DNA of 35,729 nucleotides from Candidatus Anaerostipes excrementavium (GTDB taxonomy: Bacteria > Bacillota > Clostridia > Lachnospirales > Lachnospiraceae), in contig DXEM01000030.1 of NCBI GenBank assembly GCA_019114985.1, positions 1 through 35,729 of the forward strand, written 5' to 3'. The notes under the pieces are model-generated. The model had not been told where the DNA came from, did no database searches, and saw nothing but the letters and a program-made list of their open reading frames with translations. The first letter of the stretch is position 1; every line of letters starts with the position of its first letter. This document shows, one piece after another, positions 1 through 35,729 of this stretch. The position numbers and the translations under genes were made by a program.

Positions 1-144
1 CTGGTAACAAACAAAGCAGTGATGAAGAGAGACGTGAAGAAGGGACAGCTGCTTACATACGATGATATCGAACTGGATAAGAGCACACTGATCTACCAGT
101 TAAGAAAAGAACAGGATGCAATGTACGGAAGAAACGTATTATAA
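1..144 (+). CDS. SAF-domain NAD(P)-dependent oxidoreductase, C-terminal fragment
   Basis: Frame 1 is open from the window edge to a TAA at 142-144, giving the last 47 residues of a protein that begins upstream. The visible part contains V-KRDVKKGQLLTYDDIELD, the pattern of an SAF (antifreeze-like) domain as found at the C-terminus of COG4091 'predicted homoserine dehydrogenase' oxidoreductases. The family assignment rests on this short tail only, so it is tentative; other SAF proteins (UxaA-type dehydratases, sialic acid synthase-like) have similar segments. It lies 18 bp before the aldolase gene, so the two are almost certainly in one operon, and the oxidoreductase would act in the same sugar or polyol pathway. 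Confidence 0.55.
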   Translation: MVTNKAVMKRDVKKGQLLTYDDIELDKSTLIYQLRKEQDAMYGRNVL

Positions 145-162
145 AAAACAGGAGGAAAAGGA

Positions 163-1035
163 ATGTTAGTTACACTGAAAGAACTGCTGGACCAGGCAAA
201 AGAGGAAAAAAAGGCAGTCGGTGCTTTTAACGGAACCACATTGGAAGCAATCCGAGGAATTATCCAGGCTGCGGAAGAGCTGGATACCCCGGTGATTTTA
301 CAGCATGCCCAGAGTCATGATGACATCATTGATCTGGAAGAGATCGGACCAATCATGCTGTATTATGCAGAGCGCGCGAAAGTGCCGGTAGCTCTTCATT
401 TAGATCATGGGAGCTCATTCGAACGCTGCGTGCAGGCGCTTCGCCTTGGATTCACTTCTGTGATGTATGATGCTTCCGCCAAAAGCTTTGAAGAAAATGT
501 AGAAGAGACAAAAGAGATCGTGAAAATTGCTCATGCGGTCGGAGCCAGTGTCGAAGCTGAATTAGGACATATCTTTACATCAGAAGTCGTACATGGAGAA
601 GGAGGAGAATCTGACAGCAAGGATGATTATGAGAATCTGGACGATATTTATACGGACCCTCAGGTAGCAAAAGAATTTGTAGAAAAAACAGGCGTGGATT
701 GTCTGGCAGTCGCTTTTGGTACGACCCACGGCGTATATTTGACAGAACCGAAACTGGATCTTCCAAGGGTAGCAAAGATCCGTGAAGCCGCAAATGTTCC
801 TTTGGTGATGCACGGCGGTTCCGGCGTATCCGATGAAGACTATAAAGTAGCGATCGAAAATGGAATCTGCAAAGTCAATTATTATACATACATGAATACA
901 GCCGGAGGAAAAGCCTCCAAAGACTATTGGGCAGATGAAGAAAGACCGTTGTTCTATGACTCCATGTCACTTGCGGCAACGGAAGCGATCAAGGAAGACG
1001 TGAAAAAGGCAATCAAAGTATTTCAGAAAAAATAA
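163..1035 (+). CDS. Class II ketose-bisphosphate aldolase (Fba/GatY/KbaY family)
   Basis: A 290-residue cytosolic zinc aldolase that would cleave a ketose (bis)phosphate to dihydroxyacetone phosphate and an aldehyde. The family's catalytic and metal residues are visible: Asp81-His82 in HLDHG, Glu133 in AELGHI, His189 in GTTHG and His217 in MHGGSG. Length is normal for the GatY/KbaY/Fba class. ATG 163 follows an AGGAGG-like site. It sits between an SAF oxidoreductase tail and YjbQ and TIM-family genes, which points to a dedicated catabolic pathway rather than central glycolysis. The true substrate (fructose-1,6-bisphosphate, tagatose-1,6-bisphosphate or another ketose phosphate) cannot be read from the sequence, so no gene symbol is given. 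Confidence 0.9.
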   Translation: MLVTLKELLDQAKEEKKAVGAFNGTTLEAIRGIIQAAEELDTPVILQHAQSHDDIIDLEEIGPIMLYYAERAKVPVALHLDHGSSFERCVQALRLGFTSVMYDASAKSFEENVEETKEIVKIAHAVGASVEAELGHIFTSEVVHGEGGESDSKDDYENLDDIYTDPQVAKEFVEKTGVDCLAVAFGTTHGVYLTEPKLDLPRVAKIREAANVPLVMHGGSGVSDEDYKVAIENGICKVNYYTYMNTAGGKASKDYWADEERPLFYDSMSLAATEAIKEDVKKAIKVFQKK

Positions 1036-1053
1036 GAACGGAGGAATGAAAAA

Positions 1054-1575
1054 ATGGCTGTATATAAAGAACAAATCAGTGTACAATCCCACGGAAAGAC
1101 ACCAACCTATGTGGATATTACCCCGCAGGTAAAAGAAGCGATCGAAAAGAGCGGAATCCAGAACGGAACTTGTACGGTAATCTCTCCGCATACGACCTGC
1201 TCTGTATTTTTTGAGGAATTCGTTCATGATTATAATGAGAACGGAGATGAATTCCTGCAGGAAGATTTAAATCATGTTTTGGAAAAGATCATTCCGGATC
1301 AGACAAGTGCAGATATTTATGTATACCCGGGAGAGAAACATTATGAAGCAGTGGAATCCTGGCCGAATGCGGCAGAGTATCTTCCGGACGGAGACCGCAC
1401 AGCCCTTTGGAACTGCGATGGACATTTAAAAGCGACTTTGATCGGATCCAGCCAGGTATTTGAAGTGGATGAAGGGAAATTAGGCGTAGGGACAACCGGA
1501 TATATTTATTTTGCAGACTTCGATCGGACACGTCCGCGTACCAGAAAATGCAAGATCATCGTTATGGGAGAGTAG
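1054..1575 (+). CDS. YjbQ/UPF0047 family protein (secondary thiamine-phosphate synthase-like)
   Basis: A 173-residue protein with the YjbQ (UPF0047) signatures: the ITPQVKEAIEKSGIQNGTC strand-helix, SPHTTCSVFFEE (family HTTAS motif), DGHLKATLIGSSQVFEV and the C-terminal FDRTRPRTRK strand. E. coli YjbQ has weak thiamine-phosphate synthase activity, but the physiological role of the family is not established. This copy is about 35 residues longer than the usual ~138; the extra material lies in the middle (roughly residues 75-115). It is 18 bp after the aldolase and 12 bp before the TIM-like gene, so it is co-transcribed with sugar-phosphate enzymes. That context argues for a role on a phosphorylated metabolite, which is inference. 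Confidence 0.85.
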   Translation: MAVYKEQISVQSHGKTPTYVDITPQVKEAIEKSGIQNGTCTVISPHTTCSVFFEEFVHDYNENGDEFLQEDLNHVLEKIIPDQTSADIYVYPGEKHYEAVESWPNAAEYLPDGDRTALWNCDGHLKATLIGSSQVFEVDEGKLGVGTTGYIYFADFDRTRPRTRKCKIIVMGE

Positions 1576-1587
1576 GAGGAAAAGATT

Positions 1588-2277
1588 ATGGCAAAAGCAG
1601 AATCTCCATTTTTAATTGTAAATCCAAAATCTTATCTTTATGGAAAAGAAAGTTTAGAACTTGCCAAGGCGGCAGATCAGGTGGCAAAAGATACGGGACT
1701 GCAGATCTATTTTACTTGTCCGTATGCAGATATCCGTATGATCAAGGAAAATACCAGTCATTTGATCGTGTGCGCCCAGTCTATGGATCCGTTGGTTCCG
1801 GGACGAGGCATGGGACATGTGCTTCCGGAGTCTTTGAAGGAAGCCGGTGCAGAAGCGGTATTTTTGAACCATGCAGAGAATCAGAAAACGGTCAGTGAAC
1901 TTTATCAGACGATCAAAAGGGCAAAAGAATTAGGAATGATTACTGTGGTTTGTGCAGATTCAACGGTGGAAGCGAAAGCGGCTGCCTGCATGGATCCGGA
2001 TATTGTGCTGGCAGAACCGACCGATCTGATCGGAACCGGACAGGTGGCAGATGATTCTTACACGATCGAAACGGTCAAAGGGTTAAACGAAGTAAATCCA
2101 AATGTCCTGGTTATGATTGCGTCCGGAGTGAGCACGGCAGAAGACTGCTACAATGTAGTGAAGCTCGGAGCAGACGGCACCGGAGCAACTTCCGGCATCT
2201 TGAATGCTCCATCTCCGGCTGAGAGAGTCAGAGAAATGGCAGAAGCCATTGTACGGGCGAAAAACGAGAAAGCATAA
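1588..2277 (+). CDS. Triosephosphate isomerase family protein, short archaeal type
   Basis: A 229-residue TIM-barrel protein with a complete TIM catalytic set: Asn12 and Lys14 in NPKS (NWKMN in ordinary TIM), His95 in LNHAEN and Glu143 in AEPTDLIGTG. The short length, the NHAEN loop in place of GHSERR and the AEPxxLIGTG loop in place of YEPVWAIGTG match archaeal TIMs, which use a Glu near position 144, rather than the ~250-residue bacterial TpiA. It is the last gene before a strong terminator. It may isomerise triose phosphates made by the upstream aldolase, or a tetrose phosphate as TIM paralogues of erythritol pathways do; the sequence does not decide this. A normal tpiA is expected elsewhere in the genome. 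Confidence 0.85.
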   Translation: MAKAESPFLIVNPKSYLYGKESLELAKAADQVAKDTGLQIYFTCPYADIRMIKENTSHLIVCAQSMDPLVPGRGMGHVLPESLKEAGAEAVFLNHAENQKTVSELYQTIKRAKELGMITVVCADSTVEAKAAACMDPDIVLAEPTDLIGTGQVADDSYTIETVKGLNEVNPNVLVMIASGVSTAEDCYNVVKLGADGTGATSGILNAPSPAERVREMAEAIVRAKNEKA

Positions 2278-2297
2278 TAAGCTCACATATATCAGCA

Positions 2298-2356
2298 AAA
2301 TACGCAGAAAGATGGATCGTGGATTCATTTTTCTGCGTATTTGAATTTCCTGTTTT
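2298..2356 (+). terminator. Rho-independent terminator after the aldolase/TIM operon
   Basis: A 13-bp perfect stem pairs 2298-2310 (AAATACGCAGAAA) with 2330-2342 across a 19-nt loop, followed by a T-rich run (2346-2358). It lies 21 bp after the TIM-like stop codon and closes the upstream operon. Confidence 0.8.
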
Positions 2357-2379
2357 TTCTCTAAGAACAATGTTATAAT
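2351..2379 (+). promoter_or_regulatory. Probable sigma-A promoter of the glycerol dehydrogenase gene
   Basis: A consensus -10 TATAAT lies at 2374-2379, 42 bp before the start codon. The -35 position (2351-2356, TGTTTT) is poor, so only the -10 is well supported. The site lies just after the terminator, as expected for an independent unit. Confidence 0.45.
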
Positions 2380-2421
2380 GATAACATACATGAAAAAACA
2401 GAATCTTATGGAGGTGCAGTT

Positions 2422-3513
2422 ATGGCAATGATCATCGGAAGTCCGACCCGTTATATTCAGGGAAAAGGAGAAATGAAAAACCTTTGTTCTTATGCAAAAA
2501 ATTTTGGGGAGAATCTATTCGTTCTGACCAGTGCGTCCGGCAGGAATCGAGTGGAACCTTCCATCAAAGAAGGACAAGGAGACTGCAGGATAACGTATGA
2601 TGTATTTAACGGTGAATGCAGCATGACAGAGATCGAGCGTTTGAAAAAAATCGTTGAGAATGTGGGCAGTGATGTGATCGTAGGTGTCGGCGGCGGCAAG
2701 ATCTTAGATACGGCCAAAGCCGTTGCGTATTATATGGAGAAACCGGTTATGATCGTTCCGACGATTGCTTCCACAGATGCTCCTTGCAGTGCTTTATCTG
2801 TTATTTATACGGATGAAGGTGTCTTTGAGAAATATTTATTCCTTCCTACCAGCCCGAATATGGTTCTTGTGGACACGGATATCGTAAGCAAGGCTCCGGC
2901 TCGTTTGCTGATTTCCGGAATGGGAGATGCCCTGGCAACTTATTTTGAGGCGAGAGCATGCAAACGATCCAATGCAACAAACTGTGTCGGCGGCAAATGT
3001 ACGTTAGCGGCTATGAGTCTGGCGGAATTATGCTATGATACTTTGATCAGCAGCGGGGTGGAAGCTATGGTAGCTGCCAAAGAAGGTGTTTGTACAAAAG
3101 CAGTGGAAAATGTGATTGAAGCCAATACCTATCTGTCAGGAATCGGATTTGAAAGTGCAGGATTGGCGGGAGCGCATGCGATTCATAATGGTCTGACTGC
3201 AATTGAAGAAACACATGCTTATTATCACGGAGAAAAGGTTGCGTTTGGAACGCTGGTGCAGCTGGTATTAGAAGATGCAGGAGAAGACGAGATCATGGAG
3301 GTCATGGATTTCTGTCTGCAGGTTGGTCTTCCGGTGACTTTAAAAGAACTTGGAATCAAAGAAGTGAAGCCGGAGAAGATTATGGAAGCAGCGAAGCTTG
3401 CCTGTGCACCGGAAGATACCATGGGCAATATGCCGTTTGAGGTAACAGCGGAAGATGTGTATGCGGCAATGATGGGAGCTGATGCATTGGGAAGATATTA
3501 CAGCGAGGCATAA
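2422..3513 (+). CDS. gldA: Glycerol dehydrogenase
   Basis: A 363-residue iron/zinc-type NAD-dependent dehydrogenase, expected to interconvert glycerol and dihydroxyacetone in the cytosol; family members also reduce methylglyoxal and other small ketones. The N-terminal Rossmann-like domain carries VGVGGGKILDTAKAVA and PTIASTDAPCS. The helical C-terminal domain has the three metal ligands at the spacing of the Bacillus enzyme: Asp169 (GMGDALATYFEA), His252 (AGAHAIHNGL) and His269 (YYHGEKVAFG). Length is typical. The start at 2422 has GGAGGTG 5 bp upstream. It is a one-gene unit with its own promoter and terminator. Its position between two sugar units suggests disposal of dihydroxyacetone or related carbonyls, which is inference. 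Confidence 0.92.
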   Translation: MAMIIGSPTRYIQGKGEMKNLCSYAKNFGENLFVLTSASGRNRVEPSIKEGQGDCRITYDVFNGECSMTEIERLKKIVENVGSDVIVGVGGGKILDTAKAVAYYMEKPVMIVPTIASTDAPCSALSVIYTDEGVFEKYLFLPTSPNMVLVDTDIVSKAPARLLISGMGDALATYFEARACKRSNATNCVGGKCTLAAMSLAELCYDTLISSGVEAMVAAKEGVCTKAVENVIEANTYLSGIGFESAGLAGAHAIHNGLTAIEETHAYYHGEKVAFGTLVQLVLEDAGEDEIMEVMDFCLQVGLPVTLKELGIKEVKPEKIMEAAKLACAPEDTMGNMPFEVTAEDVYAAMMGADALGRYYSEA

Positions 3514-3525
3514 GAATCAAAAGTG

Positions 3526-3568
3526 AAAAGGAAGAGGAGGCACATTTTGCATATCTTCTTCCTTTTTT
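3526..3568 (+). terminator. Terminator after gldA
   Basis: A 10-bp stem, AAAAGGAAGA (3526-3535) with TCTTCCTTTT (3557-3566), ends in a six-T run (3563-3568). It begins 12 bp after the gldA stop codon. Confidence 0.7.
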
Positions 3569-3623
3569 GATACGGATTTGGCAATGCATAGCCCGGCACT
3601 TATTAAAATAGTTTTAAAAAGTA

Positions 3624-3652
3624 TTGACAAAATAAAGATAACGGAGTAAGCT
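3624..3652 (+). promoter_or_regulatory. Promoter of the VOC/ROK gene pair
   Basis: A perfect -35 TTGACA (3624-3629) is followed after 17 bp by a weak -10, TAAGCT (3647-3652). It lies about 40 bp before the VOC start in an A/T-rich stretch. The -35 is convincing; the -10 is not. Confidence 0.45.
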
Positions 3653-3694
3653 AAACATGAAAAAAGAAACAGTATATCATATTTGGAGGATATT

Positions 3695-4078
3695 ATGGGA
3701 ATTGAACATGTAGCAATGTATGTAAATGATTTAGAAGCGGCGAGAGAGTTTTTTGAGAAATATTTTGCTGCCCAGTCAAATGATCTGTATCACAATAAAA
3801 CAACAGATTTTCGGTCATATTTCTTAACCTTCGATCAGGGTTCCAGATTGGAAATCATGACAAAACCAGGAATGGAAGATGCCGAAAAATCTCTGGCAAG
3901 AACAGGATTGATTCATGTTGCGTTCCAGGTAGGAAGCAAGGAAAAAGTGGATGAATTGACCAATCAGCTGAGAGAAGACGGATATGAAGTTGTCAGCGGA
4001 CCAAGGACAACAGGGGATGGATATTATGAAAGCTGTGTTGTCGCTTTGGAAGGAAATCAAATCGAAATCACGGTATAG
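3695..4078 (+). CDS. VOC-superfamily (glyoxalase-like) protein
   Basis: A 127-residue protein made of one pair of beta-alpha-beta-beta-beta modules: [20 protein letters not shown] at the N-terminus and [18 protein letters not shown] from about residue 71. Candidate metal ligands follow the VOC pattern: His5, the Glu in SRLEIMT, His74 and the Glu near the C-terminus in NQIEITV. The start is ATG 3695, with GGAGGA at 3685-3690; an in-frame TTG at 3683 overlaps that ribosome binding site and is not used. It is 17 bp before the ROK gene in a two-gene unit next to glycerol dehydrogenase. Glyoxalase I-like detoxification of an alpha-oxoaldehyde would fit, but the substrate is unknown. Confidence 0.8.
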
Positions 4079-4095
4079 AAGAATAGGAGGATCAG

Positions 4096-5085
4096 ATGTC
4101 TTGTACATTTGAAGTGAAACGACAGAATCAGCAGCTGATCCGGGATGTCCTGCGCAGCGGAGAAATTTATACAAAGGCAGATATCGGCAGGGAGACGGGA
4201 CTGTCTCTGGCCACCTGCGGTACGATTTTGAATGAAATGCTGAAGGAAAAGGAAATTTTGGAAGTGCCGCGTCAAAGAGCAAGCGGAGGCCGTCCTGCAG
4301 CGTGCTATTGCTATAATAAGGATTATTATCGGATGATCGGTATTTATGCGGATAATGGAAATGAATGCGGACACTTGGGATATGTCGTGTATAATGCACT
4401 GTCAGAAGTAATCGAAGAAGGAAGAGAGGATGTTCGGGAAGTAAATACCGAGGCGATGCTGCGGAGATTGGATTTGCTCATGGAGACTTATGAAGGGGTT
4501 CGTGGAATTTCCGTTGGAATTCCTGGAATCGTGTCAGAAGGGCAGATCAAGACCTGTGATATCAATACTTTGGAATTGGTAGGTCTGGAAGAAATGATTC
4601 GGGAGAGATATCAGGTATATGTCCGCGTAGAAAATGATATGAATTATATCACTTTTGGCGCCTATGACAGACAAGAATCAAAAGAAGATATGACGGTCAT
4701 TTATCTGCCTCAGAATCATTATGCCGGCTGCGGCAGTATTGTCAATGGAGAACTTCTTTATGGAGCAAGGCAGATGGCCGGGGAGATTTCTTATTTGTAT
4801 CGGGCAGAGGGAGTGAAACGCCCTGGGGTTGAGGGCAGTGTGGAGACGTCAGATTTTCTGGCAAAAATTATCATTTATTTGACCGCTTTTCTTGATCCGT
4901 CCAAGATCCTGCTGATCAGCCATGATCCTGAAAAAGTTCCGTGGAAAGAGGCCGCTGCCAGATGCAAAGAAATTTTAGGAACAGATGGAATGCCGGAGAT
5001 TGAAATGTCGGCAGAATTTTATGAGAATTATATCCATGGGCTGGCGGCATTAACACTCCACGAGCAGAGATACCGGCAGAAATAA
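4096..5085 (+). CDS. ROK-family transcriptional regulator, degenerate sugar-kinase domain
   Basis: A 329-residue regulator of the NagC/XylR (ROK) class. An N-terminal winged helix-turn-helix (about residues 8-70) includes YTKADIGRETGLSLATCGTIL and the ASGGRPA linker typical of ROK repressors. The ROK fold follows, with RGISVGIPGIV and an END motif (VENDMNYI). The protein is shorter than usual (about 380-400) and has no C-x-CG-x2-GC zinc motif. The conserved GEIGH is GEISY, with Tyr233 in place of the ligand-binding His. It could therefore bind a different ligand or respond without zinc. It is co-transcribed with the VOC gene and may regulate its own unit, gldA or the upstream operon. Confidence 0.85.
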   Translation: MSCTFEVKRQNQQLIRDVLRSGEIYTKADIGRETGLSLATCGTILNEMLKEKEILEVPRQRASGGRPAACYCYNKDYYRMIGIYADNGNECGHLGYVVYNALSEVIEEGREDVREVNTEAMLRRLDLLMETYEGVRGISVGIPGIVSEGQIKTCDINTLELVGLEEMIRERYQVYVRVENDMNYITFGAYDRQESKEDMTVIYLPQNHYAGCGSIVNGELLYGARQMAGEISYLYRAEGVKRPGVEGSVETSDFLAKIIIYLTAFLDPSKILLISHDPEKVPWKEAAARCKEILGTDGMPEIEMSAEFYENYIHGLAALTLHEQRYRQK

Positions 5086-5095
5086 ATCAATCGAT

Positions 5096-5130
5096 TCAAA
5101 AAGGGAGCATATCATAATTGATATACTCCC
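5096..5130 (-). terminator. Rho-independent terminator of glmS
   Basis: Read on the minus strand, GGGAGTATATCA pairs with TGATATGCTCCC across a short A/T loop, then a run of five T (5102-5098). It lies 18 bp after the glmS stop codon. On the plus strand the same hairpin has no T tract, so it is a poor terminator for the ROK gene. Confidence 0.8.
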
Positions 5131-5147
5131 TGAATTTATATTGTGAT

Positions 5148-6968
5148 TTATTCAACAGTTACGGATTTTGCCAGGTTTCTTGGCTGATCCACGTCATTTC
5201 CGCGGAAGACGGTTACGTGATAAGCCAGAAGCTGAAGAGCGACGGTTACACCGAATGTACCAAACCGATCATCTACATTCGGAACCTGAATCAGGTCATC
5301 GTAGATTCCTTCATAATTGCTCATATCCTTGTCAGTTACCATGATCACATGAGCACCGCGGGCTTTTACTTCTTCCACGTTTGCCATCAGTTTTGGAAGT
5401 ACATTTTCCTGTGTTGCGATGGCAATGATCGGAACCCCTTCTGTTACAAGGGAAATTGTTCCGTGTTTTAACTCTCCTGCGTTGTACGCCTCGGAGTTAA
5501 CGTAAGAAATCTCTTTTAATTTTAATGAACCTTCACTGGCAATAGCAAAGTCCAGGCTTCTTCCAAGATAGAAAGCGGAGAAAGTATCTTTGATTTTCTC
5601 GGCAATATCTTTGATCTGAGCATCCATCTCAAGAACCGGAGCTACGGTATCGATGGCTGTCTGGAAAGCTTCACAGTACTGAGCCATCTCTTCTTCTGTC
5701 ATCATATGGTTGATCTCAGCCAGTTTTAATGCAATCAGATACATTCCGGCACACTGGACAGAGAATGCTTTTGTACTTGCAACAGCGATTTCAGGACCGG
5801 CATGAGTATATAAAACATAATCGCTCTCACGGGCAATGCTGGATCCTTTTACATTAACGATAGAGATTGTTTTTGCACCTCGTTCATTTGCCAGACGAAG
5901 AGCGGCCAAAGAATCTGCAGTCTCTCCGGACTGTGTTACAACAATCACCAAGGTGTGATCATCCAAGATTGGATTCATGTAACGGAATTCAGATGATAAT
6001 TCAACGGTTACCGGAATGCGGAGCATAGATTCAATCAGATGGCGCCCAACCAGGCCGGCATGCATCGCTGTTCCGCATGCAGTAACAACAACACGGTTGA
6101 TGTCGCGGAAAATATCATCGGAAATATTATCTGCACTAAAGTCAGCGTGACCATTGTGCAGGCGAGGCATAACAGTGTTCTTAAGAGCCTCAGGCTGCTC
6201 GAAGATTTCCTTCTGCATAAAGTAATCATAGCCGCCTTTCTGTGCTGCTGTGGTATCCCAATCTACGTGAAGCATCTTAGGAACAGCTTCTTCCTGATCC
6301 ATTGTATAGAGTTTGATTCCGGTCTCTGTCATAACGACAATATGTTCTTCCGGAACAACAAAATAATCTTTGGAATATGGAAGCAGCGCTACCATATCAG
6401 AAGCGATAAAAGCACCGTCTTCTGTCGTAACGGCAACCAATGGGCTGGCATTTCTCATGCAGTAAATCTCACCCGGACGGTCATTGAACATGATACAGAA
6501 TCCATAAGCGCCGCTTAACTGCTGGTCAGCAGCTTTCATCGCTTTGAAAGGATCACCGTCGTATAAGGAATCGATCAGCATAGCTGCAACTTCCGTGTCG
6601 GTTTCAGAAACTGCTTCATAGCCTTTTTCTTTTAATTCGGCAGCAAGTTCCTTGTAATTCTCAATGATTCCGTTATGGATCAATGTAACATTACCGGCAA
6701 CATGAGGATGAGCATTTACATCTGTAACTCCTCCGTGAGTTGCCCATCTTGTATGTCCGATTCCGCAGGTTCCGTCAATATCATCTGCGAGAGAAGCTTT
6801 TTTGCGAAGCTCGGAAACTTTACCTGTTGTTTTCACGATCTTGGTGTCATCACCGCGGCGTACTGCGATTCCCGCACTGTCATATCCGCGGTACTCCAGA
6901 CGTTCCAAACCTCCGATTAAAATCTCTGCAGCCTGTAATTTGCCGGTAAATCCAATAATTCCACACAT
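5148..6968 (-). CDS. glmS: Glutamine-fructose-6-phosphate aminotransferase (isomerizing)
   Basis: A 606-residue enzyme, full length for the family, making glucosamine-6-phosphate from fructose-6-phosphate and glutamine, the first step to UDP-GlcNAc and the cell wall. The N-terminal class II glutaminase starts with MCGIIGF, whose Cys becomes the N-terminal nucleophile, and has GHTRWATHG and the HNGIIENY loop. Two SIS domains follow, with TACGTAMHAG, VTQSGETADS and IASEGSLKLKEISYV (sugar-phosphate loop), ending in PRNLAKSVTVE. AAGGAG precedes ATG 6968. It is a single-gene unit whose 340-nt leader holds a glmS ribozyme, so it is under feedback control by its own product. Confidence 0.98.
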   Translation of the reverse strand: MCGIIGFTGKLQAAEILIGGLERLEYRGYDSAGIAVRRGDDTKIVKTTGKVSELRKKASLADDIDGTCGIGHTRWATHGGVTDVNAHPHVAGNVTLIHNGIIENYKELAAELKEKGYEAVSETDTEVAAMLIDSLYDGDPFKAMKAADQQLSGAYGFCIMFNDRPGEIYCMRNASPLVAVTTEDGAFIASDMVALLPYSKDYFVVPEEHIVVMTETGIKLYTMDQEEAVPKMLHVDWDTTAAQKGGYDYFMQKEIFEQPEALKNTVMPRLHNGHADFSADNISDDIFRDINRVVVTACGTAMHAGLVGRHLIESMLRIPVTVELSSEFRYMNPILDDHTLVIVVTQSGETADSLAALRLANERGAKTISIVNVKGSSIARESDYVLYTHAGPEIAVASTKAFSVQCAGMYLIALKLAEINHMMTEEEMAQYCEAFQTAIDTVAPVLEMDAQIKDIAEKIKDTFSAFYLGRSLDFAIASEGSLKLKEISYVNSEAYNAGELKHGTISLVTEGVPIIAIATQENVLPKLMANVEEVKARGAHVIMVTDKDMSNYEGIYDDLIQVPNVDDRFGTFGVTVALQLLAYHVTVFRGNDVDQPRNLAKSVTVE

Positions 6969-7000
6969 AATAAAAAATCTCCTTATTCAATTTGTACATA

Positions 7001-7036
7001 AGAAAAAGAGAAAGCCGATCCTGCCTTTCTTTTTCT
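7001..7036 (-). other. Hairpin between the glmS ribozyme and the glmS start
   Basis: 7001-7014 pairs with 7025-7036 (12 bp plus a 2-nt bulge) around a 10-nt loop. On the glmS transcript the 3' arm is U-rich (CUUUCUCUUUUUCU), giving a terminator-like shape 33 nt before the start codon. On the plus strand the hairpin is followed by GTTTTTCTATTTTG and could stop antisense transcription. Function unknown. Confidence 0.45.
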
Positions 7037-7082
7037 GTTTTTCTATTTTGTCTATCATATGCGGTTTTGCCCGGATTATACT

Positions 7083-7238
7083 GATTTTGTTTCACGGTCG
7101 CCCGTGGGTTTGTACAGTATATCACATAGACCGGGGCTACGGGAAAGCATCCGCCGAATCTCTCGATCACTTTCCTCCTCGTTAACCTTCCGATGGCAGA
7201 GAACTGCCGTTTTCCGTATCCGGAAGGTGCATGGCGCT
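7083..7238 (-). ncRNA. glmS ribozyme (glucosamine-6-phosphate-activated)
   Basis: On the minus strand the leader shows the glmS ribozyme landmarks in order. The cleavage site lies between A (7238) and GCGCC (from 7237). The P2 arms ACCUUCCG and CGGAAGGU enclose a small GGCAG-CUGCC hairpin. The near-invariant core follows (AACGAGGAGGAAAGUGAUCG, then UUCGGCGGAUGC), and then the 3' domain ending in ACGGGCGACCGUGAAACAAA. Family knowledge: glucosamine-6-phosphate is the cofactor for self-cleavage, and the cleaved mRNA is degraded. The 3' boundary is approximate. It is the only structured RNA I can identify with confidence here. Confidence 0.95.
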
Positions 7239-7307
7239 TCTTGTTCTTCGTACTCCTTTCTATAAAATTCTGTCAGATATTCAAAACCCAAAATATCTAA
7301 CGCTAGG

Positions 7308-7336
7308 ATGTTATCATAGAATATTGCGGAAGTCAA
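7308..7336 (-). promoter_or_regulatory. glmS: Promoter of the glmS transcript
   Basis: On the minus strand, TTGACT (7336-7331) and TAACAT (7313-7308) are separated by 17 bp. The predicted start, near 7301, gives about 63 nt before the ribozyme cleavage site and about 330 nt of leader. The rest of 6969-7473 holds the ribozyme, the distal hairpin and the divergent promoter. Confidence 0.6.
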
Positions 7337-7376
7337 TCAAAGATAAATAATTCATAAAATTTTAAGAAGTTATCGC

Positions 7377-7405
7377 TGGATACTTTGTCATACTAATGGT
7401 ATAAT
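7377..7405 (+). promoter_or_regulatory. Promoter of the LtaS-like gene
   Basis: TGGATA (7377-7382), a 17-bp spacer and consensus TATAAT (7400-7405). The predicted start near 7412 leaves about a 60-nt leader. It is divergent from the glmS promoter; the two -35 boxes are about 40 bp apart. Confidence 0.6.
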
Positions 7406-7473
7406 ACTATGATGGTTAGGGTCAAAATAGGACTGATATGGTTCTGGAATTCACTATATAGAAGGAGAAAACT

Positions 7474-9531
7474 ATGGGCACCTTTTTAGAAAATATAAGG
7501 CAGACAGGAAAAAAGATAGGATCGGCATTAAAGGCGATAGGACTTGTGATCGTAGATAAGCTGCGGAAGCATCCGATTCTTTGTAATATCGTTTTGTCTG
7601 TGCTTATGACGGTTATATTGGAGACGCTTGGAAGACAGAGAGCGGATTTTTCCAACATTTTTGCGTTCGCCAATGTGAGAACGAAAATGTTCTTATATAG
7701 TATTCTCATCGTCTTTTTGTCATATTCTGTTGTGTTGATCGTAAAACGAAGGCTGTTTACTTATATTATTGTAACGCTTTTGTGGTCGATTGTGGGAATC
7801 GTCAACTGGATGATGCTGAATACAAGGAATACACCGTTTACTTATGTGGATATTACCTTGTTAAAGTCCGTTCTGCCGGTTATGTCTAATTATTTTACGC
7901 CAACGGAGATTGTTTCCATGGGAGCGCTGATTTTGATTGCTCTGGTTCTTTTAGTCGTAGCATTCATGTATCTTCCAATGGAGAAAAAGCTGAAGAGAAA
8001 GAAAGGATTTCTGCAGTTAGCTGTGATCTGTGCTGCTTTCTCAGGAGTAACGGCCATGGGATTTCGCAGTGGAGTTCTGACTGATCAGATCCACAACATC
8101 TTACTTGCTTTCAATGATTATGGTACATCATATTGCTTTGCGATCACTGCGTTAAAGAACGGAATCGACAAACCGTCCAATTATTCGCAGAAGAAGATCG
8201 ACAATATTATGAAAGAGACAGACCGGAAGATTGAAGAGAAGGAGAAAGCAGACAATAAGGTCAAGAAACCGAATATTATATTTGTACAGTTAGAATCTCA
8301 TTTTGACATTACACAGGTCAAAGGTGTGAAATTCAACAAAGACCCATTGGCGAATTTCCACAAATATATGAAAGGATATTCCTCCGGCCAGCTTTCCATG
8401 CCTTCTTACGGAGCCGGAACAGCCAACTCTGAGTTTGAGGTGATTACAGGAATGAATCTGGATCATTTCGGTGCGGCAGAATATCCGTACAAAACGGTGC
8501 TGCAGGATACAACGACAGAGAGCATGGCGACAGTCTTAAAAGAACAGGGATATTCTGCTCATGCGATCCATAATAACAGTGCAGCTTTCTATGACCGAGA
8601 TTTAGTATTCTCTCAGCTGGGATTCGATACCTTTACAACAAAGGAAACGATGAACATTAAGAAGTGGACCGAGAACGGATGGGCAAAAGATACCGTATTG
8701 ACAGGATGCATCAATGATGCGCTGGATTCTACGGATCAGCAGGATTATGTTTATTGTATTTCTGTTCAGGGGCATGGAGACTACCCGACAACAGAGATCA
8801 TTGAGAATCCGGAGATTACGGTCAGCGGTATTGAAGATGAAGGATTGAAGAATAAATATACTTATTATGCGAACCAGGTTTATCAGATGGATCAGTTCGT
8901 AGGAGATCTTGTTCATTCTCTGGAAAAACGTAATGAAGAGACGATTCTTGTTATGTATGGAGATCATTTGCCAAGTCTGGATATTGATGATAAGGATCTG
9001 ACCTATGGCAATAAATATGAGACAAGTTATTTTATCTGGGATAACATAGGACTCCAGAAAGAAGACGGCGTCATTGAGGCCTATGATCTGGGAGCGGAGA
9101 TCCTTGATAAATGCAATATCCATAACGGAGTCATCAACAGTTTCCATCAGACACGAAAAGGAACAGAGAATTATCAGGAAGATATGAAAGATCTGCAGTA
9201 TGATATGCTGTATGGGAAGCAGTATGTATGGAATCAGGAAAATCCATTCCAGGCGACGGATATTACATTTGGCATCAGAGATGTAGAAGTATCGAAGGCT
9301 TACGAGACAGCAGACAGCGTGTTTATTGTCGGCAATAATTTCACCAATTATGCAGAAGTGTATGTGGATGACGTGCAGGTGAATACAACTTATCACAATG
9401 AGCATTTGCTGGAGGTTTCAAGAGAAGATCTGCAGGATGGGGATACGTTCTCTGTCAGCATCGTCAGCAAAGCGCCTAGGGTGCTTCGAACGTCAAAGAA
9501 TTATGTTTACAAAGAAAATAGCGGAAATTAG
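7474..9531 (+). CDS. LtaS-like membrane phosphoglycerol transferase (sulfatase superfamily) with IPT/TIG-like C-terminus
   Basis: A 685-residue polytopic membrane enzyme of the LtaS/MdoB class, which transfers glycerol-phosphate or a similar head group outside the membrane. About five hydrophobic segments (roughly residues 36-53, 70-91, 93-113, 146-168 and 177-196) precede the extracellular alkaline-phosphatase-fold domain. Metal and catalytic residues are visible: Glu274 (VQLESHFD), the nucleophile Thr316 (YGAGTANSEFE), His434 (GHGDYP) and Asp497-His498 (MYGDHLPS). Residues about 600-680 form an extra beta-rich module (SVFIVGNNFTNYAEVYVDDV) that looks like an IPT/TIG fold. GAAGGAG precedes ATG 7474. 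It could make lipoteichoic acid or decorate a surface glycan; the sequence does not say which. Confidence 0.88.
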   Translation: MGTFLENIRQTGKKIGSALKAIGLVIVDKLRKHPILCNIVLSVLMTVILETLGRQRADFSNIFAFANVRTKMFLYSILIVFLSYSVVLIVKRRLFTYIIVTLLWSIVGIVNWMMLNTRNTPFTYVDITLLKSVLPVMSNYFTPTEIVSMGALILIALVLLVVAFMYLPMEKKLKRKKGFLQLAVICAAFSGVTAMGFRSGVLTDQIHNILLAFNDYGTSYCFAITALKNGIDKPSNYSQKKIDNIMKETDRKIEEKEKADNKVKKPNIIFVQLESHFDITQVKGVKFNKDPLANFHKYMKGYSSGQLSMPSYGAGTANSEFEVITGMNLDHFGAAEYPYKTVLQDTTTESMATVLKEQGYSAHAIHNNSAAFYDRDLVFSQLGFDTFTTKETMNIKKWTENGWAKDTVLTGCINDALDSTDQQDYVYCISVQGHGDYPTTEIIENPEITVSGIEDEGLKNKYTYYANQVYQMDQFVGDLVHSLEKRNEETILVMYGDHLPSLDIDDKDLTYGNKYETSYFIWDNIGLQKEDGVIEAYDLGAEILDKCNIHNGVINSFHQTRKGTENYQEDMKDLQYDMLYGKQYVWNQENPFQATDITFGIRDVEVSKAYETADSVFIVGNNFTNYAEVYVDDVQVNTTYHNEHLLEVSREDLQDGDTFSVSIVSKAPRVLRTSKNYVYKENSGN

Positions 9532-9541
9532 GCAAATGCGC

Positions 9542-9571
9542 TTGTATAGTCCGCGGGGCGTATGCTATAAT
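9542..9571 (+). promoter_or_regulatory. Extended -10 promoter of tig-clpP-clpX
   Basis: TGCTATAAT (9563-9571) is an extended -10 with consensus TATAAT; the -35 TTGTAT (9542-9547, 18-bp spacer) is weak. It begins 11 bp after the LtaS-like stop codon and would start transcription about 50 bp before tig. No CIRCE or CtsR-type operator is evident. Confidence 0.6.
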
Positions 9572-9629
9572 GGTTAAATATTTGTGAAATTTACAAAATG
9601 ATAATAATTTTTTAGGAGGATTCATAAAG

Positions 9630-10910
9630 ATGAGTTTGCAAGTGGAAAACTTAGAGCATAATATGGTAAAGGTAACAATGGAAGCTGATGCGGCAAAATT
9701 AGACGCTGCAATTACAAAAGCCTATAATAAGAAGAAAAATCAGTTCAGCATTCCAGGGTTCCGTAAAGGAAAAGTACCTCAGAAACTGATCGAAAAAGAA
9801 TATGGAGTTGAGATTTTCTACGAAGATGCAGCTAATATTCTGATTCCGGAAGTTTATGAAGCAGAGATGAAAGACTGCGATTTGGACATCGTTTCCAGAC
9901 CGGAGATCGATGTTGTACAGCTGGAGAAAGGAAAACCTTTCATCTTTACAGCAGAACTTGCGGTAAAACCGGAAGTAACATTAGGAGAATATAAGGGAAT
10001 GGATGTCCCTAAGACAAGAATCACAGTAAAGAAAGAAGAAATTGAAGAAGAACTGAAGAAGACACAGGAGCAGAACGCTCGTGAGATTACAATCGAAGAT
10101 CGTCCGGTAAAAGACGGAGATATCTTAACAATTGATTATTCCGGATCTGTAGACGGAGAGAAATTCGAAGGCGGAACAGCCGAAGATCAGACATTGGTGA
10201 TCGGTTCCGGAGCTTTTATTCCTGGATTTGAAGAGCAGCTGATCGGCAAAGAATTAAATGAAGAGACAGCAATTGACGTGACATTCCCAGAAGAGTATCA
10301 TGCATCAGATCTTGCTGGAAAAGCGGCTGTTTTTGAAGTGAAGATCAAAGGAATCAAAGAGAAAGAACTTCCGGAATTAGATGATGAGTTTGCTTCCGAG
10401 GTTTCTGAATTTGAGACATTAGAAGAGTACAAAGCGGATATCAAAGAAAAGATCCGTGAGCGTAAAAAAGAAGAAGCGAATACAGCAAGAGAAAACAAGA
10501 TCGTTGATCTTGTGGTAGAGAATGCGCAGATGGATATTCCGGACGCTATGATCGAAGAACAGGTTCAGCAGATGACAGACGAATTTGCTCAGAGATTAAG
10601 TTATCAGGGATTGAGCTTTGAACAGTATCTCCAGTTCTCCGGAATGGATGCACAGAAATTTGCAGATGATATGAAACCACAGGCAGTTAAGAGAATCGAG
10701 ACTCGCCTGGTATTAGAAGCAATCGTAAAAGCAGAAAATATTGAAGCGAGCGAAGAAGACTTTAAGGAAGAATTAGGCAAGATGGCTGCGATGTACCAGA
10801 TGGAAGCAGATCAGCTTGAGAAGATGATCCAGGGCCCTCAGAAGGAACAGATGATGGATGACATCGCTGTGCAGAAAGCAGTTGACTTCCTCGTTGCAGA
10901 AGCAAAATAA
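9630..10910 (+). CDS. tig: Trigger factor (ribosome-associated chaperone and prolyl isomerase)
   Basis: A 426-residue protein, the normal length, that binds ribosomes at the exit tunnel and protects nascent chains. The N-terminal ribosome-binding domain has the GFRKGKVP signature (about residues 43-50). The FKBP-type PPIase domain spans roughly residues 150-240 (VKDGDILTIDYSGSVDGEKF, GSGAFIPGFEEQLIG). The acidic, helical C-terminal chaperone domain follows. An AGGAGG site precedes ATG 9630. It heads a tight tig-clpP-clpX operon (24 and 21 bp gaps), the usual order in Clostridia, coupling folding of new chains to ClpXP degradation. Confidence 0.98.
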   Translation: MSLQVENLEHNMVKVTMEADAAKLDAAITKAYNKKKNQFSIPGFRKGKVPQKLIEKEYGVEIFYEDAANILIPEVYEAEMKDCDLDIVSRPEIDVVQLEKGKPFIFTAELAVKPEVTLGEYKGMDVPKTRITVKKEEIEEELKKTQEQNAREITIEDRPVKDGDILTIDYSGSVDGEKFEGGTAEDQTLVIGSGAFIPGFEEQLIGKELNEETAIDVTFPEEYHASDLAGKAAVFEVKIKGIKEKELPELDDEFASEVSEFETLEEYKADIKEKIRERKKEEANTARENKIVDLVVENAQMDIPDAMIEEQVQQMTDEFAQRLSYQGLSFEQYLQFSGMDAQKFADDMKPQAVKRIETRLVLEAIVKAENIEASEEDFKEELGKMAAMYQMEADQLEKMIQGPQKEQMMDDIAVQKAVDFLVAEAK

Positions 10911-10934
10911 GACATAGTATTAGGAGGATGCGGT

Positions 10935-11519
10935 ATGAGTTTAGTACCTTATGTCATTGAACAGACAAGCAGAGGAGAGAGATCTTATGATATCTATTCC
11001 CGTCTGTTAAAGGAAAGAATTATCTTTTTAGGAGAAGAAGTTACGGATGTAACGGCAAGCCTGATTGTTTCACAGCTGCTGTTTTTGGAATCAGAAGATC
11101 CGGAGAAGGATATCAGTCTTTATATCAACAGTCCGGGAGGGTCTGTGACAGCAGGTATGGCAATCTACGATACGATGCAGTATGTGAAGTGTGACGTATC
11201 CACGATGTGCATGGGCATGGCTGCGAGTATGGGTGCTTTTCTCCTGGCAGGAGGAACAAAAGGCAAGCGTTTCGCGCTGCCGAATGCGGAAATTATGATT
11301 CATCAGCCATCCGGAGGAGCACAGGGACAGGCAACAGAGATCGAGATTGCCGCAGAGCATATTCTTAAGACAAAGAAACGTTTGAATACGATTTTAAGTG
11401 AGAATACCGGACAGCCGTATGAGACCATTGCAAAAGATACCGATCGTGACAACTGGCTTTCAGCTCAGGAAGCGGTTGCATACGGTTTGATCGATAAAGT
11501 CGTAGAAAAGAGACAATAA
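10935..11519 (+). CDS. clpP: ATP-dependent Clp protease proteolytic subunit
   Basis: A 194-residue serine peptidase that assembles as a 14-mer barrel and degrades substrates fed by ClpX or other Clp ATPases. The catalytic triad is at the canonical positions: Ser98 (GMAASMGAF), His123 (MIHQPSGG) and Asp172 (TDRDNW). The N-terminal axial loop region ([19 protein letters not shown]) and the handle helix are intact. AGGAGG precedes ATG 10935. It is co-transcribed with tig and clpX. Confidence 0.98.
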
Positions 11520-11540
11520 GAAAAGAATTGAGGTGGTCTG

Positions 11541-12839
11541 GTGCCAAGTTATAATGATGAAAAGAAAGTATTGAGATGTTCTTTCTGCAATAAGACCCAG
11601 GATCAGGTGCGTAAGCTGATTGCGGGGCCGAAAGCGAAGGGTGTGTATATCTGTGATGAATGTATTGATATCTGCGCCGAGATCATTGCGGAAGAATTTG
11701 AACAATATGCAGAGGATTCAGAGATTCATCTGAAGAAACCGAGAGAGATCAAAGAATTTTTGGATGAATATGTCATCGGACAGGATGAAGCAAAAAAAGT
11801 CCTTTCCGTTGCTGTGTATAATCACTATAAGAGGATTCTTATGGGCGGAGATGCAGATGTCGACCTGCAGAAGAGTAATATTCTGATGCTGGGACCGACC
11901 GGTTCCGGAAAGACACTGCTTGCTCAGACGCTTGCAAAGATGCTGAACGTGCCATTTGCTATTGCGGATGCTACGGCATTGACAGAAGCCGGATATGTTG
12001 GTGAAGATGTGGAGAATATTCTCCTTAAGATTATCCAGGCGGCGGATTACGACATGGAACGTGCCCAGTGCGGAATCATCTATATTGATGAGATTGATAA
12101 AATCACGAGAAAATCCGAGAATACGTCCATTACAAGAGATGTATCAGGAGAAGGTGTACAGCAGGCCTTGCTGAAGATTATTGAGGGTACTGTTGCCTCT
12201 GTACCGCCGCAGGGCGGAAGAAAACATCCGCATCAGGAGTTTATTCAGATTGATACAACGAATATCCTGTTTATCTGCGGAGGTGCATTTGATGGTCTGG
12301 AGAAGATCATCGAATCCAGAATCGGAAAGAAATCCATTGGATTCGGAGCGGATGTCATTGGACAGAGACAGGCAGATTTGGGAGCATTGCTGGCTCAGGC
12401 TCTGCCGGAAGATTTCGTAAAATTCGGACTGATTCCGGAATTTATCGGACGTGTGCCGGTGAACGTATCACTGAATCCGTTGGACAAAGAAGCTTTGGTT
12501 CGCATTTTGCAGGAGCCAAAGAGCGCTTTGGTGAAGCAATATAAGAAACTGTTCGAGATGGATGGTGTGTCTCTGGAATTTGAACAGGATGCATTGGAAG
12601 CCGTTGCTCAGAAAGCGTTGGAGCGTAAGACCGGGGCCAGAGGACTGCGGGCGATCGTAGAAAAGGTTATCATGGATCTTATGTACGAGATTCCGTCAGA
12701 ACCGGATGTATCCAGATGTATTATCACAAAAGAAGTGGTAGAAGAAGGTGCATACCCGCTGATCGAGCGTTCTGATCGTAAGATCAAAGCTTCCGGATCA
12801 AAGAAGAGAATAAAGAAGAGCAATCCGGAAATTGCATAA
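11541..12839 (+). CDS. clpX: ATP-dependent Clp protease ATP-binding subunit ClpX
   Basis: A 432-residue AAA+ unfoldase partner of ClpP. The N-terminal zinc-binding domain has four cysteines (Cys13, Cys16, Cys38, Cys41). Walker A is GPTGSGKT (118-125). The pore-1 loop GYVGED, Walker B IIYIDEID, the RKH loop ([10 protein letters not shown]) and the IGF-type ClpP-contact segment (SIGFGAD) are all present. The start is GTG 11541 behind GAGGTGG; the translation from there begins [13 protein letters not shown], leaving the zinc domain intact. It is the last gene before a hairpin terminator, so most transcription from the tig promoter should end here. Confidence 0.98.
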
Positions 12840-12866
12840 CAAGATCAATCAGGAAAACCTGAATAT

Positions 12867-12916
12867 AAAAACTGCTTTCGTACAAGGAACCCTTGTGTCA
12901 AAAGCAGTTTTTCTTT
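12867..12916 (+). terminator. Terminator between clpX and lon
   Basis: AAAAACTGCTTT (12867-12878) pairs with AAAGCAGTTTTT (12901-12912), and an inner stem ACAAGG/CCTTGT (12882-12887 with 12891-12896) caps it. The T tract (12908-12916) ends 5 bp before the lon ribosome binding site. No good promoter is visible between hairpin and lon, so lon may depend on read-through. Confidence 0.75.
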
Positions 12917-12932
12917 TAAAAAGGAGAATCAA

Positions 12933-15251
12933 ATGAAAAAGATATTGCCAATGGTTGCCTTAAGAGGAAAATATATTTTCCCTAATACGGTGATTCATTT
13001 TGATGTATCCAGAAGTAAATCCATACGTGCCATTGAGGAGGCCATGCAGCAGGATCAGTTAATCTTTTTAAACAACCAGCTGGATCCTACCCTGGAAGAT
13101 CCGGGAATTGTGGATCTCTATAACATCGGGACGCTGGCGAAGATCAAACAGATGGTAAAACTGCCTCAGAATATTGTGCGAATCTTTGCGGAAGGATTAT
13201 TTCGCGCAGAGATGACCGGAGTCTGTGATGAAGAACCGGTATTTCGAGTGGAAATTGCCTATAATCATGTGGAACAAGAGCCGTTTGCTCCATTTGAACG
13301 GGAAGCAATGCTGAGATCCATCCGAGAAAGCTTTGAGCGGTATACCAAAGAGTGGAGCCAGATGGATCAGAATCTGGTAAGCTATATTTTGATGCAGCAG
13401 GACTTGGAACTTTTGGTGGATCAGCTGGCAACTCACATTCCGTTTTCTCTGGAAGATAAGCAAAGAATCCTGGAGGAGATGGATTTAAAGACCCGTTGTG
13501 AAGATATGCTGGCGCTTTTGGAAGAAGAACTGGAAGTAATGTCGATCCGTGGAGAAATCCAGAAAAAAGTCAGAGCAAATGTGGATAAAAATCAAAAAGA
13601 ATATATGCTTCGGGAGGAAATGAAAGTCATCCGGGAAGAATTAGGAGAGACGAATATCGAAGACGAAGCTCAGGAGTTTTTGGATCAGCTTGGGAAGATC
13701 AAGGCTTCCAAAGAAGTGAAGGAAAAGATTAAAAAAGAAATCGGACGATTTCAGGCAATCGGCATGAGTACGCCGGAAAGTTCGGTCCTGAGAACCTATA
13801 TCGAAACGATGCTGGATGTACCGTGGGAGCGAAGATCCAGAGATTCGAAAGATTTGGAGCGAGCCGAAGAGATTCTGAACGAAGACCATTATGGTCTGGA
13901 AAAGGTAAAAGAAAGGATTTTGGAGTATCTGGCAGCCCGTGCTATGAGCGGAAAAAAAGATGCAGCGATCTTGTGCCTGTTTGGACCTCCGGGAACAGGA
14001 AAAACCTCCATTGCCAGATCCATTGCCAAAGCCACAGATAAAGAATACATTCGGCTTTCTCTTGGCGGTGTCCGGGATGAATCAGAGATCCGCGGACATC
14101 GGAAAACCTATGTGGGAGCCATGCCGGGCAGGATCGTGGAAGCGCTTCGCAGAGTCAAAGTAAGGAATCCTCTGATGCTGTTAGATGAGATCGATAAAGC
14201 AGGAAAAGATCAAAGAGGAGATACGGCTTCTGCGCTGTTGGAAGTGCTGGATCCTGAGCAAAATGAACATTTCCAGGATCACTATCTGGAAGTTCCGTTA
14301 AATTTAAGTGATGTTTTGTTCATTGCGACTGCCAATGATCTTTCTCTGATTCCAAGACCGCTTCTTGACCGAATGGAGATCATCGAGGTATCCAGCTATT
14401 CGGAGAATGAGAAATACCATATCGCCGAGCGTTATTTGGTACGGAAACAAAGAGAGGCAAATGGATTAAATGAGCAGCAGATCCAATGGAAAGAAGATGC
14501 CCTTCGGTTCCTGATCTCATCTTATACCAGAGAGGCAGGTGTGCGTGATCTGGAACGTAAGATCGGTCAGGTATCCAGAAAGGTGACGAAAGATATTTAT
14601 CAGAAAAAACATCGGAAAGTGACCATTACCAAAAAGAAAGTAAGAGATTATCTCGGTGTTCCGCCTTATGAATGGGAGAAAGAATCTTTAAAAGATCAGG
14701 TTGGTATCGTTCATGGTCTGGCGTGGACTGCAGTAGGCGGCGCCACCTTAAAGATCGAGGTAAATGTCATGCCCGGGAAAGGAAGAATCCAGGTGACCGG
14801 TTCTCTGGGCGATGTTATGAAGGAATCCTCTCAGGCTGCGATCAGTTATATCCGCAGCCAAGGCCGTAAGTACAAAATCAGAGCCGATTATTTTGAGAAA
14901 CATGATATCCATATTCATATACCGGAAGGGGCTGTGCCGAAAGATGGCCCATCTGCGGGAATCACAATGACGACAGCCGTACTTTCCGCGATTACAGGAA
15001 AGAAGGTAAGGGGAGACCTTGCAATGACAGGAGAAGTAACGATCCGAGGCGAGGTCCTGCCGATCGGCGGACTTAAAGAGAAGCTGTTGGCTGCCAAACG
15101 CCTGGGAATTCGAACCGTCCTGGTTCCAAAATCCAATGAAAAAGATGTCAAAGAATTTCACGAGGAAATCACGCAGGGATTGTCGATTATCTATGTGCGG
15201 ACGATGAATCAGGTCATCAAAGAAGCTATGGCAAAAGAAGCGGAGGAATGA
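12933..15251 (+). CDS. lon: ATP-dependent protease Lon (LonA)
   Basis: A 772-residue cytosolic ATP-dependent serine protease that degrades misfolded and regulatory proteins. It has the full LonA layout: N-terminal LAN substrate domain (about 1-200, starting PMVALRGKYIFPNTVIHFDV), coiled-coil linker, AAA+ module with Walker A GPPGTGKT (351-358) and Walker B LMLLDEIDK, and the C-terminal protease domain with the Ser674-Lys717 dyad (KDGPSAGITM; IGGLKEKLLAAKR). The dyad spacing of 43 residues is the same as in E. coli Lon. AAGGAG lies just before ATG 12933. Its stop region overlaps the ribosome binding site of folC, so folC is translationally linked to it. Confidence 0.98.
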   Translation: MKKILPMVALRGKYIFPNTVIHFDVSRSKSIRAIEEAMQQDQLIFLNNQLDPTLEDPGIVDLYNIGTLAKIKQMVKLPQNIVRIFAEGLFRAEMTGVCDEEPVFRVEIAYNHVEQEPFAPFEREAMLRSIRESFERYTKEWSQMDQNLVSYILMQQDLELLVDQLATHIPFSLEDKQRILEEMDLKTRCEDMLALLEEELEVMSIRGEIQKKVRANVDKNQKEYMLREEMKVIREELGETNIEDEAQEFLDQLGKIKASKEVKEKIKKEIGRFQAIGMSTPESSVLRTYIETMLDVPWERRSRDSKDLERAEEILNEDHYGLEKVKERILEYLAARAMSGKKDAAILCLFGPPGTGKTSIARSIAKATDKEYIRLSLGGVRDESEIRGHRKTYVGAMPGRIVEALRRVKVRNPLMLLDEIDKAGKDQRGDTASALLEVLDPEQNEHFQDHYLEVPLNLSDVLFIATANDLSLIPRPLLDRMEIIEVSSYSENEKYHIAERYLVRKQREANGLNEQQIQWKEDALRFLISSYTREAGVRDLERKIGQVSRKVTKDIYQKKHRKVTITKKKVRDYLGVPPYEWEKESLKDQVGIVHGLAWTAVGGATLKIEVNVMPGKGRIQVTGSLGDVMKESSQAAISYIRSQGRKYKIRADYFEKHDIHIHIPEGAVPKDGPSAGITMTTAVLSAITGKKVRGDLAMTGEVTIRGEVLPIGGLKEKLLAAKRLGIRTVLVPKSNEKDVKEFHEEITQGLSIIYVRTMNQVIKEAMAKEAEE

Positions 15252-15256
15252 GAACT

Positions 15257-16528
15257 ATGACGTATGAGGAAGCAATGGAATTCATACAGAATACGAATAA
15301 ATTCGGAAGCGTACTGGGATTGGATAATATCAAAGAACTGCTGAAACGTTTGGAAAATCCTCAGGAAACATTAAAAGTCGTACACATTGCGGGGACCAAC
15401 GGAAAGGGATCGATTCTTGCTTACCTTGCTTCTGTATTTCGGGAAAGCGGATATCGGGCGGGGCGCTATGTCTCACCGGCCTCTTTCGCCTATGAGGAAC
15501 GTTTTCGTATCAATGAGGAGAACATATCCAAGGAGAATCTATGCTTTTATATGGAGAAGCTGAAAGAAGTCTCAGAAGAGATGGTGCAGGATGGCTTAGA
15601 TCATCCGACCATGTTTGAAATCGAAACAGCGCTCAGCTTTTTGTATTTTGCAGATCAAAAAACCGATGTGGTTCTTTTGGAAACCGGAATGGGAGGCAGA
15701 CTGGATGCGACAAATGTAGTTTCCAGGCCAATCTGTACCGTGATCGGGTCAATCGGCTATGATCATATGCAGTATCTTGGGACAACATTGCCTGAGATTG
15801 CGGGGGAAAAAGCAGGAATCTTAAAAGAAGGATGTCCGGTTATATCCTATGATAATGGGGAAGAAGTGAACGCAGTGATCGAGGCGGCGGCACGTGAAAA
15901 ACATTGTCCGATCGAATTTGTAAATTCTGCAGGAATTCGGGTGTTATCTCAGAATTTGGAGAGGCAGAGCTTTGCCTATCGAAGCAGCCGGGGACGCTTT
16001 TATGAGAAGATCGAGATTCCTTTGCTGGGGAGTCATCAGATACCAAATGCGACGACAGCGCTGGAAGTGCTGGAAATCATAAAAAATTATTATTGCATCA
16101 GCGAGTTTCAGACGGAAGAAGGATTTCGAAATACAATCTGGAGAGGAAGATTGGAAAAGCTTTCCGATCATCCTCTGATCTTTTGTGACGGAGCTCACAA
16201 CCCAGATGGTGCGGCCCGTCTGGCAGAATTTCTGGAAAATAATTTTACAAACAGAAGAATCATTTATATAATAGGAGTATTGGCAGACAAAGAGTACGAG
16301 AAGATGATAGAGACTACAGCGAAGTTTGCGAATCGTATTTATACGGTGGCGCCGGACAATGAGAGAGCTTTATCAAGCCGGGAACTGGCTTTTGTGGTTC
16401 GGAAATATCATACAGACGTACAGGAAAGGAGCCGTTTGGCTTCCTGTCTGGAAGAAGTGAAGAAAGAAGCCGGAGAAGAGGATGTGATCGTAATATTCGG
16501 TACATTGTCTTTTCAGAAGGAATTATAG
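15257..16528 (+). CDS. folC: Bifunctional folylpolyglutamate synthase / dihydrofolate synthase
   Basis: A 423-residue Mur-ligase-fold enzyme that adds glutamate to dihydropteroate and extends folate polyglutamate tails using ATP. Visible motifs are the P-loop GTNGKGS (46-52), ETGMGGRLDATN, the omega-loop region and CDGAHNPDGAARL of the C-terminal domain. The start is ATG 15257: GGAGGA at 15242-15247 is 9 bp upstream of it, whereas the alternative ATG 15248 would directly abut that site. The coding region begins 5 bp after lon ends, and its ribosome binding site lies inside the end of lon. It opens the folate gene run folC-HD-folP-folBK. Confidence 0.95.
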   Translation: MTYEEAMEFIQNTNKFGSVLGLDNIKELLKRLENPQETLKVVHIAGTNGKGSILAYLASVFRESGYRAGRYVSPASFAYEERFRINEENISKENLCFYMEKLKEVSEEMVQDGLDHPTMFEIETALSFLYFADQKTDVVLLETGMGGRLDATNVVSRPICTVIGSIGYDHMQYLGTTLPEIAGEKAGILKEGCPVISYDNGEEVNAVIEAAAREKHCPIEFVNSAGIRVLSQNLERQSFAYRSSRGRFYEKIEIPLLGSHQIPNATTALEVLEIIKNYYCISEFQTEEGFRNTIWRGRLEKLSDHPLIFCDGAHNPDGAARLAEFLENNFTNRRIIYIIGVLADKEYEKMIETTAKFANRIYTVAPDNERALSSRELAFVVRKYHTDVQERSRLASCLEEVKKEAGEEDVIVIFGTLSFQKEL

Positions 16529-16539
16529 AGGAAAAGGTT

Positions 16540-17022
16540 GTGGAACGATTCCAAAGAATCATTCAAAATAAATATTTTAGGGAAGAATATGACAGATTAA
16601 AGGAACTGGAAAAGGACAGAAGGTTTTGCTGTCATGATATGGAGCATATCCTTGCAGTCGCCAGAATATGTTATATCATCGTTCTTGAAAGACAGGCAGA
16701 GGTATCCAAAGACGTGGTTTATGGAACAGCATTCCTTCATGATCTGGGAAGAAGGGCACAATACGAAGAAGGGAAGTCTCACGAGGAAGAAGGAGCGAGA
16801 CTTGCAGGGAAGATTCTTCCTGCGTGCGGTTATGAACCCTGGGAAGTCGAAATGATCGTTGAAACGATCAGAGGACACCGTAAGGAGAGCTTTGGAGACC
16901 CGGATCACTTTGCTAATATCTTTTACAAAGCGGATAAGCTCTCCAGAGACTGTCTTCATTGTGAGGCAAAAGAAGAGTGCTATTGGCCCGAAGAGAAAAA
17001 AAACAACAAGTATCAATATTAG
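16540..17022 (+). CDS. HD-domain phosphohydrolase in the folate operon
   Basis: A 160-residue HD-superfamily protein starting at GTG 16540 behind an AGAGGAAAAGG site. It carries the metal-binding pattern HDMEH (His and neighbouring residues near 29-33), the diagnostic AFLHDLGRR and a later IRGHRK and YKADKLSRD. A Cys-rich tail (DCLHCEAKEECYW) follows. HD proteins of this size hydrolyse phosphomonoesters or nucleotides. It sits 11 bp after folC and 8 bp before folP, inside a run of folate genes. The run has no folE and no Nudix pterin pyrophosphatase, so removal of phosphate from dihydroneopterin (tri)phosphate is a plausible job, but this is inference from context only. Confidence 0.85.
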   Translation: MERFQRIIQNKYFREEYDRLKELEKDRRFCCHDMEHILAVARICYIIVLERQAEVSKDVVYGTAFLHDLGRRAQYEEGKSHEEEGARLAGKILPACGYEPWEVEMIVETIRGHRKESFGDPDHFANIFYKADKLSRDCLHCEAKEECYWPEEKKNNKYQY

Positions 17023-17030
17023 GAGATTAT

Positions 17031-17837
17031 ATGATTATAGGAAATAAGGATTTTCAGACAGAACAACGCGGCTATATTATGGGAATCTTGAATGTGACGC
17101 CGGATTCCTTCTCCGATGGAGGGAAATATCGGGATCTGGACAAAGCTCTTTGTCATACTCGGCAGATGCTGGCAGAAGGCGCAGACATCATCGATGTGGG
17201 AGGAGAATCGACCAGACCGGGATATACGCTGATTTCTGATGAAGAAGAAATCGAGCGGACAGCACGGGTCATTGAAGCAATCAAAAAAGAGTTTGACGTT
17301 CCTGTCTCTTTGGATACTTACAAATCAGGAGTAGCGAAGGCCGGAATCGAAGCCGGAGCGGATTTGATCAATGACATCTGGGGACTGAAATGGGACGGGA
17401 CGATGGCAGAGGTTCTGGCAGAGTCCGGCGTGGCAGCATGTTTGATGCATAATCGAAGAGATACCGATTATGGGGATTTTTTGGTGGATGTGATGGCGGA
17501 TCTTCAGGAAACAATGGATCTGGCAGCAGAGGCAGGAATCGCCAAGGAAAAGATCATGCTGGATCCGGGCATTGGCTTTGCAAAGGATCTAAATCAGAAT
17601 CTCAAAATGATGAAACATTTGGAGCTGATGAGCAGATGGGATGTTCCGGTGCTGTTGGGCACATCGAGAAAATCCATGATCGGTCTGACGCTGGATCTGC
17701 CGTCGGATCAGAGAGTCGAGGGCACTGTTGCAACGACCGTGTGCGGTTATATGAAAGGGTGCCGGTTTTTCCGGGTTCATGATGTAAAAGAGAATAAAAG
17801 AGCATTGGATATGATCGAAGCAATATACGCTGTATAA
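17031..17837 (+). CDS. folP: Dihydropteroate synthase
   Basis: A 268-residue TIM-barrel enzyme joining 6-hydroxymethyl-dihydropterin pyrophosphate and p-aminobenzoate to form dihydropteroate; the sulfonamide target. Signatures are MGILNVTPDSFSDGG (pterin site and flexible loop 1), DVGGESTRPG (loop 2), INDIWG, LMHNR, LDPGIGFAK and LLGTSRKSMIG. An upstream in-frame start at 16977 would overlap the HD gene and add 18 unrelated residues. ATG 17031, with AGGAG 5 bp before it, is the right start and gives the normal length. It is 15 bp before folBK. Confidence 0.97.
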   Translation: MIIGNKDFQTEQRGYIMGILNVTPDSFSDGGKYRDLDKALCHTRQMLAEGADIIDVGGESTRPGYTLISDEEEIERTARVIEAIKKEFDVPVSLDTYKSGVAKAGIEAGADLINDIWGLKWDGTMAEVLAESGVAACLMHNRRDTDYGDFLVDVMADLQETMDLAAEAGIAKEKIMLDPGIGFAKDLNQNLKMMKHLELMSRWDVPVLLGTSRKSMIGLTLDLPSDQRVEGTVATTVCGYMKGCRFFRVHDVKENKRALDMIEAIYAV

Positions 17838-17852
17838 AAGGAGAGTGGGGAA

Positions 17853-18713
17853 ATGGCAGATCAGATTATCATTAAAAATTTAGAGATTTACAGCAATCAC
17901 GGGGTCTATAAAGAGGAGAAGGTTCTTGGCCAGAAGTTTTTGGTGTCTGCGATTCTTGATACGGATACGAAACGCGCCGGTGTCAGTGACCGGATCGAAT
18001 ATTCTGTGGATTATGGAAAAGTCTGCCGCCGCATTGCGGAAATTATGGAGAACAATACGTTTGATTTGATCGAGAGAGTCGCAGAAACCTTGGCAAAGAG
18101 TTTGCTTCTGGAATTTCCGCTGGTAAAGAGCCTGGAGATCCAGGTGAAGAAACCATGGGCGCCGATCGGAATTCCGATTAGCAGCGTTGCGGTCAAAATC
18201 CATCGAGGCTGGCACAGGGCTTATATCGGAGCAGGTTCCAATATGGGAGACCGATTGGAGTATATCAGCAAGGCCATCGAGCAGATCGAAGAGCAGGAAG
18301 ACACGAAAGTGGTACATGTATCCAGTTTGATTGAGACAAAGCCATACGGAGGAGTCGAGCAGGATGATTTCTTAAATGGATGCATTGCGGTCGATACCTT
18401 GAAAGAACCAATGGAGCTTTTGGATTTCCTGATGGATCTGGAAAAACAGGCCGGAAGAAAACGAATGGTTCACTGGGGCCCTAGGACATTGGATCTGGAT
18501 ATTTTGATGTACGACGACCGTGTGATGAATGAAAGGGAATTAACAATCCCCCACAAAGAAATGCACAAGAGAATGTTCGTATTGGAGCCGCTTGTAGAAA
18601 TTGCACCATATCTGATGCACCCGCTGCTTCATAAGACGGTGATCGAACTAAAGGAAACATTGGAAGAGGAATTAGCAAATGAGAGAGTTAACCAAAATAC
18701 GACAGGAAATTGA
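17853..18713 (+). CDS. folBK: Fused dihydroneopterin aldolase and HPPK
   Basis: A 286-residue two-domain fusion for consecutive steps in folate synthesis. Residues 1-118 are dihydroneopterin aldolase (IIIKNLEIYSNHGVYKEEKV, with the Glu and Lys (VKKPWAP) of the family), producing 6-hydroxymethyl-dihydropterin. Residues about 125-275 are the ATP-dependent pyrophosphokinase (YIGAGSNMGDRLEYI, TKPYGGVEQDDFLNG, GPRTLDLDILMYDD). The product then goes to FolP, encoded just upstream. The fusion is common in Clostridia. A GGAGAGTGGGG site precedes ATG 17853. Its 3' end overlaps pheA by 35 bp. Confidence 0.96.
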   Translation: MADQIIIKNLEIYSNHGVYKEEKVLGQKFLVSAILDTDTKRAGVSDRIEYSVDYGKVCRRIAEIMENNTFDLIERVAETLAKSLLLEFPLVKSLEIQVKKPWAPIGIPISSVAVKIHRGWHRAYIGAGSNMGDRLEYISKAIEQIEEQEDTKVVHVSSLIETKPYGGVEQDDFLNGCIAVDTLKEPMELLDFLMDLEKQAGRKRMVHWGPRTLDLDILMYDDRVMNERELTIPHKEMHKRMFVLEPLVEIAPYLMHPLLHKTVIELKETLEEELANERVNQNTTGN

Positions 18714-19809
18714 CAAAATTGACAATCAGCTGGTGGAACTGTTTTCAAAAAGAATGCAGTGCGCCGCAGAAGTGGCTGAGTATAAGAGAGGAACCGGAAA
18801 AGCGATTTATGACCCGGTCAGAGAGCAGGAAAAGCTGGAAGTCCTTACCAAAGGAGAAGAAAATCCTTTTATGAGAAAGGTAACAGAAGAGATTTTTCAG
18901 CATCTCATGTCGGTCAGCAGAAGATATCAGTACAGCATCTTATCTCAGGAAGATCATTATATTCAGGAAAATTTTGAAGAAGTGGATCAGCTGGAGATCG
19001 ATGATGATACGAAGGTTGTCTATCAGGGAATTCCGGGGGCTTATCAGGAACAGGCGATGGTGAAATATTTCGGAGAGGGAGTGAAGAATTTCTCTGTGCC
19101 GGAATTTAAAGACGTGGTGAAAACGCTGGATGCAGGAGAAGCAGATTACGGCGTACTTCCGATTGAAAATACATCTGCAGGAACGGTAAGCGGCATCTAT
19201 GATATGATCTTGGATTATGACATTTGTGTCGTTGGAGAAGAGACTGTGGAATGCCACCATGTATTGGCAGCGCTGCCGGAATCTGACATGGATCAGATCA
19301 AGAAAGTATATTCTCATCAACAGGGATTGATGCAGTGCAAAAAGTTCCTGGATCAGACGCCGTGGGATCAGGTAAAAGTTGCAAATACGGCGATCAGCGC
19401 GAAAAAAGTGGCAGATGACAATGATCTGACCAAGGCAGCGATCTGCAGCGAGAGAGCAGCGAAGATTTATGGACTGAAGATTTTGAAAAGAGAAGTCAAT
19501 TACGAAGGAAATAACACTACTCGGTTTGTGATTATGTCCAAGAAAAAGCAATATCGAAAAGATGCAGGAAAAGTCAGCATCAGTTTCAGCACCCCTCATG
19601 AATCCGGTTCTCTTTACAGCATCTTGATGCATTTCATGTTCAACGATGTCAATATGTGCAACATCGAATCCAGACCGCTTCCGGGAAGACAGTGGGAATA
19701 CGGATTCTATGTTGATGTGATCGGGAATCTGAATGATCCGGCAATCCGAAATGCGTTGGCCGGTATCCGGGAAGAGACCAGAGATTTCAAGATTTTGGGA
19801 AATTTCTAG
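18679..19809 (+). CDS. pheA: Bifunctional chorismate mutase / prephenate dehydratase
   Basis: A 376-residue P-protein converting chorismate to prephenate and then phenylpyruvate for phenylalanine synthesis. Residues 1-90 are an AroQ chorismate mutase (MRELTKIRQEIDKIDNQLV, FSKRMQCAAEVAEYK). Residues about 110-290 are the dehydratase (YQGIPGAYQEQAM, LPIENTSAGTVSGIYDM, NNTTRFVIM with the catalytic Thr). Residues about 300-376 are an ACT domain with ESGSLYSIL and IESRPLPG, the phenylalanine-sensing motifs, so feedback inhibition is expected. It starts within folBK (35-bp overlap), so translation is probably coupled; both the folate and phenylalanine branches derive from chorismate. Confidence 0.96.
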   Translation: MRELTKIRQEIDKIDNQLVELFSKRMQCAAEVAEYKRGTGKAIYDPVREQEKLEVLTKGEENPFMRKVTEEIFQHLMSVSRRYQYSILSQEDHYIQENFEEVDQLEIDDDTKVVYQGIPGAYQEQAMVKYFGEGVKNFSVPEFKDVVKTLDAGEADYGVLPIENTSAGTVSGIYDMILDYDICVVGEETVECHHVLAALPESDMDQIKKVYSHQQGLMQCKKFLDQTPWDQVKVANTAISAKKVADDNDLTKAAICSERAAKIYGLKILKREVNYEGNNTTRFVIMSKKKQYRKDAGKVSISFSTPHESGSLYSILMHFMFNDVNMCNIESRPLPGRQWEYGFYVDVIGNLNDPAIRNALAGIREETRDFKILGNF

Positions 19810-19814
19810 CATAA

Positions 19815-19883
19815 AATGACAGCAGAACGGCACTCTGCCTTGACAGAGTGCCAAAAACAATATAGAATGAAAATGCTGTCATT
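19815..19883. repeat. Nested inverted repeats between pheA and purA
   Basis: The inner repeat GGCACTCTG-N6-CAGAGTGCC (19829-19852) has perfect 9-bp arms. An outer 10-bp perfect pair, AATGACAGCA (19815-19824) with TGCTGTCATT (19874-19883), encloses it. The inner hairpin is followed by AAAAAC, not a T tract, so it is a poor terminator on the plus strand. The inner right arm overlaps the -35 box of the purA promoter, so an operator role is possible. Confidence 0.6.
19840..19868 (+). promoter_or_regulatory. Near-consensus promoter of purA-lepB-ridA
   Basis: A perfect -35 TTGACA (19840-19845), a 17-bp spacer and TAGAAT (19863-19868, 5 of 6) make this one of the strongest sigma-A promoters in the window. 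Predicted start near 19875 leaves an approximately 80-nt leader containing a small CTGTCT/AGACAG hairpin (19884-19909). Confidence 0.7.
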
Positions 19884-19953
19884 CTGTCTATAGAAGGATA
19901 GGAAGACAGCAGAGCGAATCGCTAGAGGAAATTAATTTTAGGAGGATACACAT

Positions 19954-21240
19954 ATGGTAAAAGCAGTTGTTGGAGCCAATTGGGGAGACGAAGGAAAAGG
20001 AAAGATCACGGATATGTTAGGCGAGAAAGCTGACATTATCGTTCGTTTCCAGGGAGGAGCAAATGCAGGACACACCATCATCAACGATTATGGCAAATTT
20101 GCGCTGCATACCTTGCCATCTGGAGTATTCTACAGCCATACAACCAGCGTGATCGGCAATGGCGTAGCGTTAAATATTCCCGTATTATTTGAAGAGATTG
20201 AAGGTATCGTTGCACAGGGCGTGCCAAGACCGAAGATTCTGGTATCTGACCGTGCACAGATGGTGATGCCGTATCATGTGTTGTTCGATCAATATGAAGA
20301 GGAGCGTTTGGGCAAAGAGTCCTTTGGTTCTACAAAATCAGGAATCGCGCCGTTTTATTCTGACAAATACGCAAAGATCGGATTCCAGGTCAGTGAATTA
20401 TTCGATGAGGAATCTTTAAAACATAAGATCCATAAAGTATGTGAGACGAAGAATGTTCTTTTGGAGCATCTGTATCAGAAACCGCTTCTGGATGAAGAAG
20501 AACTGTTCCAGACACTGATGGAATACAAGGCGATGGTAGAGCCATATGTATGCGATGTTTCCTTGTTCTTAGACCAGGCGTTAAAGGATGGAAAAGAGAT
20601 TCTTCTGGAAGGACAGCTTGGATCTTTGAAAGATCCGGATCATGGAATTTATCCGATGGTTACGTCTTCTTCTACATTGGCAGGATACGGTGCAATCGGT
20701 GCGGGAATTCCGCCATATGAGATTAAGAAGATTGTGACGGTCGTAAAAGCTTATTCCAGCGCAGTCGGCGCAGGTGCGTTCGTCAGTGAGATCTTCGGCG
20801 AGGAAGCGGATGAGCTTCGGAAACGCGGAGGAGACAGCGGAGAATTCGGCGCTACAACAGGACGTCCAAGACGTATGGGATGGTTCGACGTTGTAGCAAG
20901 CAAATATGGATGCCGTCTGCAGGGAACGACGGATGTGGCATTTACCGTATTAGACGTTCTGGGATATCTGGATGAGATTCCGGTTTGTGTCGGATATGAG
21001 ATCGACGGTGAAGTTACAACAGATTTCCCAACAACAGCGAAATTGGAAAAAGCAAAACCTGTATTAGAAGTTCTGCCGGGATGGAAGTGTGATATCCGCG
21101 GTATCACAAAATATGAAGATCTTCCGGAGAACTGCAGAAAATATGTAGAATTTATCGAGGAGAAGATCGGATATCCGATCACCCTTATTTCAAACGGACC
21201 AGGAAGGAATGAGATCATACGCCGCGGTTTTGAGGACTGA
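19954..21240 (+). CDS. purA: Adenylosuccinate synthetase
   Basis: A 428-residue GTP-dependent enzyme joining IMP and aspartate in the first step to AMP. It begins with the P-loop-like GANWGDEGKGKITDML, with the catalytic Asp and GDEGKGK motif, then GGANAGHTI (catalytic His), IGNGVALN, the STKSGIAPFYSDK IMP loop, EGQLGSLKDPDHG, TTGRPRRMGWFD and SNGPGRNEII. AGGAGG precedes ATG 19954. Length is normal. It is followed after 5 bp by the signal peptidase gene. Control probably acts at the promoter and inverted repeats just upstream. Confidence 0.97.
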   Translation: MVKAVVGANWGDEGKGKITDMLGEKADIIVRFQGGANAGHTIINDYGKFALHTLPSGVFYSHTTSVIGNGVALNIPVLFEEIEGIVAQGVPRPKILVSDRAQMVMPYHVLFDQYEEERLGKESFGSTKSGIAPFYSDKYAKIGFQVSELFDEESLKHKIHKVCETKNVLLEHLYQKPLLDEEELFQTLMEYKAMVEPYVCDVSLFLDQALKDGKEILLEGQLGSLKDPDHGIYPMVTSSSTLAGYGAIGAGIPPYEIKKIVTVVKAYSSAVGAGAFVSEIFGEEADELRKRGGDSGEFGATTGRPRRMGWFDVVASKYGCRLQGTTDVAFTVLDVLGYLDEIPVCVGYEIDGEVTTDFPTTAKLEKAKPVLEVLPGWKCDIRGITKYEDLPENCRKYVEFIEEKIGYPITLISNGPGRNEIIRRGFED

Positions 21241-21245
21241 TCATT

Positions 21246-21791
21246 ATGACAAAAAAATCAAAAAAGAAAAAGACTTCATGGAAGTCGGAGGTATCCAGCT
21301 GGATTGTTTGTATCGTGATCACTCTTTTGCTTACATGGCTGATTACGAATTTTGTGATTATTAATGCGAATATTCCAAGCGGTTCCATGGAGAATACAAT
21401 CATGACAAATGATAAGCTGATTGCTTTGCGCACGGCGTATTGGTTCCATGATCCTGAGCGCGGGGATATTATTATCTTTGAATATCCGGATGATGAACAG
21501 GAATGGTATATCAAAAGAGTGATTGCCCTTCCGGGAGAGACGATCGAGATCAAAGACGGAAAGGTATATATCGACGGCAGTGATACGCCGCTGAATGAAC
21601 CGTATCTGAAGGAGGAACCGGTGGGCGATTTCGGTCCGTATACCGTACCGAAAGACAGCTATTTCGTCATGGGAGATAACAGGAACAATTCCAATGATGC
21701 CAGAGATTGGTATACCCATTATGTCACCAGGGATGAGATTCTCGGTAAGGCATGGTTCCGATATCATCCGTCATTTGGCTGGATCGAATAA
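21246..21791 (+). CDS. lepB: Type I signal peptidase
   Basis: A 181-residue membrane-bound serine peptidase that removes signal peptides from exported proteins. A lysine-rich cytoplasmic start (KKSKKKK) is followed by one hydrophobic segment (about residues 19-39). The Ser-Lys dyad follows: Ser47 in NIPSGSMENT and Lys90 in YIKRVIALPGE, then box E FVMGDNRNNSNDARD. The last motif has DARD where SRDSR is common, a minor variant. The small size is typical of SipS-type Gram-positive enzymes. It lies 5 bp after purA with no recognisable functional link; co-transcription is likely. Confidence 0.95.
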   Translation: MTKKSKKKKTSWKSEVSSWIVCIVITLLLTWLITNFVIINANIPSGSMENTIMTNDKLIALRTAYWFHDPERGDIIIFEYPDDEQEWYIKRVIALPGETIEIKDGKVYIDGSDTPLNEPYLKEEPVGDFGPYTVPKDSYFVMGDNRNNSNDARDWYTHYVTRDEILGKAWFRYHPSFGWIE

Positions 21792-21821
21792 GAGATTGAC
21801 AGAAAGAAGAAGGTGAGAGAG

Positions 21822-22199
21822 ATGGAAAAGAAGATGATAAATGCACAGCATGCGCCGGCAGCAGTAGGACCTTACTGCCATGCAGTGCAGGCCGGTGATT
21901 TTGTATTTACATCCGGACAGATTGGTCTGAATCCGGAAAACCAGGAATTGGTGGAAGGAATCGAAGCGCAGACGAAGCAGGTACTTGAGAACCTGACCGA
22001 AGTTTTAAAGGCAGCAGGACTTGATATGTCTGATGTTATCAAGACAACGGTATTTTTAGATGACGTTAACGATTTTGCGGTTGTGAATGGGATTTATGAG
22101 ACCTATTTCGGAGACAGCAAGCCGGCAAGATCTTGTGTTGAGGTAGCGGCGCTTCCAAAAGGCGCTTTGATCGAGATCGAGGTCATTGCGGTAAAATAA
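21822..22199 (+). CDS. ridA: RidA family enamine/imine deaminase
   Basis: A 125-residue YjgF/YER057c/UK114 protein that hydrolyses reactive 2-aminoacrylate-type enamines released by PLP enzymes. It has HAPAAVGPYCHAVQAGDFVFTSGQIG, the conserved region KPARSCVEVAALPKGALIEIEVIAV and the key Arg (in PARS, about residue 106) and Glu (EIEV) of active RidA. ATG 21822, with AAGGTG at 21810-21815, is preferred over the upstream GTG 21813, which overlaps that site. It is the last gene of the purA operon, ending at a bidirectional terminator. Confidence 0.94.
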   Translation: MEKKMINAQHAPAAVGPYCHAVQAGDFVFTSGQIGLNPENQELVEGIEAQTKQVLENLTEVLKAAGLDMSDVIKTTVFLDDVNDFAVVNGIYETYFGDSKPARSCVEVAALPKGALIEIEVIAVK

Positions 22200-22206
22200 A
22201 ACAATC

Positions 22207-22266
22207 AAAAAGCTTTCTTCTCAGAGAACGGCAGGAAAAGCCAAGTTCGAGAAGAAAGCTTTTTTA
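22207..22266. terminator. Bidirectional terminator between convergent ridA and the PLP enzyme gene
   Basis: A 16-bp perfect stem pairs AAAAAGCTTTCTTCTC (22207-22222) with its complement (22249-22264) around a 26-nt loop. The A and T tracts at the stem base give a terminator in both directions, serving ridA on the plus strand and the aminotransferase-like gene on the minus strand. Confidence 0.85.
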
Positions 22267-22281
22267 TATTGAGATTCTTTC

Positions 22282-23367
22282 TTATGAGGTCAATATTTTT
22301 AATAAACGATCGTTTTCTTCGGGCCTTTGCATGCAGAATCGGATATATTCACCTTCCAGGCCATTGAAACTGCTGCAGTCCCGAATCATCATTCCTTGTT
22401 TGATACATCGTTCAAACATTTCCAAAGAAGTAGTTCCATTCAGCAAACGAACTAAAATAAAGTTGCCGTAAGCCGGGTAAGTCTTGATTCCGGGAACGGC
22501 TGAAAGAACTTTCAGACATCGATCCCGTTCACCGGAGATTAATTCTCTGGTACGCTTTATATAATCTTGATCCGCAAACATGGATCCGGCACAAACGGCG
22601 GCCAAAGTATGGATCGTCCAGGGATTCTTGATGGCTTCCAATTTCTCCCGAAGGACAGGGTCAGAACAGATCCCATATCCCAAACGCAGTCCGGGAGCTG
22701 CAAAGAATTTGGAAGTTCCGCGAAGAATCATCAGATTTTTAAATTCTGATATTAGGGAAGCTGCGGAAATCTGCTGAACATCCGGAGCAAACTCTACATA
22801 AGTCTCATCAATCATAACGAAAATCTGCTGCCTTTGGCAGTGTTCTAAAATCTCACGAATCTCATCTCGGTTCAATGCGCTGGAAGTAGGATTGTTTGGA
22901 TTGCAAAAAGCAAACAAATCCACATCCGGAGTAAGCCGAGATTTTAAATCGTCCATATCCAATTGAAAATTCTTTGATTCTTTCAGAAAATATTCTTGAT
23001 AAGAACCGCCTGCCAAAGTAATTTCCCTTGTGTATTCAGAGTAAGTCGGAGATAGGATCAAAGCGTTTTTCGGCCGAAGAAGCTGAAAGATCAGACCAAT
23101 CAGCTCGGTAGCGCCATTGCCCGGAATGATATCTTCGGCAGGAACCTTTGCATACTGTCCGATGGCGGTTCGAAGCTCTTTATAATCTCTGTCCGGATAT
23201 TCGCAGACAGCATCTAAATGAGAGGCCATACTTTGCTTTAAAAGAGGTGAAATGCCCAGAGGATTCACATTCCCTGCAAAGGGGATAATATCCTCTTTTT
23301 TGATGCCGTAGATTTGTTCTGCTTTCTCTAAATCACTTCCGTGAAACGCTTGTTTTTTTTCTTCCAT
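22282..23367 (-). CDS. CobD/HisC-type PLP-dependent enzyme (threonine-phosphate decarboxylase-like)
   Basis: A 361-residue fold type I PLP enzyme of the HisC/CobD group. Visible are FAGNVNPLG near the N-terminus, the GATELIGLIF cofactor region, the CNPNNPTS loop, MIDETYVEF and the PLP lysine in GTSKFFAAPGLRLGYG. The N-terminal FHGSDLEKAEQIYG and the C-terminal MIRDCSSFNGLEGEYIRF resemble CobD, which makes (R)-1-amino-2-propanol phosphate for cobalamin, more than histidinol-phosphate aminotransferase. Neither cobalamin nor histidine genes are nearby, so the reaction is uncertain. It is a single-gene unit with its own promoter and shared terminator. Confidence 0.8.
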   Translation of the reverse strand: MEEKKQAFHGSDLEKAEQIYGIKKEDIIPFAGNVNPLGISPLLKQSMASHLDAVCEYPDRDYKELRTAIGQYAKVPAEDIIPGNGATELIGLIFQLLRPKNALILSPTYSEYTREITLAGGSYQEYFLKESKNFQLDMDDLKSRLTPDVDLFAFCNPNNPTSSALNRDEIREILEHCQRQQIFVMIDETYVEFAPDVQQISAASLISEFKNLMILRGTSKFFAAPGLRLGYGICSDPVLREKLEAIKNPWTIHTLAAVCAGSMFADQDYIKRTRELISGERDRCLKVLSAVPGIKTYPAYGNFILVRLLNGTTSLEMFERCIKQGMMIRDCSSFNGLEGEYIRFCMQRPEENDRLLKILTS

Positions 23368-23407
23368 AGCAATCCTTCTTTTCCTTTTCTATTCTGTCGA
23401 AATTTGA

Positions 23408-23413
23408 TATAAT
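23408..23413 (+). promoter_or_regulatory. Possible -10 box for the four-gene cassette
   Basis: TATAAT lies at 23408-23413, about 70 bp before ATG 23483; no acceptable -35 is visible at 16-18 bp upstream (TTTTCT at 23385-23390). A second A/T-rich candidate lies near 23431-23441. The divergent promoter lies only 25-50 bp away, so the two transcripts would start toward each other and overlap. Confidence 0.35.
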
Positions 23414-23436
23414 AAAATTTAATTGGAATCTATTAT

Positions 23437-23465
23437 ATTATACGAGGAATCGATTTGATTGGCAA
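23437..23465 (-). promoter_or_regulatory. Promoter of the CobD/HisC-type gene
   Basis: On the minus strand, TTGCCA (23465-23460) and TATAAT (23442-23437) are separated by 17 bp: 5 of 6 and 6 of 6 matches. Predicted start near 23430, about 60 bp before the start codon. It overlaps the leader of the divergent plus-strand gene. Confidence 0.65.
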
Positions 23466-23482
23466 GGAGCGAGAGACGGATT

Positions 23483-26400
23483 ATGTCAGAACAGTTACAA
23501 AGTTTTGCAGAGATGGTAAAAGAGGATAAGGACAGAGCCAAAGCCCTCTTTTTTTCAGAAACTTTCAAGAAAGAATATTTAGAAAATGATACAAAACGAC
23601 AGGATGTCTATCATCAGCTTCTCATGGGAAGGAATCGGGAACAGATCTTAGAAGAGTTCCTGATTACGGCAGAACTCAAAGAACCGGTACGTTTGACTGC
23701 GGCGAAGAGAAAATATCAGATTTTCCAATGGAACCTGGATGATCCGTTAAAGATAACGGTGAAGAGAGAAGGCTGGGGATATATGGAAGGCAGAATCAGA
23801 GTACAGGGGAATTTCCTTTCCGCAGCGGAAGAAGGATTCACCGGCGAAGATTTCGAAGATGGCTTTTTTCATCTTCCGGTCTACCTGGAGCGAATTCCGG
23901 AAGATGGAAGCATCTGTCATGTCATTTTTGAGACTGTACACGATGTGCTGGACATTGAGGTCACATTTGAGGAGAATCTGGAAGAGAAGATCAAGCTGGA
24001 ACGGTCAAAACAAAAGAAGATGTTCCAGGCCTATATCGATTTCTGTACAGGAAGAATTGAACAGGATGAGTACGAAAAACGAGAAAGTCAGATTTTAAAT
24101 CAGATGCCGGCAGGATTAGAGCACAGCAAGATTTACCAGCTGGCAAGACTCCATATAGGAATTCTTGCAGGAGAAAAAGAGATCGAAAGCCGTTTAAAAG
24201 ACGCAGGACATATGGTTGCGGAAGAGGATCCGGCTTCTGTAAGAGGGTACTATGCTTATTTGAACGCACTGCTTTACCGGACCAAGGAAGCAGTCGAGCA
24301 GGCGGCAGGTATGATCCGCCGGCTGAGGGAGATAGAACCAAGCAATGGCTTCTTGTTATGGCTGCTGTTAAATCTTGATTCCTCCATTGCCTATGATGGG
24401 AAACTGCAGCTTGCGAAGATGAAAGAAGTATATCAGCAGGGAGACCGAACGAAGCTCCTTCTGTTTGAAGCATGCTGTTTGTTCGGAGAATCTCCGGAAC
24501 TGCTCCACAGACTGGAAGCTTTTGAAATGGACGTTCTGGAATTTGCGGCAAAAGAGGAATTATTAAATGATAAGTTAATCCAAAGGATTTGTTTCCTTAT
24601 ATCACGGGAAAAAGTTTTTTCCGAGGGATTATTGTGGCTGCTGGTCTGCATCTATGAAGAATATCCGATGACAAATGTACTGCAGGGGATCTGTGCACTT
24701 TTGATCCAGGGAAATTATATGGAACCGGACTGCCATCCTTATTATGAGAAAGCCCTGGAGGAAGGAATCCAGCTGATTGGCCTCCAGGAAGCGTTCCTGC
24801 GGACGATTCCGGAAGATCAGTATCCTATGCTCCCGAAAGAAGTCCTGACTTATTTTTCTTACAGCAATACCCTAAGCCGGCATGAGCAGAGCTGTCTCTA
24901 TGCGAATGTGATCAAGAACCGAAGAAGATACCAAGGGGTGTTTGCCAACTATGAAGAAATCATCTTCCCGTTCTTAGCGGAAGAATTGAAAAAAGGTCAT
25001 TTAAACCAACATCTTTCTTTGTTGTATCACTATTATTTCGAAGAACTTTTGGAGAATGAAGAGACGGCGGATGATTTGGGAAATATTTTATTTTACAAAG
25101 AACTTTGCTGCTCACAGGAGTTTTTGAAAAAAATTGCTGTTTTTCAGCGGCAGAAACGTCAGCCGGATCTAAAATTCTTAAAAGGAACAACGGTATATGT
25201 TGAAATTATGGATCCTAAGGCAATGATGGTATTTTTTGATCGGGAAGAAAACCGATACATCGGTTCCGTTTCCTATCAGCTCAGACCGCTTTGGTCAAAA
25301 GAGCAAATCCGGGCTTACTGTCAAAAATGCAGCGGATTGAATGAACACTATTTGTTATATAAGAGTCTGGAATTTCTGCAAAAAGAGCAATTGACGAAAG
25401 AAGATTTTCCGGAAGTTACAGCAGTCGCTGAGTGTGGGTCACTGGAAGAGGGCTGCCGTCAGGAGATTTTTGAAAAGATATTAAATTATTACTGGAAGAA
25501 CGGAAAAGATAATGAGTTAAAAGAGGCTCTAATGTATGTGGACTGGAGGAAGCTTCCGCCGAAGAACCGGATCCATATGATTGAATATTTTATTGCCGGA
25601 GGACTTCATGACGAGGCATTAAAAGGGATTCAGCAGTATGGATACCATTTTCTGAGACCTGATTTGTTAAAAGAAGTCACAGTTCATGCTTTAACAACTT
25701 TAAGCAATCGAAAATTGGATATGTTAATAGGAATGTGCAGCCGGGCATTTGAGCATGGACAATATAATATTGAGATTGTCGGATACCTGCAGAAGTATTT
25801 CAAAGGAAGCAGAGAACAGATGATCAAAGTCTGGGAGGCAGGATATGAAGTAGGGATGTATCATAACTCTTTTACCGAGGAAGTATTAAGAAGCTGTATC
25901 CGAGATGGCATCGGGGAAGAGGAGTTTCCTGTGTTTTCCAGATATCTGATGGAAGATGGGATGAACAGAGAATTAGCGGATGCAGTCCTTGTAGAATATG
26001 TGGATTACGCCTGCCGCAGCAAGAAAGAACTGCCGGAGCAGTTCTATGAACAAATCGGCCGTAAGATCGATGCAGGAAAAAAGGATTCTGTTTACCAGGG
26101 ATTATATTTGGAGTATTATAAAGGAAAGAAATTAGGCAGCAGGCAAAAAGATCGTCTGGAGAAGATCAAAGAGATGCAGATTCAGACAGGGGACATTTTC
26201 CCGGCCTTGTTTGAATTCACGGATGTGCTGGAACTGCCCAAATATCTCTTTGCGCAGACGTTTATCGAATATCAGGCAGCCGAGGGACTGCAGATGATGT
26301 TTCATTATGCCTTTTCCAGAGGAAAGCAATGGCGGGAACTGCCGATGAAAGAATTGTTCCCCGGCTATTATGTAACGACTGCAGTGATCTTTGCCGATGA

Positions 26401-26617
26401 GCTGAATGATTATTTTATTACGGTTCCGGGGGAAGAGAAGCGCAGAAGGAAAGATATCCGTTTCATTCGGCATATTGATCAGAGCAAAGGCAGCCGTTTT
26501 TATGAACTGAATGAGATTACAAGAGAAAAATACAGGGATGCGGCATTTGCATCCATGGAACGATATCAGTTGAAGAGAAGTATGGTGGATTTTATAAAAC
26601 CAATGATAGAGGATTAA
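23483..26617 (+). CDS. Large uncharacterised helical-repeat protein (DUF5717-like)
   Basis: A soluble protein of about 1044 residues with no catalytic motif I recognise. A short helical start is followed by a beta-rich module at about residues 65-170 (KITVKREGWGYMEGRIRVQG, FFHLPVYLERIPEDG, VLDIEVTFEEN). The rest is predominantly alpha-helical repeats of TPR/HEAT-like character, ending in a mixed domain with basic KRRRKD. I recall similar proteins annotated DUF5717 in Lachnospiraceae; this was not checked. ATG 23483 is chosen, with AAGGAG 13 bp upstream; an in-frame TTG at 23459 would add 8 residues. It is 3 bp before the next gene and leads the cassette, probably as a scaffold. Confidence 0.7.
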   Translation: MSEQLQSFAEMVKEDKDRAKALFFSETFKKEYLENDTKRQDVYHQLLMGRNREQILEEFLITAELKEPVRLTAAKRKYQIFQWNLDDPLKITVKREGWGYMEGRIRVQGNFLSAAEEGFTGEDFEDGFFHLPVYLERIPEDGSICHVIFETVHDVLDIEVTFEENLEEKIKLERSKQKKMFQAYIDFCTGRIEQDEYEKRESQILNQMPAGLEHSKIYQLARLHIGILAGEKEIESRLKDAGHMVAEEDPASVRGYYAYLNALLYRTKEAVEQAAGMIRRLREIEPSNGFLLWLLLNLDSSIAYDGKLQLAKMKEVYQQGDRTKLLLFEACCLFGESPELLHRLEAFEMDVLEFAAKEELLNDKLIQRICFLISREKVFSEGLLWLLVCIYEEYPMTNVLQGICALLIQGNYMEPDCHPYYEKALEEGIQLIGLQEAFLRTIPEDQYPMLPKEVLTYFSYSNTLSRHEQSCLYANVIKNRRRYQGVFANYEEIIFPFLAEELKKGHLNQHLSLLYHYYFEELLENEETADDLGNILFYKELCCSQEFLKKIAVFQRQKRQPDLKFLKGTTVYVEIMDPKAMMVFFDREENRYIGSVSYQLRPLWSKEQIRAYCQKCSGLNEHYLLYKSLEFLQKEQLTKEDFPEVTAVAECGSLEEGCRQEIFEKILNYYWKNGKDNELKEALMYVDWRKLPPKNRIHMIEYFIAGGLHDEALKGIQQYGYHFLRPDLLKEVTVHALTTLSNRKLDMLIGMCSRAFEHGQYNIEIVGYLQKYFKGSREQMIKVWEAGYEVGMYHNSFTEEVLRSCIRDGIGEEEFPVFSRYLMEDGMNRELADAVLVEYVDYACRSKKELPEQFYEQIGRKIDAGKKDSVYQGLYLEYYKGKKLGSRQKDRLEKIKEMQIQTGDIFPALFEFTDVLELPKYLFAQTFIEYQAAEGLQMMFHYAFSRGKQWRELPMKELFPGYYVTTAVIFADELNDYFITVPGEEKRRRKDIRFIRHIDQSKGSRFYELNEITREKYRDAAFASMERYQLKRSMVDFIKPMIED

Positions 26618-26620
26618 AAG

Positions 26621-27655
26621 ATGCAGACAGGATTACATTTTGAGCATGGACAAGTTTATACCTATGTCATAGAGGGAAGCAGGGCATCGGAAAAAGAACC
26701 GTTGACGTATGAAAGCTCCTGGACGGATTATATGTCTGAGATTTTAAAAGATGGAGCAGACGGAGTGTTTGGGATCGTAATAGATCAGCTCAATCCGATT
26801 GCGGTCAAAGAGGCACAAGAGCTGTCTGCACAGCTTGGAGGGGAGGGAACAGTACGCCTCTATACAAAAGAAAAAGCGATTGTCGGCATGGTACGATTCC
26901 AGCGGAATGATCTAAGGAGAGGCAATACGGCGGTCTTTGACTATAGTGAGGAACAGTTCGCCTATTATGACGTAAGAGAAAAATCCGGAAAGATCATAGT
27001 AGAGAAACAAGATTATACGCAGATGATGGAGCAGGCCAATTCCAAGAACGATAAAGATCGATTGTTTTCCGAGATCATCCGGAAAGTGTTTGCACGAGGC
27101 GTCACATCTACCGTTTACCTGTGCGGCATCGGATTTGAAGGAGAGTGGTTTCAGCAGGCAACGAGGATTTTATGCCGGGGAAGAAGAGTTTTTATGGGAA
27201 ATCATCTGTTCGCCTGCGGCGCAGCTTATCTGGCAGGGCAGGAGAGTGGATTTGAAGCGGAGAATGCTTGCCTGATTACAGAGAACATGACGGTATGTCA
27301 GATTGGACTTACATTGTATCATCACGGAAGAGATGTTTTTTATCCGCTGCTTCCGGAAGGAAGAGCCTGGTTTGAGGCAAAGGGAGAGATGGAGATTTTT
27401 GTTTCCGGCATTACAAAATTGATCTTTGAACTTCGGACAAAAGAAGGGAGAAAGACGGCTTCCGTATGCATGCCGCTGTCAGGAATCAAGAAGAACAAAG
27501 ATTTCGTATATAAGCTGAAAATACAGGGAGAATATATTTCCTCTGAACGGTGCAGGATTAAGATAACCGATGAAGGATTCGGAAGTCTGCGTCCGTCCAG
27601 CCATCAGGTATGGCAGCAGGTGATCCGTCTGGAAAGGAGTGAATCCCATGAGTAA
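26621..27655 (+). CDS. Degenerate Hsp70/actin-fold protein (DUF5716-like)
   Basis: A 344-residue protein whose layout follows an Hsp70 ATPase domain with decayed motifs. Residues 50-90 (FGIVIDQLNPIAVKEAQEL, then VRLYTKEKAIVGM) parallel the Hsp70 stretch that begins VITVPAYF-D-QR-A and ends NEPTAAAL-Y. Residues 104-118 (AVFDYSEEQFAYYDV) match VFDLGGGTFDVS with GGGT replaced. Residues 164-206 (VYLCGIGFEGEWFQQATRIL, then ACGAAYLAG) match the adenosine motif and AxGAA helix. The N-terminal DLGTTNS hairpin is missing. A beta-rich C-terminus (about 240-335) sits where the Hsp70 substrate domain would be. It probably does not hydrolyse ATP. It is 3 bp after the large gene and overlaps the next by 8 bp. 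Confidence 0.7.
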   Translation: MQTGLHFEHGQVYTYVIEGSRASEKEPLTYESSWTDYMSEILKDGADGVFGIVIDQLNPIAVKEAQELSAQLGGEGTVRLYTKEKAIVGMVRFQRNDLRRGNTAVFDYSEEQFAYYDVREKSGKIIVEKQDYTQMMEQANSKNDKDRLFSEIIRKVFARGVTSTVYLCGIGFEGEWFQQATRILCRGRRVFMGNHLFACGAAYLAGQESGFEAENACLITENMTVCQIGLTLYHHGRDVFYPLLPEGRAWFEAKGEMEIFVSGITKLIFELRTKEGRKTASVCMPLSGIKKNKDFVYKLKIQGEYISSERCRIKITDEGFGSLRPSSHQVWQQVIRLERSESHE

Positions 27656-28448
27656 AATCGTTTTATGTGAGACCCAGGAAGCCCCATATCCGTATCGAAT
27701 CGAAAAGATCCGTCAATCTTTTGCAAGTTATGAAGAATTGTGCTATTTGCTGGAACATTATATGATATTTTTCCTGATGAAAGGAATCGATTTCCGAATG
27801 AAATCTTATATGAAGGAAACTTTGGGAATTGCTTTGGAGAATGAAGATACCGTACAGCAGATGAAAGATATCATCAATTTTCGAAATTATTTTACAGCGG
27901 ATGAAAAACAGCAGTTTCAGCAAAAACTTCGAACGACATATCTTTATTCCGCGGCAAAAAAGCAAAAGCTTCTTGCAGATTTGTATTTGGAGCATCATCA
28001 GTATTTGAGCGCAATGAAATGCTATCAGACCCTGGGAAGATCAGCAGGACAGTTCTCCGGAAGAGAACAGCTTGAGATCTTATATCACCTGGGCTTGTGC
28101 CAGAGCAGAGCCTTTTGTTTTGAGGAAGCGAAAGAATCGTTTCGAAAAGCATTGTCCATAAAGCAGAAGAAAGAAGTACAGGAAGCCTATTTTATGGTAT
28201 CCTATCTTCAGGGAGATTACAGCTCATTCGTAGAAGACGGGAAGAAAATCTCATTTTCGGAAGAGCGCTGCAAGACCATTTATGATAATATAAAGCAAAG
28301 AGAGGAAGAGATCAAAGAACAAGAAGAATTTGTCAAATTGCGAAAAATCGATTACCATAGAAAGAAAGCGGATGACGTTATGACAAGACGGCTGACAAAA
28401 GCAGTATTGGAGAGATGGAAAGATGAATACAAGAGAGAGATTGTTTGA
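27648..28448 (+). CDS. Uncharacterised TPR-like protein
   Basis: A 266-residue, almost wholly helical protein. Residues about 100-200 look like two or three tetratricopeptide repeats (KLLADLYLEHHQYLSAMKCY, ILYHLGLCQSRAFCFEEAKE with SFRKALSI). A charged coiled-coil segment follows (about 205-240, KQREEEIKEQEEFVKLRK). No enzyme motif is seen. ATG 27648 has AAGGAG 8 bp upstream, and an in-frame GTG at 27639 overlaps that site. It overlaps the Hsp70-like gene by 8 bp and the next gene by 26 bp, so the four cassette proteins are probably made together and may form one complex. Confidence 0.7.
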   Translation: MSKIVLCETQEAPYPYRIEKIRQSFASYEELCYLLEHYMIFFLMKGIDFRMKSYMKETLGIALENEDTVQQMKDIINFRNYFTADEKQQFQQKLRTTYLYSAAKKQKLLADLYLEHHQYLSAMKCYQTLGRSAGQFSGREQLEILYHLGLCQSRAFCFEEAKESFRKALSIKQKKEVQEAYFMVSYLQGDYSSFVEDGKKISFSEERCKTIYDNIKQREEEIKEQEEFVKLRKIDYHRKKADDVMTRRLTKAVLERWKDEYKREIV

Positions 28449-29421
28449 AGATCTGGGAAATGCCAAAGAAATGCTTTTGGAGGAACGATTTACAGTTCTC
28501 TATGAGGAGGAAATCGCGGAAATCCGGGCAAAGAAAGAGGATCTCAAGATAATAGAGAATCTGGATGAGGAGACGGCAAAAGAGGTAGAGGAAAAAGCAA
28601 GGCTTTATCATCGTGCCTTTGCAAGGAATTTCTATGACGAATCAAAAGGGCGTATCAGCGATGAGGAGTTTTTTCCTTTGTGGGAAAGAGAAGAAGAGGT
28701 GATGACGGGACTGCAGACGATGCAGTCTTTAGAGGGAGAGAAAAAGCAGCTGGAAAAAGAGCTTGATGTTGTCTCAAAAGAAGAAAGCATGCTGAAAAAT
28801 AGAACGGAAGATGCTGTTTCCGTGCGGGAAAACAAACAGGTCATTTTTCGGTCTTTTGTCTGCATGGCAGTTACAGCGCTTGTATTGGCAGTCATTGCCG
28901 TTTTCTATTTTGAACTGCCTGTCCGCAGCTTTTTGTGGCAGATCGCCGCTGTTGTTATCGTCGTGTTTTTGTGCCTGACGATTCTGTATCAGAATAAGAA
29001 AAAAGCCATGGAGGCGGAGAAATTCTATCGAATGATGAGCGGCCATAAGCATAGTTCCAGAGCACGCCTGGAATCAGATTTTCAAGACATTGCGAATGAT
29101 TTGAAATTCTATTATGAAAAATTCGAGGTACTGCTTTCTTATATTTCCGAAGAGCAGTGGAATTTGTTTGAATTTTGTATGCAGATTTCATCCAGACTGC
29201 GATTATGTGAAGATATGAAAGAATCCGGGGACGAATTGGTCGATGTGTTAAATAAATGTGGATTAAAGCAGGCAGAGAGCTGGCTGTATTATCCAAAGGC
29301 ATTGTTCGATGTTCCTAAGAGGATCACATGCCGCGAGCGGCTGGATGACAGGGAGAATCTTTGTGCACAAAGACTGATGCGGCACGAAAGAGAAATTGAA
29401 AAGAATAAAATTGACATATAG
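28423..29421 (+). CDS. Uncharacterised coiled-coil protein with two transmembrane helices
   Basis: A 332-residue protein. Residues about 1-125 are a charged helical or coiled-coil region ([39 protein letters not shown]). Two adjacent hydrophobic helices follow at about 144-163 and 170-189, joined by a short ELPVRS turn, so both flanking parts should face the same side, probably the cytoplasm. The C-terminal half (about 190-332) is helical and charged. No known domain is recognised. It overlaps the TPR-like gene by 26 bp and ends 10 bp before valS. It is the likely membrane anchor of the cassette. Confidence 0.65.
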
Positions 29422-29431
29422 GAGTTTTAAA

Positions 29432-32071
29432 ATGAAAAAAGAATTAGAAAAAACTTATAATCCGGGCGAGATTGAAGATCGCTTGTACCGGAAATGGCTG
29501 GACAACAAGTATTTCCATGCGGAAGTGGATGAGGAGAAGAAACCTTATACCATCGTGATTCCGCCTCCGAATATTACCGGGAAGCTGCATATGGGTCACG
29601 CACTGGACGAGACGTTACAGGACATCCTGATCCGTTTTAAGAAGATGCAGGGTTATAATACCCTGTGGCAGCCGGGAACTGACCATGCCAGCATTGCGAC
29701 GGAAGTCAAGATCATCAATGCTCTGAAAGAAGAGGGAATTGAAAAAGAAGATCTGGGAAGAGAGAAGTTCTTAGAGCGCGCCTGGGAGTGGAAAGAAGAA
29801 TACGGAGGAACCATCGTAAGCCAGTTGAAGAAATTAGGCTCTGCCTGCGACTGGGACAGAGAAAGATTTACCATGGACGAGGGATGTTCCAAAGCTGTTC
29901 AGAAAGTATTTATTGAGCTTTATAAAAAAGGATATATTTACAGAGGATCCAGGATCATCAACTGGTGCCCGGTATGTCAGACTTCGATTTCCGATGCGGA
30001 AGTAGAATACGAAGATCAGGCAGGACATTTTTGGCACATTAAGTATCCGGTTGTTGGAAGTGATGAATATCTGGAGATTGCAACTACACGTCCGGAGACT
30101 ATGTTAGGAGATACAGCGGTCGCTGTTCATCCGGAAGATGAACGTTACGCTCATCTGGTAGGAAAGATGCTGGAACTTCCGCTTTGCGATCGTCAGATTC
30201 CGGTTGTTGCGGATGAATATGTTGACCGGGAATTCGGAACCGGAGCCGTTAAGATTACGCCGGCCCATGATCCTAACGATTTTGAAGTCGGGAAACGTCA
30301 TGATCTGGAAGAGATCAATATCATGAAGGATGATGCGACGATCAACGAAAATGGCGGAAAATATGCCGGAATGGATCGTTATGAGGCAAGAAAAGCCATC
30401 GTAAAAGATCTGGAAGAACAGGGATATTTGGTAAAAATCAAAGATCATGAGCATAATGTCGGAACCCATGACCGCTGCGGATCTACGATTGAGCCTATGG
30501 TGAAGCCGCAGTGGTTCGTTAAGATGGACGAGCTGGCAAAACCGGCCATTGAGGCAGTGAAAAACGGTGATTTGAAGTTCGTGCCGGAGCGTTATACAAA
30601 GACATATCTGCACTGGCTGGAAAACATCAGAGATTGGTGTATCTCCAGACAGCTGTGGTGGGGCCATAGAATTCCGGCTTATTACTGCGATGAATGTGGT
30701 GAAATTGTCGTAGCAGAAGAGAAACCGGAAGTTTGTCCGAAATGCGGATGTAAGCATTTGACTCAGGACGAAGATACCCTCGATACATGGTTTAGTTCTG
30801 CGCTGTGGCCGTTTTCTACTCTGGGATGGCCGGAGAAGACGCCGGAGATGGACTATTTTTATCCAACCAACACGCTGGTAACAGGATATGATATTATTTT
30901 CTTCTGGGTTGTCCGTATGGTATTTTCCGGCTATGAGCATACAGGAAAATGCCCATTTGATACCGTATTGATCCATGGACTCGTAAGGGATGACCAGGGA
31001 CGAAAGATGAGCAAATCTTTAGGAAACGGAATCGATCCTCTGGAAGTCATCGATCAGTATGGAGCGGATGCTCTGCGCTTCACCCTTGTAACCGGAAACG
31101 CACCGGGCAATGATATGCGTTTTTACATGGAGAGAGTAGAAGCCAGCAGAAACTTTGCCAATAAAGTATGGAATGCTTCCAGGTTTATTATGATGAATAT
31201 GGAGCAGGCAAAATTTGATGAGGTAACTCTTGAAGATCTGACCAGTGCAGATAAGTGGATTTTGTCCAAATTAAATACATTGGCAAAAGACGTCACAGAG
31301 AATATGGAAAAATATGAACTGGGAATCGCAGTTCAGAAATTGAATGATTTCTTATGGGAAGAATTCTGTGACTGGTACATTGAGATGGTAAAACCGCGTC
31401 TGTATAATGATGAGGATCAGACAAAAGCAGCTGCTTTGTGGACGCTGAGTACAGTTCTTACAGAGGCGTTAAAACTGCTTCATCCATATATGCCGTTTAT
31501 CACAGAAGAAATCTACTGCAATCTGACAGAGGAAGAATCCATTATGCTGGCAGAATGGCCGGTCTTTAAAGAAGAATGGAATTTCAAAGAAGATGAAAAG
31601 GCTGTAGAGACGATCAAAGAAGCGGTACGGGGAATCCGAAACATCCGCGCAGAGATGAATGTATCACCAAAGAAAAAAGCGCAGGTATTTGTCGTATCTG
31701 AAAACAAAGAAGTGCGGGATATCTTTGAACAGGGCAAAGTATTCTTCGGAACTTTAGGATATGCAAGCGAAGTCATCATCCAGAGTGATGAGACAGGTAT
31801 CGAAGAAGACGCGGTTTCCACGGTTATTCCGGAAGCTGTGATTTATATGCCATTCGCTGAATTGGTAGATATTGCCAAAGAAAAAGAGCGTCTGTCCAAG
31901 GAAGAAAAACGTCTTCAGGGAGAGATCAAGCGATGCGAGGGAATGCTTGGAAACGAGCGTTTCGTAAGCAAAGCTCCGGCTGCGAAAGTACAGGAAGAGA
32001 AAGATAAACTGGCAAAATATCAGCAAATGTTAAGCCAGGTAAAAGAACAGCTGACACGATTCAATAAATAA
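29432..32071 (+). CDS. valS: Valyl-tRNA synthetase
   Basis: An 879-residue class I aminoacyl-tRNA synthetase charging tRNA-Val, with editing of threonyl-tRNA. It has the HIGH motif as HMGH (53-56, after PPPNITGKL), the CP1 editing domain ([20 protein letters not shown]), a zinc-type CDECG-CPKCGC knuckle, KMSKS (525-529), the anticodon-binding domain and the C-terminal coiled-coil arm ([19 protein letters not shown]). Length is typical. ATG 29432, with AGGAG at 29420-29424, is the start; an upstream in-frame ATG at 29396 overlaps the previous gene. No T-box leader precedes it; it appears to be transcribed with the cassette. Confidence 0.97.
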
Positions 32072-32083
32072 AAAATCATATAA

Positions 32084-32127
32084 AAAAGACGCGGTCCTTG
32101 CAAAAAATATGTAAGGGCCGCGTTTTT
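32084..32127. terminator. Bidirectional terminator between valS and the LacI-family gene
   Basis: A long stem centred on GACGCGGTCCTTGCA and TGTAAGGGCCGCGT (with G-T pairs) is flanked by A and T tracts on either side (32083-32087 and 32123-32127). It starts 12 bp after valS and can also stop the convergent minus-strand gene. Confidence 0.8.
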
Positions 32128-32174
32128 GTGGTTTAAAAAACTTCTGATGGAATAAACAGCCTCCGGGTGATTGA

Positions 32175-33218
<1,044 letters not shown>

Positions 33219-33220
33219 TT

Positions 33221-33226
33221 ATTATA
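33221..33226 (-). promoter_or_regulatory. Extended -10 of the LacI-family gene
   Basis: On the minus strand TGTTATAAT carries a consensus TATAAT (33226-33221) with a TG one base upstream; there is no clear -35. Predicted start near 33214, leaving about a 30-nt leader. Confidence 0.5.
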
Positions 33227-33260
33227 ACAGATTCTTTCAGTAAAAGGAAATAAAATAAAA

Positions 33261-33301
33261 TTAGTAAAACTTAAGTAAAAAACTATTGCAAAGTTTACTA
33301 A
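33261..33301. repeat. Inverted repeat flanking the transporter -35, candidate repressor operators
   Basis: TTAGTAAAACTT (33261-33272) and AAGTTTACTAA (33291-33301) are complementary apart from one extra T, with centres about 30 bp apart. The right arm overlaps the spacer of the transporter promoter. A palindromic ACTTAAGT (33269-33276) and further GTAAA/TTTAC repeats lie between. The arrangement suits a LacI-family dimer or tetramer but lacks the usual central CG. Confidence 0.4.
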
Positions 33302-33314
33302 AAAGTGTTACTAT
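33286..33314 (+). promoter_or_regulatory. Promoter of the transporter-galK operon
   Basis: TTGCAA (33286-33291), a 17-bp spacer and TACTAT (33309-33314) form a moderate sigma-A promoter 43 bp before the transporter start, overlapping the inverted repeat. Confidence 0.5.
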
Positions 33315-33357
33315 AAATTTACCGAAAGAAGACATCAATGAAAAACAGGAGGATATT

Positions 33358-34782
33358 ATGGAACAACAAACAAATAAGGTACCGGGAAGAGTAAAATATA
33401 CATTTGCTTTTGGTGCACTTGGAAAAGACTTAATTTACGGAATGATGGCTACATTTTCTATGATTTATTTTACGGATGTGCTGAAAGTGTCGCCGGGATT
33501 CGTAGGAATGGTATTTTTTGTAGCAAAATTATGGGATGCGTTCAACGACTTATTCATGGGAATGATCGTAGATAATACAAGAAGCCGATGGGGAAAATTT
33601 ATACCATGGCTGGTGATCGGAACTTTAGTAAATTCGATTGTATTCGTTACTTTGTTTACTGATTTCCATCTGACAGGAACAACACTTTGTATTTTCGTGG
33701 CAGTGATTTATGTGTTATGGGGAATGACTTATACGATTATGGATATTCCTTATTGGTCTGTAATCCCGAACCTGACATCAGATCCTCATGAACGAGAAGT
33801 CGTATCTGTACTTCCGAGAATCTTTGCAAGTATTGGTCAGTCATTGATTATCGCCGGTTTTGGTGTACAGATCATTGCTGCATTAGGCGGAGGATACATT
33901 GGATATCATAGATTTGCGGTAATGATTGCGGGAACTTTTATCTTTACGATCGGTGTTGCAGTTGTGAATTTGAAGGTAAAAGAAGATCATGCACCGAAGG
34001 CGAAAATATCTTTCAGAGGTGTATTTTCCATTATTAAGCAAAATGATCAGCTGCAGTCAGCAGTCGGCCTGATCCTTTTATACAACGTAGGAATTCAGTT
34101 TATCATGGGCGTAGCGGTATATTACTTTACATATGTGTGCGGAAATGCCAACATGTTATCTGCATTCATGATCAGCGCCTCTATCGCGGAAGTCGTCGGA
34201 TTGATTATTTTCCCAAAAGTGGCAAAAAATCTTTCCAGAAAAACATCATTTTTACTGGCCTGCATTTTACCGTTTATCGGATTAGCGCTTTTATTGATCG
34301 TTGGCTTTGTCAGTCCGGAAAATATTCTGCTCACAGCAATTTCCGGAATCATCGTTAAAACAGGTACCGGTCTGGAGCTTGGATGTGCAACCGTATTCCT
34401 GGCAGACGTGGTAGATTACGGAGAATATAAATTAAAAACAAGAAATGAATCCGTTGTATTTTCTCTGCAGACACTGATTGTTAAATTTACAGCGGCGCTG
34501 ACATCATTGTTTATCGGTTTTGCGTTGGAGAGAACCGGATATATTCCGGATGCAAATGCCGTGCAGTCAGCTTTGACATTAAATTCGATTCGCTTTTTGA
34601 TGTGTGCGATCCCGGCGGTTTCCATGCTGGCAGCATACGTTGTATATAAAAAGAGCTACAAATTAAATGACAGCTATATGAAGAACGTGATTGAAGTAAT
34701 AAGCAAAAGAAGAACAGAAAACCAAGGAAAGGAGAATGAGGAACATGGCAAACAGTACGACCCAGCTCATGGAACAGTTTAA
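33358..34782 (+). CDS. GPH-family (MelB-like) sugar:cation symporter
   Basis: A 474-residue membrane protein with about 12 hydrophobic helices, of the glycoside-pentoside-hexuronide symporter family. The family hallmarks are near the N-terminus: FAFGALGKDLIYGMM, YFTDVLKVSPGFVG and the cation/sugar-site segment AKLWDAFNDLFMGMIVDNTR with SRWGKFIPW. ATG 33358 has AGGAGG 8 bp upstream; an upstream in-frame start at 33286 lies inside the promoter and is rejected. Its C-terminus overlaps the galactokinase gene by 38 bp. The neighbour and the divergent repressor suggest import of galactose or a galactoside coupled to Na+ or H+. Confidence 0.92.
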   Translation: MEQQTNKVPGRVKYTFAFGALGKDLIYGMMATFSMIYFTDVLKVSPGFVGMVFFVAKLWDAFNDLFMGMIVDNTRSRWGKFIPWLVIGTLVNSIVFVTLFTDFHLTGTTLCIFVAVIYVLWGMTYTIMDIPYWSVIPNLTSDPHEREVVSVLPRIFASIGQSLIIAGFGVQIIAALGGGYIGYHRFAVMIAGTFIFTIGVAVVNLKVKEDHAPKAKISFRGVFSIIKQNDQLQSAVGLILLYNVGIQFIMGVAVYYFTYVCGNANMLSAFMISASIAEVVGLIIFPKVAKNLSRKTSFLLACILPFIGLALLLIVGFVSPENILLTAISGIIVKTGTGLELGCATVFLADVVDYGEYKLKTRNESVVFSLQTLIVKFTAALTSLFIGFALERTGYIPDANAVQSALTLNSIRFLMCAIPAVSMLAAYVVYKKSYKLNDSYMKNVIEVISKRRTENQGKENEEHGKQYDPAHGTV

Positions 34783-35729
34783 GGAGGGAAAGTATAGAGA
34801 TCTGTTAAAGGATATCTATGCAGATGAAGGGATGCTTGCATATCAGGAGGAACGATATGAAAAAGCATTACAATCTTTCGAAGAGATTTTCGGTGCAAAA
34901 GAGGTAGAGATTTACAGCGCGCCGGGACGAAGCGAGGTAGGAGGAAACCATACAGACCATCAATATGGAAAAGTGCTGGCAACTTCCATTAACTTAGATG
35001 CCATTGCGATCGTAGCAAAAACAGATGATAACAAGATTCGTCTGAAATCAGAAGGATATAACATGATAGAAACCGGTCTGGATTCTATGGAAGCGAAAGA
35101 GAGTGCATATGGAACATCTGAGGCTCTGATTGAAGGAGTGGCTTCTAAGTTTGAAGAGGAAGGCTATAAGATCGGCGGATTTGAAGCTTATGTAACCAGC
35201 GATGTGTTAAACGGAGCAGGAATGTCTTCTTCCGCAGCATTTGAAGTCCTGATCGGAAATATCTTTTCCGGCCTTTACAATGATATGAAGGTAGATCCGG
35301 TCTTTATTGCCCAGGCAGGACAGTATGCGGAAAATGTATTCTTTGGAAAACCATGCGGACTTATGGATCAGATGGCGTCTTCGATCGGCGGATTGATTAA
35401 TATCGATTTTGAAGATCCAAAACATCCGATTGTAAAACAGGTACATGTGGACTTTGACGCATATGATCACAGCCTTTGCATTGTAGATACAAAAGGATCT
35501 CATGCGGATCTGACAGATGATTACGCTGCAATTCCAACAGAAATGAAACAGGTAGCTAACTATTTCGGTGAAGAAGTATTAAGAAAAGTTGATAAAAACG
35601 AATTCTATTTAAATCTTCCGAAGATTCGTGAAATCATGGGAGATCGTGCAGTGCTTCGTGCTATGCATCTGTTTGAAGAAAACAAACGTGTAGATGAGCA
35701 GGTAGAAGCTTTGGAACAGGGAGATTTTG
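34745..35729 (+). CDS. galK: Galactokinase (GHMP family), truncated by the window end
   Basis: ATG 34745 opens a frame that continues past the window edge, giving 328 residues so far of about 390-430. It would phosphorylate galactose at C1 in the Leloir pathway. The N-terminal galactokinase signature is GRSEVGGNHTDH (61-72), a variant of GRVNLIGEHTDY. The GHMP glycine-rich loop VLNGAGMSSSAAFEV (about 154-168) and the catalytic Asp208 in GLMDQMAS are present. AAAGGAG lies 10 bp before the start. The gene starts 38 bp inside the transporter gene, so the two are co-transcribed and probably coupled. The signature variant fits a clostridial GalK branch but leaves sugar specificity open. Confidence 0.88.
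   Translation, partial: MANSTTQLMEQFKEGKYRDLLKDIYADEGMLAYQEERYEKALQSFEEIFGAKEVEIYSAPGRSEVGGNHTDHQYGKVLATSINLDAIAIVAKTDDNKIRLKSEGYNMIETGLDSMEAKESAYGTSEALIEGVASKFEEEGYKIGGFEAYVTSDVLNGAGMSSSAAFEVLIGNIFSGLYNDMKVDPVFIAQAGQYAENVFFGKPCGLMDQMASSIGGLINIDFEDPKHPIVKQVHVDFDAYDHSLCIVDTKGSHADLTDDYAAIPTEMKQVANYFGEEVLRKVDKNEFYLNLPKIREIMGDRAVLRAMHLFEENKRVDEQVEALEQGDF

Follow-up and report, generated by a model that had tools for sequence, protein, structure and literature searches.

A pseudo-Hsp70 gene cassette of Lachnospiraceae, probably reduced from an order-specific Hsp70/GrpE machine

Four closely packed genes of Candidatus Anaerostipes excrementavium (Lachnospiraceae) raise the question of what an Hsp70-like protein could do together with a giant repeat protein, a TPR protein and a membrane-anchored coiled coil. 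They lie in a stretch of 35,729 nt, here called the window (GCA_019114985.1, contig DXEM01000030.1, forward strand, positions 1–35,729). The cassette spans positions 23483–29421 on the + strand, and ORF analysis showed intact frames with no internal stops. Its features are:

23483..26617, + strand: DUF5717 protein, 1044 aa, ATG start; Pfam PF18984 (1.2e-168) and PF18983 (1.2e-36)
26621..27655, + strand: DUF5716 protein, 344 aa, pseudo-Hsp70; Pfam PF18980 (7.7e-65)
27648..28448, + strand: TPR protein, 266 aa, ATG start; TPR_2 (8.9e-6)
28423..29421, + strand: membrane-anchored coiled-coil protein (MemCC), 332 aa; no Pfam match over cut-off
28855..28911, + strand: hydrophobic segment 1, residues 145–163 of protein 4 (19 residues, Kyte-Doolittle mean 2.69)
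28930..28986, + strand: hydrophobic segment 2, residues 170–188 of protein 4 (19 residues, Kyte-Doolittle mean 2.74)

The ORF coordinates reproduced the spacing given in the initial annotation, with a gap of +3 bp between DUF5717 and DUF5716 and overlaps of -8 bp between DUF5716 and TPR and of -26 bp between TPR and the membrane gene. The two DUF names of the initial annotation proved correct by the Pfam matches listed above. An alternative GTG start 9 bases upstream of the TPR ATG is also open. All four genes occur in the same order in 11/11 genomes of the window genus, and dN/dS ranged between 0.04 and 0.16 for the six most similar pairs per gene where it was computable, with several pairs near saturation (dS >1). 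Because of this conserved order and the low dN/dS the arrangement is more than chance; the four cassette genes are real and intact, and purifying selection acts on them. The tight overlaps characterise the genus and are not general across the family. Proteins 1, 2 and 4 have shorter N-termini in the window than in most relatives. Sequencing error or decay was ruled out as the source of these short copies, since short DUF5716 frames of 345–365 aa are found genus-wide (11/11 genomes) and dN/dS is low. A scan for promoters and terminators returned 17 promoter-like sites vs 11.2 expected.

The DUF5716 protein had been described as a degenerate Hsp70. When profile A2 of DUF5716 was compared to PDB chains, DnaK (2v7y) was matched with an E-value of 1.2e-6, carried by the N-terminal NBD. 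By sequence the SBDbeta scored 3–4 bits against DnaK, which is not significant alone, and its assignment is based on the predicted model and on order-level relatives. The model of a relative in which DUF5716 is fused to TPR (L051; pLDDT 94.3, pTM 0.86) displays an actin-like NBD plus SBDbeta. Foldseek with this model gave a best E-value of 8.8e-17, and 48 of the 50 listed entries were named as Hsp70, Hsp110 or a complex containing one of them. The remaining two are ciliary entries, with titles in which no chain is specified. TM-scores were low, at 0.29–0.42 by query length. Judged by profile and predicted fold, DUF5716 is homologous to DnaK and a member of the Hsp70 superfamily.

Its predicted architecture is an NBD with almost no subdomain IIB, joined to SBDbeta, with the lid absent. 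In 40/40 DUF5716 sequences 15 or fewer of the 81 reference positions of subdomain IIB were aligned, while SBDbeta is kept (median 108 of 116 positions). For the alpha-helical lid the median was 7 of 106 positions; five fused proteins showed 45–67, counted in an alignment running to residue 470 and so partly including linker or TPR. Equivalents of K70, E171 and T199 (E. coli numbering), the catalytic residues of the ATPase, were each present in 0/40 DUF5716 sequences and in 37/37 sequences of the order-level Hsp70 types a, c and d described below, where row d_L087_572 is type c by tree and score and the true d rows number two. The window protein furthermore lacks ~85 N-terminal aa, the phosphate-1 loop region, found in most relatives. 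From its sequence DUF5716 looks like an Hsp70 type without its ATP motor, a "dead motor". Weak nucleotide binding may remain, because the phosphate-1 Asp is found in 33/40 sequences and one adenosine-loop Gly in 39/40. The match to DnaK, the fold of L051 and the missing catalytic residues all support the degenerate Hsp70 fold proposed at the outset.

The DUF5717 protein exceeds the Pfam gathering score of 25 by far (563 and 127 bits). Its PF18984 match covers only profile positions 126–869, and according to Pfam and alignment A3 an N-terminal beta domain of ~125 aa found in most relatives is missing. The predicted structure of a relative (L037; pLDDT 86.6, pTM 0.55) comprises two alpha-solenoids and, around them, four beta-rich domains, of which the first is the one missing from the window copy; Foldseek returned generic solenoids. 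The claim of a helical-repeat protein of ~1044 residues thus holds for the predicted solenoids and has to be extended by beta-rich domains. The TPR_2 score of protein 3 (25.9 bits) lies below the Pfam cut-off of 27, and an order-level relative (L088) reached 74.6 bits. An N-terminal EELCYY-type segment is conserved in the TPR protein. A TPR-like partner, as suggested earlier, is consistent with the helical hairpins in the L051 model and with the fusion of DUF5716 and TPR into a single ORF in 5/41 loci.

For protein 4, the two hydrophobic segments agree with the two-TM coiled coil of the initial annotation. The profile match to gene 4 extends past either end of the ORF and crosses stops. Strong matches to MemCC profile A5 were obtained in 65/150 family genomes, and the gene is present in 15/41 chosen neighbourhoods, in 0/80 loci of a Dorea/Mediterraneibacter-type set, and with relatives in 6 order-level loci outside the family. 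MemCC is a lineage-dependent fourth gene that over half of the family lacks. The proposed membrane tethering can apply where gene 4 occurs and is not universal. Against PADLOC, protein 4 gave a weak LeoBC match (21.8 bits, 2.1e-5). A defence island was rejected, as the flanks are housekeeping genes (valS, aminotransferase) and PADLOC gave no match for proteins 1–3.

We determined how constantly the other genes occur together. Among 150 genus representatives of the family DUF5717 was found in 147 and DUF5716 in 145; 144 genomes carry both, two neither and four one alone. Three of these last four genomes are 67–69% complete. DUF5717, DUF5716 and TPR lie together in 41/41 chosen neighbourhoods, although 40 of them (L036–L075) had been picked with both DUFs on one contig, so that adjacency is partly by choice. 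A fairer test is provided by 80 loci fetched by DUF5716 alone, the best 80 of 485 confirmed and near the query clade: the triad is together in 79/80 of these Dorea/Mediterraneibacter-type loci. The constant core is these three genes, and the set occurs in nearly all sampled Lachnospiraceae genera, usually as a single copy. Co-conservation, named beforehand as the point at which the idea of a joint unit could fail, was observed in the 144 of 150 genomes with both DUFs and in the fusions. Distance correlations given ValS were modest (0.29–0.54, n=20, without a significance test). A wide spread in the phylum was rejected, with Pfam DUF5717_N in 4/299 genomes of a phylum scan, all four Lachnospiraceae. 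In a class scan profile A10 was detected in 19/291 genomes, 10 of the family and 9 with weak partial matches (best 3.7e-9).

The locus is larger in the order's other families: DUF5717 is followed by Hsp70a, a GrpE-domain protein, Hsp70b, Hsp70c, an Hsp70-VWA protein (d), TPR and sometimes a membrane gene. We drew 20 such loci from 60 positive genomes outside the family, three of them cut by contig ends (G451, G463, G511). Hsp70a, GrpE, b, c and d follow DUF5717 in 17/17 uncut loci, and further downstream TPR is found in 16, the membrane gene in 6 and valS in 5. In one locus (G571) type b is weak (56 bits) and there is no TPR match. An aminotransferase lies divergently upstream in 10/20 loci and a protein with hydrophobic segments upstream in 7/20. 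Order-level DUF5717 occurs in split forms. Pfam matches in locus L090 comprise DUF5717 pieces, HSP70 in a (1.1e-76) and c (3.8e-62), GrpE (5.4e-11; 42.9 bits, cut-off 25.8) and, within the single type b protein, both HSP70 (3.3e-22) and DUF5716_C (6.2e-23). The GrpE-domain protein measures 560–645 aa at order level; in L086 (G450), where type c, Hsp70-VWA, TPR, membrane gene and valS are present, a 279-aa protein scored 46.1 bits for GrpE. The J-domain PF00226 is found in 20/20 order genomes and at 0/20 loci, three of these cut by contig ends. The nearest one lies ~8 kb from the locus, beside dnaK in G451.

Profile searches for types a and c and the long GrpE found none of them in 40 family genomes each. 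Best scores there were 204, 194 and 30 bits, compared with minima of 929, 943 and 234 among members, and the matches were rejected as members, their sizes fitting other Hsp70s and the housekeeping GrpE. In the tree, where branches are long, DUF5716 groups with b-type proteins (support 100/96), and 12/15 b-type rows fall on the opposite side of the branch containing DUF5716; the tree used 14 of the 40 DUF5716 rows, sampled once four had been left out (window, L046, L054, L071). Type b represents the DUF5716 lineage, already degenerate within the full machine. Window locus and machine share the order aminotransferase, DUF5717, b, TPR, membrane protein, valS, and the window locus lacks a, GrpE, c and d. 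The window's four genes also keep their order in 5 loci of other families, where further genes are interspersed among them.

Because DUF5716 groups with type b, genes and flanks keep the same order, and the genes are kept under purifying selection, the cassette is probably a reduced descendant of an order-specific multi-Hsp70/GrpE machine that would act as an ATP-independent, partly membrane-tethered scaffold. From the gene order and the presence of the machine in seven other families we infer loss in Lachnospiraceae rather than gain elsewhere. DUF5717, with its solenoid and beta domains, would be the scaffold that carries the pseudo-Hsp70, which may bind a fixed client or partner through SBDbeta with no ATP cycle. 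The TPR protein would serve as its permanent adaptor and the coiled-coil protein, where present, could tie the assembly to the membrane's inner face. The whole would be a holder or assembly platform and not a folding motor.

Other readings of the locus were weighed against this reduced scaffold. Hsp70 NBDs have an actin fold, and membrane proteins recur at these loci (MemCC in 65/150 family genomes and 6 order loci, the upstream hydrophobic protein in 7/20), as would suit an actin-fold scaffold that serves envelope or division machinery in the manner of PilM or FtsA, with the coiled coils as membrane partners and a function not derived from a chaperone. We regard this as unlikely, given that 48/50 listed fold matches are named Hsp70 or Hsp110 or are complexes holding one, and that the sister machine includes GrpE as well as Hsp70s whose catalytic residues are intact. 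DUF5716 might instead still be active as a nucleotide-dependent chaperone, if perhaps a slow one, by borrowing the housekeeping DnaJ or GrpE, with TPR and DUF5717 as co-chaperones. Retention of SBDbeta and of the phosphate-1 Asp speaks for such activity, but the three catalytic residues are missing from all 40 sequences along with most of subdomain IIB, and the window genus also lacks most of the phosphate-1 region, which makes it improbable. That the genes are merely co-transcribed neighbours with separate roles would fit the lineage-dependent membrane gene and housekeeping flanks such as valS. It is hard to reconcile with the co-occurrence of the DUFs (144/150), with the DUF5716–TPR fusions (5/41) and with the same components staying together when four intervening genes vanished, and we consider it very improbable.

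How does the machine compare to known systems? Three prokaryotic Hsp70 types, DnaK, HscA and HscC, are counted in excerpts of a review (PMC8215388). The order-level cluster resembles them in NBD plus SBDbeta homology and in having a GrpE-domain partner. It differs in that a, b, c and DUF5716 are lidless, that DUF5717 is a dedicated scaffold, that one subunit is a pseudo-Hsp70 and that the 20 order loci lack a J-domain. Types a and c of L090 remain far below the NCBIfam equivalog cut-offs for DnaK/HscA (264.9 bits vs 648 for NF001413 and 219.6 vs 708.55 for TIGR01991), and the window-family locus has no Hsp70 with intact catalytic residues. In the ribosome-associated complex Ssz1/Zuo1 an Hsp70 relative is considered a structural partner and not a folding motor. 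This eukaryotic complex, the subject of PMC9197937, is among the closest known systems, but the cassette has no J-domain partner, and DUF5716 lacks nearly all of subdomain IIB and has a TPR protein and a giant solenoid as partners. The window proteins belong to PF18984, PF18983 and PF18980 far above cut-off, and the Pfam descriptions of both DUFs give no function and no link to Hsp70. New here are the split order-level DUF5717 forms and their Hsp70/GrpE partners. A single article among the matches listed, PMC8115291, mentions either DUF name, and its title points to an unrelated subject.

Beyond DnaK, HscA and HscC, types a, b and c appear to be additional prokaryotic Hsp70 types. We see about an even chance that the order, one of gut Clostridia, has a fourth, unnamed bacterial Hsp70 system, in which a membrane-associated DUF5717 scaffold carries four Hsp70-type subunits together with a dedicated GrpE and a TPR adaptor. 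Three of the subunits, two of them lidless and the third fused to VWA, would have intact catalytic residues, and the fourth would be dead. Through deletions within a single conserved locus, Lachnospiraceae would then have dropped every ATPase and the exchange factor, and nearly all genera would have retained what remained, a nucleotide-independent assembly platform. Lachnospiraceae are dominant gut bacteria, and for this near-universal gene set no literature on DUF5716 or DUF5717 was found among the matches listed. With full and reduced forms at one locus, loss of the motor can be tested directly by comparing live and dead members within a single lineage. If true, the family would offer a natural example of how the motor of a chaperone can become a static scaffold.

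Re-reading of the window recovered a cassette of four ORFs at 23483-29421, with the spacings of +3, -8 and -26 bp that the initial annotation had given; these hold with the ATG at 27648 as start of the TPR gene. Pfam confirmed the names DUF5717 and DUF5716 used in that annotation. NCBIfam gave no match above cut-off for any of the four cassette proteins. Features of the window named here are:

9630-15251: protein quality control cluster (trigger factor, clpP, clpX and lon in a row), upstream of the cassette and ordinary
22282-23367: aminotransferase, divergent, upstream of the cassette
27648-28448: TPR protein
28423-29421: membrane coiled-coil protein (protein 4)
29432: start codon (ATG) of the valyl-tRNA synthetase gene (valS; PF00133, PF10458), 10 bp past gene 4

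We determined the nature of the DUF5716 protein from profile and structure comparisons. Compared with the PDB, a profile of 34 DUF5716 proteins hit DnaK (1.2e-6) through the N-terminal nucleotide-binding domain, the SBDbeta stretch contributing just 3-4 bits. An AlphaFold model of a fused DUF5716-TPR protein from another genome, built on a 69-row alignment, reached a pLDDT of 94.3 and a pTM of 0.86. Among the 50 PDB matches listed for this model 48 bore the name of an Hsp70, an Hsp110 or a complex containing either, the other two being ciliary entries with no chain named in the title; TM-scores, normalised by query length, lay in the low range of 0.29-0.42. We then scored 40 DUF5716 proteins against the DnaK found in locus L104, using E. 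coli residue numbering for the catalytic positions. Equivalents of K70, E171 and T199 were each absent from all 40 proteins, none of which retained more than 15 of 81 subdomain IIB positions, and the lid was missing. The phosphate-1 Asp is kept in 33/40; in the window's protein the phosphate-1 region is mostly gone too (41 of 100 positions aligned). This short form is common to the whole genus: in 11/11 genomes the frame has 345-365 aa and is 36-100% identical to that of the window. The degenerate Hsp70-like protein proposed initially is borne out, and judged by its residues the motor of DUF5716 looks dead. Ratios of dN/dS for the cassette were 0.04-0.16 (computable cases among the six closest pairs of each gene), compared with 0.01-0.034 for ValS.

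For DUF5717 a relative of 1191 aa was modeled (pLDDT 86.6, pTM 0.55). The predicted order is beta-sandwich, short helices, beta-sandwich, alpha-solenoid, beta domain, alpha-solenoid and beta-sandwich, and PDB matches were generic solenoids (among them Ski3, Ctr9 and Naa15) and ciliary proteins.

Pfam searches of 150 genus representatives of Lachnospiraceae found DUF5717_N in 147 and DUF5716_C in 145, and matching by genome placed both in 144. Two genomes have neither (G327, G389) and four have one alone (G318, G396, G426, G444); completeness is 67-69% in three of these four, and in G396 the DUF5717 match starts at base 40 of the contig. Six DUF5716 sequences used as queries against named genomes gave 567 candidate stretches, of which 485 were confirmed. 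Among these 485, the top 80 carry mainly Lachnospiraceae names (e.g. Dorea, Faecalicatena, Mediterraneibacter, [Ruminococcus] torques ATCC 27756), a few being named just Eubacteriales, Clostridiales or bacterium. In 79 of the 80 the genes for DUF5717, DUF5716 and TPR are consecutive on one strand; the remaining locus ends at the DUF5716 gene. The triad is also complete in 41/41 chosen neighbourhoods, the window counted in, and in five of these DUF5716 and TPR form a single ORF. Intergenic gaps are variable across the 41 neighbourhoods, downstream flanks differ between loci and a valS-type gene follows in 13.

Co-conservation of the four genes, the check suggested by the initial annotation, held for this triad and depended on lineage for the membrane gene. 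The latter occurs in 15/41 neighbourhoods, scores strongly in 65/150 family genomes by profile search (67 counting two weak scores) and was found in none of the best 80 named loci. Its product has two hydrophobic segments flanked by coiled-coil-like stretches. Within the genus the four-gene order is kept in 11/11 genomes with an identical -26 overlap between the TPR gene and gene 4, though protein identity drops to about 30%; outside the genus this spacing varies in the family. Protein 4 also gave a weak PADLOC match to LeoBC (21.8 bits), probably reflecting coiled-coil and transmembrane composition.

Relatives of DUF5717 were detected by profile in 75/146 genomes of the order, of which 15 appear under Lachnospiraceae and 60 come from other families; of the genomes lacking a match, 51 stand outside the listing. 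Beyond the order the profile matched weakly and partially in 9/291 class genomes (best 3.7e-9), the family's 10 members aside. We sampled 20 loci from the 60 genomes, extending the stretches; 17, from seven families (f125, f128, f132, f136, f139, f142, f144), are uncut by contig ends. All 17 show the gene order DUF5717, Hsp70a (about 559 aa), a GrpE-domain protein, Hsp70b (about 460-535 aa), Hsp70c (about 546 aa) and a VWA-fused Hsp70 (type d), some broken by small genes or longer gaps. TPR is next in 16/17; the exception, G571, lacks it and has a weak type b (56 bits). A membrane coiled-coil relative follows in six of the 17 (124-228 bits), and after it valS in five of these six. DUF5717 is split in 16/20 loci, its pieces measuring about 400 and 900 aa, and in 10/20 the divergent gene upstream is homologous to the aminotransferase of the window (40-51% identity). 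No J-domain was found at the 20 loci, though all 20 genomes have J-domain matches.

Pfam on the proteins of L090, L088 and L206 found HSP70 in a, b, c and d, DUF5716_C in b and more weakly in c, GrpE in the long protein and VWA in d. All five checked catalytic residues are present in 34/34 type a and c proteins; in type b K70 and T199 are found in 0/15. Types a and c of L090 fall well under the NCBIfam cut-offs for DnaK and HscA. For type c (L090:17979-19616) PADLOC also gave a match to a candidate model, PDC-M61B (4.5e-10), which the Hsp70 domain probably explains. Type d, with its C-terminal VWA, follows Hsp70c at L088:12517-14673 and L206:3343-5396. In G450 this latter gene and the TPR gene (L206:2208-3255) each consist of two overlapping ORFs, which may be frameshifts, real splits or assembly errors. 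GrpE-domain proteins are 560-645 aa long (279 in L086) with the domain C-terminal, and the long ones have about 500 uncharacterised N-terminal residues (L090:14411-16342). Directly upstream of the N-terminal DUF5717 piece, 7/20 loci encode a protein of 310-440 aa containing one or more hydrophobic segments (e.g. L093:1821-2990), a hint that these loci also have a link to the membrane; it had no Pfam match above cut-off in L093, and the protein 4 profile did not match it.

In the window the gene order is aminotransferase, DUF5717, DUF5716, TPR, membrane protein, valS. That of G450 is DUF5717 (two pieces), a, GrpE, b, c, d, TPR, membrane protein and valS, and removal of a-GrpE and c-d leaves the window cassette. 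Across 40 family genomes for each of these proteins the best scores were 204 bits for type a (members at least 929), 194 for type c (at least 943) and 30 for the long GrpE (at least 234). In a tree with 14 sampled DUF5716 rows these form one clade (support 100/93), joined most closely by the b-type of G450 (100/99) and, one step further out, by the b-types of L101 and L102 (100/96). The remaining 12 b rows are placed on the opposite side, alongside a, c and DnaK. Type b therefore looks like a grade that gave rise to DUF5716. Since the tree is midpoint-rooted and has long branches, it is support for this descent, not proof.

Our literature search, with little coverage of subscription papers and preprints, found no paper about DUF5716 or DUF5717, and none on such a multi-Hsp70 cluster among the papers listed, which with that coverage is no proof of absence. 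A review distinguishes three types of prokaryotic Hsp70 (PMC8215388), and the main text of a DnaK-duplication survey has no word beginning Lachnospir or Clostridi (PMC11019930).

In summary, homology, loss of catalytic residues, grouping with type b, a shared locus, co-retention and fusion are all supported by observation. Partial distance correlations given ValS were 0.53, 0.54 and 0.29 in 20 genomes, lending weak support to the following mechanism. We propose that DUF5717 would act as a scaffold, on which the pseudo-Hsp70 and the TPR protein form a permanent pair of adaptors. The SBDbeta of the pseudo-Hsp70 may bind a partner without an ATP cycle, and in lineages having protein 4 the assembly would be located at the membrane.
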